Source of the DNA: Elusimicrobia bacterium GWA2_66_18
GTDB lineage: Bacteria > Elusimicrobiota > Elusimicrobia > UBA1565 > UBA9628
DNA length: 64,000 nucleotides
Reading direction: 5' to 3'
NCBI GenBank assembly: GCA_001799675.1
Contig: MGTX01000014.1
Span: forward strand, 25,290-89,289
This document shows positions 1 through 64,000 of this stretch, in pieces; position 1 is the stretch's first letter, and every line of letters starts with the position of its first letter. The position numbers were made by a program, and so were the translations under genes. Below the pieces are notes generated by a model, which was not told where the DNA came from, did not search any database, and worked only from the letters and a program-made list of their open reading frames with translations.

Positions 1-78
1 TCCAGCGCCCCGGCGCCCCGCCGCTGTAAGCATCGCCCGCGACCGGTCCGCAGCTACGCAAACGCCGCGCTCTCCGTC

Positions 79-108
79 GTCAAGGCCCACAATTTTTTGG
101 GCCTTGAC
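79..108. repeat. 11-bp perfect inverted repeat, 8-nt loop
   Basis: GTCAAGGCCCA at 79-89 is the exact reverse complement of TGGGCCTTGAC at 98-108, with a T-rich loop. No T-run follows on either strand, only an A-run on the plus strand, so it is not a canonical intrinsic terminator. Its right arm contains the -35 hexamer of the downstream promoter, so it could be an operator or the degenerate terminator of a gene left of the window. Confidence 0.6.
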
Positions 109-131
109 TGAAAAAAAATCGGAGCTATACT
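104..131 (+). promoter_or_regulatory. Sigma70-type promoter for the candidate structured RNA
   Basis: TTGACT (104-109) and TATACT (126-131) are separated by 16 bp and each differs little from the TTGACA/TATAAT consensus. The predicted transcription start, about 7 nt after the -10 box, falls at 138-139. That is exactly the first base of the long closing stem of the downstream RNA candidate. It is one of the two best promoter matches in the window. Confidence 0.75.
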
Positions 132-137
132 CAATAT

Positions 138-362
138 CGTCACCCGTCCCGAACCCGGTGTCGGAGGCGCTCAAGAAGGACCCCGGGTTGAGGCTGAGGC
201 CGGAACCGGAGGTCGGAGTCGAAGGCCGTCGTCGTGAGGCGCCCGTCGCGGGTTTGCCGAGACGCGTCGGGCCGCCTGGAGTGGCGGGCGTTACGGATTC
301 GGGGCGGGTGACTTACGAGGCGCTGAGACGGTCCGATTAAAAGGACGCCTGTCTCGGCGCCT
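138..362 (+). ncRNA. Candidate free-standing structured RNA (6S-like architecture)
   Basis: No convincing protein is encoded here; the 78-aa ORF on the track starts at a TTG inside the -35 box. Bases 139-153 pair with 298-312 over 15 bp with a single G.U wobble. This closes a domain of about 174 nt that starts at the predicted transcription start. A second hairpin follows: 318-329 with 351-362 (12 bp, one G.U), extended internally by 331-334 with 343-346. Inside the closed domain further pairing is possible, for example 238-247 with 283-292. A strong promoter, a long 5'-to-3' closing stem and a length near 180-220 nt resemble 6S RNA. I cannot match 6S sequence signatures, and hallmarks of RNase P, tmRNA and SRP RNA are absent. 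The next gene, queE, is convergent, so this is not a riboswitch for it. Confidence 0.5.
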
Positions 363-370
363 CCTGTCCG

Positions 371-1087
371 TCAGGGAAGGCGCCAGTAGTGGTGCCACTG
401 AGGCACCACCCTCACGTCCCGCACGACCCGCCTGGCCAAGTCCTCGAAGCGCAGGCAGCGCGCGGGCGCAATCGCCTGCGCGCCGTGCAACGGGGTCGCC
501 GGCTGGAGCACCAGAGGCAGGCGCCGGGGCGCGCCGCGCAGGAGCGACAGCACCCGGCGCCACTCCCCCTCGGTCGAGAGCGAAGTCAAAACAACCTTCA
601 CGAAAGTCCCGCGCGGGGCCTCTTTTAGGAAGGACTCGTGGAGGTCCCAACTCTCGCGCCCCGTGGAGGACGGGAGTTTAATGTCCATGGCCACCGTGTC
701 GCAGAGCGGGGCCAGGGCGCGCATGGCGGCCGGCAGCGTCCCGTTGGTCTCCAGATAATTCTCCAGCCCCCGAACACGCACCCATCCCATCAGGGGCCTC
801 AAGAACGCGGCGTGAAGGAGGGGCTCTCCCCCCGTCCAGGAGACGCTGCGATGCCGACGCCCGCGGTCTAAACGCGCGATGGCGGACTTCACGAACCCGG
901 CGCTCACGACCTTGCCGGAGGGGATCGGAATCGCGTCCGGCTCGTCGCAATAGTCGCAGCGGAGGTTGCATCCGCCCAGGCGCACGAAGATCTGCCTCTC
1001 GCCCACGCGCAGGCCTTCGCCCTGAAGCGAGGAGAAGACCGACACCATGCGGGCGCGGGACTCGTCGGAGAGCTTCAGCGCCCTCAA
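371..1087 (-). CDS. queE: 7-carboxy-7-deazaguanine synthase QueE (radical SAM)
   Basis: Converts 6-carboxy-tetrahydropterin to 7-carboxy-7-deazaguanine in queuosine/preQ1 synthesis. The family hallmarks are visible: an N-terminal FSSLQGEG stretch, then the radical-SAM cluster motif CNLRCDYC (CX3CX2C), then TGGEPLL. The chosen TTG start (1087) overlaps the queC stop as TTGA, has GAGG a little upstream, and gives 238 aa. The alternative ATG at 1048 gives 225 aa and also precedes the conserved FSSLQGEG. It is last in a translationally coupled minus-strand operon and is convergent with the RNA candidate. No queD, queF or tgt gene is in the window. The function is secure; the start is less so. Confidence 0.9.
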
Positions 1088-1758
1088 AGCGCGGGATCCT
1101 CGACGCCTGCTTCCCGGAAGCCCTTCTCGCGGAGCCGGCACGAATCGCAACGGCCGCACGGCCGCGAGCCCCCGGCGTAGCACGACCAAGTTAAAGACAA
1201 CGGCGCTCCGACCTTTTCCGCCAGGCGCACGATCCCCTTCTTGTCTAGACGCAGCAACGGCGCCAAGACCCTCAGCGGTTTCTTCTCAGTCCCGCGCTTC
1301 GTGCCCAGCTTGGCCGCTTTGGAGAAGGCGTCCAGAAACGAAGGGCGGCAGTCGGGATAGCCGGAGTAATCGAGGGCATTGGCGCCGATGACGATCGCTC
1401 TCGCCCCGACCGAATCCGCAAGCGACGTCGCGAGGGCGAGGAAGATGGTGTTGCGTCCCGGGACATAGCTGGAGGGGATTGCGCCGCGGCCGATCCTCGA
1501 TAGAGGCATTTCCGGCAGCTTCAGGCGGCGATTCATGAGAGACGAGCCGGACAACCACGGCAAAGACAACGACACCTCGCGCAAAGGCGCCCGCGCTTTC
1601 TTCGCCACGGCCCGGGCCGCAAGGAGTTCGCGATCATGCCGTTGACCGTACCTGATGGAGAGCGCCACGAGCCGGTAGCCCTTCTTGCGCGCCCAGAAGA
1701 GACACGTCGTCGAATCCAGACCGCCTGACAGGAGGATGACCGCCGTCTCCTTCTTCAT
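1084..1758 (-). CDS. queC: 7-cyano-7-deazaguanine synthase QueC
   Basis: ATP-dependent conversion of 7-carboxy-7-deazaguanine to preQ0, the step after QueE. The N-terminal PP-loop SGGLDS is at about residues 11-16, and the C-terminal zinc-binding cysteine cluster (C-x8-C-x2-C-x2-C type, in [15 protein letters not shown]) is intact. The length of 224 aa is normal for the family. The ATG at 1758 was chosen because it overlaps the upstream stop (ATGA) and begins directly before the PP-loop. The longer ORF-track start adds 16 residues not typical of the family. Pairing with queE supports a deazapurine tRNA-modification branch, although the remaining steps must be encoded elsewhere. Confidence 0.95.
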
Positions 1759-2543
1759 GCCGAGGCTTTCTTGGCCGGGAACTTGCCGTCGAGGGCCTCG
1801 CGGCATATCCGGATCACGTCGGCGCTGAAGTTGCCCTTGTCGATCATCCAGTTGATGTAGCCGCGGTCCTGAGCGACCACCTCGCGCAGAGTCTTGCCCT
1901 TGTGCTTGTTGCCGAAGCCGAACGCGGCCTCGCCGCTCTTCCAGACGAACTTCCCCTCCGCGTCCACGCGGCCGGGGTCCACGGCGGAGCAGAACGCGTC
2001 TAGGCCCGCCGCGTCCTTGGGCAGGTCCGCGTAGCGCTCCACCTGCGCGAAGAGCACCTCGGCCGTGGCGCGCGCGTCCGCCTCGGCGCGGTGGCCTCCG
2101 GCCAGGTCCTTGCCGCAGTAGAACTTGTAGGCGGCCGTCAGATCGCGGCGCTCCTTGCGCGCGAAGATCGTGAAGGCGTCCACGACCCGCTTGCCCGCCA
2201 GCGGCCAGTCGAAGCCGGCGCGCTTGAGTTCGTTGGTCAGCAGGGGGATGTCGTACTTGACCGCGTTGAAGCCTGCGAGGTCGGCGCCCTCGAAGAGCTC
2301 CAAGAGCTTCGGGGCCAGGTCCTTGATGGCGGGCGCGCCTCTCACCATGTCGTCGGTGATCTTATGGATGGCCGTGGCCTCCGCCGGGATGGGAACGCCG
2401 GGGTCGACCAGCGAGGAGAAGAGGCTCCGGCTCCCGTCGGCCTCGAAGCGCAAGACGCAGACGTCGACGATGCGGTCGCTCTGCGGGTCGGCGCCCGTGG
2501 CCTCCAGGTCGAAAATGCAGAGGGGTCGGTCGAGCTTCATCAT
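1755..2543 (-). CDS. DnaQ-like 3'-5' exonuclease (DEDDh)
   Basis: A 262-aa protein whose first about 180 residues form an exonuclease domain of the DNA polymerase III epsilon type. Exo I is DLEATG near the N-terminus, an ExoII-like segment contains the Asp of YDIPLL, and Exo III is HRAEADA with the DEDDh-type His. The C-terminal part (GKHKGKTL-type, then YINWMI) resembles the short C-terminal module often found in stand-alone exonucleases of this family. The start ATG at 2543 has GGAG 8 nt upstream; a second ATG follows directly at 2540. Its start overlaps the preceding lipoprotein stop, and its stop overlaps queC. It is a processing or proofreading nuclease; its substrate cannot be assigned. 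Confidence 0.85.
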   Translation of the reverse strand: MMKLDRPLCIFDLEATGADPQSDRIVDVCVLRFEADGSRSLFSSLVDPGVPIPAEATAIHKITDDMVRGAPAIKDLAPKLLELFEGADLAGFNAVKYDIPLLTNELKRAGFDWPLAGKRVVDAFTIFARKERRDLTAAYKFYCGKDLAGGHRAEADARATAEVLFAQVERYADLPKDAAGLDAFCSAVDPGRVDAEGKFVWKSGEAAFGFGNKHKGKTLREVVAQDRGYINWMIDKGNFSADVIRICREALDGKFPAKKASA

Positions 2544-3022
2544 CGGGAAGGCTCCAGGGAGGGGACAGTCGAGGTGGAAGACAAGACGGGCGGGATCACG
2601 AGCAGGGGCATCCGAGCCGGCGCGGTCGAAGCCATCACCTCTGGGGAGCCGGCGAGGCGGCACTCGTAGACAAGATGGATGAACGGCTCGATCTTGTAAT
2701 GCTCGCCGCCATGCTGGATGTTGACGGCCAGGTCGTCGCCCACGTAGGGCGCGTCGGCGTCCTGGCGGGCGTACTCGTCGACGACGCGCGGCTCCAGGTC
2801 CTTGCCGCAGTTCTTGCGCATGAGGCGGCGGGCGTGCCGCCGGCGGCCCTTTACGAACCAGGACCAGCCGTCGAGGGAGTAGCGCACGCTGCCTCCGCCG
2901 AGATCCACATAACCCACTTCTTTGACCGGACCCTTGCGGGGACGGCGGCGCTCCACGCTCTCGGCCACGCAGGCCGAGAGCAGGACGGCGGCGGAGGCGG
3001 CGAGGAGGACGGCGCGTCTCAT
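2540..3022 (-). CDS. Predicted lipoprotein of unknown function
   Basis: A 160-aa protein with a lipoprotein signal peptide: a basic start, a hydrophobic Leu/Ala core and the lipobox LSAC, which puts the lipidated Cys near residue 18. The mature part has a very basic segment (KGRRRHARRLMRK) and an acidic C-terminal half, and no domain I recognise. It overlaps both neighbours by ATGA, so it is translated with the envelope-glycan genes upstream. Location in the periplasm or on a membrane leaflet is well supported; the role is unknown. Confidence 0.8.
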   Translation of the reverse strand: MRRAVLLAASAAVLLSACVAESVERRRPRKGPVKEVGYVDLGGGSVRYSLDGWSWFVKGRRRHARRLMRKNCGKDLEPRVVDEYARQDADAPYVGDDLAVNIQHGGEHYKIEPFIHLVYECRLAGSPEVMASTAPARMPLLVIPPVLSSTSTVPSLEPSR

Positions 3023-4377
3023 GCGAGGGGTTGAAGCTCCCCGCCCGCCGCGGCCGGGCGCGCGGAGGCGACGCCGGCCAGGCGCTCGGCGCAACGCTTG
3101 CCGTCGAGGAGGGTTTCCTCCATGAAGGAATATTTCCAGCCCCCGTAGCGGCCGATGGATTGCGCTCCGAGCTTGGCTAGGTGGCGCAAGATCGCGTTCA
3201 CGGCCGGGGTGCGGGCGAAATCATAGACGACATAACCGACCGGGATGGGCATCCAAGCCATGGTCGAGATCTCGTCGCGCTTCTTCAAGATCCCGGCCTC
3301 CCGCAGGCCGTCGAGGATCGAGACTTCGAGCTTCGCCGTGTCCACGCGCGCGCCGCCCGGCCGCGCGACCTCGACGTAGAGGGCGCTGTGGCCCGCGGGC
3401 GCCGCGGCGGAAGAGAAATTGCTGGAGAAGCCGACCCGGTAGAACGGGAACTTCTTCTCGGGGAAATAGACCCAGTGCCGGTCGCCTACGACCGGACGGG
3501 CGACGCCCAGGTTGAGGTTCCAGACGGCGTTCCAGCGCAGGCGCCCTCGGGCTTGCCGCACCGCGTCCGGCAGGGGACCCGCGAGGTCCAGGAATGTCGT
3601 CAGCGGGAGGGTGTTCACCAGGCGCTCGTAGCGGACTTCCCCGAGGCCCGCGACCTGCGCGACCTTCCACCGCAGGTCCACCGCCGTGACGCGAGCGCCG
3701 GTGCGGACCACGCCGGGCTCCAGGCGGCGGGCCAAGGCGTCGGGCAGGGCTTGGATGCCGCCGCGGACCGGGTAGCGGAAGGAGGCGTTGTAACCGAAGC
3801 GCTTGTTCTGGTCGGCCAGCGCGCCGTAGAGGACCTCGGTGGCGGAGGGCTTGGGCACGAAGCGGCCCTGCCATTCGGTCGTCATCCGCGCCAGACTCGT
3901 CTGCCAGAGTTTCTCATTGTACGGCCGCATGAAATGACGAGTGATGCCGTCGCCGAAGGCGGCGCGGCACCAGGAGAGAAAATCACCTCGCTTCGACGGA
4001 CCGCTCGGCCGGTGCACCGTCTCGAGGAAGCCGGCCACGCAGTCCACCACCACGCCGAGGGGAAGGCCCTTCGTATTGGCCTGGAACGGGTAGCGCGTCA
4101 TGACCCCTTTGGAAAAAATCGCCGCCCGGCGCTCGTGGACGGCGAGATTCCCCTTAAGCAGGTCCAGGACGTATCCCTTGCCGTAGGGGTCGTGGAGATG
4201 GAGGAGGTGGCCCGTGTAGTCGAAGGTGAAGCCGTTCTTCGTCACGGAGCCGGCGACGCCGCCCACCGTCGGCTTCGCCTCCACGACCAGGCGCGAGCGC
4301 ACTCCGAGCCCGAGCAGGTGGTGGGCCGTCGAGAGGCCGGCCAGGCCCGCGCCCAGGATGAGGACGTCGGTCTTCAT
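3019..4377 (-). CDS. FAD-dependent amine-oxidase/protoporphyrinogen-oxidase-like protein
   Basis: A 452-aa flavoprotein. The N-terminal dinucleotide-binding motif LGAGLAGLSTA and the following VVEAKPTVGG match the FAD-binding fold of the HemY/amine oxidase/UDP-galactopyranose-mutase superfamily. Internal residues such as NEKLW and a C-terminal GRYGGWKYSFME segment fit the members often encoded in polysaccharide clusters. It is not a convincing haem-biosynthesis PPOX because the context is glycan synthesis: a WecA-like transferase and glycosyltransferases lie directly upstream. The ATG at 4377 sits in an ATGA overlap and directly before the Rossmann strand. A sugar-nucleotide or lipid-linked sugar oxidoreductase role is inference. 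Confidence 0.8.
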   Translation of the reverse strand: MKTDVLILGAGLAGLSTAHHLLGLGVRSRLVVEAKPTVGGVAGSVTKNGFTFDYTGHLLHLHDPYGKGYVLDLLKGNLAVHERRAAIFSKGVMTRYPFQANTKGLPLGVVVDCVAGFLETVHRPSGPSKRGDFLSWCRAAFGDGITRHFMRPYNEKLWQTSLARMTTEWQGRFVPKPSATEVLYGALADQNKRFGYNASFRYPVRGGIQALPDALARRLEPGVVRTGARVTAVDLRWKVAQVAGLGEVRYERLVNTLPLTTFLDLAGPLPDAVRQARGRLRWNAVWNLNLGVARPVVGDRHWVYFPEKKFPFYRVGFSSNFSSAAAPAGHSALYVEVARPGGARVDTAKLEVSILDGLREAGILKKRDEISTMAWMPIPVGYVVYDFARTPAVNAILRHLAKLGAQSIGRYGGWKYSFMEETLLDGKRCAERLAGVASARPAAAGGELQPLA

Positions 4378-5408
4378 CGCATGTCGATGAGCGCCATGCG
4401 GCGGCCCAGCCAGAAGACCACCGCGGCGACCAACGCGTACAGGGCGAGCGCGCCCTTGAGAGGATAGACCGTCGCGAGGAAAGCGCAGAACGAGAAAAAG
4501 GTGGCCGCCAGCGCGGCCATGAGCACGACATGGTCGCGCAGGAAGCCCAGGCGCTCCAGGCGCAGGGCGAAGTGATCGCGCGAGCCGAGGAAGGGCGAGC
4601 GCCCCTGGTTGAGGCGCAGGATGCTCACGAAGAAGGTGTCGAAGACGGGAACAAAGAGGATGAGCAGCGGGGCGAAGACGCCCACGTTGTTGACGTCGGA
4701 ATAGCGCGCGCCCAGGGAGATGCCCGCCAGGAGGAAGCCGATGACGAGACTGCCCGAGTCGCCCATGAAGACCTTGTGGCGCCGGGAGAGATTCCAGGGC
4801 AAAAAGCCCAGGGCCGCGCCCGCCACGGCGGCCGAGGCGAAGTTCACATACAACTCCTCGGAAGGAAGGGACACGAGCAGGAACCCGCAGGCCGCAACCA
4901 GGGCCTGGCTGGCGGCCAGACCATCCATGATGTCTATGATGTTGAAGGCGTTGGTCACGCCCACGACCCAGACGATGGTGACGAAGCCGGCGACCCAAGG
5001 CGGGTGAATGAAGCGGATGCGCAAGCCGAAGCGCACCAGGAGCGCCGTCGCCAGGAACTGCACCAGGAACTTCGGCTTATACCCGAGACCCGAGGGACGA
5101 TTGAGGTCGTCGGCGAGCCCGAGGAGGAAGGCCAGCGTGGCCCCCAGGACCAGGGCACGGAGATTGTAGAGAGTGCCCGAAGGGAAGTTCGTGGTCAAGC
5201 GCAGGAGCAGGACCGCGCCCACGAAGCCGGCGTAGATGGCCACGCCGCCGAAGATGGGAGTGGGCGATTTGTGCGTCTTGACCTCGGAGCTCACCGTGTC
5301 GAGAAAGCCGAAGCGGATCGAGACCAGGCGCACGAGCGGCGTCAGGAAGAAGGTGATCGTGGCCGCCGCCGCGAAGCAGGCGGCGTAGAGACCGAAATCG
5401 GCCTTCAT
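4374..5408 (-). CDS. WecA/MraY-family polyprenyl-phosphate phosphoglycosyl transferase
   Basis: A polytopic 344-aa membrane enzyme that transfers a sugar-1-phosphate from a UDP-sugar to undecaprenyl phosphate, the first step of O-antigen, enterobacterial-common-antigen-like or teichoic-type glycans. Family motifs visible: HKSPTPIFGG near residue 46, the acidic pair LADDL near 100, NAFNIIDIMDGLAA near 155, and the cytoplasmic loop FMGDSGSLVIG near 215. About ten hydrophobic segments are evident. WecA/TagO-like is favoured over MraY because no peptidoglycan genes are adjacent and several glycosyltransferases are. The ATG at 5408 lies in an ATGA overlap with the upstream gene. Confidence 0.9.
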   Translation of the reverse strand: MKADFGLYAACFAAAATITFFLTPLVRLVSIRFGFLDTVSSEVKTHKSPTPIFGGVAIYAGFVGAVLLLRLTTNFPSGTLYNLRALVLGATLAFLLGLADDLNRPSGLGYKPKFLVQFLATALLVRFGLRIRFIHPPWVAGFVTIVWVVGVTNAFNIIDIMDGLAASQALVAACGFLLVSLPSEELYVNFASAAVAGAALGFLPWNLSRRHKVFMGDSGSLVIGFLLAGISLGARYSDVNNVGVFAPLLILFVPVFDTFFVSILRLNQGRSPFLGSRDHFALRLERLGFLRDHVVLMAALAATFFSFCAFLATVYPLKGALALYALVAAVVFWLGRRMALIDMR

Positions 5409-7327
5409 CGCGCGGACTCCAGGGAGGCGACCAGACAGGCCGGGCCGCGGAACTCCGTCTTCAGGAGCGACTCCAGGCCCAGCCAATTGGCCCGGCCGCG
5501 CTCGGTGAGTGCGCCGAGGCCTGATCCCAGGCGGCGGGCTTCGCGCGGCACGAAGAGCAGGCGCGTGTAGCCGTCGCGGCGCAGGGCGCGGGCCAGATCC
5601 TCGGCGGAAGAGGCCTCGTCGGCGCGTCGCAGGTACGGGTTCGGGGCGTGCACGGTGCTGGTCCGGTGCGGCAGGGGCAGGTAATAGCCGCGCTGCTCCC
5701 CCACGACGAGGACTTTATCATTTTGCCCGAGACGCTCCCGGGCGTACGTCGCGCACGGATAGTAGTCGAGGCGCTTGGCAAGGAAGGCCTCCCGGTCCTC
5801 CAAGGCCAGAAGGACGGACCCGGAGCCGAAGACCCCGTGCACGAACAGGGCGAGGAAGAGATGCGAGACGATCAGGACCCCCGCCGCGGCCGCGGCCAGG
5901 CCGCGGAAGAGCGGCGAGGTCCTCGAGCGCTGGTCCGCGACTCCCGCCGCGCCAAGCAGCGCCATGGCGGGCGCCAGCGCCGTCAGGAAGCGCAGGACCA
6001 CGCCCGTAGCGAACCAGCCCGTGAAGTAAAGGAGCGTGAAGAGAGCCAGGCCCCGCGGGCCCCTCTTCTTCCACGCTGCCCACAGGCCGAGGGGCCACAA
6101 CCAGAGGGTCAGGTCCCAGCCGATGTCGCCCAGCACGTCCATTCCCCCTCCAAAGCGCAGGGGATTGCGAAAAAGCAGGACGGGCAGCGACGCCAGGTCC
6201 CGGAGCAAGCCGTGGGCGTGGCCGTATTCGGTCAGGACCGAGAAATAACCGGAGGCCAAGTCCGCGGTCCAACCGACGGCCGTGGCCGGGAAAAATTGAT
6301 AAAGAAACGGGAAGACGGGATTGCCCACCAGCATCCAATTCTTAACCAACCACGGAGCGAACAGTCCGACGGCGACGGAAGAGAAGAGAAGCGATTCACG
6401 CAGGCGACGGCGGTACAGCAGTCTCAAGACGATGATCAGAGCGGTCAGGCCGGCATAATATTTCGTGCCCAAAGCCAAGCCCGTGAATAATGCCGACAGG
6501 GCGAGAAGTCCCTTCTTCTCGCCGACATCGGAGATCTCGAAGGCGAGGATCGCGGCGGTGCTCCACAGCATCACCAGCGGCTCGACGTAAGTGGTCGATG
6601 ACATGACCAGCACGGCGGAATGCGTCCCCACCAAGACCGCCGCCCAAGGGGCGGCGGGGGTCAGACGGCGGCCGAAGCTCAGCAGCCAGACGACGGTCAG
6701 CGCCGCGGCCAGCCAGACGTACATCTGCGCCAGGAGGTCCGAGCCGAGGGCCAAGGCCAGGGTGAAGAGCATCTCGCCGTTCTGCGGGAAGTGGGAATAG
6801 ACCAGGCCTTCCGGAGCGTGCAGGCGGCCGACGCGGAGATACTCTTGGGGGAGCTTGAGATGATAGACGAGAGAGTCATACTGATGAGGCGGCACGAGGC
6901 AGGCCCAGAGCGCGGCCAACAGGGGCAAGCCGATCAAGAGGCACAACCACGGCCTCTCGACGGCGCGGCGAAGACCCGAGGACATCGAGTCCAGCATCGG
7001 ACGGACTTCAGGCCAAGCGACGAGCCAGAAAAGACCCAGCAGGGCCGAGCACGCCCAAGGTTTGAAGAGACCGAAACAACCGAGGCAAAAGACGGAGAGG
7101 GCGATTAATCCGAGGCCGAGCGTGACGCCAGCGACGGTCTTCTCCTCTTCAGCGAGAGCGTCGGTCAGGAGAGCGACCAGGCGCCGGCCCGCGCCGGCCG
7201 CGGCCGCGGCCGAGAGGATGAGCAGGAGCAGGGGGAGGATTCCGGGCCGCAAGGCGGGGAGCAATCCATCCGCGGCGACCGCCGCGGCGAGCGCGACCGT
7301 CAGCGCGGCGAGGATGGGTCCGCTCAT
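5405..7327 (-). CDS. GT39/ArnT-type membrane glycosyltransferase
   Basis: A 640-aa polytopic membrane protein of the dolichyl/undecaprenyl-phosphate-sugar-dependent (PMT/ArnT-like) type, with a run of about 12 hydrophobic helices. The first periplasmic loop carries the usual acidic and His residues (YDSLVYHLKL), followed by a second acidic segment after SHFPQNGE. The C-terminal 130 residues form a soluble periplasmic domain. It starts one base overlapped with the GT2 stop (TGATG) and ends in ATGA with the WecA-like gene. In this operon it probably adds a sugar to a lipid-linked acceptor on the periplasmic face. Donor and acceptor are unknown. Confidence 0.8.
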   Translation of the reverse strand: MSGPILAALTVALAAAVAADGLLPALRPGILPLLLLILSAAAAAGAGRRLVALLTDALAEEEKTVAGVTLGLGLIALSVFCLGCFGLFKPWACSALLGLFWLVAWPEVRPMLDSMSSGLRRAVERPWLCLLIGLPLLAALWACLVPPHQYDSLVYHLKLPQEYLRVGRLHAPEGLVYSHFPQNGEMLFTLALALGSDLLAQMYVWLAAALTVVWLLSFGRRLTPAAPWAAVLVGTHSAVLVMSSTTYVEPLVMLWSTAAILAFEISDVGEKKGLLALSALFTGLALGTKYYAGLTALIIVLRLLYRRRLRESLLFSSVAVGLFAPWLVKNWMLVGNPVFPFLYQFFPATAVGWTADLASGYFSVLTEYGHAHGLLRDLASLPVLLFRNPLRFGGGMDVLGDIGWDLTLWLWPLGLWAAWKKRGPRGLALFTLLYFTGWFATGVVLRFLTALAPAMALLGAAGVADQRSRTSPLFRGLAAAAAGVLIVSHLFLALFVHGVFGSGSVLLALEDREAFLAKRLDYYPCATYARERLGQNDKVLVVGEQRGYYLPLPHRTSTVHAPNPYLRRADEASSAEDLARALRRDGYTRLLFVPREARRLGSGLGALTERGRANWLGLESLLKTEFRGPACLVASLESAR

Positions 7328-8076
7328 CACGGCTGTTTGGGCTCGAAGAGCTCGAAGCGCGCCAGCCCCAGGCGCTGGAGCACGGAGAGGGCCAGGCAGT
7401 AGAGGGCCGACAGCCCGTACACGCAGGAACGGCGGAAGTTGATGGAGGAAGCCTCGGCGAAGTAGCGCGCGGCCACGGGGACGTCGCCCAGGCGCTGCTT
7501 GAGCAGGGCGGCCTGGATGAGGAACTGCTGGTCGAAGACGAAGTCGTCGGAGTTCTTCTCCCAGGGGACGGTCTCCAGGCACTTGCGCGAGTAGGCGCGC
7601 AGGCCGGAGTGCCACTCGCCCAGGTTCTGGCCGGTGACCGCGTTCTCGAACATGGTCAGCAGGCGGTTGAAGAGGTACTTGTAGACCGGCATCCCGCCGC
7701 CCAGCGCCTCCCAGCGGGTGCGGATGCGGTTGCCGCAGACCATGTCGCAGATGTCGTGGGTGATGAGGTCCGCCATGATGGGCACCAGGCGCGCGTCGTA
7801 CTGATAGTCCGGGTGGACCATCACGACCACGTCTGCCCCGCGCTTCAAGGCTTCCCGATAGCAGGTCTTCTGGTTGCCGCCGTAGCCCTGGTTCGTCTGG
7901 TGCTCGATGACGGTCAGGCCCAGCTTCCGGGCCAGCGCCACGGTCGCGTCGCGCGAACGGTCGTCGACGAGGATCACCTCGTCGACGGACCCCGGCGGGA
8001 TGTCCTTGATGGTGCGCTCGAGGGTCTTCTCCGCGTTGTAGGCCGGCATGACGACGATGACTTTGGGCTTGGGCAT
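7327..8076 (-). CDS. GT2 glycosyltransferase, dolichyl-phosphate-mannose-synthase-like
   Basis: A 249-aa family-2 transferase with no evident C-terminal membrane anchor. It begins with [14 protein letters not shown], has the nucleotide-binding VDDRSRDAT, and has [11 protein letters not shown] where the DxD normally lies, the variant usual for DPM-synthase-like bacterial proteins. It should make polyprenyl-phosphate-linked sugar, the donor used by the GT39 protein encoded next. The ATG at 8076 is preferred over the 30-residue N-terminal extension on the track because family members begin at the first beta strand and a TATAAT sits 9 nt upstream. It is the first gene of the 8-gene operon. Confidence 0.88.
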
Positions 8077-8085
8077 GAGAGAAGG

Positions 8086-8091
8086 ATTATA
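8086..8091 (-). promoter_or_regulatory. -10 element (TATAAT) for the queCE/glycan operon, near-leaderless
   Basis: On the minus strand a perfect TATAAT ends 9 nt before the ATG at 8076, so transcription would start within a few bases of the start codon. No convincing -35 hexamer lies 16-18 bp upstream, and there is no Shine-Dalgarno sequence in the gap. Confidence 0.6.
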
Positions 8092-8110
8092 GGATATCCC
8101 TCCCCCAGCG

Positions 8111-8812
8111 TTATCGGAGACGGCAGTCGAATTCGATGCTCCTGACGCCATCCACCAACGAGTCAAGAGTCACCTTGAAGTCCACTCCCTTAACGGCATT
8201 GACGCGTATCTGTGTAGACCGCACATAAATACCGTCGTATGGAGAGCTTCCTATCCGTTCGCCGGCAGGGACATCCTCCTTGGATTTTTTGACCTGGCTG
8301 ATGGTAAGGGTGAATCCTTCAAAATTCCCGGCCTGAATTTCGCGTCGGTAATAGGGATTCACGTAAACATCAACCACTGGTAGAATCTTAGCATCATCGG
8401 CGTTGCCTGTTAAGCTGACGCCTCGCCCACTGCTCCCGGTCTTATTCTGCTCGACCCGGTCAAACTGAGCCAAGTCCACCGAAAAGTTCGGGAAAAAACC
8501 GCCGTCGAAGGAAACGCCGGCATCCAGATCCTTGCTCGTCGGAGCCATCCAGTAAAATATGCCGGCCGAGTTTCTCTCCTTTCTATAGTCAACACTGTAC
8601 AAGGGATAACATTGCAATGATGCGGCTTTTTCAGCGGCTGCCTTGTCGGCTGCGGCGTGCTCGACCTGGGACGCTGCGATTTTTGCCTTGGCATCATTAA
8701 CTTCCGTTGTTATTTCTTCACCCACCTGTCGCGCTTGATCTTCAAAGGCGCCTGCATAGGCTCGCCCGCCAGCCAAGCACAAAAGCCCCACGATCACACT
8801 GATCTTTTTCAT
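8111..8812 (-). CDS. Secreted protein of unknown function, lower GC
   Basis: A 233-aa protein with a Sec signal peptide (MKKISVIVG then [11 protein letters not shown], cleavage before GAF) and an alanine-rich helical segment around residues 45-70. The rest is a mixed alpha/beta mature domain of about 165 residues that I do not recognise. The start at 8812 is set by an excellent ribosome site, AAGGAG, 8 nt upstream; the track's upstream start would skip the signal peptide. Base composition is near 50% GC, well below the neighbours, which suggests transfer or relaxed codon use. It stands alone between two same-strand genes. Confidence 0.75.
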
Positions 8813-9000
8813 GCCTTCATCTCCTTGCGTCATTCGATAGACATATCACGCCGACGCCATTCATTTTAAGCGAATTCAGATTTTTTCACATAGGCCGACT
8901 GGGTGCGATATGAAGGATCAGAAGACCCGGAATGTCTGGGCCCCCGAGCAGAGGGCGAGGGCGGCGGCAGCGTATCGTCGGAGCCTTTGATTGCAGTCCG

Positions 9001-10827
9001 TCAGCCGGGGGTCCTATCGGCATCATCCAGGCCCCACGGGGGCGTTTTCCCGACGACCTCGCGGATGTGCGCCATGGCGGGAAACGATGAAGGCTCATGG
9101 CCCGTCGCCAGCCGAATTTCCTTGAAGCCGCGGCGGGCGATCTCCCGGGCCGCGTCCTCGCCCTTGACCCCGTCGGCGAGGCTTGAGTCGATGTAGACGG
9201 GCGTATCCGCGGGGATGGAGCCCGCGTCCAGATCCGCCAGGAAGGCCGCCGCGTCCGCGTACGTCTGGAGGGTTTTCCCCGCCCGCTTGGCCGCCATGTT
9301 CCAGGTCATCCTTGCCAGCGCGTCGTCGTCGATGAGCGCCGCGTCGAGCCGCGCGCTGCGCCCGTCCGGCCCAGGCTCGCCCGCGCCGGCCGCCGGCCGG
9401 ACCCGAATGGGAACGAAGCCCGCCAGGCCCTTGGGAATCATGCGGGCTTGGAGCCGCAGGCATTCCGCGAGGATCGCATCCTCCTCAAAACGGCTCGTGA
9501 CCAGGATCGCCCGCTCGCCGAGGCCCAGCTCCGCGATCAGCGACAGGCCGGTGTCCTGGTGGCCCAACAGCTCATAGTCCATCAAGTAAACGGTGCCCCG
9601 CGCCCGCGCCGCGTCGGCCTTCACCCAGCCGCGCAGCTCGGCGGGCGTCGAGAAGTGCAGGACCTCAAGAGCCTGTCCCGTCGGTCGCAAGGAGTCGAAG
9701 CGCCCCTGCCAGACCTGGTGGATGCTCGTGTCGTCGTCGAGCACGACCACGGGCCGCCGAGGGTCAAGTTCCAGAACGCAGACGAACCACTCCGGCGGGC
9801 GGGCCTGGGGAAGGTTCAGGATCGCGGTCGTTCCCCGGCCCGTTTCGGACTGAAGCTCCAGTGATCCGCCCCAGGACTCGGCGGACGCGCGGGCGTGGTA
9901 GAGGCCGAGGCCCAAGCCGCCGGCCTTGCCGTGGGTCTCGCCCCGCGCCCCGAGCTTGGCCAGAATCTCGGGCGGGATGCCTTTCCCGGTGTCCTGGACC
10001 TCAAGCCGGAGCCGATCCGCCTGCGCGACCAGGCGCACCGTGACCGTGCCCTCATCGCCCAGGGCTTCCACGGCGTTGTTGACCAGGTTCGATATGAGCC
10101 GCTTGAACTCGACGGCCTGGACCATGGCGAACAGGCCGTAGGAAGCGGCGTCGACGCGGTTCTCGATCTCGACGCCTATCCTGGAGCGGAACTGTAGGCG
10201 CTTTTCGGTGACGACGGAGTCGAGCAGGCTCGACAGCAGGAATACCTCGGGCGGCGCGCCGGGCCGCTCCGAGGCCGCGCCTTTAGACAGCACCTTGCCG
10301 ATGAAGTCCACGCGCAAACCGACCTCGATGAGTCGGGTCCGAGCCCGATTCGGCAGCGTCAGGAACTTGAATGGCTTCGGCTCAGGGTTCGGGGGAATGA
10401 TGGGCGTCGTCATCGATCTGGCCCTTCCTGTCACGAGATCGGCATACTTGGGACAGAATGAGTAGAGGTTCGGGATTAAATTCGGATCCTCGTTCGTCGA
10501 GCGGATGAAACGCCCCTTGGCGTCGATGATGAATAGGTGTGTAACTCCGAGTTCATCGCGCAGCCCTTTTAAGCGACCTGTCGGCAGTGGACCGTGCTGG
10601 TCGTCATCAAGGACAACCGCCCGGCCTACTCCGTAGAGCAACGTCTCAGCGTTAGACTCCAATTGATTCAGAGTGTGGCCGAGGGAATCTGCGAACAGCG
10701 AGCATTTTGCGACGTAGGTCAACCGCGCTTGAGTCTTCATGTAGGCGCGGGCGGCCAGCGTGACACCGAGACCTAGTGATGCGGCGATGAGAAAGGCGAA
10801 AAGGAAGAGCTTATCGGCGAATCGCAA
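9001..10827 (-). CDS. Hybrid sensor kinase-like protein with two receiver domains, no visible DHp histidine
   Basis: A 608-aa protein: one N-terminal membrane helix (residues about 7-27), an extracytoplasmic sensor (about 30-150), then an HATPase_c domain with N-box NLVNNAVEAL (about 252), G1 DTGKGIP (about 280) and G2 GGLGLGLYHAR (about 304). Two receiver domains follow. The first has VLDDD, MDYEL, VTSR and IPK; the second has LIDDD, VYIDSS, ATG and GK. The segment just before the ATPase (FLLSSLLDSVVTEKR) is the usual post-DHp linker. The region that should hold the phospho-acceptor (H-E/D-x-R/N-x-P) instead reads PIIPPNPEPKPFKF and contains no His. It starts 5 nt after the Cupin_5 stop (same operon). 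Either a pseudokinase, or partnered in trans. Confidence 0.8.
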   Translation of the reverse strand: MRFADKLFLFAFLIAASLGLGVTLAARAYMKTQARLTYVAKCSLFADSLGHTLNQLESNAETLLYGVGRAVVLDDDQHGPLPTGRLKGLRDELGVTHLFIIDAKGRFIRSTNEDPNLIPNLYSFCPKYADLVTGRARSMTTPIIPPNPEPKPFKFLTLPNRARTRLIEVGLRVDFIGKVLSKGAASERPGAPPEVFLLSSLLDSVVTEKRLQFRSRIGVEIENRVDAASYGLFAMVQAVEFKRLISNLVNNAVEALGDEGTVTVRLVAQADRLRLEVQDTGKGIPPEILAKLGARGETHGKAGGLGLGLYHARASAESWGGSLELQSETGRGTTAILNLPQARPPEWFVCVLELDPRRPVVVLDDDTSIHQVWQGRFDSLRPTGQALEVLHFSTPAELRGWVKADAARARGTVYLMDYELLGHQDTGLSLIAELGLGERAILVTSRFEEDAILAECLRLQARMIPKGLAGFVPIRVRPAAGAGEPGPDGRSARLDAALIDDDALARMTWNMAAKRAGKTLQTYADAAAFLADLDAGSIPADTPVYIDSSLADGVKGEDAAREIARRGFKEIRLATGHEPSSFPAMAHIREVVGKTPPWGLDDADRTPG

Positions 10828-10832
10828 GAGAA

Positions 10833-11870
10833 CTACTCACTGCGCGTGAAGCGTTCGATGTCGGCCGTAAGCTTCGGGTAACGCGCCGTCAGAGCTTTTC
10901 GAGCGCCAAGTTCAAAGTCGCTGAATTCAAAGCCCGGCGCCATGGTGGTCCCCAGCAACGCCCAAGAGCCCCGGCCTTGCAGCCGTGTGCCTTGCCAAAC
11001 GCCCGCCTGGACGAGCACCTGAGGCTCGTGGCCGCTCAAGACATCAGGACCAAGAAGGACTTTCTTCACCGTTCCATCCTCGGAAATCTGAAGCATCTCG
11101 ACCGGATCTCCGGCATAGAAGTGAAATAGCTCATCGGTTTTCAGCCGATGCAAGGCCGAGAACTCATCAGGGCCCACGAGGTAAAATATCGCGGTACCCA
11201 CGCTGCGGCGACCTTCGGCATCGATGCCGACCGACTTAGCATCGACGGTCGCACCGCTACGGTAAGTCTCCCGGTAGTAGCCGCCCTCCCCTGGCAGGGG
11301 GAGAAGCCCCAGCTTCTTGATGATGTCTTCCTTGGTGTCCATTCGGCCTCTCTTGCCTGGAATCTTTCGCCAGAGCATCTTTGGATTCAGAATCGTCGTC
11401 ATAACCCGCCTGATGATGGACGGAGATCGGGAATCGACGGGCCATGAATCGACTGCGGACGAACGCGATGTGGTACCGTCAAATCGCTGATCCTCGGACA
11501 TCTTGTCCGTCTTGCCATCTCTGTCGACGCCGTCGAGAATGGATGATCGAGACGCGGTCGGGACAGGAATCGCGGATGGATCCTGCGGCTCTGGATACGT
11601 CGAGGCTATAGCGAACTTAGCCTGGATCTCAGATGCAGGCAATGAGGCAAGCTGAGCGGTCAGGCCTGGAACGGGAGCCGCGAGAATGGTTCCAACGGCT
11701 GAGGGAAGAGCCAACGATAACTCGGAGAGCATGGGCGCAACGCCGATAGTTGCGGTTTCGGGGAAATAGGTGATGCTCGGGATGACCGAGACTCGCGCAG
11801 ACCCGGACGCCCCTGCCTGCGCCGCAGCTGTTACGAGCAGGGACGCAAGACTCAACTCGTGGAAGCGCAT
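10833..11870 (-). CDS. Secreted Cupin_5 (DUF985) domain protein
   Basis: A 345-aa protein. A signal peptide (MRFHELSLASLLV, then AAAQAGA) is followed by an extended low-complexity region to about residue 165. The C-terminal 170 residues match the Cupin_5/DUF985 family: KLGLLPLPGEGGYYRETY, then YLVGPDEFSALHRLKTDELFHFY, then GVWQGTRL and GTTMAPGFEFSDFELG. Those domains are normally stand-alone cytoplasmic proteins of about 150-170 aa, so the secretion signal and linker are unusual. ATG 11870 was preferred to 11891 because it begins the signal peptide. It lies 5 nt upstream of the kinase-like gene, suggesting a shared transcript. The ligand is unknown. Confidence 0.75.
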   Translation of the reverse strand: MRFHELSLASLLVTAAAQAGASGSARVSVIPSITYFPETATIGVAPMLSELSLALPSAVGTILAAPVPGLTAQLASLPASEIQAKFAIASTYPEPQDPSAIPVPTASRSSILDGVDRDGKTDKMSEDQRFDGTTSRSSAVDSWPVDSRSPSIIRRVMTTILNPKMLWRKIPGKRGRMDTKEDIIKKLGLLPLPGEGGYYRETYRSGATVDAKSVGIDAEGRRSVGTAIFYLVGPDEFSALHRLKTDELFHFYAGDPVEMLQISEDGTVKKVLLGPDVLSGHEPQVLVQAGVWQGTRLQGRGSWALLGTTMAPGFEFSDFELGARKALTARYPKLTADIERFTRSE

Positions 11871-12206
11871 GAGAAAGCTTAATCGAAACAATGGATTCCG
11901 ACAACGGCATTAAGACCCAGGTCCCAGGACCCAAACGGCCCATCGTGGTCGATTCGAGCATCGAACGAGCGTCGGAGTCGGACCGGTCCAAGCGTCGTCA
12001 TCTTGTTTGCTCTCGAGTCATGCGGTCATGATTATCCCCTGCCACGAGCAGATAGAACCGAGTTGCGAGAGGCCATCGATTGTCGGTGTTCATGTGTTAA
12101 GGCAGTGAGAACACTGTATGAAAATTGTCATTCACCGACTTGATACGGGAAAGGGCCCCTAGACCCACCGCTTCCCAGGCCCCAAGGCCCGCATCTTCGG
12201 ACATTC
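11871..12206. other. Intergenic region, 336 bp
   Basis: No ORF with coding character, tRNA or convincing terminator was found. It has moderate GC and contains the upstream region of the Cupin_5 gene and the 3' flank of the M50 protease gene, both on the minus strand. A promoter for the Cupin_5/kinase pair is expected here, but I cannot assign hexamers with confidence. Confidence 0.5.
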
Positions 12207-13220
12207 TCAACGCTTCAACACTTCCCCCATCCTGGCCCGGACGCCCTGCGCGAGCATGACGCCCAGATAGCCGCAGAACAGGAGGCGGACGCCCTCCCCG
12301 GCGCACAGGCGCCCGTCCGCCAGGAACCGGCGCAGCGCCGCCGACAGGAAGAGACCGCCCCTCCAGACCAGATAGACCGTGTAGCCCGAGAAGGCCGCCA
12401 GATAGGCGGTGTGGAGGGCCCTCACCCATCGGCGCTCCTGGAAGCGCTCGTAGATGTCGTGATAGCACCAGTAGCCGTCCGTGTGCAGGAGCGGGTTGAG
12501 GTTGAATATCAGAAGGCCGGACAGCGCCTGGAGGGCCAGCAGTAAGGCGTCCTGGCCGGTCGCCAGGAAGGCCGCCTCTAGGCCGAGCATATAGAGGGTC
12601 TGGGCGGAGAAGCCCCCCAAGCTGACGGCGATCTGGCCGCGCAGGTCGAGGGAGCGGATGCCGGAAACGTTGGTGTAGAAGACGGGGCAGTACAAGTAGA
12701 GCGAGAGGCCGATGGGCCGCGCCCCCAGGCCCAGCGCCCAAGTCGAGGCCGAATGTCCCAACTCGTGTACGATCATCCCGGCCAAGGCGAGAAGAACGGT
12801 CGCCGCGCCCGTACCGCCATGCAGGGCCGCCGGGCGCGGCGCAAGGAGCCAGACGGCGGCGGAAAGGGCCGCGCCGGAGGCGGCGAGCAGGCCGTTGAGC
12901 GCGAAGGCTTTAGATCCGCAGCGCTCCGGGTCCAGGCCGAGGCGCCGGAACGCCCTCTCTTGGACGAGCGGCTTGAGCAAGGTCAACCGGGGCTGCAGGA
13001 GCGCCGAGAATATCCTCCGGTGGAGCGGCCGGGTATTCTCCGGCGTCAGGGTCCCGTTGGCGACCAGCGTCGCGAAGGCGCCCGGAGAGTCCAACTCCGC
13101 GAGCGCCCTCTGGAAGTCGGCCGGCGCGCCGCGGCGGGGCAGTCCCGTGACGAGGCGCAGAAGTTCCTCGCCGGCCTTGAAGCAGCCGTCGCCGGTGACG
13201 AGGAGATACGAGTCTGCCAT
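12207..13220 (-). CDS. M50-family intramembrane metallopeptidase (site-2-protease type)
   Basis: A 337-aa polytopic protein. The zinc-binding HELGH lies at about residue 152 within a hydrophobic helix. A second conserved segment, NLNPLLHTDGYW, carries the N-P-x-x-x-x-D-G signature of S2P proteases at about 240. Roughly six membrane helices are apparent. The first 105 residues form a soluble helical or winged-helix-like N-terminal part resembling that of the M50 proteins linked to peptide export and maturation, rather than RseP, and no PDZ domain is visible. It stands alone, divergent from citrate synthase, with no evident precursor peptide or ABC transporter nearby. Substrate unknown. Confidence 0.8.
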   Translation of the reverse strand: MADSYLLVTGDGCFKAGEELLRLVTGLPRRGAPADFQRALAELDSPGAFATLVANGTLTPENTRPLHRRIFSALLQPRLTLLKPLVQERAFRRLGLDPERCGSKAFALNGLLAASGAALSAAVWLLAPRPAALHGGTGAATVLLALAGMIVHELGHSASTWALGLGARPIGLSLYLYCPVFYTNVSGIRSLDLRGQIAVSLGGFSAQTLYMLGLEAAFLATGQDALLLALQALSGLLIFNLNPLLHTDGYWCYHDIYERFQERRWVRALHTAYLAAFSGYTVYLVWRGGLFLSAALRRFLADGRLCAGEGVRLLFCGYLGVMLAQGVRARMGEVLKR

Positions 13221-13567
13221 GCAGGGGCTTTTCGTTTCTCACCCCCAAGTGCAGGCCATTGAAAGTAGGTGCGTGCTCAGAGGGCTTGGCCTGCTCCTTG
13301 AGCGCGGCGGGTGATGGCGGGGGTTGGATCGCCCCGGGTGCGCGAACGGCACCGATAGGCGACGGCGCGCAGAGGGGCGATGGGGCCCCCGCCGACAGGA
13401 CCCGCCGCGCTATATCAAGCAAGCAGGCCATGCCCGGTCAGGCGCGCCACTTTCAGTGGATGCACCCGAGCCGGCGCTCAACCTCGCCTCGGAGAAATAT
13501 TATGATACCCTGGATCAAAGGCGCGCCGAGCGCGCCGGAGCCGATCAAGCGGGAGAGGAGCGAAGAC
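13221..13567. promoter_or_regulatory. Divergent intergenic region upstream of gltA
   Basis: 347 bp between the M50 protease gene (minus) and citrate synthase (plus). The gltA reading frame stays open upstream, which explains the long ORF on the track, but the sequence is not citrate-synthase-like. A TATGAT at 13501-13506 is the best -10 candidate for gltA and would give a leader of about 55 nt. A usable ribosome site (AGAGGAG) precedes the ATG at 13568. No clear -35 box was found. Confidence 0.5.
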
Positions 13568-14860
13568 ATGGGCAAGACCGTGATTCTGAAGTTGGACGGC
13601 AAGGAGATCGAATTGCCGATCATCGAGGGCAGCGAGGGCGAGCGGGCCATCGACATCTGCGCGCTCCGCGCGCAGACCGGCTATATCACGCTCGACAACG
13701 GCTACATGAACACGGGCTCCTGCCTGAGCTCCGTCACCTTCCTCGACGGCGAGCGCGGCATCCTGCGCTATCGCGGCATTCCCATCGAGCAGTTGGCCGA
13801 GCAGTCCACCTTCGTCGAGACGAGCTATCTCCTCATCTACGGTCGCCTGCCCAATAAGAAGGAGCTCGAGGCCTTCACGGTCAACATCACCCGCCACACG
13901 ATGCTCCACGAGGACATGAAACACTTCTACGAGGGCTTCCCCCGCGACGCGCATCCCATGGCGACGCTGGCCTCGGCGGTCAGCACTCTGTCCACCTTCT
14001 ACCAGAACGCTCCGGGCAAGGCGACCAGCCGCAAGGATCTGGATCTCTCCATCTATCGCCTGCTGGGCAAGCTTCCCACCATCGCCACCTACTCGCACAA
14101 GAAATCGATCGGTCACCCCTTCGTCTACCCGGACAACAAGCTCGACTACGCCGCGAATTTCCTTAAAATGATGTTCGCGGTCCCGGCCGAGGATTACCAG
14201 GCGGATCCGGAAGTGGCCAAGGCCCTGGACCTGCTCCTTATCCTCCACGCCGACCACGAGCAGAACTGCAGCGCCTCCACGGTGCGCATGGTCGGCTCCA
14301 GCCGCGCGAGCCTCTTCGCGTCGGTCTCGGCCGGCATCTCCGCCCTCTGGGGCCCGCTCCACGGCGGCGCCAACCAGGAAGTCATCGAGATGCTCCAGCA
14401 GATCTGGGAGAGCGGCATCTCCCCGAAGGACTACCTCGCCAAGGTCAAGGTCAAGGACAGCGGCGCGCGCCTCATGGGCTTCGGCCACCGCGTCTACAAG
14501 AACTTCGATCCTCGCGCGAAGATCATCAAGAAGGCCTGCGACTCGGTGCTCAATAAGCTCGGCATCAACGACCCCCTGCTCGACATCGCCAAGCAGATCG
14601 AGGAAGCCGCGCTCAAGGACGAGTACTTCATTTCCCGCAAGCTCTACCCGAACGTGGACTTCTACAGCGGCATCATCTACCGCGCCGTCGGCATCCCGAC
14701 GAACATGTTCACCGTCATGTTCGCCATCGGCCGCCTGCCCGGCTGGATCGCCCAGTGGAAGGAGATGAACGAGGCCCCGAACTTCAAGATCTGCCGTCCG
14801 CGGCAGATCTACACGGGTCCGAAGGAGACCGCCTACACGACCGTCGGGCGCCGCAAGTAG
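13568..14860 (+). CDS. gltA: Citrate synthase (type II, GltA)
   Basis: Condenses oxaloacetate and acetyl-CoA to citrate, the entry step of the TCA cycle. The 430 residues match the long, NADH-sensitive Gram-negative hexameric class. Catalytic motifs present: the HADHEQNCSASTVR segment, the active-site His in GPLHGGANQE, GFGHRVYK, and the catalytic Asp in PNVDFYSG. The N-terminal beta domain (VILKLDGKEIELPII) and the GYMNTGSC segment fit GltA. The ATG at 13568 follows AGAGGAG and begins the conserved domain. It is monocistronic, with a convergent glycosyltransferase gene ending 2 bp downstream. Confidence 0.97.
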   Translation: MGKTVILKLDGKEIELPIIEGSEGERAIDICALRAQTGYITLDNGYMNTGSCLSSVTFLDGERGILRYRGIPIEQLAEQSTFVETSYLLIYGRLPNKKELEAFTVNITRHTMLHEDMKHFYEGFPRDAHPMATLASAVSTLSTFYQNAPGKATSRKDLDLSIYRLLGKLPTIATYSHKKSIGHPFVYPDNKLDYAANFLKMMFAVPAEDYQADPEVAKALDLLLILHADHEQNCSASTVRMVGSSRASLFASVSAGISALWGPLHGGANQEVIEMLQQIWESGISPKDYLAKVKVKDSGARLMGFGHRVYKNFDPRAKIIKKACDSVLNKLGINDPLLDIAKQIEEAALKDEYFISRKLYPNVDFYSGIIYRAVGIPTNMFTVMFAIGRLPGWIAQWKEMNEAPNFKICRPRQIYTGPKETAYTTVGRRK

Positions 14861-14862
14861 CT

Positions 14863-16518
14863 TTACCGCCGCAGCCGGTAGGCCCGCAGCCAGGGCCCGG
14901 CGGCCGCGCCGGGGCCGGAAGGGAACTCGCGCACGAGGTCGGCCTGCTCGGCCAACTCCGAGAAGAAGGTGGCCAACTCGCGAGAGCGGCGAGGATCGGC
15001 GCCGTAGCTGGTGGTGACGACCCAGTCCACGCGCGCCGCGCGGACCAAGTCGAGGCCCGGGCGCACGTCCAGGAACTCGCCGTCGGCCTGCGAGGCGGCG
15101 ACGTGCCGGGGCGAAGACCAGAGGTCGCGCGCGGCGCGCTGGATGCGGTAGATGCGCCAGCCTCCGCCCGGATGCCGGGCGGCCATGGCGCGCAAGAGAC
15201 GGGCGCGCGGCGAACCCGCCCGTTCGGCGCGCTCGGCCAGTTCCTCGCACTGCTCCTTCAAGGGATAGGCCAGCGGACCCGCATGCGGCTGGTCTAGGAG
15301 GAGGCTCGCGCCCGCGGGCACGGTCTCCCGCAGCCAGGCGGCGGCCTGCGCGCGCGTGTCCGGGCGCAGAAGGTCCGCATCCTGCTGCCACGTGAGGAAG
15401 AGACCCGGAGCCAGCGCCAGCGCCGCGACGACGCCTCGCCGCCAGGCGCCGGTCCCTCCCAACAGCGACAACCCCTCTCCGGCCAAGAGGGCCAGCGCCG
15501 GATAGGCGCCCAGAAGATACCGCGGCACTCCCCCATCGAAACTGGCCGAGAGCAGGGCCGCGTAGACTCCGACCGGCATCAGGAGAAGAAGGGCGCGCTT
15601 GGCCTCCTTGCGGGCGACGGCGGCGAGTCCCAGGAGCGCGGCCGCCCCGGCCGGCGAGCCCTCGCCCCCGAAGCACCAGAGGTTCTTCATCACCAGACGA
15701 GCGGTCTCGACCGCGTCGTGGGGCTTGAGCCTCCCCAGATCGCCGTAGTCGCGCCAGTCGGCCAGGAAACGCTCATGGTCGATGAGCGCGTAAGGCGTGC
15801 CCGCAGAGAAGCCGAGGGCCGACAGGAGCCCCGCTTGGAGCAGCCAGGAGAACGGAGCGGGGCCGCCCGCGCGCAGGAGCCAGGCCAGGGGCACGACCAG
15901 CCCCGCGGGCGCGGCCGTGTACTGCGCCGAGCAGGCCAAACCCGCGAGGACGGCCGAGCCCATCAGCCAGCCCTTTTCGCCGCCGCGCTGGAAGCGCAGG
16001 GCCGCGGCGGTGGCGCCGGCGACGAGAAGGAACATGAAGGAGTCCGGCTTGGCGGCGTGGGCGAGCTCGACGAGGGCGGGCGAAGCCGCCAGGACCGCCG
16101 CGCCGTAAGGCCAGCGCAGCGCGTCCTTGCCGCGCTCACAGCGCGCGAGCACGATCAAGGCCCCCAGTTGGCAGAGCCCCGACAGCACGCGCGCGATCAG
16201 GTAGAAGCCCGTCGGCTCGAAGGCGTACTTGGCCGCGAAGTCGAGCGCGCCGCGCAGGAAGCCGAAGCCGGACCAGAACGCGTACCAGGCCCCATAGCCA
16301 GCGGCGAGCATTTCGGGCCACAACGTGGGATACTTGAAGGAGTGCGGGCGCAGGCCGCCGGCCAGCGAGACCGCCATGTTGATCACATGAGGCTCGTCGG
16401 CATTGTAGACGTGCGGCAGGCCCCAGGTGATGCCTACGAGGCGGGGCAGGGCGGCCAAGACGAGCAGGACGGCGGCGGCGGGGACGAAGGAGCGCCCGCG
16501 CTGAACGGCGCGCCTCAT
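14863..16518 (-). CDS. GT39-type membrane glycosyltransferase
   Basis: A 551-aa polytopic protein with about ten hydrophobic helices. The first loop has the acidic signature YNADEPHVINMA expected of PMT/ArnT-type, polyprenyl-phosphate-sugar-dependent transferases, followed by FKYPTLWPEML. The last about 190 residues form a soluble extracytoplasmic domain. Its ATG (16518) overlaps the stop of the upstream GT39 gene as ATGA. It is last in the heptose/glycan operon. Sugar and acceptor are unknown. The high Ala/Leu content makes database-free assignment of the exact subfamily unsafe. Confidence 0.78.
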   Translation of the reverse strand: MRRAVQRGRSFVPAAAVLLVLAALPRLVGITWGLPHVYNADEPHVINMAVSLAGGLRPHSFKYPTLWPEMLAAGYGAWYAFWSGFGFLRGALDFAAKYAFEPTGFYLIARVLSGLCQLGALIVLARCERGKDALRWPYGAAVLAASPALVELAHAAKPDSFMFLLVAGATAAALRFQRGGEKGWLMGSAVLAGLACSAQYTAAPAGLVVPLAWLLRAGGPAPFSWLLQAGLLSALGFSAGTPYALIDHERFLADWRDYGDLGRLKPHDAVETARLVMKNLWCFGGEGSPAGAAALLGLAAVARKEAKRALLLLMPVGVYAALLSASFDGGVPRYLLGAYPALALLAGEGLSLLGGTGAWRRGVVAALALAPGLFLTWQQDADLLRPDTRAQAAAWLRETVPAGASLLLDQPHAGPLAYPLKEQCEELAERAERAGSPRARLLRAMAARHPGGGWRIYRIQRAARDLWSSPRHVAASQADGEFLDVRPGLDLVRAARVDWVVTTSYGADPRRSRELATFFSELAEQADLVREFPSGPGAAAGPWLRAYRLRR

Positions 16519-17708
16519 GTCCCCGGGGGCGCGCGGCGGCGCAGAAGAGCGGCCAGACCGGCGCCGGCCAGCACGGCCAGGACCGGCTCGAGGGGCAGAC
16601 GGTAGCGGAGGTTGCTGGCGAAGACGGCGTGGAGCAGGTTCAGATGCGCCGCCCAGGCGAAGAGGAACCAGACCCCGGGCGCGGCCGCCGCCGCGGGCAG
16701 GCCGGCGAGGGCCGCGGCGAAGAGCGCGAGCGTGAAGACTCCGGCGCCCAGGCGCACGAGACGGGAGTGCGGAGGCTCGGGGGCGAGGCGCCAGAAGCGG
16801 GCGGCCTTCACGGCGCACAGCCGCAGGAACGCCCCGGGGTTCGCCCTGATCCACGACCGAGCCTTGGCGCCGAAATGCTCGTCGCGCGCGAACGGGTCGG
16901 AAAGTCCCAACGCGCGCGCCTCCTCGCCCATGGCCCGCGCGCGCGTGTGGCGGATCTCCTCGGGGTCGACGGTCAATCCCTCGTAGAAGTTCCAGCCTCC
17001 TTGCACGGTCACCGGCGCGAAACGATGGTGCTCCGCCCAGTTGCGCGCGGTCCAAGGAACCAGCGCCGCCGCCCAGACCAGACCGCAGACGGCGACGAGC
17101 GCGGCCCAGCGCGGCTGCTCGCGCCGCCGCCACAGAGCGACCAGGGCCAGCGCGCCCCCGAAGGGAAGCATCACGGGACGCGTGAGCGAGGCCAGGCCGC
17201 CCAGCAGCCCCGCCCAGGCGGCGTCCCGCGGCGAGCCCGTCCTCCACGCGCCGACCCACGCCAGGAAGAAACCGACGACCAGGGCCGTGAAGAGGGATTC
17301 GCTCATCATGCGCGCGCTGAAAAAGACGAGCATCGGGTGGAACGCGACGAAGAGCCCGGCCGTCAGCGCGGCGGTCCGGCCGAGACTCAGCGCGGACGCC
17401 AGCCGACGGGCCAGAACGGCCGTGTACGCCGAGAGGAGCATCTGGGCCCAGAGGGCCGGCGAGACGCCCGCCTCTCCAAGGGCCAGGAAGGGCGCCAGGG
17501 CCATGGAGTAGCCGGGAGCGTGCGTGAGCGCGACCGGACCCCGCCCGAGCAGGCCTCGCGCCATGTCGAGGAAGACGCCGTCGTCATAGGCCCCGTCGTC
17601 GCGGTAGCCCCAGAACCTGCCCGCCCAGACGGCCCAGGCGACGCGCGCGGCGAGGGCCGCGAGAAAGATCCACAGGCCGTCCCGGCGTTTCCCGATCTCG
17701 CGGTCCAA
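16515..17708 (-). CDS. GT39-type membrane glycosyltransferase
   Basis: A 397-aa polytopic protein. An early acidic loop (GYRDDGAYDDGVFLDMARGLL) and a HAPGYSMALAPF segment are characteristic of PMT_2/ArnT-type transferases. FSARMMSESLFTALV and SLTRPVMLPF further match the family. The TTG start at 17708 lies 4 nt after the GT2 stop; no ATG is available nearby in frame. The gene pair with the following GT39 protein looks like a tandem of related but diverged transferases that could add successive residues to a lipid-linked glycan. Confidence 0.78.
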   Translation of the reverse strand: MDREIGKRRDGLWIFLAALAARVAWAVWAGRFWGYRDDGAYDDGVFLDMARGLLGRGPVALTHAPGYSMALAPFLALGEAGVSPALWAQMLLSAYTAVLARRLASALSLGRTAALTAGLFVAFHPMLVFFSARMMSESLFTALVVGFFLAWVGAWRTGSPRDAAWAGLLGGLASLTRPVMLPFGGALALVALWRRREQPRWAALVAVCGLVWAAALVPWTARNWAEHHRFAPVTVQGGWNFYEGLTVDPEEIRHTRARAMGEEARALGLSDPFARDEHFGAKARSWIRANPGAFLRLCAVKAARFWRLAPEPPHSRLVRLGAGVFTLALFAAALAGLPAAAAAPGVWFLFAWAAHLNLLHAVFASNLRYRLPLEPVLAVLAGAGLAALLRRRAPPGT

Positions 17709-17712
17709 GGTC

Positions 17713-18444
17713 TCAGTCCGTGAAGCGGTAGCGGATGATCGCGAGGAGGACCCGCGTGCCGTCGCGCCAGAAGCGGATCTTCTTGCCTTCGGCGCGGCTG
17801 CGGGCCGTGTATGAAACCGGCAGCTCCGCGAAGCGGACCCCCTTCTTGGCGAGCTTGGCCGAGATCTCCCAGTCGTAGTCGAACACGTCGCTCTTCAGCA
17901 CGAGGCCTTCGAGGTCCTTCGCGCGGAAGATCTTGAACATCGTCGCGCCGTCGGTGAGCCTCGTGCCGTAGAGGGCGTTGAACAGGGACGTGAAGAGCAC
18001 GCCCCCGAGGTTGACGAGGAGACCGTAGAGGCGCTCGAGGCCCGAAAAGCGGCGGAACTGCCAGGCCTGAGGCGAGCGCATCACGCGCGAGCCGAACATC
18101 ACGTCGCATCGCCCCGCGATGAGCGGCTCGAGCAGGCGCGGATAGTCGGCCACGTCGTACTCGAGGTCGCCGTCCTGGATGAGCACGAGGTCGCCCGTGA
18201 CCTGGGCCAGACCCCGGCGCACCGCCGCGCCCTTGCCGCGGGGCGCGTCCTCCCAGACGATCTTGACGCCGGGCCGGCCCTCATGGCGCCGGACTTCCTC
18301 GCTCGTGCCGTCGGTCGAACGGCCCTCGACGATGACGATCTCCTTCTCCATCCCGCGCGGCAACTGGACGCCCAGGACCCGCTCGATGAGGACCGGGAAG
18401 GTCTTCTGCTCGTTGTAGACCGGGAGGATGATGGAGAGCTTCAT
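17713..18444 (-). CDS. GT2 glycosyltransferase, DPM-synthase-like
   Basis: A 243-aa family-2 transferase starting with LSIILPVYNEQKTF. VEGRSTDGTSEE stands in the nucleotide-binding loop, QDGDLEYDVADYP is the DxD-bearing motif, and GKGAAVRRGL is also present. This is the profile of polyprenyl-phosphate hexose synthases, which supply lipid-linked donors to GT39 enzymes; two such enzymes are encoded directly downstream. It lacks the C-terminal membrane helices of the GtrB type. It starts 6 nt after the kinase stop, so it belongs to the same transcript. Confidence 0.88.
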   Translation of the reverse strand: MKLSIILPVYNEQKTFPVLIERVLGVQLPRGMEKEIVIVEGRSTDGTSEEVRRHEGRPGVKIVWEDAPRGKGAAVRRGLAQVTGDLVLIQDGDLEYDVADYPRLLEPLIAGRCDVMFGSRVMRSPQAWQFRRFSGLERLYGLLVNLGGVLFTSLFNALYGTRLTDGATMFKIFRAKDLEGLVLKSDVFDYDWEISAKLAKKGVRFAELPVSYTARSRAEGKKIRFWRDGTRVLLAIIRYRFTD

Positions 18445-18450
18445 GGCGCT

Positions 18451-19422
18451 TCAGCGGCTGACGTAGACGATCTTCGATCCCTCGGGCTCCAGGGCGAAGG
18501 GGATCTCCCGCCAGGACGACAGCGCGCGGCGCACGGCGCGGCGCTTGGCCGGCGGCGCGAAGAGCAGGAGGAAGCCGCCGCCGCCCGCGCCCAGGATCTT
18601 GCCGCCGGTCGCGCCCGCCTTGCGCGCGGCCTCGTAGGCGCGGTCGATGCCCGGGTTGGAGACGCCGCCGGAGACGCCCTTCTTGAGATCCCAACCCTCG
18701 TGGAGCATCGGACCGAGGGCGTCGACGTCGCCGTCGCGCAGGGCCTCGCGCGCCTCGTAGGCCAGGTCGCGCAAGCGCGTCATCTGCCGGTCCTTGGCCT
18801 CGAATTTCGCGCGGAAGCGGCGCAGGACGGAGCCGGCCTTGCGCGTGACGCCGGTGTAGAGCAGCAGTGTGCGTTCGGCGAACGCCGCACGGGTCTTCTC
18901 ACTTAGAACGATCGGGTCGACGCGGACGGTCTCGTCGGGCAGGAACTCGATGGACTGGAAGCCGCCGTAGGCGGCGATGTATTGGTCCTGCTTGCCGATC
19001 GGCTCCCGCAGGAACTCAATCTCGATGAGACAGGCTTCTCGCGCCAACTCCTCGGCGGTCCGATACTCGCCCTTGAAGGCGTGCAGGGCATGCAGGACGC
19101 CCACGGTGAAGCTCGACGAGGAGCCCAGGCCCGTGCCGCCGACGACGTCGGCCATCGAGGTGATCTCGACGCCGCGCTCGATGCCAACGAGCCTCAGGCA
19201 CTCGCGCAGGATGGGATGGCGGATGTCGGACACGCGCTTGACCAGCTCGGTGCGGCGGTATTTCAAGATGATCGAATCGTCGAAGTATCGGTTGACCGTC
19301 ACGTACATGTACTTGTCGATCGCGGTCGACACGACCGCGCCGGGACGGCGGCGGTAGAAGGCCGCCAGGTCCGTGCCCCCGCCCACGAAGCTGATGCGGA
19401 ACGGCGTGCGCGAGATGATCAT
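18451..19422 (-). CDS. hddA: D-glycero-D-manno-heptose 7-phosphate kinase-like GHMP kinase
   Basis: A 323-aa GHMP-family kinase. The N-terminal RTPFRISFVGGGTDL, the ATP loop GGTGLGSSSSFTVG (about residue 97) and the C-terminal GAGGGGFLLLF are exactly the arrangement of HddA-type heptose-7-phosphate 1-kinases, which also share the ISRTPFR start with fucokinase-like proteins. Immediately upstream are a GmhA-like isomerase and an HddC-like nucleotidyltransferase, which together define a nucleotide-activated D-glycero-D-manno-heptose route. The start ATG at 19422 overlaps the preceding stop (ATGA); the longer track ORF has no family support. The exact substrate is inferred from context. Confidence 0.82.
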   Translation of the reverse strand: MIISRTPFRISFVGGGTDLAAFYRRRPGAVVSTAIDKYMYVTVNRYFDDSIILKYRRTELVKRVSDIRHPILRECLRLVGIERGVEITSMADVVGGTGLGSSSSFTVGVLHALHAFKGEYRTAEELAREACLIEIEFLREPIGKQDQYIAAYGGFQSIEFLPDETVRVDPIVLSEKTRAAFAERTLLLYTGVTRKAGSVLRRFRAKFEAKDRQMTRLRDLAYEAREALRDGDVDALGPMLHEGWDLKKGVSGGVSNPGIDRAYEAARKAGATGGKILGAGGGGFLLLFAPPAKRRAVRRALSSWREIPFALEPEGSKIVYVSR

Positions 19423-20123
19423 CGGCGCGGGAGCCCGGCCTCGGCGCGCGCCAGGCGCTCGGGCGTGCCGAGGTCGGCCAGCGTCTCGCCGGTCTTGTAG
19501 CCGCGCAGCTCCAGGCCGCGGCGCAGGGCTTCGGGAAACACGTCGCGGCCGAAGTCGCTGGGACGGTCGCGCGGCGCGAGGTCGAGCAGGGGGCCGCGGA
19601 CCGCCCACACCGCCGCCAAGGCGAGCGGCTCGCACGGCGTGCCTGGCCGGGCGCGGTAGAAGCCGGTCAGGCGCTCGCCCTCCAGGCGCGCCAGGTCCGA
19701 GTCGAAGGGGTGATCGGTCTCGATGAGGACGAGGGAGGAGGCGGCCGAGGGACGCGCGGCGTGGAAGTCGACGAAGCGCCGGAAGTCCATGTCGGCGTAG
19801 AGGTCTCCGTAGACGACGAGCAGGTCGTCGCCGACCTCGGCGCGAAGATCAGCCACGGCGCCGGCCGTGCCGCGGGGACTCTTCTCGACATGATAACGGA
19901 GCTTCACGCCCCAGCGCGAGCCGTCGCCGAAGTGGGAGGTGACGGTCTCCGGACGGTAGCCAAGGCTGAGATGAATCTCCCTCCAGCCCGCCGCGGCCAG
20001 GCGTTCTACGAGATATTCCAGGATCGGTTTGCCTCCGAAGGGGAGCATCGGCTTGGGCAGGCCCTCGGTCGCCGCGCCCATGCGCTCGCCCCGGCCGCCG
20101 GCCACGATCACCGCGGCAATCAC
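19419..20123 (-). CDS. hddC: Sugar-1-phosphate nucleotidyltransferase, HddC-like
   Basis: A 234-aa enzyme with the nucleotidyltransferase signature VAGGRGERMG and the lysine-containing LPKPMLPFGGKP, then VVYGDLYADMDF as the metal-binding segment. It would activate heptose-1-phosphate, by guanylylation in the HddC family, using the product of the adjacent kinase. The start is the GTG at 20123: it overlaps the isomerase stop as GTGA and directly precedes the conserved first strand. The track ORF begins far upstream in another gene. Mannose- or glucose-1-phosphate transferase activity is a possible alternative, but the gene neighbours favour heptose. Confidence 0.8.
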   Translation of the reverse strand: MIAAVIVAGGRGERMGAATEGLPKPMLPFGGKPILEYLVERLAAAGWREIHLSLGYRPETVTSHFGDGSRWGVKLRYHVEKSPRGTAGAVADLRAEVGDDLLVVYGDLYADMDFRRFVDFHAARPSAASSLVLIETDHPFDSDLARLEGERLTGFYRARPGTPCEPLALAAVWAVRGPLLDLAPRDRPSDFGRDVFPEALRRGLELRGYKTGETLADLGTPERLARAEAGLPRR

Positions 20124-20752
20124 GTCTTCTTCTGCTTGAGGTAGAACGTCAGGATGTGAGCGACGGACATATGCATGTCCTCGATGACGCCGTACTGATC
20201 GGAGGGGATCAGAAGAGACTCGTCGCACATCGCCTTCAGCCTGCCGCCGTCGAAGCCGAGCAGGCCGATGACCTTGGCCCCGCGCCCGCGCGACAGCTTC
20301 GCGGCCTTGAGGAGGTTCGGGGAGTTGCCGCTGCCCGTAATGAGGACGACGACGTCGCCGGCCGCGACCACGTTCTCCAGTTGGCGGGAGAAGGTCTCCT
20401 CGAAGGAGAGGTCGTTGCCGACGGCGGTCATGAAGGCGGTATTGTCCGACAGGGAGACGGCCTTGAGGGGCTTGGCTCCGGCCTTGGCCGCGGTCTTGCC
20501 GAAGTCGCAGCCGACGTGGGCGGAGGTCGCCGCCGAGCCGCCGTTGCCGCAGACCCAGACGAAGCGGCCCGTCCTCTGGGCCTCCTCGATGGCGGCCGCG
20601 ACGCGGGCCAGGGCCGTCAGGTCCAGCGCCCGCCACTGCTCGAGGGCGCGCTTGCGGTACCAGCGCGCGAAACCCTGAACGTCGAGCCCCCCGGGACCGG
20701 TGACGTGCGCGGCTCCAGGCTTGGCGCCTTTGATCTTCTTTTTTTCCGTCAT
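20120..20752 (-). CDS. gmhA: Phosphoheptose isomerase-like SIS protein (GmhA-like)
   Basis: A 210-aa SIS-domain protein expected to convert sedoheptulose 7-phosphate to D-glycero-D-manno-heptose 7-phosphate. CGNGGSAATSAHVGCDFGK matches the GmhA active-site loop, and TGSGNSPNLLKA is the second SIS motif. Compared with textbook GmhA, the metal-site Glu is Asp and the C-terminal Gln appears as Glu (YGVIEDMH), while both His residues are kept. It may therefore be a GmhA-like subfamily. The ATG at 20752 is 7 nt after a TATACT and opens the heptose/glycan operon. No gmhB phosphatase gene is seen. Confidence 0.78.
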   Translation of the reverse strand: MTEKKKIKGAKPGAAHVTGPGGLDVQGFARWYRKRALEQWRALDLTALARVAAAIEEAQRTGRFVWVCGNGGSAATSAHVGCDFGKTAAKAGAKPLKAVSLSDNTAFMTAVGNDLSFEETFSRQLENVVAAGDVVVLITGSGNSPNLLKAAKLSRGRGAKVIGLLGFDGGRLKAMCDESLLIPSDQYGVIEDMHMSVAHILTFYLKQKKT

Positions 20753-20759
20753 CGCCCGC

Positions 20760-20765
20760 AGTATA
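20760..20765 (-). promoter_or_regulatory. -10 element (TATACT) for the heptose operon, leaderless spacing
   Basis: The minus-strand TATACT ends 7 nt before the gmhA-like ATG, so the predicted transcript starts at or next to the start codon. There is no Shine-Dalgarno sequence and no convincing -35 box. Confidence 0.6.
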
Positions 20766-20784
20766 TCAATTGTCGCCCGGCGCT

Positions 20785-22719
20785 TCACTTGCGGGCGTCG
20801 GCGACTCCGGCGGGAAGCGTATAGGCGAGTTGGATGAGGCGGGTGCGCTGCTCGGCGTTCAGCGCGGGGAAGCGCGCCTTGATCAGGAGATGACCGTCCT
20901 GGTTGTGGTGACAATGGACCTTATGAACATCCACGCGGCAAGAAATGCCGTCCGAGCGGATATCCACGGTGAAATGATCCGGGACATGCCCTCCTTGCGG
21001 CAGGCGCAGCAGACAGCCTTCCTCCGACAGATCCACCGTCTCGGCCTCGCGGCCCACGCCGTCTGCGATGATGGTCGCCGGAAGATTGATCCGCACGCGC
21101 GGGGCGCGCCTGCGGTAGGGCTGGTCCTGCGTGCAGCCGATCGCCAAGCCGCAAAAGATGACGTTATAAGCCGCCCACAAGCCGTTGATCAAAATCAGCT
21201 CCCAGGCGTCCGGAAACCGGAGGTATTTCCAGATGCCCGCGGACAGTCCCGCCAAGAGGGCGAGGAACAGGACCAGGATCGGAGCCGCAGTCCGCCAATT
21301 ATTCCGCCGCGCATGGGACGTATCGCCTTTCGGCGTCACGAGGAACTCGGCCTCGCGCAGCCATGGGCAGAGGAATGTCTTCGCCATCCGCGCCAGGACG
21401 GGAACCATCTGGATGATTTCGTAAATGGAGCACAGGGCGAAATGGGAGACGTGTCCGCAAACCGCGTCGAACATGACGAGGTTGACGAGAAATGCCGGCA
21501 GGAAGTAGGAGCCCAAGCTCCCGATGTCGGTCTGCAGGCACCGCCAGCCCATGGCCAAATACCACAGCGGAGCCGTCATGTAGATGAGCCGCTGCAAAGG
21601 GAAGAAATAATACGCGAGCAGGTTCACGAAGAACACCCTCTGATACCAGCGCAACCCCGGCTTCCAAATCGGATTGTCTTTCAGGAAAATCTGGAAATTC
21701 CCGGTCGCCCAACGCAGCCTCTGAACGAGGAAACCGTAGAGCGTCTCCGGCACCAGGCCATGGATGAGGTCCTTGTTGAGGTATTCGATCCGGTAGCCGC
21801 GGGCCAGCAGGTTGATGCTGGTATGGGTGTCCTCGGTGACGGTCTCCATGCGAAAACCGCCGATCTCCTTGAGCGCGGAACGGCGGATGACGCCGGCGGA
21901 GCCGGCGAAGAAAGCGGAATCCCAAAGCCCCAGGCCGTGCATGATGACTTGATAAAAGAGCTCCTGCTCGTTGGAAATCTCGCGGCCGGCGCGGAAGTTG
22001 CGGCGGAAAGGATCGTCATTGACGAAATGATGCGCCGTCTGAACGGCCGCGATCCGGGGATCCTTGAAAAACGGCGCGGTCTCCTCCAGGAACGTGCGCA
22101 CGGGTATATGATCCACGTCGAAGACGGCGATCAACTCCCCCTGGGTGCGCTCTAAAGCGTAGTTCAGGTTTCCGGCCTTGGCCCCCCGGCGGGTGCCGCG
22201 CCGGAAATAGCCGCAGCCAAGCTCCCGCGCCAGGGCCTCGACCTCGTCGCGGCCGCCGTCATCGAGGATGTGCACCGCGCGCGGCAGGTAAGCTTGAGAC
22301 AGACAGCCGATCACCGTCCGGGTGAGGATAGCGAGGGGCTCGTGAGTAACGGTGACGAAGATGTCGACGCTCGGGCGCCCCTCCCAAGACGGCGCCTGGG
22401 GAAGGGGCCGGTCGATGTTCCAGAGATGGACGTAAAAAAGGGACATGTTCACGGCGCCCCAGACGTCGGCGGCCAAAAGCAATCCGCTGCAGATTGCGTT
22501 GGCCGTCGTGTCGAGCGCGAGCGTCGATGTCCAGCGCCAGGCCAGGAAGCGCAGGGTCAGGAATACGCTGAGCAGAAGGCCGGTCTTATGCAATCTCCGG
22601 TTTCTTGGCCGCAAGAACAGCAAGGCGAGGAAAAGCGCCGTCCCCGTCCAGACGGCGTGCTCGGGCCGCAAGAGCTCCCGCCCGAGCTCGAACCAGTTGA
22701 TTTCCCTGGTGAAGTCCAT
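20785..22719 (-). CDS. bcsA: Cellulose-synthase-like GT2 with C-terminal PilZ domain (BcsA-like)
   Basis: A 644-aa processive membrane glycosyltransferase. Catalytic motifs are all present: ILDDGG (about 155), VFDVDH (about 201), TVTEDTH (about 292) and QRLRWATG (about 334), with hydrophobic helices on both sides. The C-terminal region from about 535 has the PilZ signature, RRRAPR (c-di-GMP-binding RxxxR type) and DLSEEGCLL, so activity should respond to cyclic-di-GMP. The protein is shorter than E. coli BcsA and no BcsB or BcsZ is adjacent. The polymer need not be cellulose. It is translated directly after a TPR/beta-barrel partner gene 4 nt upstream. Confidence 0.88.
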   Translation of the reverse strand: MDFTREINWFELGRELLRPEHAVWTGTALFLALLFLRPRNRRLHKTGLLLSVFLTLRFLAWRWTSTLALDTTANAICSGLLLAADVWGAVNMSLFYVHLWNIDRPLPQAPSWEGRPSVDIFVTVTHEPLAILTRTVIGCLSQAYLPRAVHILDDGGRDEVEALARELGCGYFRRGTRRGAKAGNLNYALERTQGELIAVFDVDHIPVRTFLEETAPFFKDPRIAAVQTAHHFVNDDPFRRNFRAGREISNEQELFYQVIMHGLGLWDSAFFAGSAGVIRRSALKEIGGFRMETVTEDTHTSINLLARGYRIEYLNKDLIHGLVPETLYGFLVQRLRWATGNFQIFLKDNPIWKPGLRWYQRVFFVNLLAYYFFPLQRLIYMTAPLWYLAMGWRCLQTDIGSLGSYFLPAFLVNLVMFDAVCGHVSHFALCSIYEIIQMVPVLARMAKTFLCPWLREAEFLVTPKGDTSHARRNNWRTAAPILVLFLALLAGLSAGIWKYLRFPDAWELILINGLWAAYNVIFCGLAIGCTQDQPYRRRAPRVRINLPATIIADGVGREAETVDLSEEGCLLRLPQGGHVPDHFTVDIRSDGISCRVDVHKVHCHHNQDGHLLIKARFPALNAEQRTRLIQLAYTLPAGVADARK

Positions 22720-22723
22720 GGGC

Positions 22724-24265
22724 TCAGAAACGCGCTTGGATGGCCGCGACGACGTGACGCGACACGAACTTCGGTCCGCCGTCGAGCCGGGAGACGAGAT
22801 AATAGCCGTCGACGGCGGCGCGCAAGCGGCCCCAATCCATCTTCAGTCCGGCCTCGACGCTGTCGCCGGTTTGGCGTCCCTGCGGCTGATAGAAGAGCAA
22901 GTTCGAAACCTCGACCCGCAGCCGGCCCAGCCGCCCCTTGGCGCGGGCGGCCCAGCCGTGGGAAAGATAGCCGTCGGGGCTGAAATAGAGCGGGCTCGGA
23001 TGCTGGACGTCCAAGTAATAGAGTTGATAGCCCGTCTCGACTCCCTGTTCCGGCCCACCCGCCAAGCGGTAAAAGACTTGATCGACGCTGGAGAACTTGC
23101 GGTTGCCGCCGGCATGGCGATAGACGCCGTAATGGGCGTCGGCATGGAGACGCCAACGGCCGGGCTCGGCGGAAAACGCGGCCGCGAAGTCGTCGAGCTG
23201 GACGCGCCGCTGGACCGAGGCCAGGGAGGCCTCATCGAACGAGCCGATGACTTCGCTTGGGGCGCCCGCATAAAGATCGGCTCGCTGATAAGAGGCCATG
23301 ACGTGGACGCCGTCCGCCGCAAGCCCGCCGGCGCGCGCGCGCCCGCTGAAGGTGGCGGGCCCGCTCTGGAACCACGTCCCGCGGGCCTCTCCATCGAAGC
23401 GCCAACGAAGCCCGACTTGCCCATCGAGGCGAAGGTCGGCGGAGTCCGCCTCGATTGCGCTCTTTCCGAACTGCAGGTAGCGCCAATGGGTATGACTGGG
23501 CGCCAGCCGCCAGTTATCGAAAGGCCGCAGGCCGATTTCCGTCGTCAACGCCGAGCGCTGGAATCCGTTCGAGTTGGAGAAGAAGGCCGGAGTCAAAGAA
23601 GCCTCCGGCCGTCTGGAGTCTTTGAGACGATTCCAGCCGTCCTGCGCCTGCTTATCCTCGGCGGAAAGCGCCAGCGCCCGTCCGAATTCTGCGCGCGAGG
23701 AAGCCCAATCCCCCACCCAGGAATGAAGCTCGCCCAGAGCCGCGTGAGCCTTCGCGCTGCCGGCGTCTTGCGCCAGCGCCGAACGCAATTCGCGCTCGGA
23801 AGCGATCAGCCTCCCGCTCCAGCCGAGAAGCTGGGCGCGCTCCAGCGTGAGATCCCGGCGGGAAGGGCCGCTGGCGAGCAGGACGTCGTAGAGTTCCAGG
23901 GCCTGCCGATGCCTGCCCGACCAAGCCAAGGCGCGCGCGCGCGCGATCCGCGCCGGAGCAAACGCCGGATCGATCTTAAGAGCCGCTTCGGCCTCGGCGA
24001 TGGCCCGGTCGTATTGATGGTCCCAGGCGAGCACTTCGGCGAGTTCCGCCATCGCCGGAAGAGCCTCGGGTCCGGGCGCCTGAGCCGAGAGCGATCGGCG
24101 GTAGAGCTCGATCGATTCGCGATAGCGCCCCGCCCACGACAGCCGCCGCGCCGCATCGATCGACTGCGGGCCCGCGACGGCGGCCGCGGCGACGTGCCCC
24201 GCCGTCAAGAGCGACGCGACGCAGAGACCGGCGCGGCATGACGCTCGAATGATTCCGCTTCTCAT
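22724..24265 (-). CDS. TPR and outer-membrane beta-barrel exopolysaccharide exporter (BcsC/PgaA-like)
   Basis: A 513-aa protein with a signal peptide, then about 180 residues of tetratricopeptide-type helical repeats (for example DRAIAEAEAALKIDPAFAPA and RHRQALELYDVLL), then about 300 residues of alternating amphipathic strands ending in a terminal Phe (IQARF), typical of an outer-membrane barrel. This is a compact BcsC/PgaA/AlgK-AlgE-like layout for pulling a polysaccharide through the periplasm and out of the cell. Four nt separate it from the synthase gene, which strongly supports a synthase-exporter pair. The start at 24265 was chosen for the signal peptide. Confidence 0.78.
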   Translation of the reverse strand: MRSGIIRASCRAGLCVASLLTAGHVAAAAVAGPQSIDAARRLSWAGRYRESIELYRRSLSAQAPGPEALPAMAELAEVLAWDHQYDRAIAEAEAALKIDPAFAPARIARARALAWSGRHRQALELYDVLLASGPSRRDLTLERAQLLGWSGRLIASERELRSALAQDAGSAKAHAALGELHSWVGDWASSRAEFGRALALSAEDKQAQDGWNRLKDSRRPEASLTPAFFSNSNGFQRSALTTEIGLRPFDNWRLAPSHTHWRYLQFGKSAIEADSADLRLDGQVGLRWRFDGEARGTWFQSGPATFSGRARAGGLAADGVHVMASYQRADLYAGAPSEVIGSFDEASLASVQRRVQLDDFAAAFSAEPGRWRLHADAHYGVYRHAGGNRKFSSVDQVFYRLAGGPEQGVETGYQLYYLDVQHPSPLYFSPDGYLSHGWAARAKGRLGRLRVEVSNLLFYQPQGRQTGDSVEAGLKMDWGRLRAAVDGYYLVSRLDGGPKFVSRHVVAAIQARF

Positions 24266-24331
24266 GACCCAATTTCCATCACAGTCGGAGCCGGAACGGT
24301 TGACGAGGTCGTGGCGCTGCAAAAATAGACG

Positions 24332-25867
24332 CTACTGGTTGTATCGGTCCTGGGCGTACTTGCGCAGGGCTTCGGCCTCTTTGGCGCTGAGGCCCTTCTG
24401 CCAGACATGCTCGTCCTTGGCCAGGACGGCCGCGACGCGAGCCTGCCACTTCTTCTCCATCTCCGGGCTCTTGAGCTTGGCCGCTTCGATCACCGCCGGC
24501 AGGAACTTCGTGTAGAAGTGCTTGGAGACCTCGTACATGCCGTGCCAGTGAGTGTAGTCCGGACCCATCATGCTGGCGCCGTGGCGCGCGCGCCGGCCTT
24601 CATGATGCCAGAGTTCCCAGTACACCCACTGGACCTCGTGCTCGAAGGGCGCCTTCTGCTGGAGCACCCCGTCCTTGATCAGGTCGTCCATGATCTCTTT
24701 GGCCGGCCTGGCGAACTTGTCGTTGTAGAGGGTCACCAGGCTGTCGTACTGCTTGTAGAAGTTGTCGACGAAGCTGTCTCCGTGGCAGTTGACGCAGGCC
24801 GCCTTCATCTTGCCGCGCCGCTCCTGCCAGGTGAGGATCTTCGCCACCTTGCGCGCGACCTTCCTGGTCACGAGCGCGTCGCCCTCCCGGACCTTCTCGG
24901 CCGTCTCGACCGTCTCGCCCGGCTTGGGCAGGGCGCGAGGCTCCGGGTAGTCCTCCTTGAAGCCGTCCTCGAAAACGACCAGGTTGAGCTTGGCGCTGAT
25001 GACGGGACGCAGGGTCCAACTGATGCGCTCGCCCACGTCATGGCTGTTGCCGGCGACCTTGCCGTCCTTGGTCATGTGTCCCGAGATGTGGCAGGTCGCG
25101 CAAGTCGGGGCCGCCGAGTAGTCCTTGCCCAGGATCCACTCGTCTTTGTCGAGCGCCATCTTGTCGCGGTTGGCGTTGAAGGCGATGCCGTGCTTGGACT
25201 CGTTGTAGATCTCGATTTGCGGATGGTCGGGGCCCATGTGGCACTTGCCGCAGTTCTCCGGCGAGCGCGCGGTCTTGGCCTCGAAGGCGTGGCGCGAGTG
25301 GCAGGCGTTGCAGGAGCCGCGCGAGCCGTCGGGGTTGATGCGCCCGATGCCGCTGTTGGGCCAGGTCTCGGGGTCGAGGACCGGCTTGCCTTCCGGCCCC
25401 TCGCGCAGGAGCTCGCCCTTGGCGTCCTTTTTGAACTTGACGACCCCGCCGTGGCACTGCAGGCAGCCGTTGACCGCATCGGCGTTGTTGCCGGGCATGC
25501 CCGCGGCCTTCTCGGCCAGGACGTTGTCGAGGCTGGCGAGAATCTCCCCGGCCAGGGCGTGATGGCTGCGGGAGAACTCCTCATTCTCCTTGGCATGGCA
25601 TTGGGCGCAATCCTTGGGGGTCACGATCATCGAGATGCGCTCGCCGTGGTGCACCCAGGAGCCGGCCTTATTCTGATCGGCCTTGTGGCAGGCCAGGCAG
25701 TCCACGCCGTTCTTGGCGTGCTTGGAGCGTTCCCACTCCATGACGAGCGCGGCGGACTGCTTGCGGTGGCAATCGGAGCAGCCCTCGGCCGCCCGAGCCG
25801 CGCCCGGAAGGGCCGCCGTCAGAAGCAGGAGCGCCCAAGCGCGGATGATGCTGAAATTCGATTTCAT
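24332..25867 (-). CDS. Octaheme cytochrome c, hydroxylamine-oxidoreductase family
   Basis: A 511-aa exported protein with a signal peptide ending near ARA-AEG. Eight CXXCH haem-binding motifs are present: CSDCH, CLACH, CAQCH, CLQCH, CNACH, CGKCH, CATCH and CVNCH. Eight hemes plus the C-terminal MGPDYTHWHGMYE segment match the HAO/octaheme family of periplasmic N-oxide-converting enzymes. Whether it oxidises hydroxylamine or hydrazine, or reduces nitrite or hydroxylamine, depends on the haem-crosslinking Tyr, which I cannot place by eye. No quinone-linked partner is adjacent. ATG 25867 has an AAGAGAG ribosome site. The next minus-strand gene starts 66 nt downstream. Confidence 0.85.
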   Translation of the reverse strand: MKSNFSIIRAWALLLLTAALPGAARAAEGCSDCHRKQSAALVMEWERSKHAKNGVDCLACHKADQNKAGSWVHHGERISMIVTPKDCAQCHAKENEEFSRSHHALAGEILASLDNVLAEKAAGMPGNNADAVNGCLQCHGGVVKFKKDAKGELLREGPEGKPVLDPETWPNSGIGRINPDGSRGSCNACHSRHAFEAKTARSPENCGKCHMGPDHPQIEIYNESKHGIAFNANRDKMALDKDEWILGKDYSAAPTCATCHISGHMTKDGKVAGNSHDVGERISWTLRPVISAKLNLVVFEDGFKEDYPEPRALPKPGETVETAEKVREGDALVTRKVARKVAKILTWQERRGKMKAACVNCHGDSFVDNFYKQYDSLVTLYNDKFARPAKEIMDDLIKDGVLQQKAPFEHEVQWVYWELWHHEGRRARHGASMMGPDYTHWHGMYEVSKHFYTKFLPAVIEAAKLKSPEMEKKWQARVAAVLAKDEHVWQKGLSAKEAEALRKYAQDRYNQ

Positions 25868-25907
25868 GATTCTCTCTTGAAGTTGGGAATGCCGTAGACG
25901 ATTCGCG

Positions 25908-25938
25908 ATTATACTCAATAAACATGCCGCGGCGTCAA
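25908..25938 (-). promoter_or_regulatory. Promoter of the octaheme cytochrome gene
   Basis: The minus strand carries TTGACG (25938-25933) and a perfect TATAAT (25913-25908) with a 19-bp spacer, slightly long. It would give a leader of about 35 nt that contains the AAGAGAG ribosome site. This differs from the leaderless arrangement seen before many other operons here. Confidence 0.55.
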
Positions 25939-25944
25939 ACGGCG

Positions 25945-26277
25945 TCAGGCGCGGATCATCACCAGCATCATCTTGAAGCGTTCCACCGCGTTCAAGGCGT
26001 GCGGTTTGCCCGCCGGCATGACGATTAACTGCCCCGCCGCGACGCGGTGGGGCGTGCCGTCCACGACCACCTCCGCGGCTCCATCGAGAATATGCGCAAG
26101 GGCGTCAAAAGGCGCGGTATGCTCGCTGAGGCCTTCGCCCTTGTCGAAAGAGAAGAGCGTCACGGTCCCTACGGGCTTCTTGACGATCGCGCGGCTGACG
26201 ACCGCCCCGGCGTCATAGGCCACGAGGTCGGCCGCGACGAGCGGCCGGCCGCGCAGTTCCTCGGGGGAATCGCTCAT
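25945..26277 (-). CDS. Small single-domain cupin
   Basis: A 110-aa cupin barrel. The first metal motif (FDKGEGLSEHTAPFDALAHILDG) and the second (GQLIVMPAGKPHALNAVERF) are both recognisable, with metal-ligating His residues in LSEHTAPFDALAH and GKPHAL. Members commonly bind a metal and either sense or isomerise small molecules. The ligand cannot be inferred. It lies on the minus strand upstream of the cytochrome gene, but the cytochrome has its own promoter in the gap. The start at 26277 is the only reasonable one; the ribosome site is weak. Confidence 0.82.
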   Translation of the reverse strand: MSDSPEELRGRPLVAADLVAYDAGAVVSRAIVKKPVGTVTLFSFDKGEGLSEHTAPFDALAHILDGAAEVVVDGTPHRVAAGQLIVMPAGKPHALNAVERFKMMLVMIRA

Positions 26278-26369
26278 ATCACCCGAGTCATGAGTTCTTG
26301 AATAGCGGCTTCCATCGTTCTCCTCTATCAGCGTTACTTGAAGGATGCTAGCAATTATGAATCACGCCA

Positions 26370-26399
26370 TTGTCCCCTCGGTCCGCGAAGGGGTAAGAT
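26370..26399 (+). promoter_or_regulatory. Promoter of the amgK-rapZ/murU operon, leaderless spacing
   Basis: TTGTCC (26370-26375), an 18-bp spacer and TAAGAT (26394-26399), followed after 6 nt by the GTG start at 26406. The predicted transcription start coincides with the start codon. Confidence 0.5.
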
Positions 26400-26405
26400 G
26401 TCGCC

Positions 26406-27830
26406 GTGTCCGATCCCTTGAAAAACCTTTTCCGAGCCCGCTTCGGCGCCGAGCCGGGCAACCCCGTCCCCGTGCGCGCCGACGGCTCCAACCGCAAGAT
26501 CTACCGCCTCTCGGGCGCGGGCGCGACCGCCATCGGGGTGCTCAACGAGGACGCCAAGGAGAACCGCGCCTTCATCGAATTTTCAAAACATTTCCGAAAG
26601 GAAATGCTTCCGGTCCCGGAAATCTACGGCGAGTCGCCTTCCGGCACGGCCTACCTCGAAGAGGACCTGGGCGACACCACCCTGTTCCAATTCCTCGGCA
26701 AGCGCCGGGGCCCCGCGGGATTTCCTGAAGACGTGGTCGCCGCCTACCGGGAAGTCGTGCGCTGGCTGCCGAAGATCCAGATCGCGGCGGGCAGGACCCT
26801 CGACTATCGCTGGTCCTACCCGCGCCAGGGCTTCGACAAGCAGTCCATGCTCTGGGACCTCAACTATTTCAAGTACTACTTCCTGACGCTGGGCGGCATC
26901 CCCTTCCACGAGGAGCGTCTGGAGGAGGACTTCGCGGTCTTCACCGACCACCTGCTCGGCGCCGAGCGGGACTTCTTCCTCTACCGCGACTTCCAGTCGC
27001 GCAACGTCATGCTCAAGGACGGCAAGCCCTACTTCATCGACTACCAGGGCGGACGGCGCGGCGCGCTCCAGTACGACGTCGCTTCCCTCCTTTATGACGC
27101 GAAGGCGGACGTGCCCTTCGACCTGCGCGACGAGCTCTTGGCCCTCTACATCCGCGAGGCCGGCAAGCACGCGACGGTGGATCGCGCCGAGTTCCTGAAG
27201 TTCTTCCCCGGCTTCGCGCTCATCCGCATCATGCAGGCCATGGGCGCCTACGGCCTGCGCGGCTTCCACGAGAAGAAGCCCCTCTTCCTCCAAAGCATCC
27301 CCTACGCCATCCGGAACATCGAGCATATCCTCCTGACCTCGAATCTGCCCGTCGAGGCGCCGGAGCTGATGGGGGTCTTCAAGCGCCTGGTGGGTTCCTC
27401 GGCCTTGCGGCAGTTCGGGGCGGCCAAGCTGCGGCTCACCGTCCGGATCCAGAGCTTCTCCTACAAGCACGGCATGCCCCGCGACGACCGCGGCCATGGC
27501 GGCGGCTATGTCCTCGACTGCCGCTGCCTCCCCAACCCGGGCCGCCTCATCGAGTTCAAGTCTTCCAGCGGCCTCGACGCGGACGTCGTCGCCTTCCTGT
27601 CCAAGGAGGAGATGGTGGACCGTTGGGCGCGCTCGGCTTTCTCCCTCGTGGATCAGGCCGTGGAGGACTACGGAAGCCGAAACTTCACCGACCTCTTCGT
27701 TGCCTTCGGCTGCACCGCGGGCCAGCACCGCTCGGTGTACCTGGCCGAGCGCCTGGCCAATCACCTGCGCGACCAGGGGGTCCACGTCGTCGTGACGCAT
27801 CGTGAAAAGAAGAATTGGCCCGCGCAATGA
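26406..27830 (+). CDS. Fusion of AmgK-like anomeric sugar kinase and RapZ C-terminal domain
   Basis: A 474-aa two-domain protein. Residues about 1-330 are an aminoglycoside-phosphotransferase-fold kinase with LYRDFQSRNVML (catalytic loop) and YFIDYQGG (metal loop), like AmgK, which phosphorylates MurNAc/GlcNAc at C1. Residues about 345-470 match the C-terminal domain of RapZ/YvcJ: SFSYKHGMP, VLDCRCLPNPGR, FGCTAGQHRSVYLAERLA and a final THRE. The RapZ N-terminal P-loop kinase is absent. The downstream overlapped gene is a MurU-like uridylyltransferase, so the kinase role in peptidoglycan recycling is well supported. The GTG start at 26406 lies 6 nt after a -10 box. Confidence 0.85.
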   Translation: MSDPLKNLFRARFGAEPGNPVPVRADGSNRKIYRLSGAGATAIGVLNEDAKENRAFIEFSKHFRKEMLPVPEIYGESPSGTAYLEEDLGDTTLFQFLGKRRGPAGFPEDVVAAYREVVRWLPKIQIAAGRTLDYRWSYPRQGFDKQSMLWDLNYFKYYFLTLGGIPFHEERLEEDFAVFTDHLLGAERDFFLYRDFQSRNVMLKDGKPYFIDYQGGRRGALQYDVASLLYDAKADVPFDLRDELLALYIREAGKHATVDRAEFLKFFPGFALIRIMQAMGAYGLRGFHEKKPLFLQSIPYAIRNIEHILLTSNLPVEAPELMGVFKRLVGSSALRQFGAAKLRLTVRIQSFSYKHGMPRDDRGHGGGYVLDCRCLPNPGRLIEFKSSSGLDADVVAFLSKEEMVDRWARSAFSLVDQAVEDYGSRNFTDLFVAFGCTAGQHRSVYLAERLANHLRDQGVHVVVTHREKKNWPAQ

Positions 27831-28561
27831 AGGCCCTGATCCTGGCGGCGGGCGCGGGTTCTCGTCTGGCGCCCCTCACGGACGAGACCGCGAAGGCCCT
27901 GATCCCCGTGGACGGCGTGCCCCTGCTGGAGCGCATCCTCCTGCGCCTGAAAGCGGCGGGCGCGGACTCCTTCGTGGTCAACGCCCATCACCATGCCCTG
28001 AAGGTCGCCGAGTTCTGCGCGGACCTCTCGCGGCGGCAGGGCGTCCCCGTCTCGGTCTCGCGGGAGGACGACCTCCTCCTCGACACCGGCGGCGCGCTGA
28101 AGAAGGCCTCCGCGCTCCTGCGCGGGCGCGAGCCCTTCTTCATCCACAACGCGGATATCCTCGCCGACATCGATCTTAAGGCTCTCTACGCCGCGCACGT
28201 GGAGAACGGCTCCCTCGTCACCCTGTCGGTGCGCGCGCGGGAGAGCGGCCGAGCCTATCTCTTCGACGCCAAGGGACGGTTCGTGGGGCACGACGACCGG
28301 AAGGCCGGCCGGACCGCCTGGGCCAAGGGCGCCGTCACGGGAGCTCAAAGGCTGCCCTTCGACGGGATCCACGTCGTCTCGCCGTCCCTCCTCGACCGGA
28401 TCACCGAGGGAGGCGTTTTTTCCATCACGAAGATCTACCTGCGCCTGGCCGCGGCCGACGCGGACATACGCGCCTTCCGCGCGGACCGCTGGGCCTGGCA
28501 TGACGTCGGCACGCCCGAGAAGCTCGCCGCGGCCGAACTCTGGGCTCGGCGAACCGTATGA
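27827..28561 (+). CDS. murU: N-acetylmuramate-1-phosphate uridylyltransferase-like (MurU-like)
   Basis: A 244-aa nucleotidyltransferase: ILAAGAGSRLAPLT at the N-terminus, KALIPVDGVPLLER with the conserved Lys-Pro loop, NADILADIDL as the metal motif, and a C-terminal WAWHDVGTPEKL that is typical of the MurU/HddC-like sugar-1-phosphate family. In the MurU pathway it converts MurNAc-1-phosphate to UDP-MurNAc, bypassing MurA/MurB. The ATG overlaps the kinase fusion stop (ATGA), tying the two steps together. A general sugar-1-phosphate nucleotidyltransferase cannot be excluded, but the pairing is the standard AmgK-MurU one. Confidence 0.82.
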   Translation: MKALILAAGAGSRLAPLTDETAKALIPVDGVPLLERILLRLKAAGADSFVVNAHHHALKVAEFCADLSRRQGVPVSVSREDDLLLDTGGALKKASALLRGREPFFIHNADILADIDLKALYAAHVENGSLVTLSVRARESGRAYLFDAKGRFVGHDDRKAGRTAWAKGAVTGAQRLPFDGIHVVSPSLLDRITEGGVFSITKIYLRLAAADADIRAFRADRWAWHDVGTPEKLAAAELWARRTV

Positions 28562-28608
28562 TGAGTGAAGCCGCCCGGCGCCGAAACGCCCGGGGGCCGG
28601 GAGAAACC

Positions 28609-28998
28609 ATGAAGACCACGCTCGCCGCCGCATTCCTCGTAGTCGCCGGATGGGCCGCCGCCGAGAGCCCCCAGCCCGCGGCGCCCGAGGCGAAGGCCGT
28701 CGCCGCCGACAGGCAGGCCATCCGAAAGGACTGGGAGGCGCAGAAGGCGCAGGTCCAGGACCTGCGGACCCAGGAGAAAGCCGCCATCGACGCGGTCAAG
28801 GCCGATGCGACGAAGTCCGCAGCCGACAAGAAGACCGCCATCACGGCGATCAGGGCCGACTTCAAGACGAAGAAAGAGGCCGTCCGAGCCGAGATGAAGT
28901 CCGACCGCGAGGCCAAGCGCGCCGACATCAAGGGCAAGCGCGAGAACATCCGTAAAGAGCGTCACGAACGCCGCGAGATCAGGCGCCAGGGCAATTGA
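28609..28998 (+). CDS. Small exported, highly charged helical protein
   Basis: A 129-aa protein with a signal peptide (MKTTLAAAFLVVAGWAAA, cut before ESP). The mature part consists almost entirely of Lys, Arg, Glu, Asp and Ala in heptad-like order, predicting a long coiled coil, and its last 40 residues become strongly basic (KRADIKGKRENIRKERHERR). There is no recognised domain. The start at 28609 is supported by GGGAG 5 nt upstream. It lies 47 nt after murU and its stop overlaps the next gene (TTGA). A periplasmic structural or RNA/DNA/anion-binding role is possible; none is shown. Confidence 0.7.
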   Translation: MKTTLAAAFLVVAGWAAAESPQPAAPEAKAVAADRQAIRKDWEAQKAQVQDLRTQEKAAIDAVKADATKSAADKKTAITAIRADFKTKKEAVRAEMKSDREAKRADIKGKRENIRKERHERREIRRQGN

Positions 28999-30248
28999 TC
29001 CGAGAGAAAAACGCGACGGCGCCGGACGACGACGAGTCCGACGCCGTCGCGCGGCCGCGCCCCGTGCTCAAGGGACGGCCCAAGACCCACGAGCTCCCCA
29101 TCCCCTGGGTGCGGCTGCGCTCGGCCGCCTCGGGCCACCAACTCTACAAGCGCATGCTCGGTTCGGTGGACCCCAGGGCCCGCCCCGGCGACCTGGTCGC
29201 GGTCTACGACCGCGCCGACGCGCCGTACGGCGTGGCCCTCTACAATCCGCGCAGCCTCATCGCCCTGAGGCTCCTCACCCGCGGCATCGGCGCTTTCGAC
29301 GCCGACGCCTTCTTCATGGACCGCATCGGCACGGCGGCGCAGTTTCGGCGCCAGGTCCTGGGCCTCGACGCCGTAAGCGACGCCTACCGCCTCGTCCACG
29401 ACAACGGCGACGGCCTGCCGGGCCTGGTCATCGACCGCTACGGCGACTGCGTGGCCCTGGAATTCTACTCGCTGGGCATGTACAAGCAGGCCGCGCGCAT
29501 CGAGCGGGCCGTCAAGGCGCTCTACCCCAACGCCCGCTTCTTCCATCGCGCGTCCCCCCATACCCAGAGCATGGAAGGCTTCGACCTCAAGCCCAACATG
29601 GGCACGGGCACGCGGGTCAAAGAGAACGGGGTGACTTTTCTCGTCGACCCTTCCAGCGGCTACAAGACCGGCTTCTTCACCGACCAGCGCGACAATCGCA
29701 TGGCCATCGTCCCCTTCGCCAAGGGCAGGAAGGTCCTGGACGTGTGCTCCTACACCGGCGGCTTCGGCCTTTACGCCAAGAAGCTGGGCGGCGCCGAGGA
29801 AGTCACGGCCGTCGAGCTCGATCCCGAGGCGGCGGAACTCCTCAAGAAGAACGCCAACGCCAACCAGGTCCGCATCGACGCGGTCTGCGCCGACGCCTTC
29901 CCCTATCTGCGCCAGGCGGGGCAGAACCAGCGCCGCTACGGCCTCGTCATCCTCGATCCCTACAAGCTCATCGCCAACCGGGAGGGCTACGCTTTGGGCC
30001 GGCAGAAGTACATCGACCTCAACCGCCTCGGCATGACGGTGCTCGAGCCCGGAGGGATACTCGTCACCTGCTCCTGTTCCGGCATGCTCGGCTGGGACGA
30101 GTTCCTCCAGTTCGTGCGCACCGCCGCAGGCTCCGCCGGCCGCCGCGTGCAGATCTTCCGCAAGAGCGGCGCCGGCGCCGACCACCCCTTCGCCGCCGAC
30201 CACCCCGAGGGCGAGTACCTCAAAATCCTCTGGTGCCGCGTCCTCTGA
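28995..30248 (+). CDS. rlmI: Class I rRNA large-subunit methyltransferase RlmI-like
   Basis: A 417-aa protein: a PUA-type N-terminal region, then an SAM-dependent domain with FFTDQRDNR, the SAM-binding VLDVCSYTGGFGLYAKKLG, and TCSCSGML containing the catalytic cysteine of the m5C methyltransferase family (23S rRNA C1962 in E. coli). Motif IV reads ILDPYKL; the usual family form is DPP. The TTG start overlaps the stop of the preceding gene (TTGA) and adds an acidic N-terminal tail of about 40 residues before the PUA-like part. The function is well supported at family level. Confidence 0.85.
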   Translation: MIREKNATAPDDDESDAVARPRPVLKGRPKTHELPIPWVRLRSAASGHQLYKRMLGSVDPRARPGDLVAVYDRADAPYGVALYNPRSLIALRLLTRGIGAFDADAFFMDRIGTAAQFRRQVLGLDAVSDAYRLVHDNGDGLPGLVIDRYGDCVALEFYSLGMYKQAARIERAVKALYPNARFFHRASPHTQSMEGFDLKPNMGTGTRVKENGVTFLVDPSSGYKTGFFTDQRDNRMAIVPFAKGRKVLDVCSYTGGFGLYAKKLGGAEEVTAVELDPEAAELLKKNANANQVRIDAVCADAFPYLRQAGQNQRRYGLVILDPYKLIANREGYALGRQKYIDLNRLGMTVLEPGGILVTCSCSGMLGWDEFLQFVRTAAGSAGRRVQIFRKSGAGADHPFAADHPEGEYLKILWCRVL

Positions 30249-30252
30249 GACG

Positions 30253-31101
30253 ATGATCCTCGTCGCCGGCGCGACCGGCAAGGTCGGCCGAGAACTGGTC
30301 ATGGAGCTCAAGATCCGCCGGGCCGCGTTCAAGGTCCTGGTCCGAGACCCCGCCAAAGCGAACGCGCTCCTCGGCCCGGTGGACTGCGCCCACGGCGACT
30401 TCAACGCGCCGCATGCTCTGGATAAGCTATTGGCCGGCGTGGAGGCCGCCTTCCTTCTCACGCCCGCGGATCCGCGCATGGGCGCATGGCAGACCGCCTT
30501 CGCGCGCGCGGCCAAGAAGGCGGGCGTCAAGCGCCTCGTCAAGGTTTCCGTCCTGGGCGCCGCCCCGGAATCGGCCATGGCTCTGGGCCGCTGGCACGGC
30601 GAGATCGAAGAGGAGATCAAGAGACTCGACATCCCCTTCGTCATGCTCCAGCCGGCCTATTTCTACCAGAACCTGCTCGGACTGGCTCCCCTCATCCTGC
30701 GCGGCGTGCTCCCCGGGCCGATGGGGACCGCGCGCTTCGCCATGGTGGACGCGCGCGACGTCGCGGCCGCGGCCGCCGAGGTCCTCACCAAGCCCGATCA
30801 TGACGGCAAGACCTATGTCCTCACCGGCCCGGCCGCGCTCTCCTATGCCGAAGCCGCCGCGACCTTGTCGAAGGCGCTGGGCAGACCGGTGGCTTACTCG
30901 GACACGCCCCCCGCGGCCGCGCGCGAGCACATGATCACGGGCGGTTATCCTGAGTGGCGGGCGGATGCGCTCCTCGAGTTGGCCGCGGCCTTGCGCTCCG
31001 GCAAGGCCGATCTCGATACCGACGCGGTGAAGACCCTGACTGGACGCGCGCCCATCGCCTTCGAGTCCTTCGTGCGATCCTACAAATCCTCGTTCGGCTA
31101 A
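30253..31101 (+). CDS. NmrA-like NAD(P)-binding protein
   Basis: A 282-aa atypical short-chain dehydrogenase. The N-terminal ILVAGATGKVGRELV is the GxxGxxG dinucleotide motif, followed by VLVRDPAKA, which favours NADP. FVMLQPAYFYQNLLG and a YVLTGPAALSYAEAA segment match the NmrA/azoreductase-like (QorB-like) subfamily. These act as redox sensors or as quinone/azo reductases. The typical YxxxK catalytic pair is not seen. It starts 4 nt after the rlmI-like stop, so it is part of the same operon. Confidence 0.85.
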   Translation: MILVAGATGKVGRELVMELKIRRAAFKVLVRDPAKANALLGPVDCAHGDFNAPHALDKLLAGVEAAFLLTPADPRMGAWQTAFARAAKKAGVKRLVKVSVLGAAPESAMALGRWHGEIEEEIKRLDIPFVMLQPAYFYQNLLGLAPLILRGVLPGPMGTARFAMVDARDVAAAAAEVLTKPDHDGKTYVLTGPAALSYAEAAATLSKALGRPVAYSDTPPAAAREHMITGGYPEWRADALLELAAALRSGKADLDTDAVKTLTGRAPIAFESFVRSYKSSFG

Positions 31102-31103
31102 GG

Positions 31104-31109
31104 TATGCT
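31104..31109 (+). promoter_or_regulatory. -10 element (TATGCT), leaderless spacing
   Basis: TATGCT ends 7 nt before the ATG at 31117. No ribosome site lies between them. It may add an internal start of transcription within the plus-strand operon. Confidence 0.45.
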
Positions 31110-31116
31110 TATTGTG

Positions 31117-31773
31117 ATGATGAAAGCCATGAAGGACTTCCGAGCCGCCGCGCTCGTCGTGCTCTTGGTACTGACCGCCTGCGCCACTTGGCGCTGGTCA
31201 GGCTCCCCTCCCCGAGACGAGCGGACCGCGAATGCTCCATTGGCCGCTCGAAGCGCCGGTGGAGAGCTCCACCCGCGCCCCGTGGAGGCGCCGCCGGAGA
31301 TCGAACTGCGCCTGTCCACCGCGCCCGCCGCGGTCAAGCCGCAGGTGGTCGTTGCCCCCACGCCCCCCGAGAAGCTCAAGACCGCCGTTTATCCCGCCGA
31401 CCTCGGTCCCGAGACCGTGGACGTCTCGGGTTATCCTCCTCGAATACGCGCCGACTACCAGGTCTATGCGCGCGTCTGCGCCAAATGCCACACTTTGGCC
31501 CGCGCGAACTACTCGCAGCACGTCGAACGCGCCTGGTGGAGGCTCTACATCACGAGGATGCGCGCGCGAGCCGCTTGGAAGGGCTCTCGCCTGTCCCGCG
31601 ACGAAGTTCGCGCCATCCTCAACTTCCTCAGTCACGACTCGCGCGCGCGCAAACGGGAGCGCCGAAAGGAGTTCGAGAAGACCACCGCGGAACTGGAGCG
31701 CCGCTTCGACGCGGAGATGGCCCTGCGCCTGCAGCGCCTGCAGAAAGGACGCCCCGTCCTCGACGGACGCTGA
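31117..31773 (+). CDS. Monoheme cytochrome c-type lipoprotein
   Basis: A 218-aa lipoprotein: a hydrophobic Leu/Val signal ending in the lipobox LTAC, then a Pro-rich linker of about 80 residues, then a small domain with one haem motif CAKCH (about residue 122). The C-terminus is a basic and acidic helical tail (RARKRERRKEFEKTTAELERR). The haem domain is too short to resemble a full cytochrome c class I; a distal Met ligand may be one of those after the haem motif. The ATG at 31117 was picked from several clustered ATG codons because of the spacing to the -10 box. It could be an electron-shuttling partner for an unidentified periplasmic enzyme. Confidence 0.7.
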   Translation: MMKAMKDFRAAALVVLLVLTACATWRWSGSPPRDERTANAPLAARSAGGELHPRPVEAPPEIELRLSTAPAAVKPQVVVAPTPPEKLKTAVYPADLGPETVDVSGYPPRIRADYQVYARVCAKCHTLARANYSQHVERAWWRLYITRMRARAAWKGSRLSRDEVRAILNFLSHDSRARKRERRKEFEKTTAELERRFDAEMALRLQRLQKGRPVLDGR

Positions 31774-31780
31774 GGCCCTG

Positions 31781-32545
31781 ATGGAGGCGGTCGCGCATTT
31801 CCTTCGCGCCCGACTCGAGCAAGCCTGGCGCCTCCTATCCGGGCCCGGCGCCCCGGACGACAAGGCCGTCCACCTCGCGCGCAAGCGCCTGAAGGACGCC
31901 CGCGCGGCCCTGCGCCTCCTGCGCCCGGTCCTGGGCGAGGCATGCTCGGCGCGCGAGGAAGCGGCCCTGCGCCGCGCCGCCCGGAGACTCTCGGCGTTGC
32001 GCGACGCGCGCGTCGTCGCGGACCTCCTCGCTCGCATGCGCGTCCCGGGACGCCCCGCGCTCCGGCCTCCGCCTTCGCCTCTCCAAAATCCGCGGCGCTC
32101 CGGCGCCGAAATCGCGGCCTGCCGCCGCCGGCTGGCCTGCGCCCTCCATCGCGAACTCGCTCCCAAAGAGGCCCGGGAAGGGCTGAAGCACAGCTACCGC
32201 CAGGCGCGCCGGCGCCTGCGCGCGGCACGGCGCTCGGCAACGGGCGCGGACCGTCACGCCCTGCGCAAGAGCGTCAGGCGCCTGCGCGCCCAATTACGCC
32301 TGCTCCAGCCTGACTCGAAGCTGACCCGGGGGCTGGGCCACCTGGCGCGCCTGCTGGGCGGCGAGAGAGACTTGTCACTCCTTCTGCGCTCCCTATCCCG
32401 ACGGCAAACGCAGCCGTTATGGGTGAGCGACGCGGCGGCGCGCGCGCAGCTCCGCCGGGCCCTGCTTGCGCGGCGCGCCCTCGCGCAGGCCCGCCTCCTG
32501 CTGGCGGCTTCCACGCGCGACTTCGTCCGGGACCTGGGCCTCTGA
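31781..32545 (+). CDS. CHAD domain protein
   Basis: A 254-aa, Arg-rich all-helical protein. The repeated pattern VHLARKRLKDARAALRLLRP and the later HALRKSVRRLRAQLRLLQP is the conserved-histidine alpha-helical (CHAD) motif, in two copies, with the conserved basic face that binds polyphosphate. CHAD proteins associate with polyphosphate granules or with VTC/thTPase-like domains; no CYTH domain is fused here. The start at 31781 (7 nt after the cytochrome stop) was chosen because the longer frame overlaps that gene. Extreme Arg and Ala content is normal for the family. Confidence 0.82.
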   Translation: MEAVAHFLRARLEQAWRLLSGPGAPDDKAVHLARKRLKDARAALRLLRPVLGEACSAREEAALRRAARRLSALRDARVVADLLARMRVPGRPALRPPPSPLQNPRRSGAEIAACRRRLACALHRELAPKEAREGLKHSYRQARRRLRAARRSATGADRHALRKSVRRLRAQLRLLQPDSKLTRGLGHLARLLGGERDLSLLLRSLSRRQTQPLWVSDAAARAQLRRALLARRALAQARLLLAASTRDFVRDLGL

Positions 32546-32563
32546 AGGTCGGCGCCGCGATGC

Positions 32564-32569
32564 TATGAT
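32564..32569 (+). promoter_or_regulatory. -10 element (TATGAT) upstream of the CoA-disulfide reductase gene
   Basis: TATGAT ends 4 nt before one in-frame ATG (32574) and 10 nt before a second (32580). Either start would give an essentially leaderless transcript. No ribosome site is present. Confidence 0.5.
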
Positions 32570-32579
32570 ACGAATGGCC

Positions 32580-34256
32580 ATGACCACGCAAGCCAAGAAA
32601 CGGATCCTGATCGTGGGCGGGGTCGCGGGCGGAGCCTCCGCCGCGGCCCGCGCGCGACGGCTCTCTGAAGACGCGGACATCGTGCTTTTCGAACGCGGCC
32701 GCCATGTCTCGTTTGCCAACTGCGGCATGCCCTATTATATCGGCGGCGCCATTCTGGACCGCGACCGCCTCCTCGTGCAGACCGCCGACGGCCTCAAGGC
32801 CCGCTACGGCATCGAGGTCCGAGTGCAGACCGAGGTCCTGCGCGTGGACCGCGCGCGCAAGCTCCTCGTTGTCCGCGGCCCCGACGGCGCTGAAAAGAGC
32901 GAAACCTACGACGCTCTCATCCTCTCCCCTGGAGCTCAGGCCATCAGACCGCCCCTGCCGGGAGGCGCGCATCCGCGCGTGTTCACCCTGCGCTCCCTGG
33001 CGGACATGGACGCCATCAAGACGGCGGTGGACGGGCTGAAGGGCTGCCGCGCGCTCATCATGGGAGGCGGCTACATCGGGCTCGAGATGGCCGAGGCCTT
33101 CCGCGCCCGCGGCCTGGAGGTGACCCTCGTCGAGTTGAGCGGCCAGGTCTTCGCCCCCGCCGACCCGGAGATGGTTGCGCCCGTCCACCGGCGCCTGCGC
33201 GACAACGGCGTGGACCTGCGCCTGGGCGTCTCCGTGACCTCGCTGTCGCAAGCCGACAACGGCCTGAAAGCGGCGCTCTCAACGGGAGACGAGCTGGACT
33301 GCGCCCTGGCGCTGCAGGCCATCGGCCTGCGTCCCGAAACGGCCCTGGCCCGCGAAGCGGGCTTGGCCCTCGGCCCGAGCGGCGGCATCGCGGTGGACGC
33401 GCATATGCGCACCAGCGACCCGTCCATCTACGCGGTGGGCGACGCGGTCGAAGTCTCCGAATTCGTCACGGGCAACAAAGCCCTCATCCCCCTGGCCGGC
33501 CCGGCCAGCCGCCAGGGCCGCATCGCCGCGGACAACGCGCTGGGCCGGGACTCCTCCTACAGGGGCACGCAGGGCACGGCCATCTGCAAGGTCTTCGACC
33601 TGGCCGTGGGCGTCACCGGCCTCAACGAGAAGACGCTCAAGCGCCTGGGCCGGGCCTACGAGAAGGTCCACATCCACCCCACGCATCATGCCGGCTACTA
33701 CCCGGGAGCCGCGCAGATGAGCCTCAAGATCCTCTTCGACCCGAAGGACGGACTCCTCCTCGGCGCGCAGGCCGTGGGGCTGGAAGGCGTGGACAAGAGG
33801 CTCGACGTGCTGGCCGTGGCCCTGCGCGCCAAGATGACCGTGCGCGACCTGAGGGACCTGGAACTCTGCTACGCGCCGCCCTACGGCTCGGCCAAGGATC
33901 CGGTCAACTGCGCGGGCTTCGCGGCGACCAACGCTTTGGAGGGCGACGTGCGGCTCTGGCACGCGGAGACTCTCCCCCCGCGGCCCGACCAGGTCCTCCT
34001 GGACGCGCGCACGGCGGGCGAGTTCGCGGCAGGGAGCATCCCCGGCGCTCTCAACGTCCCCGTAGACGACCTGCGCGCCCGGCTGGGGGATCTGCCCAAA
34101 GACCGGGAACTGCTGGTGTTCTGCCAGGTCGGCCTGCGCGGCTATCTCGCCTGCCTCATCCTGTCGCAGAACGGCTTCGTCTGCCGCAACCTCTCCGGCG
34201 GCTACCAGACCTACCAAGCCACGGTGTCCTCCCCGGCCGCCTCCGAACGGCGGTAG
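32580..34256 (+). CDS. CoA-disulfide reductase with C-terminal rhodanese domain
   Basis: A 558-aa two-domain flavoprotein. The N-terminal part is a pyridine-nucleotide-disulfide oxidoreductase: VGGVAGGASAAARARR (FAD), the single active-site Cys in FANCGMPYYIGG, MGGGYIGLEMAE (NAD(P)H) and YAVGDAVE. The C-terminal 95 residues are a rhodanese domain with the persulfide-carrying Cys in VFCQVGLRGY. This is the CoADR-Rhd architecture, which reduces CoA disulfides, per- or polysulfides, linking thiol homeostasis to sulfane sulfur. ATG 32574 is an equally possible start, adding two residues. It is monocistronic. Confidence 0.92.
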   Translation: MTTQAKKRILIVGGVAGGASAAARARRLSEDADIVLFERGRHVSFANCGMPYYIGGAILDRDRLLVQTADGLKARYGIEVRVQTEVLRVDRARKLLVVRGPDGAEKSETYDALILSPGAQAIRPPLPGGAHPRVFTLRSLADMDAIKTAVDGLKGCRALIMGGGYIGLEMAEAFRARGLEVTLVELSGQVFAPADPEMVAPVHRRLRDNGVDLRLGVSVTSLSQADNGLKAALSTGDELDCALALQAIGLRPETALAREAGLALGPSGGIAVDAHMRTSDPSIYAVGDAVEVSEFVTGNKALIPLAGPASRQGRIAADNALGRDSSYRGTQGTAICKVFDLAVGVTGLNEKTLKRLGRAYEKVHIHPTHHAGYYPGAAQMSLKILFDPKDGLLLGAQAVGLEGVDKRLDVLAVALRAKMTVRDLRDLELCYAPPYGSAKDPVNCAGFAATNALEGDVRLWHAETLPPRPDQVLLDARTAGEFAAGSIPGALNVPVDDLRARLGDLPKDRELLVFCQVGLRGYLACLILSQNGFVCRNLSGGYQTYQATVSSPAASERR

Positions 34257-34273
34257 ACCCCGGGACCGCGCCG

Positions 34274-34600
34274 TCAGGCGAAGATCGAACCGTCCCTCTC
34301 GGGACCTTCGGCGGTGACGATGGTCTCTCGCTCCTCGGACGATTTCCAGCGGCCCTGGCCGGCCCGCGCGCGCGCGACGATGCGCGCGCGGCCGGGCGAA
34401 GGCGCCCAATCGAACCAGAAGTGCCCGACCGAATCTCGGCAGTCGCTCCACGGACCGCCGTCGAAGCGGACCTGCGCCGAAGAGGCCCCCGCGGCCGAGA
34501 TGCGCAGGCAGTAATGGCCCGGCTTGACGATCTCGCCGCGCCGGGGATAGTCGATGCCGACTTCAAGCCCTCTCTTGCTAACGGCCTTTTTCTTTACCAT
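34274..34600 (-). CDS. Small conserved-type protein of unknown function
   Basis: A 108-aa protein. The core (YPRRGEIVKPGHYCLRI, then VRFDGGPWSDCR, then GHFWFDWAP) resembles an immunoglobulin-like or early-set beta-sandwich found in small bacterial proteins beside glycan enzymes; I cannot name the family securely. Two cysteines and several Trp lie on predicted strands. The N-terminus is lysine-rich (MVKKKAVSKR) with no signal peptide. It starts 15 nt after the response regulator stop. A TAAAAT 5 nt before its ATG could also give an independent leaderless transcript. Confidence 0.65.
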   Translation of the reverse strand: MVKKKAVSKRGLEVGIDYPRRGEIVKPGHYCLRISAAGASSAQVRFDGGPWSDCRDSVGHFWFDWAPSPGRARIVARARAGQGRWKSSEERETIVTAEGPERDGSIFA

Positions 34601-34615
34601 CGCTCATTTTAGCAT

Positions 34616-35017
34616 TCAGGGCCGCACTCGCCAGGGGCGTCCGCTCGCGTCGCCTTCGGGCAGGCCCATGAGACGACCGACCTCGGCGCAGAGGACCTCC
34701 CGCTCGAACGGCTTCGTGAAGTAGGCGCTCGCGCCTTCCTCAAGCGCGCGCTTGGCGATCGCAAGGTCGGAGGAGCCGGTCAGCATCAGGACGACGAGTC
34801 CTTTGTCGAGGCGGCGCGCGGCGCGCAGGACCTCCAAGCCGCCCATCTCCGGCATCACCACGTCGAGCAGCATCAGGCTCGGCTTCTCGGCCTCCAGCAG
34901 GCGCAAGGCGTCGACGCCGTTGGTCGCCGTCAAGACCTCGCCGACCGAGCCCAGGATGCGGCGCAGCATCTGGCACAGGGCGGGATCGTCGTCGACGACC
35001 AAGAGCTTTCGCGTCAT
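34616..35017 (-). CDS. Single-domain response regulator (CheY-like receiver)
   Basis: A 133-aa stand-alone receiver. VVDDDP is the acidic pocket, LLLDVVMPEMGG carries the phospho-accepting Asp (about residue 52), LTGSSDL has the conserved Thr, and YFTKPFERE the conserved Lys. There is no output domain, so it signals by phosphotransfer or protein contact. No kinase is adjacent; the two kinase-like proteins of this window are distant. A poor ribosome site precedes the ATG. Confidence 0.92.
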   Translation of the reverse strand: MTRKLLVVDDDPALCQMLRRILGSVGEVLTATNGVDALRLLEAEKPSLMLLDVVMPEMGGLEVLRAARRLDKGLVVLMLTGSSDLAIAKRALEEGASAYFTKPFEREVLCAEVGRLMGLPEGDASGRPWRVRP

Positions 35018-35094
35018 AGGATCGGCGGGCGGCCGCTTCTCTTACAAAGTCTACACCCGCAACCGGGTCCTTCGCAAGACCCGGGTCGGCGGCG

Positions 35095-35304
35095 TCATTT
35101 CCGGCCCATAGGGGCGCCGCAGTTCGGGCATTTGAGGGCGGAGAAACGGAAGCCCGGCTTGGGCGGGACCTCCGTCCGGCAGGAGGGGCAATGACCGACG
35201 ACTTTGGTCGATCGGACCTGCGCGCTCGCGGCGTTGCGCGGAGCGCCGCCTTTCGGCCCGAAATTCTTCGCCGACTTGACCGGATTCTGTCCATTCCTCT
35301 GCAT
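35095..35304 (-). CDS. Small zinc-ribbon protein
   Basis: A 69-aa protein. Two CxxC knuckles (CPSCRTEVPP and LKCPNCGAPMG) form a zinc ribbon in the C-terminal half; the N-terminal half is basic and probably flexible. The start is fixed by an excellent AAGGAGG with 9-nt spacing to the ATG at 35304; the track's GTG start is too close to it. Such proteins are often nucleic-acid or ribosome associated, but nothing here shows a function. Confidence 0.75.
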   Translation of the reverse strand: MQRNGQNPVKSAKNFGPKGGAPRNAASAQVRSTKVVGHCPSCRTEVPPKPGFRFSALKCPNCGAPMGRK

Positions 35305-35323
35305 ACGGTTCACCCTCCTTGCT

Positions 35324-36094
35324 TCATCTGCGCTTGAACGCGAACGGACCGAAGGCTTGCATGACCGGCATCATCTGCAGGCGGTTGATGTTGAGATGGC
35401 GCGGCAGCGTGCAGGACCAGAAGATGGCCTCCGCGACGTCCTCGGCCGAGAGGGGCGTCAGCCCCTGGTACGGCCGGCCGGCCTTCTCGGCGTCGCCCTT
35501 GAAGCGCACCAGGGAGAACTCGGTCTCGGCTAGGCCCGGCTCGATGTTGGTGACGCGCACATTGGCGCCGAGCAGGTCCGCGCGCAGGTTGAGCGCGAAC
35601 TGCTTGACGAAAGCTTTCGTCGCGCCATAAACGTTGCCGCCCGGGTAGGGATAGTCCGCGGCGACCGAACCGATCAAGACCACATGTCCCTCGTCGCGCG
35701 CCACCATGCCCGGCAGGACCGCGCGCACGGTGTAGAGAAGGCCGTTGATGTTGGTCGCAACCATCTCCTCCCAGTCCTCCATCCGGGCCTGGTGCGCGGG
35801 CTCCAGACCCAGCGCCAAGCCGGCGCCGGCGACGACGACGTTGACGCGGGTAAACGCCTTGGGAAGGGCGTCCAGGCACGCCTGCGCCGCCTTGCGGTCG
35901 CGCGCGTCGAACGCAGCGACATGGCAGAGGCTTCCGAGCTCATCCTTGAGCGCCGCCAGACGCTCGGAGCGCCTTCCGGCCGCGATCACCCGGGCCCCCG
36001 CTCCGGCGAAACGACGGCACGCCGCCGCCCCGAAACCCGAGGTGGCTCCGGTGACGAGGACGGTCAGGGACTTCGCTTCGACCATGGCGATCAT
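35324..36094 (-). CDS. Short-chain dehydrogenase/reductase, YdfG-like
   Basis: A 256-aa classical SDR. VTGATSGFGAAACRRF is the cofactor-binding loop, AAGRRSERL is the basic NADP-selecting segment, and VVAGAG is the NxAG-type motif. The catalytic residues are the Ser in LIGSVAADYPY and the YGATK Tyr-Lys pair. The C-terminal EPGLAETEFS segment matches YdfG-type 3-hydroxy-acid/serine dehydrogenases. It starts in an ATGA overlap with the MmcQ-like gene. The substrate is unknown. Confidence 0.9.
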   Translation of the reverse strand: MIAMVEAKSLTVLVTGATSGFGAAACRRFAGAGARVIAAGRRSERLAALKDELGSLCHVAAFDARDRKAAQACLDALPKAFTRVNVVVAGAGLALGLEPAHQARMEDWEEMVATNINGLLYTVRAVLPGMVARDEGHVVLIGSVAADYPYPGGNVYGATKAFVKQFALNLRADLLGANVRVTNIEPGLAETEFSLVRFKGDAEKAGRPYQGLTPLSAEDVAEAIFWSCTLPRHLNINRLQMMPVMQAFGPFAFKRR

Positions 36095-36453
36095 GCGGTC
36101 GCGCCCCCCTTCGGCGCGGCGGCGGCCGTCACGAGGGCGTGGCTGCGAACGATCAGCGCGCGAACCTCCGTCCAGTCCGTGTCCCGGTCGAGCTGGAGGC
36201 ACAGCCACCCATGATGGTCCGTGTAGGGTGAGAGAGCGAAGCGCCGATCCGCGAGAAGATCGTCCTGCCCCGCGACGCCCGTGAAGAAGGAGAGCGTTTT
36301 CCTCCCTTTGAACTCATCGAAGGCGGCGAAGAGCTTCTTACCCACGCGCCAGTTCGCATGGCCCCACGAGGAGGTCTCGGTCATGTCCGGGATTTTGAGG
36401 CAGATCTCCCTCACGCGCTTCAGCGTCTTATCTTCGCCGCTCATCGCCGCCAT
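36091..36453 (-). CDS. MmcQ/YjbR-like protein
   Basis: A 120-aa protein of the MmcQ/YjbR (CyaY-like fold) family: a helical N-terminus with MTETSSWGHANWRVGKKLFAAF, then LSPYTDHHGWLCLQLD and a short C-terminal helix. Often described as DNA-binding, but without a defined function. ATG 36453 sits 8 nt after TAGAAT; MSG at 36444 is the alternative. It is followed by the SDR in one operon and is divergent from the LptD-like gene. Confidence 0.82.
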   Translation of the reverse strand: MAAMSGEDKTLKRVREICLKIPDMTETSSWGHANWRVGKKLFAAFDEFKGRKTLSFFTGVAGQDDLLADRRFALSPYTDHHGWLCLQLDRDTDWTEVRALIVRSHALVTAAAAPKGGATA

Positions 36454-36461
36454 CAGGGATT

Positions 36462-36467
36462 ATTCTA
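36462..36467 (-). promoter_or_regulatory. -10 element (TAGAAT), leaderless spacing
   Basis: The minus-strand TAGAAT ends 8 nt before the ATG at 36453, with no Shine-Dalgarno sequence in between. Confidence 0.45.
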
Positions 36468-36535
36468 GCCTATCGCGTTGACAAGACGAAAGGATGGACG
36501 GAGGTCGAGCACGGGCCCTCCTCCCGACGAATTGA

Positions 36536-36541
36536 TATGAT
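36536..36541 (+). promoter_or_regulatory. -10 element (TATGAT) of the LptD-like gene
   Basis: TATGAT predicts a start of transcription at about 36548, 3 nt before a tiny ORF at 36551 and about 32 nt before the LptD-like start. Confidence 0.45.
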
Positions 36542-36550
36542 GGCGGCTTG

Positions 36551-36583
36551 ATGATGCAACCTCTGTCGCGGGAGGCGCTTTGA
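36551..36583 (+). CDS. Putative 10-codon leader ORF coupled to the LptD-like gene
   Basis: ATGATG opens a reading frame of ten codons (MMQPLSREAL) and ends at a TGA that overlaps the TTG start of the next gene as TTGA. The leader ORF contains the GGGAGG ribosome site of that gene and begins about 3 nt after the predicted transcription start, so it would itself be nearly leaderless. It could couple or tune translation of the outer-membrane protein. It is small enough to be chance. Confidence 0.35.
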   Translation: MMQPLSREAL

Positions 36584-38673
36584 AAGGGGCCTTACTGGCC
36601 TTGCTGCTGGCCGGAACCGCATCGGCCGCGGACTACGCCCTGCCCTCCCCGCCGCCCGGCCCTCACGTGGACTATTGGGCCGACCAGATCGAGTTCGACG
36701 AGACGAAGTCGACTCTGCACCTCTGCGGCGGCGTCACGATAAAAGATTCGACGATGACGATCAAAGGCCAGGATTTCTGGATCGACATCTCGAGTCGCAC
36801 CGGCCGCTCCGCCCAGCCGTTCATCCTCAATGACGGCCTCTCGGCGGTCTACGGCGAATCGGGCGAGTTCGACTTCGCCAAGCGCACCGGACGCCTCTCG
36901 CGGGCGTCGATGGGCATCGCGAGCTGGCGCATCCACGCGCGGCAGGCGCAGTTGTATCCCGACCGCCGCATCGAGTATCGCGCCGCGAATTTCACGTCAT
37001 GCGACCGGGTCCCTCCCGATTACCGCTTCCGCGCCTCATCGGTGCGCATCGTACCGGGCAAGCATCTGCTCGCCAAGAATACGTTGTTCTATTTAGGCAA
37101 GGCGCCTGTCTTATATCTTCCGATCTTTTATCACTCCCTGGATCCTAATCGGAGGCTCCAATGGCGATTCCAGCCCGGCGTCGACCGCCGCAGCGGCTAT
37201 TATCTCAAAGGAACCCTCACGACCCGACTCTCCGAAACGACCTACAGCAAGATCTTCGACGACTATTACACGAATCTAGGCTTCGGCTTGGGCGGGGAGG
37301 TGGATCATCGCGCGGGGCCAGATTCCCGAGGCTCGTTGTTCGGCTACCGGATCCACGAGGATGGCACCGTCAACAACCGCTGGGGATTGTTCGGCGGCGG
37401 CTACAAGGATCTCGGTTCGTCTTTTTCCCTGCAGGGCCGCATCCAGTTCCAATCCGACCCGAGCTTCACCAATCACTATGTTCGCTCCGACATCTTCCGC
37501 CTGACGCCGAATCTAGTCAATAGCGCCGCGTTGACCCGGAACTTCTCCAAAGGCATGGTGCGCCTGATCTATGCCCGCGAAGACGTCTTGAACCCGGTCA
37601 ATCCGAATCGATTCGTCAAAAACATCGAGAGCACCCCGCGCCTGGAGGCCGCGAGCGCGTCGTTGCGCATCTGGAAGCTGCCCTGGCTCAACACGTTCAC
37701 CGGATTTGCCGACAACAACTTCAATAATTCACGCCTCCATCTCGAAAAATCGGTCAACGCCGCATGGACCGGGACTAGGAGCTTCCACATAGCCCGAGGC
37801 GTCAACTTCACGCCGTCGCTCAACTATAGCGAAACCTACTACAACCGTTTCGACCTGACGAATTTCGCGACCTCCGAGACGAGCCAGAATCGAAACTCCT
37901 TGCTGGGACGCTGGACCGCGTCCAATAACCTGCGCTTCAACACGCCGTTGGGCGACATCGACGCGACGCACAGCTACGGCAAGCGCCTCAAGCCCGACGG
38001 CTTCACCGAGGACACGGAGAATGCCGACAAGGGCGTCGAACAGAACGCGGTCACGCTGGCGGATGTCTTCATGCCCGCTTCGCGGATGTGGGCGCGCCTG
38101 TCCACCGGCTACGATTACAGGACCTTCCGTGATCACTCGTTGACCTTCGACCAGAGGATACGTCCCATCACCACCGACGTCAGCTGGCAGTCGTCGAAGA
38201 GCCTCGCCTTTGCGTTTCATAACGACTACCAGCTTGGACCGGGAAAGGGCGAGAACCGCACGGTCATCGGCGACGTCCAGTGGGGAGACGAGCAGGGTGT
38301 TTCGCTGCGAGGCGGGGTCGGCTATAACCTCTCGAGCCCGGCAACCTCTTATCAAAGCCTGGATTTCTCGTTTGCGCCTTCCAGCCCCACGTGGCGCCTC
38401 GCGGTGGGACTGCGAACTCTCGTCGTAACCCCGCATGGGCTCTCGAGCGCGCAGCGCATGAGGCTCTTCGAGAAGGAGCTCACCTGGAGCAGACGTTGGC
38501 ACGATTTCTACACGAAGATCGTCGCGAGGGTCCGTCCCGGCGGCGTCGGAGAACTCACGGCCCGAATCGAATTCAAGTTCGGGACCAGCGACCCTCGCCA
38601 GGCTCCCCATCGCGACTGGGAGTCCGAATGGTTCCCCGGACGGGCCAAGGAAAGCGACGATCTGAGGCCGTAG
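36580..38673 (+). CDS. lptD: LptD-like outer-membrane beta-barrel protein
   Basis: A 697-aa exported protein. After the signal peptide, residues about 30-130 form an OstA/LptA-like jellyroll (WADQIEFDETKSTLHLCGGVTIKD). The following ANFTSCDR, YRFRASSVRIVPGK and APVLYLPIFYH match the LptD conserved core, and the remaining 500 residues are barrel strands. LptD inserts LPS in the outer leaflet of the outer membrane. The TTG start (36580) has GGGAGG 5 nt upstream. It has lower GC than its neighbours, as is usual for barrel genes. The cysteine pairs of E. coli LptD are not conserved. No lptE is adjacent. Next is a sugar-phosphate transferase. Confidence 0.82.
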   Translation: MKGALLALLLAGTASAADYALPSPPPGPHVDYWADQIEFDETKSTLHLCGGVTIKDSTMTIKGQDFWIDISSRTGRSAQPFILNDGLSAVYGESGEFDFAKRTGRLSRASMGIASWRIHARQAQLYPDRRIEYRAANFTSCDRVPPDYRFRASSVRIVPGKHLLAKNTLFYLGKAPVLYLPIFYHSLDPNRRLQWRFQPGVDRRSGYYLKGTLTTRLSETTYSKIFDDYYTNLGFGLGGEVDHRAGPDSRGSLFGYRIHEDGTVNNRWGLFGGGYKDLGSSFSLQGRIQFQSDPSFTNHYVRSDIFRLTPNLVNSAALTRNFSKGMVRLIYAREDVLNPVNPNRFVKNIESTPRLEAASASLRIWKLPWLNTFTGFADNNFNNSRLHLEKSVNAAWTGTRSFHIARGVNFTPSLNYSETYYNRFDLTNFATSETSQNRNSLLGRWTASNNLRFNTPLGDIDATHSYGKRLKPDGFTEDTENADKGVEQNAVTLADVFMPASRMWARLSTGYDYRTFRDHSLTFDQRIRPITTDVSWQSSKSLAFAFHNDYQLGPGKGENRTVIGDVQWGDEQGVSLRGGVGYNLSSPATSYQSLDFSFAPSSPTWRLAVGLRTLVVTPHGLSSAQRMRLFEKELTWSRRWHDFYTKIVARVRPGGVGELTARIEFKFGTSDPRQAPHRDWESEWFPGRAKESDDLRP

Positions 38674-38686
38674 AGCGGCGAAGTGG

Positions 38687-38692
38687 TATAAT
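38687..38692 (+). promoter_or_regulatory. -10 element (TATAAT) of the glycan operon, leaderless spacing
   Basis: A perfect TATAAT ends 8 nt before the ATG at 38701, with no ribosome site between. There is no clear -35. Confidence 0.6.
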
Positions 38693-38700
38693 CGACGGCG

Positions 38701-40107
38701 ATGGGACTTCCTCCCTGGCTGCGGCACTCCCTGAGGATCGCCTGCCACCTCGCCCTCGACGCGGCGGCGGTGGCGGCCGCTTACCGTTTGGCCCACTGGG
38801 CGCGCTTTGAATGGACCTGGTTCTCGACGCTCCTGCCCCCGTCAGGGGAGCCCGACTCCTGGGCGGTCTACGGGGACCTTCTGCGCGCGGCCGTGCCGGT
38901 CTGGCTGTTGATCCTCTACGCCAACAAGCTCTACACCGCGACATGGCTGAGCGCCGGAGATCGCTTCCTCCAACTCGCCAGGTCCGCGCTCCTGGGCACG
39001 GGGTCCATACTGGTCTTCGCTTTCCTTTATGCGCGTCTGGCCTATTCGCGCGTCCTGCTGGCTGGAGTCTTCCCCATCGGACTGCTCCTGCTGCTGATGA
39101 GCCATGCCCTGACCCTGTGGTTCGACGAGTTCCTGGCGGGCCTGGAAGCGGCCCGCCCCGTGCTTCTCGTAGGCGGCGGGGCGGTGGGCAAGGTCCTTAA
39201 AGAACGCATACTCGCCCGTCACCCGGGCGCCGGCATCCATGAACTGCCGGCTCTGCCTGCGCTGGCGGACCTGGAGCGCATTCTCGATTCCAGGCCTTTC
39301 TATGAGATGATTCTCCTTCGCACCAAGGACCCGCGTGAGTTGGTGCTGGCGGCCGCCGAGGCCTGCGACGCGCGCGATGTCAGCTTCAAAATGGTTCCCG
39401 ACCTGCTCGAGATCCGCATGGGCGAAGTCCAGATGGACCACCATCTGGGTCTGCCCTCCTATCGGATCAAACACACGTCTCTCACCCGCGCGAATTTCAT
39501 CGCCAAACGCCTCTTCGACCTGGTATTCTCGGCGGCGCTCCTGCTCGCCACGGCTCCGTTATGGATCGTCATCTGCATCCTGATCAAGATCGACTCGAAA
39601 GGGCCGATCCTTTTTACCCAGAAGAGATACGGCTACAAGGGACAAATATTTGAAGCGTTCAAGTTCCGCACGATGTCGGCCGACGCCGAAAAGAATATCT
39701 CCGACGTCAAGGACCTCAACGACCAAAAAGGCGCGTTCTTCAAGGCGAAGAACGACCCCCGGGTGACGCGGGTCGGCAAGCGCCTGAGACGATTCTCTCT
39801 CGATGAGTTTCCCCAATTCCTCAACGTCTTGCGCGGCGACATGAGCGTCGTCGGTCCCCGTCCCTTGGCCCTCACCACCGGCGAAGTCGAAGCCCTGAAG
39901 CGAGATTTCGGCGAGACCGCCAAGAAGCGCGCCAACCTCCTGCCCGGCATCACCGGACTCTGGCAGGTCTCGGGACGTTCGGACGTCTCCAGCGAGCAGC
40001 GCTTCGGCCTGGACCTCTTCTACATCGAGCACTGGTCCTTGGGCCTGGACCTGGAGATCATCCTCAAGACGCCGTTCGTCATGGCTTTCGGAAAGGGGGC
40101 GTACTGA
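38701..40107 (+). CDS. Polyprenyl-phosphate hexose-1-phosphate transferase (WbaP/WcaJ-like)
   Basis: A 468-aa membrane protein that initiates a lipid-linked exopolysaccharide or O-antigen repeat. Four N-terminal helices and a Rossmann-like region (VLLVGGGAVGKVL) are followed by the catalytic bacterial-sugar-transferase domain: KRLFDLVFSAALL, FEAFKFRTMSADAE, DEFPQFLNVLRGDMSVVGPRP and LPGITGLWQVSGRSD. These features define the polyisoprenyl-phosphate hexose-1-phosphate transferase family (long form). It leads a plus-strand operon with an aminotransferase, a GT4 and possibly the SprA-like gene. The sugar is probably hexose-1-phosphate; its identity is unknown. Confidence 0.93.
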   Translation: MGLPPWLRHSLRIACHLALDAAAVAAAYRLAHWARFEWTWFSTLLPPSGEPDSWAVYGDLLRAAVPVWLLILYANKLYTATWLSAGDRFLQLARSALLGTGSILVFAFLYARLAYSRVLLAGVFPIGLLLLLMSHALTLWFDEFLAGLEAARPVLLVGGGAVGKVLKERILARHPGAGIHELPALPALADLERILDSRPFYEMILLRTKDPRELVLAAAEACDARDVSFKMVPDLLEIRMGEVQMDHHLGLPSYRIKHTSLTRANFIAKRLFDLVFSAALLLATAPLWIVICILIKIDSKGPILFTQKRYGYKGQIFEAFKFRTMSADAEKNISDVKDLNDQKGAFFKAKNDPRVTRVGKRLRRFSLDEFPQFLNVLRGDMSVVGPRPLALTTGEVEALKRDFGETAKKRANLLPGITGLWQVSGRSDVSSEQRFGLDLFYIEHWSLGLDLEIILKTPFVMAFGKGAY

Positions 40108-40109
40108 AT

Positions 40110-41234
40110 ATGACCGCGACAACCGTGGACATCCCCCTCCTTTCGATCTGCGCGCAAAACCAAGAACTCTTGCCGGAAATCAAAGCCGCGGTCAACCGCG
40201 TGCTCGAATCCGGCGCCTTCATCCTGGGTCCCGAGTGCAAGTCCTTCGAGGCGGAGTTCGCCGAGATGATGGGCGCGACCTACGCCGTGGGCGTCGACTC
40301 GGGCACTTCCGCGCTGGAGCTCGCGCTGGAGGCCGTCGGCGTGGGACCCGGCGACGAAGTCATCATTCCGACCTATACCTTCATCGCCACGGCGACGGCG
40401 GTCTCCGTCCTCGGCGCAAAACCGGTGTTCGCCGATGTCGATGAAGTCACTCTCACCCTCGATCCCCGCTCGGTTGAGCGTCTCGTCACCGAAAAGACCA
40501 AAGCCGTCGTGCCCGTGCATCTTTTTGGACATCCCGCCGATATGGACCCCCTCCTCACCCTCGCCAAGCCCGGCAAGATCCACTTGGTCGAGGATTGCGC
40601 CCAGTCGCATCTCGCTTCTTACAAAGGCCGTTCGGCCGGAAGCCTGGGCGCCTTCGGCGCCTATAGTTTCTATCCGACCAAGAACCTCGGCGCGGCCGGC
40701 GACGCCGGCGCCCTGGTGATGAATGACGCCGCTCGGCGCGACCGCGTGATCGAACTGCGCAACTGCGGCCGCGCCGTCGGCGCGACCTACCATCACATGC
40801 GGGTCGGCCACAATTGCCGCCTGGACGAGGTCCAGGCCGCGGTCCTGCGCGTCAAGCTCCTGCATTTGAGATCTTGGACACAGGCCCGCCGCCGGCTGGC
40901 CGGGCTCTACCACGAACGCCTGAAGGATCTGCCCCTGCGCCTGCCGCCCCTGGGCTCGGACGGCACGCAGCCCGTCTTTCACCTCTTCACCGTCCGCTGC
41001 GAACGCCGCGACGCGCTGGCCGCGCACCTTAAGCGCCGCGGCGTCGGCTCCGGCGTGTATTATCCCCTGCCCGTCCACCTCCAGCCCGCCTACGCCGCCT
41101 GGGGCGGCCGCGAGGGCCAGCTCCCCGTCTCGGAGCGGGCCAGCGGCGAGGTCCTCTCCCTGCCCATGTTCCCGGAGCTCTCGGACGCGGACCACGCGCG
41201 GGTCTGCGAGGCCGTCCGCGGATTCTTCCGTTAA
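40110..41234 (+). CDS. DegT/DnrJ/EryC1/StrS aminotransferase
   Basis: A 374-aa PLP-dependent sugar aminotransferase. SGTSALELALEAVGVGPGDEVI binds the cofactor phosphate region, VEDCAQSHLA carries the conserved Asp, and FYPTKNLGAAGDAG has the PLP-binding Lys. The C-terminus FHLFTVRCERRD and VYYPLPVHLQPAY matches the WecE/PerA/ArnB class that forms amino-deoxy sugars on nucleotide carriers. It lies 2 nt after the initiating transferase. An amino sugar is therefore expected in the glycan made by this operon. Confidence 0.93.
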   Translation: MTATTVDIPLLSICAQNQELLPEIKAAVNRVLESGAFILGPECKSFEAEFAEMMGATYAVGVDSGTSALELALEAVGVGPGDEVIIPTYTFIATATAVSVLGAKPVFADVDEVTLTLDPRSVERLVTEKTKAVVPVHLFGHPADMDPLLTLAKPGKIHLVEDCAQSHLASYKGRSAGSLGAFGAYSFYPTKNLGAAGDAGALVMNDAARRDRVIELRNCGRAVGATYHHMRVGHNCRLDEVQAAVLRVKLLHLRSWTQARRRLAGLYHERLKDLPLRLPPLGSDGTQPVFHLFTVRCERRDALAAHLKRRGVGSGVYYPLPVHLQPAYAAWGGREGQLPVSERASGEVLSLPMFPELSDADHARVCEAVRGFFR

Positions 41235-41242
41235 ACGCCCCC

Positions 41243-42349
41243 GTGGCTAGGATCCTGTTCGTCTCCACTTCGACGACGCTCGGCGGAGCGGAGAAGACTC
41301 TCTACGCGCTGGCCACGCTGCTCGACTGCGGCAAGCACCAGGTCGCGGGGGTCGTCAGCCTCAAGCCCGAGGGCCACTATGCCCGGCGCCTGCGCGAGCG
41401 GGGCGTCAAGGTCGAGAGCCTGGGCGTGACGAGTTCCTCGCGACCCGCCGACGCGCGGCGCTTGGCGGCGATCATCGAGCGCGAGCGCCCCGGCCTGGTC
41501 CACGCCGTCATGTACCAGGCCATCCAGCTCTGCCGCATGGCCAAGCCTCGCGTCAGCTTCCCGTTCAAGCTGGTCGCTTCCCCACGCGTCAACTATCGCT
41601 CCCGCTCCTGGTGGACCCTGCTGGTTGACCGTTGGCTCAAGGAGCGCGACGACCTGCTCATCGCCGAGTGCGAGGCCAGCCGCCGCTTCCTCGTCAAACG
41701 GCTGGGCTACGCGCCCGCCAAGGTGGTCGCCATCCGCAACGGCGTCGACCTGACGGGCTGGACCGCCTCCCAGATCGACCGCCGGAAGAAACGCACGGAA
41801 CTCCGCCTGAGCGCGACGGACGTCCTGGTCGGCGCCATCGGACGCCTCGACACGCAGAAGGGCTTCGCGACCCTCATCGAGGCCATGTCCCGACTCAAGG
41901 GCTCGCCTCTGCGCTGCGCCATTCTGGGCGAGGGCCCCGAGCGAGCGCGCCTGGAAGCCCTCGTGCGCAAGCACCGCCTCGAGGATTCGCTCTGGCTGCC
42001 GGGCGAGAAGAAGGAAGTCCCCTCCTGGCTGTCAGCCTTCGACCTCTACTGCCTGCCCTCCCTCTGGGAGGGCCTGCCCAACTCGCTCCTGGAGGCCATG
42101 GCCGTGGGGCTTCCCGTCATCGCCTCGGCCGTGGACGGCGTGCCCGAGGCCATCCTCGACGGCCAGGACGGCGTCCTGGTGCCTCCGGGCAAGCCCGCGG
42201 CCCTGGCCGAGGCCCTGCGCCAGTTGGTCGACGATCCCGCCCGCCGCGCCGCCCTGGGCAAGGCCGCCCAGGCGACCGTCTCCGAGCGCTTCACCCTGCG
42301 CCGGATGCTCGAAGAGTACCAGGCCGCCTACGCGGTCCTGCTGGCTTAA
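41243..42349 (+). CDS. GT4 glycosyltransferase
   Basis: A 368-aa GT-B fold transferase. The N-terminal ILFVSTSTTLGGAEKTL is the usual acceptor-side start, and the C-terminal half has GAIGRLDTQKGFATLIEA, LGEGPERARLE and LYCLPSLWEGLPNSLLEAMAVGLPVIAS, which contains the E-x7-E retaining motif. A typical cytosolic retaining transferase of capsule and O-antigen clusters. The GTG start at 41243 is 8 nt after the aminotransferase stop. The donor is unknown. Confidence 0.92.
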   Translation: MARILFVSTSTTLGGAEKTLYALATLLDCGKHQVAGVVSLKPEGHYARRLRERGVKVESLGVTSSSRPADARRLAAIIERERPGLVHAVMYQAIQLCRMAKPRVSFPFKLVASPRVNYRSRSWWTLLVDRWLKERDDLLIAECEASRRFLVKRLGYAPAKVVAIRNGVDLTGWTASQIDRRKKRTELRLSATDVLVGAIGRLDTQKGFATLIEAMSRLKGSPLRCAILGEGPERARLEALVRKHRLEDSLWLPGEKKEVPSWLSAFDLYCLPSLWEGLPNSLLEAMAVGLPVIASAVDGVPEAILDGQDGVLVPPGKPAALAEALRQLVDDPARRAALGKAAQATVSERFTLRRMLEEYQAAYAVLLA

Positions 42350-42354
42350 GGACC

Positions 42355-42383
42355 TTGACGCCGTAACGCCGCCCCGCTATACT
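42355..42383 (+). promoter_or_regulatory. Sigma70-type promoter of the SprA-like gene
   Basis: TTGACG (42355-42360), a 17-bp spacer and TATACT (42378-42383) lie directly after the GT4 stop. The predicted start of transcription is near 42390. An AAGGA lies at 42412-42416. This is one of the two strongest promoter matches in the window, pointing to independent expression of the giant protein. Confidence 0.75.
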
Positions 42384-42431
42384 CCAAATCGTCTCGCGCA
42401 CGTATTTATTTAAGGAACGCCGACCTTTTTT

Positions 42432-45400
42432 ATCGACAACTCGCTTTCGCGACATTTTCGGCGCTCGGTCGGCGCGGTCGGGCTCACCCTCGCGGCGGCC
42501 CTGCTCTTGCGTCCGGCCGCCGCCCAATTCACGGCGCCTTATGACCCGGATTTCGCACCTCTCAAAGAGGAGAAGTCCGAGCCGAAGCCCGAGACCCCAG
42601 CCGCACCCGATCAACTAACCCCCGCCAAGACCCCCTTCCTTCTCCTCGAGAGGCCGGAACGCGACCGCATCCTCGACCAGCGCGCCGAGCCCGCGGCCCC
42701 CGCAGCCCCGGAGCCGCGCGGCTACTCGATCGAACGCTTCCAGAAAGTGCGCGAACAGGTGGAGCGCGGCGAGGAGCCGGGCCGGGATATCGCCCGGCCC
42801 GGCGAGGAAGGCATGGGCCTGCCCGGAGAGATCATCGGCTCGACCGAGGCGCCCAAGCCTCCTCCGCCCGAAGTGGAACTGCCGACCTACGGCACCAGCC
42901 TCTCCGTCACCGGCCGCAAGGTGATCGGCTTCAACTTCTCCGAGAAGCGCTTCCTCCGGGACCAGAAGACGACGGGGCGCGTTAAGACCGCCAATCTCAT
43001 CGAGATCAACCAGCAACTCCAGTTGCGCATGCAGGGCAAGGTCGGCCCGAAGATCACGGTCAACGTCGATTATGACGACACCAAGACGAACCAGCAGGAC
43101 ATCTCGGTGGTCTACCAGGGCGACCCGAACGAGGTGGTCCAGAACGTCGCCTTCGGAGACATCGACCTCTCCCTGCCGTCCACCGAGTTCGTCTCCTACA
43201 ACAAGCAGCTCTTCGGCATCCGCGCCGACGTCAAGTACAACGGTTTCAAGGCGACCTTCATCGGCTCGCGCACCAAGGGCACGACCAAAACGAAGCAGTT
43301 CCTGGGCAACTCCCAGTTCGTGGCGACCGATATCTCCGACACCTCCTACCTGCGCCGCCAGTACTACGATCTGACCTTCGGCAACGCCGCGCGCCTGCCC
43401 ATCAGGGCCGGCTCCGAGCGCGTATACCTGGCCCGACAAGAGACCGGCTCGACCAACGTCAACGAGCAGACCTTCACCGCCGACGACATCGCCTTCCAGG
43501 GCGTGAATACCTCGTCCTTCACCGGCCGCTTCCTGGCCATGATCGCCGGCCAGGACTACACCATCGACTACGCCAAGGGCTATATCCAGTTCCGCAATCA
43601 ACTCCAGTCCCAGTACGCGGTCGCCGTGGACTACCTCGACGCCTCCGGAAACCAGTTGACCCTCCAAAAATCGAGCGACACCCTCGCCGGAGGCGGCTCG
43701 GGGCTCTTCAAGCTGATCAAGACGCCCTCGGATATCCCTCTTATTTCCTCCAGCACCGAGGCGGGATTCAACCGCGAGCTCAAGACCTATTACACCATCG
43801 GCCAGAACTCCATCGTCCGAGACAACGGGCGAGGGAGCTTCATCCTGCGCGTGCTCGACGCCAACCGCAACGAGGTGGGTCCCGCGCTCGATCCCATGCA
43901 GAAATACCCCGACACGATCGAGGTGGACTTCGAAAACGGCCTCTTCCACCTCAAACAGCCCTTCTCGATCTCCAACGCCTCGCCCACGGTCGCCGACCCC
44001 GACCTCTACGCCCCGACGCCCATCTCCAAGCGCCTCTTCCGAGTCGAATACAACTACCGCTTCAAAACCTTCTTCCTGGAACCGAACCTGGTGGTCCAGT
44101 CGGAGGTCGTGATCCTCGACGGAGTCAAGCTCAACCGCAACGTGGACTACTTCATCGACTACGAAGCGGGATTCATCACCTTCTTCAACCCCGACCGCAT
44201 CGGCCCCAGCGCCCAGATCGACATCGCCTTCGAAGTGGCTCCATTCGCCGGCCTCAACAACGACACCCTCCTCGGCGCACGCGTCTCCCATGATTTCAAC
44301 GAGCATTTCACGCTGGGCTCGACGCTCCTCTATCAAGCCGGGGCCAAATCTCTTACCGTGCCCCAGATCAACGAGTTGGCAAGGAGCCTCCTGGTCTATG
44401 AGTTTGACTCCCAGGTCAAGAAGATCCAGATCGGCAGGCGCCTGACCGTCAGCTTGGCCGGCGAGTTCGCCCAGAGCCGCCAGAACCTGAATCTCAACGC
44501 CTTCGCCCTCATCGACAACATGGAGGGCATCAAGCAGGAGGATTCCGCGCCGACCCTCGCCTCCCAGTGGCAGATCGCCTCCAACCCGAGCGCCATCCCG
44601 GCCGATCCGGCCAAGGTGGCCCTGGTCTCCGAGGACGTCAAGGTGCTGGAGATCAACCCGCGCGCGCAGGCCACCTCCCAGGAGGTGCAGAAGGTCCTGG
44701 GCCTCACCTACGATTTCAGCGACGCGGAGACCCAGGAAGTCTCGATCGTATTCCCCTTCTCCGTCGCCGGATTGGATATGTCCCAGCGCAGCATCCTCGA
44801 GGTCGTGATGTTGGGAGACGACAGCCTCAACAAGCTGAACTTCCGCCTGGGCGGCATCGACGAAAACGCCGACGGCTCCGGCGTCCTGCGCACCGAGGAC
44901 GCCAACGCCGACGGCCTCCTCCAACCGGGCGAGGACATCGGTTTCCTGTACGACCCGGGCGCGCCCAAATCCAGCCGGCGCTACGGCGCGGGCAACGGCA
45001 TCATCGATTCCTTTGATCTCAACAAGAACGGCCGCCTCGATCCGGACGACGGCAGCGGCGACGACTTCGGCTATGCGGGGACGCATGCCGAACTCTATGA
45101 CGCGACCACCGCCGGCAACCGAACCTCCATCGATTTCACGGGGCCGACCTGGCACACGCTGCAGATTCCCCTCGACATCTCCTCGGCCACCCTCAGCCGC
45201 TGGACCAACATCAAGCAGATTCGGATCTCCGTCAAGAAGGACGCGGCGGGCGACGCCGCCGGCGGGATCAAATTCGCCCGCATCGCGGTGGTGGGCAACA
45301 CCTGGCAGCGCGCCCAGGCCGGCGATCCCTCCCTCCCGGGCTCCACCGTCGGCGCCGGGACCATGACGGTCACGCCGGTCAACAGCGTGGACAACCCGAC

Positions 45401-47882
45401 CTACACGCCCATCTACAACGCGGCCGGGGACGCCTCGCAGGTCTTCAACGACCTCTACGGGAGCCTCTCCGCCCTGCAGAAACAGTCCAATTCGAAGAAT
45501 ATCTCCGAGCAGGCCCTCCAGCTCGACTACCATAACCTCGCGCAGGGCACGACCGTGTACACCAAGCGCGTCTTCTCCCGCGCCATCGACGTCAGCCAGC
45601 ACCGCTACTTCAACTTCCTCGTCTATGGCAACGCGGTTTCCCCGACCGATACGAGCGGCAATCAGGTCTTCTTCCTGCGCGCCGGCACCGACTTCAACTT
45701 CTTCGAGGTGCAGGTCCCCCTGAACTTCATCGGCTGGAAGAAGATCCGCGTGCGCCAAGTGGACCGAGCCGGCAACTCCGTGATGAACGACTGGGTCTCG
45801 GACACCCCCGGCACGGTCATCGTCTCCAGCGGCAACCCCAGCCTCCAACAGTTCGGGGCGCTGACGGCCGGCATCTACGCCCGCACCGGAGCTTCCCCCG
45901 ACGGCCGGGTCTACCTCAACGAGATCCATGTGGCCGAGCCCGTCACGCGCGTCGGCACGGCGCATAAGATCCAGGCCGACTTCGAGTACAAGGACTGGGG
46001 AACGGCCGGCTACAAACAGCGCGCCATCGACCGCAACTTCCAGACTCCGACCTCGGTCGTCTCCAACCAGGACAAGCGCGAGGACAACGGCTACCTAAAC
46101 CTCACGCGCCTGTCGTGGTTTCCCATGAGCTTCTCGCTGTCTCGCTCCCTCACCGACACGCCGAGCACGGTCCAGACCGGCAACCTCTCCAACCTGGTCA
46201 ACCTCCTCCAGCAGGGCAGGGTCACGACCTGGAACGGCGCCGCCCAAGGCAACATCGCCTACGGCGCCCTGCCTCGCCTCAGCCTCGGCCACACGCGAAA
46301 CCGCATCGAATACGACCTTCTCACGCGCCTCGACGACCGCCAGACCTTCAACGCCTCCCTGCAGTACGGCGTGCCGTCCCAAAGCCGCTTCCTGCCGCGC
46401 ACCATCGACCTCACGGCCGGACACGTCCGCTACGACGTGACCTTCGATTCCCCCTTCGCCAAGGCCCTGCCCGGAAACTTCGACATGGCCGAGCGCGGGC
46501 AGTCCTACGGCGCGCGCCTGACCTTCACGCCATGGACGGCCTCCTCCTTCAACCCCTCCTGGTCCACGGCCCGGGTCAACGAGCGCCGCACGGACAGCAC
46601 GAGCGGCACGCCCCTGGCCCGAAAATACCCCAAGTCATTCACGCAGTCAACAGGCTTCTCCTCGAACTTCCGGCTCACCTCCTGGCTCAACCCGCAGATC
46701 AACTACCAGATCGACGCCATCGAGAACAACGTCCTCAACGTCTCGACTTTCGTGCTCGCCTCCTCGACCTACGTCTTCAACCCCGGCGACGTCAAAACAG
46801 TCAACCGCTCCGCCAACGGCTCGGTGAGCCTGCCCATCACCATCGGGGACATCTTCCCGCGTTTGCGCCTCTTGCGCTCGATGAACATCGTATCCGGCTA
46901 TCAACTGCAGGACGGCGACGTCTGGAACCAGGTCGAAAAGGACCTCGGGACCCAGACCGCCCTCTGGGTTCGCAGCCCCCTGCGCCCGAAAAACCCCGTG
47001 GCCCAGCGCGTAAACCTCACTCAGCGCGACACCTGGAACTGCACCCAACGCTGGTCGCCGCTCGAGGGTTTCGAGATGTCCGGCCGCAAGGCGGCCTTGC
47101 GCACGCTGTCCATCTCCAACAACTACGTCCTGAGCCTCCAGCGCTCCGAGGTCACCGGGACGCAGTCGCGGAGCGTCGCGCGCACGCTGCCCGACGCGGT
47201 GGCCAGCATCTCCCAGCTCGAGCAGCTTTGGCACACCGAACGCTGGATGGCCAACAGTCAGATGAACTTCAAGCACTCCCGGCGCGTGACGGAGAACGTC
47301 GGCTCGACGCGCAACATCGAGGAATCCTTCGGCACGGACCTGCGCTCCGTCCTGCTCAAGCGCTACGACGCCACCGTCAGCTACAACCTGCGCACGACCA
47401 AGAACCGCGACCTGCGCGCCGCCGCCAACACCCAGAAAACGCGCCACGAGGACACCTCCGTCCAGGTGACCTTCGACTGGCGCAAGTTCCGCTTCACGCC
47501 GAAGGTGGACTACACGCAGGACAGCACCATCCTCGGCACGGGCGTCGAGAGCCAGAACGTGGAGGTCGTCACGCCCAGCGTCCTGATGCGAGCCGACCTA
47601 GCCCTGCCCAGCGGCCTGCGCCTGCCGGGATCGGCCAAACCACTCCTCTTTACCAACCGCATCATCTGGACGACCACGGCCTCGCTCGCAAACCGCCGCT
47701 CGCCGGTGACGGTGACCGACAACTCGCGCCTCTTCTCTCTGAGCACCAGCGGCGACTACGAAATCGCCAAGAACCTGCGCATGACCCTCAACGGCTCGGC
47801 CCAGCGCCTGTGGCACCGCTACCTCAAGGAAGAGGACTTCATCTCCTACGCCTTCGGCACCACCCTGACCTTTCAATTCTAG
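42432..47882 (+). CDS. Giant SprA-like outer-membrane protein (type IX secretion translocon homologue)
   Basis: About 1816 residues. A Sec signal (RHFRRSVGAVG, then LTLAAALLLRPAAAQ) leads to an acidic, Pro-rich linker and a long strand-rich body. INQQLQLRMQGKVGPKITV, VVYQGDPNEVVQNVAFGDI and KQLFGIRADVKY match, segment by segment and in the same order, the N-terminal half of Bacteroidota SprA, the T9SS outer-membrane translocon. Around 810-870, NADGSGVLRTEDANADG and LNKNGRLDPDDGSG look like calcium-binding loops. The C-terminal 650 residues are barrel-like strands ending in FQF. It is shorter than classical SprA (about 2400 aa). No ATG, GTG or TTG lies in frame ahead of the signal peptide; ATC at 42432 is my best start. 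Confidence 0.75.
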   Translation: MDNSLSRHFRRSVGAVGLTLAAALLLRPAAAQFTAPYDPDFAPLKEEKSEPKPETPAAPDQLTPAKTPFLLLERPERDRILDQRAEPAAPAAPEPRGYSIERFQKVREQVERGEEPGRDIARPGEEGMGLPGEIIGSTEAPKPPPPEVELPTYGTSLSVTGRKVIGFNFSEKRFLRDQKTTGRVKTANLIEINQQLQLRMQGKVGPKITVNVDYDDTKTNQQDISVVYQGDPNEVVQNVAFGDIDLSLPSTEFVSYNKQLFGIRADVKYNGFKATFIGSRTKGTTKTKQFLGNSQFVATDISDTSYLRRQYYDLTFGNAARLPIRAGSERVYLARQETGSTNVNEQTFTADDIAFQGVNTSSFTGRFLAMIAGQDYTIDYAKGYIQFRNQLQSQYAVAVDYLDASGNQLTLQKSSDTLAGGGSGLFKLIKTPSDIPLISSSTEAGFNRELKTYYTIGQNSIVRDNGRGSFILRVLDANRNEVGPALDPMQKYPDTIEVDFENGLFHLKQPFSISNASPTVADPDLYAPTPISKRLFRVEYNYRFKTFFLEPNLVVQSEVVILDGVKLNRNVDYFIDYEAGFITFFNPDRIGPSAQIDIAFEVAPFAGLNNDTLLGARVSHDFNEHFTLGSTLLYQAGAKSLTVPQINELARSLLVYEFDSQVKKIQIGRRLTVSLAGEFAQSRQNLNLNAFALIDNMEGIKQEDSAPTLASQWQIASNPSAIPADPAKVALVSEDVKVLEINPRAQATSQEVQKVLGLTYDFSDAETQEVSIVFPFSVAGLDMSQRSILEVVMLGDDSLNKLNFRLGGIDENADGSGVLRTEDANADGLLQPGEDIGFLYDPGAPKSSRRYGAGNGIIDSFDLNKNGRLDPDDGSGDDFGYAGTHAELYDATTAGNRTSIDFTGPTWHTLQIPLDISSATLSRWTNIKQIRISVKKDAAGDAAGGIKFARIAVVGNTWQRAQAGDPSLPGSTVGAGTMTVTPVNSVDNPTYTPIYNAAGDASQVFNDLYGSLSALQKQSNSKNISEQALQLDYHNLAQGTTVYTKRVFSRAIDVSQHRYFNFLVYGNAVSPTDTSGNQVFFLRAGTDFNFFEVQVPLNFIGWKKIRVRQVDRAGNSVMNDWVSDTPGTVIVSSGNPSLQQFGALTAGIYARTGASPDGRVYLNEIHVAEPVTRVGTAHKIQADFEYKDWGTAGYKQRAIDRNFQTPTSVVSNQDKREDNGYLNLTRLSWFPMSFSLSRSLTDTPSTVQTGNLSNLVNLLQQGRVTTWNGAAQGNIAYGALPRLSLGHTRNRIEYDLLTRLDDRQTFNASLQYGVPSQSRFLPRTIDLTAGHVRYDVTFDSPFAKALPGNFDMAERGQSYGARLTFTPWTASSFNPSWSTARVNERRTDSTSGTPLARKYPKSFTQSTGFSSNFRLTSWLNPQINYQIDAIENNVLNVSTFVLASSTYVFNPGDVKTVNRSANGSVSLPITIGDIFPRLRLLRSMNIVSGYQLQDGDVWNQVEKDLGTQTALWVRSPLRPKNPVAQRVNLTQRDTWNCTQRWSPLEGFEMSGRKAALRTLSISNNYVLSLQRSEVTGTQSRSVARTLPDAVASISQLEQLWHTERWMANSQMNFKHSRRVTENVGSTRNIEESFGTDLRSVLLKRYDATVSYNLRTTKNRDLRAAANTQKTRHEDTSVQVTFDWRKFRFTPKVDYTQDSTILGTGVESQNVEVVTPSVLMRADLALPSGLRLPGSAKPLLFTNRIIWTTTASLANRRSPVTVTDNSRLFSLSTSGDYEIAKNLRMTLNGSAQRLWHRYLKEEDFISYAFGTTLTFQF

Positions 47883-47947
47883 CGCCCATGACCAAGAGAC
47901 TCCTCGCCGCCAAGCTCCTCGCGCCCCGCGCCGAGGTCGAGCGCGCC

Positions 47948-48709
47948 TCACCTAAATCGTGAGCGTCCGCGGCGGGACAAGACGACGAGGCGCGTGGAGG
48001 ACTTCCGGCGGGGCGCCCCGGTGAGGCTTCCCCAGGTCCGAATCGGCTCCAAGCCCGCGCGTCGCAAGGCCGCGAAGAGCCGGCGGCGGTCGTAGCCGCG
48101 CACCACGAAGCGGGAGCGCAGGGGGCGGCGGCCCGGGCGCAGGACGATCCACTCATTGACGACCTTGGGATCGCGCCCGCCGGTGAAGAAGGCCTCCTCC
48201 AGGACGAAGGAGCCGTCCTCACGGTCGGCCCAATTCTTCGCGCGGCGGCGGCGCTTGATGGCCGCGTAGTCCACGAGATCTATAAGAAAAAAACCGCCGG
48301 GCTTGAGAGCGCGGGCGGCGCCGCGCAGGACCTTCAAATCGTCGCGGGGACGGTCGAAGTAGCCGAAGCTGGTCCAGAGGTTGACGGCGGCGTCGAACTC
48401 GTCCCCGAGATGAACGCGCCGCATGTCGCCCTTGACGAAACGCGCGTTCGCCAGGCCCCGCGCGGCGGCGCGCGCCCGGCGCAGGTACTCGGCGCTCGCG
48501 TCGACGCCCAGGACCAGGGCTCCGCGGCGGGCGAGCAGTAATGCGTGACGGCCGGTCCCGCAGGGCATATCCAGAACGCGCGAGCCCTTCTTCAGGCGCA
48601 GGACCTTCCACAAGAAGGCGACCTCGCGAGGGGCGGCGTCCACGGCCTCCGAGGCTCCGGGATCGAAGATGGGCGAGCGAAAGAAGGACTTCGTCCAGTC
48701 GCGGCTCAT
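47948..48709 (-). CDS. Class I SAM-dependent methyltransferase
   Basis: A 253-aa methyltransferase with SAM motif I VLDMPCGTGRHALLLARRG, an acidic motif II GVDASAEYL, VKGDMRRV, and ALKPGGFFLIDLVD after the core. The N-terminal SIFDPG-like region and YDRRRLFAALRRAGL tail fit the small-molecule methyltransferase type rather than an RNA enzyme. The start ATG overlaps the esterase stop (ATGA). The substrate is unknown. It ends 65 bp from the convergent SprA-like gene with no clear terminator between. Confidence 0.88.
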   Translation of the reverse strand: MSRDWTKSFFRSPIFDPGASEAVDAAPREVAFLWKVLRLKKGSRVLDMPCGTGRHALLLARRGALVLGVDASAEYLRRARAAARGLANARFVKGDMRRVHLGDEFDAAVNLWTSFGYFDRPRDDLKVLRGAARALKPGGFFLIDLVDYAAIKRRRRAKNWADREDGSFVLEEAFFTGGRDPKVVNEWIVLRPGRRPLRSRFVVRGYDRRRLFAALRRAGLEPIRTWGSLTGAPRRKSSTRLVVLSRRGRSRFR

Positions 48710-49392
48710 AGCGCCTTCAGCCACGCGCCGAGCTCGCCGACGACCTCGGGCGGCACGCCGTGGCCGCCCTCGAAACGCCGCAGGCTCCCGACCCAGCCGG
48801 CCTCCTGGAGCCCCTTCTCCAGCGCCAACGCCTGTTGGAAGCCCAGGATGGGGTCCACGCTGCCGTGGCTCTGGAAGAAGCGAAGCCCCTTTCGCTTCGG
48901 CGCCAAAACCTTGAAGCTTCCGAGGTCGACCGGGGCGCCGGAGAGGATGATCACCCCCGCCGGGGGCTTCGACGCGCGCAGGGCCAGATCCAGCGCCAGC
49001 ATGGCGCCCTGGGAGAAGCCCATCAAGACGAGCTTTCCCCAATCCCCGCCCAGCTGCGCGAGCAGGCCCTGGAGCAGCCGGCGCGACTCGGCCAGGCCCC
49101 CGGGCTCCGAGTCGGAGAGGTCGCGGGGCACGCCCGTGCGCTGAGCCTCCTCGAAGGCGGCCACGTCGATGGGAAACCACGCCCGCCCGCCCCATTCCAG
49201 AACCTCGGGCGCGTTGGGGAATATCCAGCGCAGGGGCCGTCCGGCCGGGATGTCCAGGGCCAGCGGGGCCAGGTCGCGCATGTCCGCGCCGTAGCCGTGC
49301 ATGCACACGACGGTCAACGCGTTCGCATCGGCGCAGGCGAATTCGACGGCGTCCAGCTTTCCCAGACGGACCAGATGCGGTTGAGCGATCAT
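48706..49392 (-). CDS. Phospholipase/carboxylesterase-type alpha/beta hydrolase
   Basis: A 228-aa hydrolase of the acyl-protein-thioesterase-like (Abhydrolase_2) family. The oxyanion region is MHGYGADMRDL, the nucleophile Ser lies in GFSQGAML (about residue 125), the Asp in SHGSVDPIL, and the His in GGHGVPPE. All three triad members are in place and the length is normal. It is translationally coupled to YgiQ upstream and the methyltransferase downstream by ATGA overlaps. No signal peptide is visible, so it is cytosolic. The substrate is not inferable. Confidence 0.9.
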   Translation of the reverse strand: MIAQPHLVRLGKLDAVEFACADANALTVVCMHGYGADMRDLAPLALDIPAGRPLRWIFPNAPEVLEWGGRAWFPIDVAAFEEAQRTGVPRDLSDSEPGGLAESRRLLQGLLAQLGGDWGKLVLMGFSQGAMLALDLALRASKPPAGVIILSGAPVDLGSFKVLAPKRKGLRFFQSHGSVDPILGFQQALALEKGLQEAGWVGSLRRFEGGHGVPPEVVGELGAWLKAL

Positions 49393-51275
49393 GTCTTCCC
49401 CTCCCGCCGCCCCCGACCCGCGCGACCGCCTCGAACGCGCCGCGCCAGAATCGCCTCGCGCGGGGGATGCGCGGGGATGAGGGCGTCGCAGCCGTCGCCG
49501 ACGAGCTCCCGGCGGCCGGCCCTGAGGAGGGCCTCGCGGACCTCGAAATAGTTCTCGGGCTTGAAGAACTGGAGGAGCGCGCGCTGCAGCCGCCGGTCGC
49601 GCAGGCCCTTGGCGACCGGGACGGGCAGGCCGGTGTCCGGGTTCCTGCCGGTGTGATACATCGCGGTGGCCAGGTCGTGGGGCGAGGGAATGAAGTCCTG
49701 AACCTGATCCGGCTGGTAGCCGTTTTTCTTCAGGAAGACGGCCAGCTCGATCATGGCCTTCAGGTCGGAGCCCGGATGGCTGGCGATGAAATACGGGACG
49801 AGGAACTGCTTCTTGCCGGCCTTCTCGTTCTCCGCGGCGAACTGCCCGGCGAAATCCTCGAACGCGTCGTGCGCCGGCTTCTTCATGAGGGCCAGCACGC
49901 GCGGGTCCACGTGGTCGGGCGCGACCTTGAGCCGCCCGCCGACGTGGCGGCCCACCAGTTCGGCCATGTACGCGGCGGACAGCCGCGCCAGGTCCATGCG
50001 GATGCCGGAAGCCACCAGGACCTTGTCGACGCCCGGAACCGCGCTCGCTTTCTTCAACAACTCGACGAGCGGTCCGTGGTCGGCGCCCAGGCCTGCGCAG
50101 ATGGTCGGGCTCACGCAGGAGAGGCGCTTGCATATCATTTCGATCTCGGGCTTGGTACAGCGCATCTTGTACATGTTTGCCGTCGGGCCGCCGAGATCGC
50201 TGAGCACGCCCTTGAACTCGGGGTCGGCGGCCAGCGTCTTGAGCTCGGACAACACGCTCTCCTGCGAGCGGGACTGGACGGTGCGGCCCTGGTGGGCGGT
50301 GATGGAGCAGAAGGAACAGCCGCCGAAACAGCCGCGCATGATGGTGACCGAGTCCTTGATCATCTCCCAGGCGGGGATGGCATCTCTATAGGACGGATGC
50401 GCGCGCCGGGTATAGGGCAATCCATAATAAAAGTCCATCTTCTCTTGAGTGACGGGAAGCTGGGGCGGAGTCACGACCACCGTGCGGGCGCCGTGCTTTT
50501 GAACGACGGTCTTGGCGTTGAAGGGACTCGTCTCGCGATGGATCAGTCGGGCGGCCTTGAGGAACGCGCCTGGATCGGACTTGACCATCTCGAAGGATGG
50601 GATCTCCACGACATCCTCGCCCGAGGGGACGGTCTCGGATGCGCCGAGAGCATACGCCACGCCGCGCAGATCGCGGCACTCCTTGATCGTGCGGCCCGCT
50701 TGAATCCGCCGCGCGATCTCGGCGAGGGTCTCCTCGCCCATGCCGTACGCCACGAGATCGGCCTTGGAATCCATCAGGATCGAGGGGCGCACCGAGTCGG
50801 ACCAGAAATCGTAGTGCGCCATGCGGCGCAGCGACGCCTCCACGCCCCCGGCGATGACCGGCACGCCGGGAAAAGCCTCCCGGGCCCGCTGGCAGTAGGG
50901 TATGGTGGCGCGGTCGGGACGCAGGCCGATCCTGCCGCCGGGAGAATACGCGTCGTCATTGCGGACTTTCCGGTTGGCCGTGTAATGGTTGATCATCGAG
51001 TCCATGTTCCCCGCCGAGACCGCGAAGAACAGGCGGGGACGGCCGAAACGGCGCCAGGGCTCGGCGCTCTTCCAGTCCGGCTGGGACAAGACGGCGACCC
51101 GATAGCCCGCGGCGGTCAGCACCCGGCCCAGGATGGCCGCCGCGAAGGAGTAGTGGTCGACGTAGGCGTCTCCGGTGACGAAGACGACGTCCACGGCGTC
51201 CCAGCCCCGCGCCTCCATCTCGGCGCGGGCCATGGGAAGCAAACGAGGGTCGAAGCGGACGCAGGGAGCGCCCAC
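49389..51275 (-). CDS. YgiQ family radical SAM protein
   Basis: A 628-aa protein matching the YgiQ family. An N-terminal B12-binding-like domain (VDVVFVTGDAYVDHYSFA, and SAGNMDSMINHYTANRK) is followed by the radical-SAM core. The cluster motif is CFGGCSFC (CX3CX2C), then SSITAHQG-type and LSDLGGPTANMYKM segments unique to the family. The C-terminal ALLQFFKPENYFEVREAL is also diagnostic. The reaction is unknown for the whole family. The start is the GTG at 51275, immediately next to the preceding TAG. Confidence 0.93.
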   Translation of the reverse strand: MGAPCVRFDPRLLPMARAEMEARGWDAVDVVFVTGDAYVDHYSFAAAILGRVLTAAGYRVAVLSQPDWKSAEPWRRFGRPRLFFAVSAGNMDSMINHYTANRKVRNDDAYSPGGRIGLRPDRATIPYCQRAREAFPGVPVIAGGVEASLRRMAHYDFWSDSVRPSILMDSKADLVAYGMGEETLAEIARRIQAGRTIKECRDLRGVAYALGASETVPSGEDVVEIPSFEMVKSDPGAFLKAARLIHRETSPFNAKTVVQKHGARTVVVTPPQLPVTQEKMDFYYGLPYTRRAHPSYRDAIPAWEMIKDSVTIMRGCFGGCSFCSITAHQGRTVQSRSQESVLSELKTLAADPEFKGVLSDLGGPTANMYKMRCTKPEIEMICKRLSCVSPTICAGLGADHGPLVELLKKASAVPGVDKVLVASGIRMDLARLSAAYMAELVGRHVGGRLKVAPDHVDPRVLALMKKPAHDAFEDFAGQFAAENEKAGKKQFLVPYFIASHPGSDLKAMIELAVFLKKNGYQPDQVQDFIPSPHDLATAMYHTGRNPDTGLPVPVAKGLRDRRLQRALLQFFKPENYFEVREALLRAGRRELVGDGCDALIPAHPPREAILARRVRGGRAGRGRREGKT

Positions 51276-52727
51276 CTAGTGGCCGGAGGAGGAGGGTTTC
51301 ATACCGAAGAGGGCCCGGAGGTCGGCGGCGGCGGTGCCGGCCGCGACGATGGCGCGCTGGATGACGCGGTTGACGTCGCCGCGCGGCGTGTAGCCGCGCT
51401 CGAGCCGGACGGCGGGATCCTCGAAGGCCCGGCGCGAGAGTCGCGCGATCAGGGCGGGCTCGGGAGAGACGACGATGTAGTGGCGGGTCTGGACGATGTT
51501 GACCAGTCCCCACGAAGGCCAGGAGGCTTCGGTGTGAACGGTGACGGGATGGGAGGAATGGTGGCCTGCCGCGGTCCAATGAGCGACGAGACGGCGGGAG
51601 AACTCGGCGAGGCGATTGTTGCCGGCCCCGTCGACCAGGGCCTCTACGTCGAAGTCGCTCGAAGGGCCGGCCGAACCGGTCGCGAAGCTGCCCAGCACGA
51701 TGGCCGCGCGCACGCGGTCGGGGGCGCGAGGGTTCTCCTCGTTGAGGGTCCGCATGAGGACGCTCATGAAAGCCTCGCGCACCTCGTCCATGCGGCCGCT
51801 CCGTTGGAAGTCGAGGACCGTCCGCTCTCTGTGCGGAGGCAGGAGGCCGTCGAAGAAATCCGCGAGTCGGTCGGGGCGCATCGTCGACGCCTTGAGCAGG
51901 GGGTCGCGGATGTTCTTGTACATGTTCGTGTGCGCGCGCTTCTCGGCGTTGAAGCCCTGGGCGCGCGTCATGAAGCGTTCCAGCGCCGCGCGCTCGCGCG
52001 CGCCTACGCCGGGACCGTCGAAATAGCGCGCGAAGGCGCCGCGGAACTCCCGGATGACCAGGCCGTCTTCGAGGGCGCTGCCGCCCAAGGCGTAGAAGCG
52101 GCCGCTCATGCCGGTTACGCGCATCGCCGTAAAGAAGGACCGCGGGCTCGACACCGCGACGGGGCCCTCGGCGCGGGCCTGCTTCCAGCGGCCGATATAC
52201 CCGGGCCACATGTCCTTGATATGCGTGTACATGTACCAGAAGAAGCTGCGCGCGGTGATCCTACCGTAGCGCAGCCGGTCGCGCAGGCGGTCGCGCCGGG
52301 ATGGGGCGATGTGGTCGGGATCGTAGATGGAGGCCGCGGCGCGCGCCGCGGCATAGGGGCCGGCGGGATGCAGGACGGCGACGGACGCAGGCTCTCCGGC
52401 CGCAACGGCGCCGTCCTCTCCCGGGGCAGCGGGCTTGGCCGCGTCGAAAAAAGCATCGGCCGCAACCTTGGCCTTCTCTTCTGAGGCTGCGGAAGAGGGA
52501 CCCTCGGAGACGGCGACGGTGACGGTGACGGGAAGGATCGCCGTCTCGGGGAGGACGGTAAGGAACGACACGGTCGGCGCGGCCGGCGAGCCGGCGGCGA
52601 CCCCGAGACGTCCCTGCAGAGCGACGGGACCCGGGGCGCGACCGCGGATCTGGGAGAAGACCGGGGCGCCCGTCAGGACGCTTGCCAAAGCGAGGAAGGC
52701 GGAGAGGAGTTTCCTCCTAGATGCCAT
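51276..52727 (-). CDS. Exported protein with a nucleotidyltransferase-like domain
   Basis: A 483-aa protein with a signal peptide (MASRRKLLSAFLALASVLTG, cut near VFSQ) and an Ala/Pro-rich linker to about residue 130. A helical middle region follows, then at about 345-365 LGSFATGSAGPSSDFDVEAL. That is the GS-x9-DxD signature of the polymerase-beta/MNT nucleotidyltransferase superfamily, with both metal-binding Asp residues. A secretion signal on such a domain is very unusual because its substrates (NTP, RNA, protein AMPylation targets) are cytosolic. The ATG at 52727 is 7 nt after TATAAT. It is followed directly by ygiQ. Confidence 0.72.
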   Translation of the reverse strand: MASRRKLLSAFLALASVLTGAPVFSQIRGRAPGPVALQGRLGVAAGSPAAPTVSFLTVLPETAILPVTVTVAVSEGPSSAASEEKAKVAADAFFDAAKPAAPGEDGAVAAGEPASVAVLHPAGPYAAARAAASIYDPDHIAPSRRDRLRDRLRYGRITARSFFWYMYTHIKDMWPGYIGRWKQARAEGPVAVSSPRSFFTAMRVTGMSGRFYALGGSALEDGLVIREFRGAFARYFDGPGVGARERAALERFMTRAQGFNAEKRAHTNMYKNIRDPLLKASTMRPDRLADFFDGLLPPHRERTVLDFQRSGRMDEVREAFMSVLMRTLNEENPRAPDRVRAAIVLGSFATGSAGPSSDFDVEALVDGAGNNRLAEFSRRLVAHWTAAGHHSSHPVTVHTEASWPSWGLVNIVQTRHYIVVSPEPALIARLSRRAFEDPAVRLERGYTPRGDVNRVIQRAIVAAGTAAADLRALFGMKPSSSGH

Positions 52728-52734
52728 CGCATTC

Positions 52735-52740
52735 ATTATA
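52735..52740 (-). promoter_or_regulatory. -10 element (TATAAT), leaderless spacing
   Basis: A perfect minus-strand TATAAT ends 7 nt before the ATG at 52727. There is no ribosome site. Confidence 0.6.
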
Positions 52741-52836
52741 ACGGGGCCCCGGAACCGCCGCAACCTACTTAAGACCCATCCCGCAACGGACGAAGGGCCC
52801 AGCAGGGATGTTGTAATTCCCGTCACTGTCCGGCGC

Positions 52837-53316
52837 TCAATGGGCTGAAGGCTCGCGGGAGATGGCGAGGCTGTTGGAGGCCGCGCCCTCGGAGAAACGC
52901 AGGAGCATGCGCACGACCGTGCCGTCCTCGACGCGCACGAAGCGCTCGCGGGGCTGGAGGGGGTCTGCGAGGCGCGTCCACTCCCCCACGGGCGGCAGAA
53001 ACCAGTGCTCCAGGCGCACGGGCTGGTTTCCGACGGGCAGCTTGAGCTTCAGTATCCGCTCCTCGGACTTGCGCCCCACGCCCGTCTTCCCGACTTCCTT
53101 TCCGTCCACGAAGACCTTGGTGAAGGAGACGCCGTCGTCGTCGGGGCGGGGGACCGCCTCGGAGACGACGAGTATGAAGTTGGGGTCCTTGACTTCCGGC
53201 GCTTCCTGGACCGCAGGACGGGCGGGCGGGGGAGGAACGGCGGAGACGGACGACTTCGGCGCGGAAGAGACGCAGGCGGACAGCAACGCAACAAGGAGAA
53301 GAAGAGATTTCCTCAT
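52837..53316 (-). CDS. Small lipoprotein of unknown function
   Basis: A 159-aa lipoprotein with the lipobox LSAC at the end of a short Leu-rich signal. A Pro/Ala/Val-rich linker (about 20-40) leads to a domain of about 110 residues with beta-strand character (FTKVFVDGKEVGKTGVG, RLEHWFLPPVGEW). Not recognised. The ATG overlaps the stop of the four-repeat lipoprotein upstream (ATGA), so both are made together and may act together at the envelope. Confidence 0.75.
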   Translation of the reverse strand: MRKSLLLLVALLSACVSSAPKSSVSAVPPPPARPAVQEAPEVKDPNFILVVSEAVPRPDDDGVSFTKVFVDGKEVGKTGVGRKSEERILKLKLPVGNQPVRLEHWFLPPVGEWTRLADPLQPRERFVRVEDGTVVRMLLRFSEGAASNSLAISREPSAH

Positions 53317-54878
53317 TTCACGCGAACCCGGAAGGAATATTTATCCCGCACGTTGTTCTGGGCGGGATCGGCCGGTCTGAGGCGGACGGCGTACGTGCCG
53401 CGGTCGAGATCCCGGCTGATCGCGACGGGCTCGCCGGCCTTGGCGGCCGAAGACGAGGCCAACTCCCTGTACTCCTGGTCAAAGAGGGTGATCACGGGCG
53501 CCACGTTGATCACGCCGGTCAATTCGAGGTCGACGACGCCTTTCTGATAGACGTTGAACTCATAGAAGTCCGCGTCTCCCTTGGGCGCGAAATACCCGTC
53601 CACGGACTCGCCGACCTTCAAGGACTGGGCCGTGCCGGTGGAATCGTTGGGCTCCCACTCCAGGCCCGCCTGCCAGGCGATCAGCTTCTTCGTCAGCGTG
53701 TAAGGGGCGCGGCTGTCGGCCTTCTTGCCCGACTTCTCGCAGACGACGAGGTGGTAATCGCCCTTGGTCAAGCCCCAGCCCGTGAGAACCTCGGGCTGCT
53801 CCTTTCCCATGTTGTCGGCGATGGGAAGGCCGTTGCCTAGCGAATCCTTGAGCGTGAGGACCAAGTCCATGCCCGGCACGCCCGTGAGGTCGGCGCGCAG
53901 GAGGAACTTGCCGTCGGTGGCGATGGAGACCTTGTACCAGTCCTGGTCACCCGCCGGAGCGACGGCGCCCTGGATCGAGTCCAGCTCGAAGGGCGTGGCA
54001 TCGGCGCGCTGGTCGTTGGGCTCGAACTCGGTGCGGCCCTGGTAGGTCAGGAGCTCCGTCATGAGGTCGTAGGATGCGTCCGGGTTGCCCGCCGTCTTGT
54101 ACTTGGAGCGCAGGCGCAGAAGGAACTTGCCCGGACCGCGCACGCCGAAGTTGCGCAGGCTCTCGCCCTCGCCCACGCCGCCCGCGTCGCCCTCCTTGAG
54201 CTTGTAACCGTTGGTGTCGTAAACCTCGAGGATCGGGTCCACCTTCGGGACCTCGCTCACGTCGATGTTGAGGAGGAACAGACCGGGCTTTGCCACCTCC
54301 ATGGAAAACCAGTCCTCTTCGCCGGCCTCGGGATCCTCGCTGAGAAGGTTGCGCGTCGGCCAGTAATGCCCGCGGATCACTCCGCCGGCCTCCATGGGCT
54401 GAGCGGCGAGGGCGGAATCATTCGGTTCGCACTCCTTGCCCGAGGGCGACTCGAACCGGGTGACCAACTCGTAGCTCTGCGCTGCGTTGGCGGACTTCTC
54501 ATTCTTGTTCGAGACGACGAGATAGTAGACGCCGGGGGAAACGCCCAAGTCCAGGAGTTGCTCGTCGCCGCCGACCGTGGTCTCATCGACGCGCTTGAGT
54601 TCGCGACGCTCCTTGTCGAAGATCGCCAACACGAAGTCCACGTCACGGATGCCGCCGATCTTCGCCGACAGCACGCCGTCCGCCTCCAAGTCGAGCCGGT
54701 ACCAGTCCCGGTCCTTGGGAGTCGAGACGGCGCCCACCGCCTTGCGGCCGGCCCCGAGCGCCGTGGCCTGCTGGTAGGAATCGTTGGGCTCGACCTCCCG
54801 CGTCGGCCCGCACGCCGCAAGCATGAGCGAGAGAAGAAGGAGGGTCAGGCTTTCAAATCTTTCAAATAATCGGGCCAT
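53313..54878 (-). CDS. Lipoprotein with four pre-peptidase C-terminal (PPC)-type repeats
   Basis: A 521-aa lipoprotein (lipobox LAAC). Four copies of about 120 residues each begin with an EPND[SQ] motif (VEPNDSYQQA, CEPNDSALAA, FEPNDQRADA, WEPNDSTGTA) and continue with a G-x-D-W/F-Y/F pattern (DRDWYRL, EEDWFSM, DQDWYKV, DADFYEF), the signature of bacterial PPC beta-sandwich domains. These often sit C-terminal to secreted proteases; here they are strung alone behind a lipid anchor. The first 12 codons, including the start, lie inside the inverted-repeat-bounded RAYT element. Likely a surface adhesin or binding scaffold; the ligand is unknown. Confidence 0.8.
   Translation of the reverse strand: MARLFERFESLTLLLLSLMLAACGPTREVEPNDSYQQATALGAGRKAVGAVSTPKDRDWYRLDLEADGVLSAKIGGIRDVDFVLAIFDKERRELKRVDETTVGGDEQLLDLGVSPGVYYLVVSNKNEKSANAAQSYELVTRFESPSGKECEPNDSALAAQPMEAGGVIRGHYWPTRNLLSEDPEAGEEDWFSMEVAKPGLFLLNIDVSEVPKVDPILEVYDTNGYKLKEGDAGGVGEGESLRNFGVRGPGKFLLRLRSKYKTAGNPDASYDLMTELLTYQGRTEFEPNDQRADATPFELDSIQGAVAPAGDQDWYKVSIATDGKFLLRADLTGVPGMDLVLTLKDSLGNGLPIADNMGKEQPEVLTGWGLTKGDYHLVVCEKSGKKADSRAPYTLTKKLIAWQAGLEWEPNDSTGTAQSLKVGESVDGYFAPKGDADFYEFNVYQKGVVDLELTGVINVAPVITLFDQEYRELASSSAAKAGEPVAISRDLDRGTYAVRLRPADPAQNNVRDKYSFRVRVK
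54842..54855 (+). repeat. Left inverted repeat of the RAYT element
   Basis: GGGTCAGGCTTTCA, perfect match in inverse orientation to 55725-55738. It is also protein-coding on the minus strand (signal-peptide region of the PPC lipoprotein). Confidence 0.8.
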
Positions 54879-54913
54879 GGGAACTATTTCATGCCGCCAA
54901 CCGTATCCTAGAG

Positions 54914-55735
54914 GTGGGACGACGACCAAGAATACATTATCCCGGAGCCATCTATCATGCGATGGCCCGTGGTGTCGACGGAAGGGAAACGTTTGTCGAC
55001 CAGAGTGATCGTGAACTGTTTCTGACCACGCTTACGGAACTGCAACAAGAAACCGCCTTCACCTTGCTCGCCTATTGTTTGATGGGCAATCATTTCCATC
55101 TGGCAATCAAAGTCGGAACAGTCCCGCTCTCCACTATACTCCAGCGATTGCTCACGCGTTACGTTTCAACTTTCAATCTTCGTCATAGACGCACCGGCCA
55201 TCTCTTCCAGGCGCGATACAGGGCCGTTGTCTGCCTCCATCAGACCTACCTCCTGCAGTTGATCGCTTATATCCACGCAAACCCCGTTAGGTCAGGACTA
55301 GTCGCAACGCCAGAGGACTGGCGTTGGTCGAGCAGCCAAGCGTATACAACGGACAAACGGACAGGGCTCGTTGATCCAAATGCTTTACCACGGACGCTTG
55401 GATTGGACAATGATGCGCGATCAATGCAGGGTGATTTCGACCCCTGGCCGAGCGAGAGCGTGCCTTCACCGGTTTTGCTCCGGAATCCTTCCTCTGAAAG
55501 AACTCCCCTCGAATCTCTGGCTGCTCGCGTCTCATTGTCCTTAAATATTTCCATCGATACCATTTGCTCCCATCGAAAAGATCCGGCCATCGTTCGCGCC
55601 AAACGCATCCTTATCGCCAATTGTCTTCGGGAAGGACATTCCCTTTCGGATATCTCCCGATGGCTGCACTGCTCACCTTCGGGAATCCACTACCTAGCCT
55701 ATCCCAGGACGAATTTAAAAAAACTGAAAGCCTGA
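54914..55735 (+). CDS. REP-associated tyrosine transposase (Y1, TnpA-REP-type)
   Basis: A 273-aa Y1/HUH transposase. It opens with RIHYPGAIYHAMARG, a typical RAYT start. LMGNHFHL contains the HUH-type metal motif (HFH), then RYRAVVCLHQTYLLQLIAYIHANP, whose Tyr region is that of the nucleophile, and a WRWSSSQAY segment. The last about 65 residues form a DnaA/HTH-like helical domain. It is 50% GC or so against a GC-rich background. The start is the GTG at 54914. Such enzymes are usually single-copy and domesticated, acting on REP palindromes; inverted repeats flank this one. Confidence 0.92.
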   Translation: MGRRPRIHYPGAIYHAMARGVDGRETFVDQSDRELFLTTLTELQQETAFTLLAYCLMGNHFHLAIKVGTVPLSTILQRLLTRYVSTFNLRHRRTGHLFQARYRAVVCLHQTYLLQLIAYIHANPVRSGLVATPEDWRWSSSQAYTTDKRTGLVDPNALPRTLGLDNDARSMQGDFDPWPSESVPSPVLLRNPSSERTPLESLAARVSLSLNISIDTICSHRKDPAIVRAKRILIANCLREGHSLSDISRWLHCSPSGIHYLAYPRTNLKKLKA

Positions 55736-55738
55736 CCC
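55725..55738 (-). repeat. Right inverted repeat of the RAYT element
   Basis: TGAAAGCCTGACCC on the plus strand, the exact reverse complement of the left end; it contains the transposase stop codon (55733-55735). Confidence 0.8.
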
Positions 55739-55766
55739 CAACACCCAACACAACAACCACATCCAT

Positions 55767-57791
55767 TTAGAACTCGCGCGTCGGACGACCGAGGTAGACG
55801 TTCTTGACGAACCGCATCCAAACCGGCGCGCAGACGCTGCCGCCGGCTTTTCCGGGAGCCAACGGCACGCGCATATCGTCGTGCCCGACCCAGACGGCCG
55901 CGGCCAGGTCGGGAGTCACGCCCGCGAACCAGGCGTCGCGGTAGTCGTTGGTGGTGCCGGTCTTGCCGGCGGCCGGGAGGTTGAAGCCCAGGCGCCGGGC
56001 CGAGGCGTAGGCCGTGCCCTCGGGGCCGAGCACGCCCTTCATCACCTCGATCATCATCTTGCAGGTCTCGGGCTTGAAGACGACGGGGCCCGGCTCACCG
56101 GGCGCGCCGCCGAACTTAATGACCTTTCCCTCGCGGTCCGACACTTGGCGCAGCCACCAGGGCCGGACCGCGCGCCCGCCGTTGGCGAAGACGGCATAGG
56201 CCGCGGCCATCTGCAGGGGCGAGAGGTCGGCCGTCCCTAGAGCGAGCGAGAGGTTTCGCGGCCAGCGCTCGACCGGGATGCCCGTGGCCGTCGCGAGGGC
56301 TTCGATGACCCGGTCGATATCGATGCCCTGGAGCAGCTTGATCGCGACCGAATTGAGGGACTTCCACAGTGCGAAATCCAGGCGCACCGAACCGAAATAC
56401 TTGTTGCCGTAGTTGTGCGGGAACCACTTCTTCCCGCCGCCCACGGAGTAGGTGACGGGCGAGTCCAGGTATTTCGTGTCCTGCGCGGCTCGGCCCTCGT
56501 CGAAAGCCGAGGCGAAGATGAAGGGCTTGATCGCCGAGCCCATGAGACGGCGGCCGTCAACGGCCCGGTCGAGCTGGTTTTGGAAGGTGAAGCCCGACCC
56601 CCCCACCAGCGCCAGGAGCGCTCCATCTTGGGGATGCAGCGCCGCCAGCGCGCCCTCGACGGGGCTCTCCTTGCCGGCGGGCTCGCCGTCCTCGTCGGCC
56701 TGAGCTTCGGGACCGTTCTCGTGGGCCAGACGCTCGGACAAAGCCTCCTGAGCGGCCTTCTGCACCTCCAGGTCGAAAGTTGTGCGGATGACGAGGCCGC
56801 CGCGCAGCAGGCGCTCCTTGGTGAAATCCTTGAGCATCTGCCGACGCACGAACTCCACCAGGTAGGGCGCCTCATTGACGCGCGTGCGCCAGAACGAAAC
56901 CTCGGGGGAGCGGGCGCGACGCTCGAAGGAGGCCCGGAAATCACGCTCCACGCGGTCCAGGGCCGAGTCGGGAAGGAAGCCGTTTTTGGCCATGCGCTTG
57001 AGCACGGTGCGCAGGCGCGCTTTGGCCAACTCCGGCTCGTCGAGAGGGGAGTATTTGTTGGGGTTAGGGATGACCCCCACCAGCATCGCGGCCTCCCCGA
57101 CCTCCAGGGCGGAGGCGGGCTTTTCGAAATAGTATCGCGACGCGGACTCCACGCCGAAGTTCCCGTGCCCGAAGTAGGCGAAGTTGAAGTACATCAGAAG
57201 GATTTGGTCTTTGGTATACTTCTGTTCGAGTTTGCGCGCGCAGAAAAGCTCGAAGATCTTGCGGCCCAGAGTCTTCTTGCGGGTCGTGAACATTTGCTTG
57301 GCGAGTTGCTGGGTCAGAGTGCTGCCGCCCGAGACCCGGCGCGCGCGCGTCAGTGTGAAAAAGGCCGCGCGCGCGGTCGCCTTCCAGTCCACGCCGTGAT
57401 GTTGATAGAAATGCGCGTCCTCGCTGGCGACCAGGGCCTTCTTGAGGTAGGCCGGCAGGTCGTCGACGGAGCGCATGGTCTGGCCCTTCTCGACTGAGAA
57501 CTCGGCGATGAGCCGGTCCTTGGCGTCGAGGATGCGCGTGGGCGTCGCGGCGACGGATAACTTCGAAGCCATGTAGGGCACCTCGAATACCTCGTCGCCC
57601 TCCAGCATGTACTCCTCGCGGCCGGAGACGGTCAGATTGAGATAGTACTGGTCCATCTTCTCCACGATGGACGCTTCGAGTTGGTGGTAGCGCCACCAGC
57701 CCGCCAGGAACATGAAGCCGACCCCGGCGGCGGCGCACGCCGCCGCGGCCAGGACCGCCAGCGCCAGCCGCTTCAGCCAGGGGCTTCTCAC
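55767..57791 (-). CDS. Penicillin-binding protein 1A (bifunctional, class A)
   Basis: A 674-aa membrane-anchored peptidoglycan synthase. An N-terminal membrane helix is followed by the GT51 glycosyltransferase domain with ASEDAHFYQHHGVD (catalytic Glu, about 127) and GGSTLTQQLAKQMF. The transpeptidase domain has GSAIKPF (SxxK, about 418), SLN and KTGTT (about 610). It is shorter than E. coli PBP1A, lacking most of the OB-type insert. The GTG start lies 6 nt after a TATCAT. It is divergent from comF. Confidence 0.93.
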   Translation of the reverse strand: MRSPWLKRLALAVLAAAACAAAGVGFMFLAGWWRYHQLEASIVEKMDQYYLNLTVSGREEYMLEGDEVFEVPYMASKLSVAATPTRILDAKDRLIAEFSVEKGQTMRSVDDLPAYLKKALVASEDAHFYQHHGVDWKATARAAFFTLTRARRVSGGSTLTQQLAKQMFTTRKKTLGRKIFELFCARKLEQKYTKDQILLMYFNFAYFGHGNFGVESASRYYFEKPASALEVGEAAMLVGVIPNPNKYSPLDEPELAKARLRTVLKRMAKNGFLPDSALDRVERDFRASFERRARSPEVSFWRTRVNEAPYLVEFVRRQMLKDFTKERLLRGGLVIRTTFDLEVQKAAQEALSERLAHENGPEAQADEDGEPAGKESPVEGALAALHPQDGALLALVGGSGFTFQNQLDRAVDGRRLMGSAIKPFIFASAFDEGRAAQDTKYLDSPVTYSVGGGKKWFPHNYGNKYFGSVRLDFALWKSLNSVAIKLLQGIDIDRVIEALATATGIPVERWPRNLSLALGTADLSPLQMAAAYAVFANGGRAVRPWWLRQVSDREGKVIKFGGAPGEPGPVVFKPETCKMMIEVMKGVLGPEGTAYASARRLGFNLPAAGKTGTTNDYRDAWFAGVTPDLAAAVWVGHDDMRVPLAPGKAGGSVCAPVWMRFVKNVYLGRPTREF

Positions 57792-57797
57792 CGGCTC

Positions 57798-57803
57798 ATG
57801 ATA
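57798..57803 (-). promoter_or_regulatory. -10 element (TATCAT) of the PBP1A gene, leaderless spacing
   Basis: The minus-strand TATCAT ends 6 nt before the GTG at 57791, so the transcript should begin at the start codon. The divergent comF promoter must overlap this short region. Confidence 0.5.
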
Positions 57804-57855
57804 CTAAAGCCGCCCGATGACGGGAACCTTTGCGGGGGCCTCTGCGTATCACGGT

Positions 57856-58569
57856 ATGGGCTTTTTGACCGAAGCCGCGCTCCACATCCTCCTGCCGCGG
57901 GCCTGCGCGCACTGCCGCGGCGACATCCCCCTGGGCGACGCCGAGGTCCTCTGCCTCTCCTGCCGGGAGCTCCTCCCGGAGCCCCCGGACCCCGCCTGCC
58001 TGCGCTGCGGCGGCACGCTCGGCGTGCGCAGGGACTTCTGCCGCTCCTGCGCGGGACGGCTCTTCGCCTGCCGTCTGGTGCGCGCGGCGGCCGCGCACCG
58101 CGGCCCCGCCGTCTCGCTCGTCCATGCCTTCAAGTTCCGCGGGCTGCCCTGCGCCGCGCGCGCGGCGGGGCGCTTCATGGCGCGCGAGTTCGCGCGGCAC
58201 GGCGAGCTGGCGGGCTTCGACGCCCTGGTCCCGGTCCCGCTCCATCCGCGACGGGAGCGCCAGCGCGGCTACAATCAGGCCGAAATCCTGGCGCGGGAGG
58301 TCGCCGCGGCGACGGGTCTTCCGATCATGTGCTTCTTAGAACGACGGCATGGCAAAGGGCCGGCCTGGCGAATGGGAAAAGAGGAGCGACAAACGGAGTT
58401 ATCTGGAGCCTTCGCGGTCAGATCCGGCTGTGAAAAGGATACGACAGGAAAACGGCTGTTATTAATCGATGATGTCTGCGCCACCGCGACGACGCTGGAG
58501 GAATGCGCCCGGGCCCTGAGGGAGGCGGGGGCAGCCGACGCGGCGGGCTGGGTATTCGCGCGGGCCTGA
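57856..58569 (+). CDS. comF: ComF family phosphoribosyltransferase-like protein
   Basis: A 237-aa protein of the ComF/GntX family. An N-terminal zinc finger (CAHC, CLSC, CLRC and CRSC knuckles) is followed by a type I phosphoribosyltransferase domain. RQRGYNQAEILARE is conserved, and LLLIDDVCATATTLEECA is the PRPP-binding loop. Family members contribute to natural transformation in competent bacteria. ATG 57856 was chosen because homologues begin just before the first CxxC; the alternative ATG 57817 adds 13 residues. It is convergent with the histidine kinase gene, ending 2 bp away. Confidence 0.9.
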   Translation: MGFLTEAALHILLPRACAHCRGDIPLGDAEVLCLSCRELLPEPPDPACLRCGGTLGVRRDFCRSCAGRLFACRLVRAAAAHRGPAVSLVHAFKFRGLPCAARAAGRFMAREFARHGELAGFDALVPVPLHPRRERQRGYNQAEILAREVAAATGLPIMCFLERRHGKGPAWRMGKEERQTELSGAFAVRSGCEKDTTGKRLLLIDDVCATATTLEECARALREAGAADAAGWVFARA

Positions 58570-58571
58570 TT

Positions 58572-60446
58572 TTAGCGGCCGAGGAGCTTCTTCCACCACG
58601 GCAGCGCGACCGCGGCCTTGCTCCGCATGCGCGTCGCCTCGACGGCTTGAGCCGTTTGGACCGGAAGGGTGAAGAGGAAGGTCGCGCCTCGCCCCTCCTC
58701 GCTCTCGATCCACATCTTGCCCTTCTGCTGACGCACGAGGGCCTTGGCGATGGACAATCCGAGCCCCGTGCCGCCGACGTGAGACTCGCCCGCGGAAATT
58801 TGCACGAACTTGTCGAAAACGCGGGTCTGCTCGGCCTTCGGGATGCCGGGACCCGTGTCGGCGACCGCAAACTCCACGAAAGGCGCGTCGCCCTCCATGC
58901 GTCGGGCGAGCCTCACCGTGATCTTGCCTCCCGCCGGGGTGAATTTAATCGCGTTGGAGAGGAGGTTGACGAGAACCTGGACGGTGCGCGGAAAATCGGA
59001 CTCGATGATGGGCAAGCCGCTGGGCGCTTCCAGGGAGAACTCGATGCGTTTCTTCTGCGCCCAGGGCTGGAGGCTGTCCACCGCCTCTTTGGCGATCTTG
59101 CCCGGCTCGCAGGGCTTGGGGTAGACCGTCATCTGGCCGGATTCGATCCTGGAGAAGTCCAGGATGCTGTTGATCATCTCCGCCAAGCGGTCGGAGTTCT
59201 TGAGCGCGGTGTTGAGCATCCGCGTCTCCTCGTCCTCCATCTTCACCCCGAACTCGCTCTTAATGATCTCGAGCGCGGCGCGTATCGAGGAGAGGGGCGC
59301 GCGCAGTTCATGGGTCACATGCGCGATGAAGTCACGCTGCATCTTCTGTAGTTCGCGGTGCTTGGCCGCATCGTGCAGGGCCGTGATCATGCCGACGACC
59401 TTGCCTTCCTCGGTCTTGACCACGGCGCTGGAAGCCCGGAGGGTCTTCTTCGTGTCGTCGATGCCCGAGGCCTTCACCTCTTTGGCGATGTCGCGGTCAT
59501 CGGGAAGTCCGATCTCCGAGGCCATGGTCACGACGAACTGGTCGCTGATTTTCTCGGTGATGCCCTTCCCCGCGGTCTGCGCCAGAGCGGAGCCGTAGAT
59601 CTGCTCCGCGGTCGGGTTCATCATTAGGATCTTTCCCTGATCGTCGACGACGACGACGCCCTCGACCATATTCTGGAGGACGTTGGAGGTGCGCGCCGCC
59701 TCGTTCTCCACGGCCTTCTTCTCGCGCTTAAGCGGAAGGGTCACCTCCTCGACGCGCTTGGCGATGTCAACCTCCAGGAGCTTCATGACCTGGGCGAGGA
59801 CCTTGGCGCGCAGAACCGGGTTCGGCACGGCTTTGGCTACCAGGGCGTAGAGGGTGCTCTCCAGCAGGCCGGACGAGATCGCCTCGTTGATCTCGCGGGT
59901 CTGTTCCTCGGCGCAGGCCGTCCCGCCCGAGTCAGATCCTTTCCCCGCCCCTTCGCCCGCCGTCTCCGCGGACTTCACGTAGGTGGCTTCGTTGAGCACG
60001 ATATGCCGGATGCCCTTCTCGCCCAGAAACCCTTTGGGATCGGCGGCCGCCGGCGAGTCCGGACGGGAGGCGGCCAACTCGCAGAGGCCGGCGACGTCCT
60101 CATGCGTGAGGCCCGCGCGAAAGGTCAGGCTGTTGAGCTTGAAGCGGTTGAAGAGGCTGGGAACCGAGTTCGGCAGCTGCGCCGCGGTGCCGATCATCCG
60201 GCCGTTGGCGATGAAATTCTGCTGGTCGACGCTGATGATGAGCTCGCCGGCGCCCGCCAGCTCGACGGCCGCCGCGAGGTTCTCAAGGGCCGTGTCGATG
60301 GTCGAGGCGACGGCGGGGTGGCCGACCTTGTAGAGCGCCATCTGGCCCAGGGCCTTGCCGATGGCCTTGAGGGCCTCCAGGCACTGGCGCTCCAAGCTCG
60401 AGCCCGCGTAGCCGGAAGTCGGGGCGGGAGGCGTGGGGTCGGCCAT
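58572..60446 (-). CDS. Soluble PAS-containing sensor histidine kinase
   Basis: A 624-aa kinase without membrane helices. Residues about 15-140 form a helical/mixed domain beginning LKAIGKALGQMALYKVGHPAV that I recognise only as a recurring bacterial module. A linker helix, then a PAS domain (NMVEGVVVVDDQGKILMMNPTAEQIYG) follow. HisKA has the phospho-acceptor in HVTHELRAPLSSIR (about 378), then N-box NLLSNAIKFTP, G1 DTGPGIPK and G2 GGTGLGLSIAK. It starts 1 nt after the nucleotide-sugar dehydrogenase stop, so it is cotranscribed with it. The response regulator at 34.6 kb could be a partner, but there is no direct evidence. Confidence 0.92.
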   Translation of the reverse strand: MADPTPPAPTSGYAGSSLERQCLEALKAIGKALGQMALYKVGHPAVASTIDTALENLAAAVELAGAGELIISVDQQNFIANGRMIGTAAQLPNSVPSLFNRFKLNSLTFRAGLTHEDVAGLCELAASRPDSPAAADPKGFLGEKGIRHIVLNEATYVKSAETAGEGAGKGSDSGGTACAEEQTREINEAISSGLLESTLYALVAKAVPNPVLRAKVLAQVMKLLEVDIAKRVEEVTLPLKREKKAVENEAARTSNVLQNMVEGVVVVDDQGKILMMNPTAEQIYGSALAQTAGKGITEKISDQFVVTMASEIGLPDDRDIAKEVKASGIDDTKKTLRASSAVVKTEEGKVVGMITALHDAAKHRELQKMQRDFIAHVTHELRAPLSSIRAALEIIKSEFGVKMEDEETRMLNTALKNSDRLAEMINSILDFSRIESGQMTVYPKPCEPGKIAKEAVDSLQPWAQKKRIEFSLEAPSGLPIIESDFPRTVQVLVNLLSNAIKFTPAGGKITVRLARRMEGDAPFVEFAVADTGPGIPKAEQTRVFDKFVQISAGESHVGGTGLGLSIAKALVRQQKGKMWIESEEGRGATFLFTLPVQTAQAVEATRMRSKAAVALPWWKKLLGR

Positions 60447-60447
60447 G

Positions 60448-61776
60448 TTAGAGCCTCTCGACGCGCCCCTTGACGCCGACGGCCGCGTTGCGAGCGTCGA
60501 AGACGCGGCGCGCCAGACGGCAGACGCGCGCGTAATCGACGGTCGGGTGGGCGGTCAGGATGACCACGATGTCGGCGGCCTTGACCGCCGCGTCCGTGAG
60601 CGCGCGGCTGCGCCAGGTCCGGCCGGCGGCCTTCGCCGCCGGCACGAAGGCGTCGTGGTAGCCGACCTTGGCTCCCGACTCGGCGAGCAGATGCATGACG
60701 TCCAGGGCGGGAGACTCGCGGAAGTCGGAGACCTCCGGCTTGTAGGCCACTCCCAGGACCAGGATGCGGCTGCCCTTGAGAGCCTTGGCGTCCTCGTTAA
60801 GCGCGCGCGCGACGCGCGAGACCGTGTATTCCGGCATGCCGCCGTTGATGACCGTGGCAAGCTGGATGAAGCGGGGCTCGAAGTTGAGGGATTTCATCTT
60901 CCAGGCCAGGAGCTGGGGGTCCTTCGGGATGCAGTGCCCGCCGATGCCGGGCCCGGGCCAGAAGGGCATGAAGCCGAAGGGCTTGGTCGCGGCGGCGCGC
61001 ACCACCTCCCAGACGTCCAGGCCGAGCCGGTCGCATATCTGGGCCATTTCGTTGACAAGAGCGATGTTGACGGCGCGAAAAGAATTCTCCAGGAGCTTGA
61101 CGAGTTCGGCCGCCTTGGCGCTCGAGACCGGGACCACCTGGCGCACGATCGAGGCGTAGAGCGCGCACGCCAGGCGCGTGGAGGCGGCGTCCACGCCCCC
61201 GACCACCTTGGGGGTGTTGGCGATCTTCCACTTCGCGTTGCCGGGGTCGACGCGTTCCGGCGAGAAAGCCAGGAAGAAGTCCTTGCCGGCCTTGAGGCCG
61301 GAAGACTCCAGGGCGGGGCGGACGATCTCTTCCGTGGTCCCGGGATAGGTGGTGCTCTCGAGGATGACGAGTTGGCCGCGGCGCAGGCGCTTGGCGAGCG
61401 CCCCGCAGGCGGCGACGATGGTGGAGAGATCCGGCTCCTTGGACTTGCGCAGGGGGGTCTGCACGCAGATGATGACGGCGTCGCAGCGGGGAAGTTCGCG
61501 CCCCTCGGTGTCCACCCGGAGCAGGCCTTCCTGGACCAGGTCGGCGACCTCGCGGGAAGGGACGTCCGAGATGTAGGAACGCCCGCGGCGCAGGGCTGCG
61601 GCGCGTTCCCGGCTGACTTCAAGGCCGACGACGTGGAAGCCCGCTCGGGCGAACTCAACCGACAGGGGCAGGCCGACATAGCCGAGCCCCACGACGCCGA
61701 CGCGCGCCGTCCGCTCGCGGATTTTCCTCTCCATTTCCACGGCACGAGTATAGACCATGCGGCGGGCCTTGTCCAT
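60448..61776 (-). CDS. UDP-N-acetyl-D-mannosamine/glucosamine dehydrogenase-type enzyme (WecC/WbpA-like)
   Basis: A 442-aa nucleotide-sugar dehydrogenase that oxidises a UDP-HexNAc to a uronic acid. VGLGYVGLPLSVEFA is the NAD motif, ESTTYPGTTEE is typical of the HexNAc-type subfamily, and the catalytic Cys is in GPGIGGHCIPKDP (about 264). The C-terminal VLGVAYKPEVSDFRESPALDV closes the fold. ATG 61776, 6-8 nt after overlapping TAATAT/CATAAT boxes, is my start; MERK 14 codons later is the alternative. It is divergent from ugd and upstream of a histidine kinase. Confidence 0.92.
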   Translation of the reverse strand: MDKARRMVYTRAVEMERKIRERTARVGVVGLGYVGLPLSVEFARAGFHVVGLEVSRERAAALRRGRSYISDVPSREVADLVQEGLLRVDTEGRELPRCDAVIICVQTPLRKSKEPDLSTIVAACGALAKRLRRGQLVILESTTYPGTTEEIVRPALESSGLKAGKDFFLAFSPERVDPGNAKWKIANTPKVVGGVDAASTRLACALYASIVRQVVPVSSAKAAELVKLLENSFRAVNIALVNEMAQICDRLGLDVWEVVRAAATKPFGFMPFWPGPGIGGHCIPKDPQLLAWKMKSLNFEPRFIQLATVINGGMPEYTVSRVARALNEDAKALKGSRILVLGVAYKPEVSDFRESPALDVMHLLAESGAKVGYHDAFVPAAKAAGRTWRSRALTDAAVKAADIVVILTAHPTVDYARVCRLARRVFDARNAAVGVKGRVERL

Positions 61777-61784
61777 GCCCCCAT

Positions 61785-61790
61785 ATTATG
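61785..61790 (-). promoter_or_regulatory. -10 element (CATAAT/TAATAT), leaderless spacing
   Basis: The minus-strand CATAAT ends 8 nt, and the overlapping TAATAT 6 nt, before the ATG at 61776. It lies only 11 bp from the plus-strand -10 box of ugd, so the two promoters overlap. Confidence 0.45.
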
Positions 61791-61801
61791 GAAAAATGCG
61801 C

Positions 61802-61807
61802 TATTCT
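61802..61807 (+). promoter_or_regulatory. -10 element (TATTCT) of ugd, leaderless spacing
   Basis: TATTCT ends 6 nt before the ATG at 61814; the predicted transcription start is the start codon itself. No ribosome site is present. Confidence 0.5.
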
Positions 61808-61813
61808 CTACCG

Positions 61814-63133
61814 ATGAAAAAATACGACATCTGCGTCGTCGGCGCCGGCTACGTCGGACTCGTCACCGGAGCCTGCCTGGCCGAGATCGGACACCGGGTC
61901 GTATGCGTGGACTCCGACCCCAAGAAGCTCAAGGCCCTCAAGGCCGGCCGCATCCCCATCCACGAGCCGGGCCTGGGCGAGGTCTTCCGTCGGGTCGCGC
62001 GCTCCGGGCGACTCTCCTTCGCGGCCTCCGTCGTCGAGGGTCTGCGCTTCAAGGGGCGCCGCGCCGAGGTCGTTTTCATCGCGGTCGGCACGACGCCCCG
62101 CCACGACGGCTCCGCCGACCTCTCCGCCGTCGAGGCCGTGGCCGAGACCATCGCCAAGAATATCGATTCCTACACCGTGGTCGTCGATAAGTCCACCGTC
62201 CCAGTCGAGACGGGCGAGTGGGTCAGCCGCACCATCCAGCGCTTCAATAAATCCGGTACGCCTTACGACGTGGTCTCCAACCCGGAGTTCTTAAGCGAAG
62301 GCAGCGCGGTGCGCGACTTCATGCAGCCCGACCGAGTGATCCTGGGCGTGACTTCCAAGCGCGCCGAGACGCTCATGCGCGAGGTCTACGCACCGCTGAA
62401 GGCCGTGGTCCTCGTGACCGACCTTAAGAGCGCCGAGTTGATCAAGCACGCCTCGAACTCCTTCCTGGCGACCAAGATATCCTATATCAACGCCGTGGCC
62501 AACCTCTGCGAGAAGGTCGGCGCCGATGTGAAGCTGGTCGCGCAAGGCATGGGCCTCGACCGGCGCATCGGCCCCATGTTTCTCAACGCGGGGCTGGGCT
62601 TCGGCGGCTTCTGCTTTCCCAAGGACCTCGAAGCCTTCTACTGGATCAGCAAGCAGAAGGGCTACGACTTCCAACTGCTCAAGTCGGTCAAGGAGATCAA
62701 CGAGCACCAGAAGGGCTGGATCGCTCGAAAGATCGAGGAAAAGCTCTGGAATCTGGAGGGCAAGACGGTCGCGATGCTGGGTCTGGCCTTCAAACCCGAC
62801 ACCGACGACATGCGCTTCGCGCCCTCCGTCGACGTGGCCCATAAGCTTAAGAGCCGCGGCGTGAATATCCGCGCCTTCGACCCGGTCGCCATGGAGCGCG
62901 CCAAGGAACTCCCGGAATTCGCGGGCGTCAAGTTCGCCAAGGACGAGTACGACGCGCTCAAGGGCGCCGACGCCCTGGCGGTCGTGACCGAGTGGCCTCG
63001 CTTCAAGGCCCTCGACCTTAAGCGCGTTAAGCGCCTCATGCGCACGCCCGTCGTGCTGGACGCGCGAAACCTCTTCGATCCCGCCGCGATGCGCGAGCTC
63101 GGCTTCGACTACGCCGGTGTGGGGCGGCCCTGA
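61814..63133 (+). CDS. ugd: UDP-glucose 6-dehydrogenase
   Basis: A 439-aa enzyme making UDP-glucuronate from UDP-glucose. VVGAGYVGLVTGACLAEIGH is the NAD-binding N-terminus, FIAVGTTP and DKSTVPVETGE follow, SNPEFLSEGSAVRDF is diagnostic of the UDP-glucose branch, and the catalytic Cys is in GFGGFCFPKDL (about 264). LGLAFKPDTDDMRFAPS ends the domain order. The N-terminus starts exactly at the first strand (MKKYDICVVG). With the divergent HexNAc dehydrogenase it supplies uronic acids for surface glycans. Confidence 0.95.
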   Translation: MKKYDICVVGAGYVGLVTGACLAEIGHRVVCVDSDPKKLKALKAGRIPIHEPGLGEVFRRVARSGRLSFAASVVEGLRFKGRRAEVVFIAVGTTPRHDGSADLSAVEAVAETIAKNIDSYTVVVDKSTVPVETGEWVSRTIQRFNKSGTPYDVVSNPEFLSEGSAVRDFMQPDRVILGVTSKRAETLMREVYAPLKAVVLVTDLKSAELIKHASNSFLATKISYINAVANLCEKVGADVKLVAQGMGLDRRIGPMFLNAGLGFGGFCFPKDLEAFYWISKQKGYDFQLLKSVKEINEHQKGWIARKIEEKLWNLEGKTVAMLGLAFKPDTDDMRFAPSVDVAHKLKSRGVNIRAFDPVAMERAKELPEFAGVKFAKDEYDALKGADALAVVTEWPRFKALDLKRVKRLMRTPVVLDARNLFDPAAMRELGFDYAGVGRP

Positions 63134-63167
63134 GCTGACGAGTTCGCACTTCCGCCAGGTCCTCTCA

Positions 63168-63872
63168 ATGAACCCGGCCCTCACCGTCGTCGTCGCCTGC
63201 CTCGACGAGGAAGGAAACCTCCGGCGCTATCCCGCCGAACTCTTCCCGGCCCTCGACTCCCTCGCCGTCCCCTACGAGATCATCCTGGTCGACGACGGCT
63301 CGACCGATGGGACGGCGGCCGAGGCCGAGGCTCTGGCGTCCTTGCGCCCTCAGATCCGCGTGGTGCGCCTCTCGCCGAACCGCGGCCTGGGAGGCGCCCT
63401 GCGCGCGGGCTTCGCGCAGGCGCGCGGCGAATGGGTCGCGACCCTCGACGCCGACCTCACCTTCCGTCCGGAGCGTTTGGCCGACCTGCTGGCCGCCGCG
63501 AAGGCCGAGAATGCGGACCTCGTGGCCGGCTCGCCGTACCTGCGGCCCGGCGACATGGACGCCGTGCCCTGGCCGCGCCGTCTGCCGAGCCTCCTGCTCA
63601 ACGCCTTCTACCGGAGACTCTTCAGCATGCGCCTGAGCGCGTACACGCCGGTCTTGCGTCTCTACCGGGCCTCGCGCCTGCGGGAGCTGCCCCTCGTCAG
63701 CGAGGGATTCGAGATCAACGCCGAGATCGCCGCGCTCGCCGCGAGGAGACTCTGGCGCGTCTGCGAGGTTCCCGTCCCCCTCGGCGCGCGCTCCTGCGGC
63801 GTCTCCAAGCTCAGCCGCGGCCGAGAGTTCGCCCGCCACCTGCGTCTCGTCGCCCGCCTGCTCACGTCCTGA
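63168..63872 (+). CDS. GT2 glycosyltransferase, DPM-synthase-like
   Basis: A 234-aa family-2 enzyme: TVVVACLDEEGNL, ILVDDGSTDGTAA (nucleotide loop), RGLGGALRAGF and TLDADLTFRPE (DxD). VPVPLGARSCGVSKL near the C-terminus is the usual acceptor-side motif of polyprenyl-phosphate hexose synthases. No C-terminal membrane helices. It is 34 nt after ugd in the same direction. Likely makes a lipid-linked sugar donor; the sugar is unknown. Confidence 0.88.
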   Translation: MNPALTVVVACLDEEGNLRRYPAELFPALDSLAVPYEIILVDDGSTDGTAAEAEALASLRPQIRVVRLSPNRGLGGALRAGFAQARGEWVATLDADLTFRPERLADLLAAAKAENADLVAGSPYLRPGDMDAVPWPRRLPSLLLNAFYRRLFSMRLSAYTPVLRLYRASRLRELPLVSEGFEINAEIAALAARRLWRVCEVPVPLGARSCGVSKLSRGREFARHLRLVARLLTS

Positions 63873-63882
63873 TGCGCCACGA

Positions 63883-63915
63883 AGACCCCGGGGGAACAGC
63901 GGTCCCCCGGGGTCT
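63883..63915. terminator. 13-bp GC-rich hairpin between convergent genes
   Basis: AGACCCCGGGGGA (63883-63895) is the exact reverse complement of TCCCCCGGGGTCT (63903-63915), with a 7-nt loop. It lies 11 nt after the GT2 stop and 15 nt from the stop of the convergent gene. There is no T-run on either side, so it is a very stable stem but not a textbook intrinsic terminator. A shared bidirectional terminator or transcript-end stabiliser is likely. Confidence 0.6.
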
Positions 63916-63929
63916 CGCTTAGGCCCGGC

Positions 63930-64000
63930 TCAGTACAGCGTCCAGACGCTTCCCTTCGTGTCGGTGTGAGTGCAGTTGACGACCACCTGGCCCACGTTGG
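63930..64000 (-). CDS. C-terminal end of a gene running out of the window
   Basis: Read on the minus strand from the window edge, an open frame of 23 codons ends at the TGA at 63930-63932 with NVGQVVVNCTHTDTKGSVWTLY. Its position just beyond a shared hairpin supports a genuine gene end. A Cys and an aromatic C-terminus recall prepilin-like proteins, but this is too little to identify it. Confidence 0.4.
   Translation of the reverse strand, partial: NVGQVVVNCTHTDTKGSVWTLY

Follow-up and report, generated by a model that had tools for sequence, protein, structure and literature searches.

Proteins of the HAO family have been reported from 65 phyla, mostly without known function outside the nitrifier and anammox clade (PMC9213671). 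The reductive kin characterised so far include HAOr, which converts nitrite slowly to NO, and eHao, which takes nitrite to ammonium in vitro (PMC12485887, PMC9213671); the reductive HAO of Kuenenia has been characterised (cited in PMC12485887). It is accepted that reductive HAOs are marked by the absence of the Tyr cross-link (PMC12758564, PMC8940962), and ancestral reconstruction infers that His at the cross-link site is the reductive state (PMC12758564). The reductive eHao of Campylobacterota has been proposed to work with a partner of the cM552/NapC type, and under the reverse-HURM proposal a reductive HAO converts nitrite to hydroxylamine, which Hcp, fed by ferredoxin, then takes to ammonium (PMC3701875). 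An HAO-family protein of this type has also been proposed as the nitrite reductase of Caldithrix abyssi (PMC5317091), and in Phycisphaerae similar genes have come under discussion as putative nitrite reductases (PMC11266412). A full-text literature search with Elusimicrobia and hydroxylamine returned no paper that treats the HAO copies of Elusimicrobiota by title or abstract. An earlier, sequence-only reading of the DNA analysed here correctly described its lineage as one not known for nitrification. Given the spread of the family over 65 phyla, an HAO-family gene in Elusimicrobiota is unsurprising. It is a further member of a known, mostly uncharacterised group, to which we add operon and genome evidence.

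The gene lies within a 64,000-nucleotide window (G000:C14:25290-89289), the whole stretch of DNA that was analysed, which belongs to a 2.79-Mb metagenome-assembled genome (MAG) that is 94.7% complete and 0.6% contaminated. It occupies window positions 24332..25867 on the minus strand, from an ATG at 25867 to a stop codon at 24332-24334, and its open reading frame translates into a 511-amino-acid octaheme cytochrome c, with residue n at 25867-3(n-1), counting downwards. A Sec-type signal peptide, recognised by eye (MKSNFSIIRAWALLLLTAALPGAARAAEGC; residues 1 to ~27, 25787..25867, minus strand), would be cleaved near ARA-AE. The translation bears out the eight CXXCH motifs noted in the sequence-only reading, all on the minus strand and each aligned with its HAO counterpart: CSDCH at heme 1 (residues 30-34, 25766..25780), CLACH at heme 2 (57-61, 25685..25699), CAQCH at heme 3 (87-91, 25595..25609), CLQCH at heme 4 (135-139, 25451..25465), CNACH at heme 5 (186-190, 25298..25312), CGKCH at heme 6 (206-210, 25238..25252), CATCH at heme 7 (256-260, 25088..25102) and CVNCH at heme 8 (358-362, 24782..24796). 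The active site of HAO is its heme 4. By alignment with HAO Cys229-His233, heme 4 of the window protein is the counterpart of this catalytic P460 heme. The catalytic pair Asp267-His268 of Nitrosomonas europaea HAO corresponds to Asp214-His215 (25223..25228, minus strand), which is invariant across two homologue alignments (A1 and A2), and the P460 cross-link Tyr467 corresponds to His440 (24548..24550, minus strand). The string MMGPDYTHWHGMYE occupies residues 433-446, and the C-terminal stretch reads RHGASMMGPDYTHWHGMYEVSKHFY. Eight heme motifs in one 511-codon frame, kept at 70-91% identity in related species, are not due to chance.

Based on these features and on structure searches, assignment of the protein to the HAO family of octaheme cytochromes is well supported at the sequence level. 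All eight hemes align one to one, in register, with those of N. europaea HAO; the query sequence of the latter, checked against the PDB, differs from the 1fgj and 4fas chains by one residue each, at different places, and we aligned with the 4fas version. The Pfam model Multi-haem_cyto (PF13447) scores 82 bits, where the cut-off is 21.9. Searches with phmmer and a 24-row profile matched HAO-type structures only, led by 4qo5 (Ignicoccus OCC, 1.3e-58) and followed by 6h5l, the Kuenenia reducing HAO complex, then 4n4j, 4fas/1fgj, 6t5e and 6hif. At a limit of E=10, the profile placed eight HAO-type chains at E values of 1e-16 to 1e-58, with NrfA chains next at E values of at least 0.015. Foldseek, for whose ranking alone an AlphaFold model was used (low confidence, mean pLDDT 64, no hemes), gave significant matches only to 4qo5 and 6h5l.

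Membership in the family, as claimed in the sequence-only reading, had been set there against OTR or ONR. We reject both, as neither OTR (1sp3) nor ONR (3f29) gave a profile match up to E=10 and all eight motifs of the window protein are CXXCH; one of the eight hemes of ONR is without this motif. The sulfite reductase MccA, which carries one heme on an unusual long C-X(15-17)-C-H motif, is likewise rejected, based on the eight ordinary CXXCH motifs and the lack of an MccA match in the structure search. The segment MGPDYTHWHGMYE, previously taken as the signature of the HAO family, does not serve for the family at large, as Nitrosomonas HAO reads VNPGGWTYTEGWGPMN there; the string is a mark of the window protein's own non-cross-linked clade.

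The cross-link position speaks to the direction of catalysis. In oxidative HAO, HDH and HOX enzymes a C-terminal Tyr is cross-linked to heme 4 of the adjacent subunit; the alignment check suggested in the sequence-only reading finds His440 in its place. The residue is His in 70/72 readable homologues and Phe in the remaining 2/72, with Tyr in 0/72. In other words, the protein has no cross-link Tyr but is otherwise HAO-like, as are reductive HAOs of the HAOr, eHao and IhOCC type. His440, together with gene context in relatives, supports the view that the window protein is a reductive, non-cross-linked HAO-type enzyme. The reductive role put forward earlier thus survives, but not the reason given for it, a missing tetraheme partner. 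The latter is no guide to direction because a reductive eHao is itself proposed to have a cM552/NapC-type partner.

A scan of a genome collection confirmed 310 of 387 pattern-matching stretches as relatives, 80 of which were kept. These 80 come from Elusimicrobia, Zixibacteria, Verrucomicrobia, Latescibacterota, KSB1, Calditrichota, Ignavibacteria, Acidobacteria, Binatia and Planctomycetes (with anammox genera), among others. Nearly all are 60-92% identical to the window protein, one from Desulfococcaceae being 48% identical, and the closest homologues with named records are from Elusimicrobia bacteria. Strong matches occur in 16/147 related genomes, the window's own included; most are full length, those in G008, G009 and G016 being cut by contig ends, and the other copies are 71-91% identical to the window protein. 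In a quick tree the Elusimicrobiota copies group together (SH-aLRT 99), the only grouping readable there, with the outgroups HAO and IhOCC (the latter partial) on very long branches. A plasmid search gave three distant matches only, the best at 39% identity. The reading frame is unbroken, and dN/dS of 0.08-0.27 against five relatives shows purifying selection. Given this and a GC content like that of the window (65% versus 66%), it is a resident, selected gene. A promoter scan found no promoter site upstream of it, and the one terminator-like site there is at chance level. The homologue in Candidatus Brocadia carolinensis (L126:8001-9471) has 11 stops in one frame, which means a frameshift, a pseudogene or an error of assembly.

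Gene contexts of the homologues were called with a codon-usage script and are approximate. Cytochrome b lies directly upstream of hao in 18/71 callable loci and a Rieske gene precedes it in 10, with family identities of both confirmed on locus L069. A NapA-like gene is near the Rieske-cytochrome b-hao genes in L069, L070, L073 and L085; the L069 protein is matched best by NapA models, yet below their curated cut-off. In the cytochrome b-hao operons a small protein of ~200 amino acids recurs just downstream of hao (L067, L070, L081, L094, L116, L117, L118); the L116 copy, searched against Pfam, gave no match. Elusimicrobia relatives show the order rrf2-hcp-ferredoxin-hao (L042/L059, with Hcp above the NCBIfam cut-off) or rrf2-ferredoxin-hao (L046/L062 and L047), and an Rrf2 gene encoding three or four cysteines is found directly upstream of hao or one gene further in L047, L056, L058, L059 and L062. 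In operons of the rrf2-(hcp)-ferredoxin-hao type the genes are paired as in the reverse-HURM pathway (PMC3701875), and we count this for a nitrite reading. The anammox copies adjoin genes for DUF488, aldo-keto reductase and hemerythrin proteins.

A genome of the same family, G020, has a 28-codon piece (L142:12772-12855, minus strand) that matches the hao C-terminus, stop codon included, with 72% identity over 25 residues. This remnant directly follows the stop of an outer-membrane-type gene and lies ~20 bases before a NarK-like transporter gene, which precedes narG and narH; the transporter and outer-membrane genes were identified by eye. Most simply, this would mean that a hao gene formerly located just upstream of narK-nar has been lost by deletion, with its 3' end left behind.

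At the window locus the neighbours give no hint of nitrogen metabolism, being a cupin, a TPR/barrel protein (22724-24268, minus strand, below the hao gene) and a cellulose-synthase-like glycosyltransferase with a PilZ domain (20785-22719, minus strand). SIS-type isomerase-, nucleotidyltransferase- and sugar kinase-like genes, read by eye, follow at 18451-20914 (minus strand), and the genes at 18451-24268 hint at a pathway for exopolysaccharide and heptose. The window has no tetraheme partner linked to hao and no Rrf2 or hcp neighbour at the locus. The gene is thus stand-alone locally, as the sequence-only reading had it, but this does not extend further: the genome carries a NapC-type cytochrome and relatives keep hao in operons. 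The genome search for NrfH- or cM552-like partners returned a single NapC-family domain, which is within an unlinked fusion. This 13-heme protein with an N-terminal NapC/NirT domain is divergent from a pentaheme cytochrome gene on contig 27 (L035:12901-15470), and the two are a possible quinol-to-multiheme conduit. On contig 13 (L141:8600-11302), a four-heme cytochrome, a DsrO/QrcC-like FeS protein and an NrfD-type membrane protein stand in a row and make a candidate quinol module.

The host genome has the inventory of a nitrate respirer. On contig 31, and thus on another contig than hao, are narG (1524 bits, cut-off 1084), narH, narI and the gene of a NarK-family transporter; narH and narI score above their cut-offs, the transporter below its own. 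One set of alternative complex III genes lies beside nar, and another is with an aa3 oxidase on contig 26; both were recognised by gene order, a pentaheme protein and NrfD-family matches, and by no dedicated model. Two c-type cytochrome assembly genes are present. Family searches of the genome found no NrfA, Hcp, NirK or Rieske gene and no NorB-type gene, the single COX1-family gene having subunit I of aa3 oxidase as its closest model, at 644 bits and so slightly short of the 671-bit cut-off. Thus the genome does not combine a cM552/NapC-type quinol partner with Hcp, as eHao and reverse-HURM have it. A Rieske/cytochrome b partner, as seen in many other phyla, is rejected for the window enzyme, since the search of its genome gave no Rieske protein. 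Among the 147 related genomes, narG and hao occur together more often than expected: of seven with strong narG, 3/7 have hao versus 16/147 overall (Fisher p=0.029, in a test that ignores phylogeny and MAG incompleteness). Among hao-bearing relatives 13/16 are without narG, and four narG-bearing relatives are without full hao.

Taken together, we suspect, with a probability of about 0.68, that the gene encodes a secreted reductive octaheme cytochrome that reduces nitrite, most likely to ammonium, in a nitrate-respiring Elusimicrobiota bacterium. It may be the nitrite reductase of its host, given NarGHI-NarK and alternative complex III and no NrfA, NirK, Hcp, Rieske or NorB-type gene. In this scheme NarGHI would make nitrite, which NarK would export to the periplasm. 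Electrons would probably come from quinol via alternative complex III or a NapC/NrfD-type module, since the genome is without a Rieske protein; donor candidates are alternative complex III, the 13-heme NapC fusion and the tetraheme/FeS/NrfD module of contig 13. They would pass through a multiheme wire, with seven other hemes feeding heme 4, which would be open for substrate, and Asp214-His215 would support proton-coupled reduction of nitrite, and possibly also that of hydroxylamine or NO. As the genome searches turned up neither a NorB-type nor an Hcp sink that would take up NO or hydroxylamine, we consider ammonium the likeliest product. The contexts that we count for nitrite are Rieske-cytochrome b-hao (some with napA), rrf2-hcp-ferredoxin-hao and the G020 remnant before narK-nar.

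Alternatively, the enzyme could serve to detoxify periplasmic hydroxylamine or NO during nitrosative stress, outside nitrate respiration and expressed under an iron-sulfur Rrf2/NsrR-like regulator. Rrf2 regulators near hao in five Elusimicrobia-type loci, with hcp and ferredoxin in one, would fit this, as would the stress-like neighbours of the anammox copies and the absence of narG from most hao-bearing Elusimicrobia. Counter to this, neither Rrf2 nor hcp adjoins hao at the window locus, the genome has no hcp, and respiration is the better fit for the Rieske-cytochrome b-hao-nap operons of other phyla and for the remnant of hao before narK. We consider detoxification rather unlikely. Reduction of a sulfur compound such as sulfite or tetrathionate is quite improbable. 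It has been proposed for HAO clade I of the vent Desulfobacterota lineage Tharpellota, and HAO clades I and II are mostly of unassigned function (PMC9213671); for octaheme nitrite reductases, sulfite is a further substrate (PMC8840924). However, the Tharpellota proposal builds on distribution alone, operons with nap or hcp point to nitrogen, and OTR gave no profile match.

The two remaining possibilities concern whether the protein oxidises its substrate or has one at all. The HAO-type sequence, eight hemes and conserved Asp-His pair would also suit an oxidative hydroxylamine dehydrogenase, as in nitrifiers, but we reject this because the cross-link Tyr is replaced by His, with no Tyr among the readable homologues; in addition, no cyt c554/cM552 is co-located in the window. 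Thus, oxidation is very improbable. A multiheme electron conduit for extracellular transfer or storage, acting on no small molecule, might be entertained given the other multiheme cytochromes of the genome, including the 13-heme NapC-type fusion beside a pentaheme protein. Yet the active-site residues and heme-4 pocket sequence are invariant across many phyla, which fits catalysis and makes a pure conduit hardly credible.

Returning to nitrite reduction, it is possible, and we propose it tentatively, that the whole clade is a widespread, overlooked respiratory nitrite reductase, supplied with quinol electrons via Rieske/cytochrome b in many phyla or, in Elusimicrobiota, via alternative complex III. 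If so, nitrate-respiring bacteria without NrfA, NirK and NirS would owe their missing nitrite step to this clade. The Elusimicrobiota gene offers a concrete, testable case: its active site is invariant, nitrogen-oxide operons recur in relatives, and the host respires nitrate but is without most known nitrite reductases. Automated annotation may label such a reductive enzyme as hydroxylamine oxidase, so that nitrification is read where nitrite reduction is likelier.

Compared with described systems, the window protein shares with N. europaea HAO (1fgj/4fas) eight hemes in register and the Asp-His pair. It differs by two insertions, one following heme 4 and the other between hemes 7 and 8, and does not match the hydrophobic C-terminal tail of that enzyme. 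Copies in Brocadia, Kuenenia, Jettenia and Scalindua are 62-66% identical to it; they differ in their DUF488, aldo-keto reductase and hemerythrin neighbours. The eHao proteins of Campylobacterota and Caldithrix abyssi (Cabys_2556), likened here by description, are likewise non-cross-linked, and nitrite reduction has been proposed for them or shown in vitro. The C. abyssi gene is beside Rieske, cytochrome b and nap genes (PMC5317091), the layout of the Calditrichota, KSB1 and Ignavibacteria homologues found here. In contrast, the window gene stands outside such an operon, in a genome without Rieske.

HAOr of Kuenenia (Kustc0457/Kustc0458, 6h5l) is of the same family, reductive and free of the Tyr cross-link (PMC12485887). 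It differs in belonging to the 'major' anammox clade (PMC12758564) and in having its own dedicated partner subunit. HAOr is the second-best structural match to the window protein, although pairwise similarity is low outside hemes 5-7. The best relative by both profile (1.3e-58) and Foldseek (1.1e-12) is the OCC of Ignicoccus hospitalis (4qo5), an octaheme cytochrome c whose structure was reportedly described by Parey et al. in FEBS J in 2016. It is archaeal, with ~24% identity over the Foldseek alignment, and has Asp-Val in place of the Asp-His pair; the cross-link region reads GQDWTTF, compared to GPDYTHW in the window protein. Like the window protein, it has no Tyr at the cross-link position, and common to both is an insertion after heme 4, WPNSGIGRINPDGS in the window protein and YPNHGVGRVNPDGS in Ignicoccus OCC.
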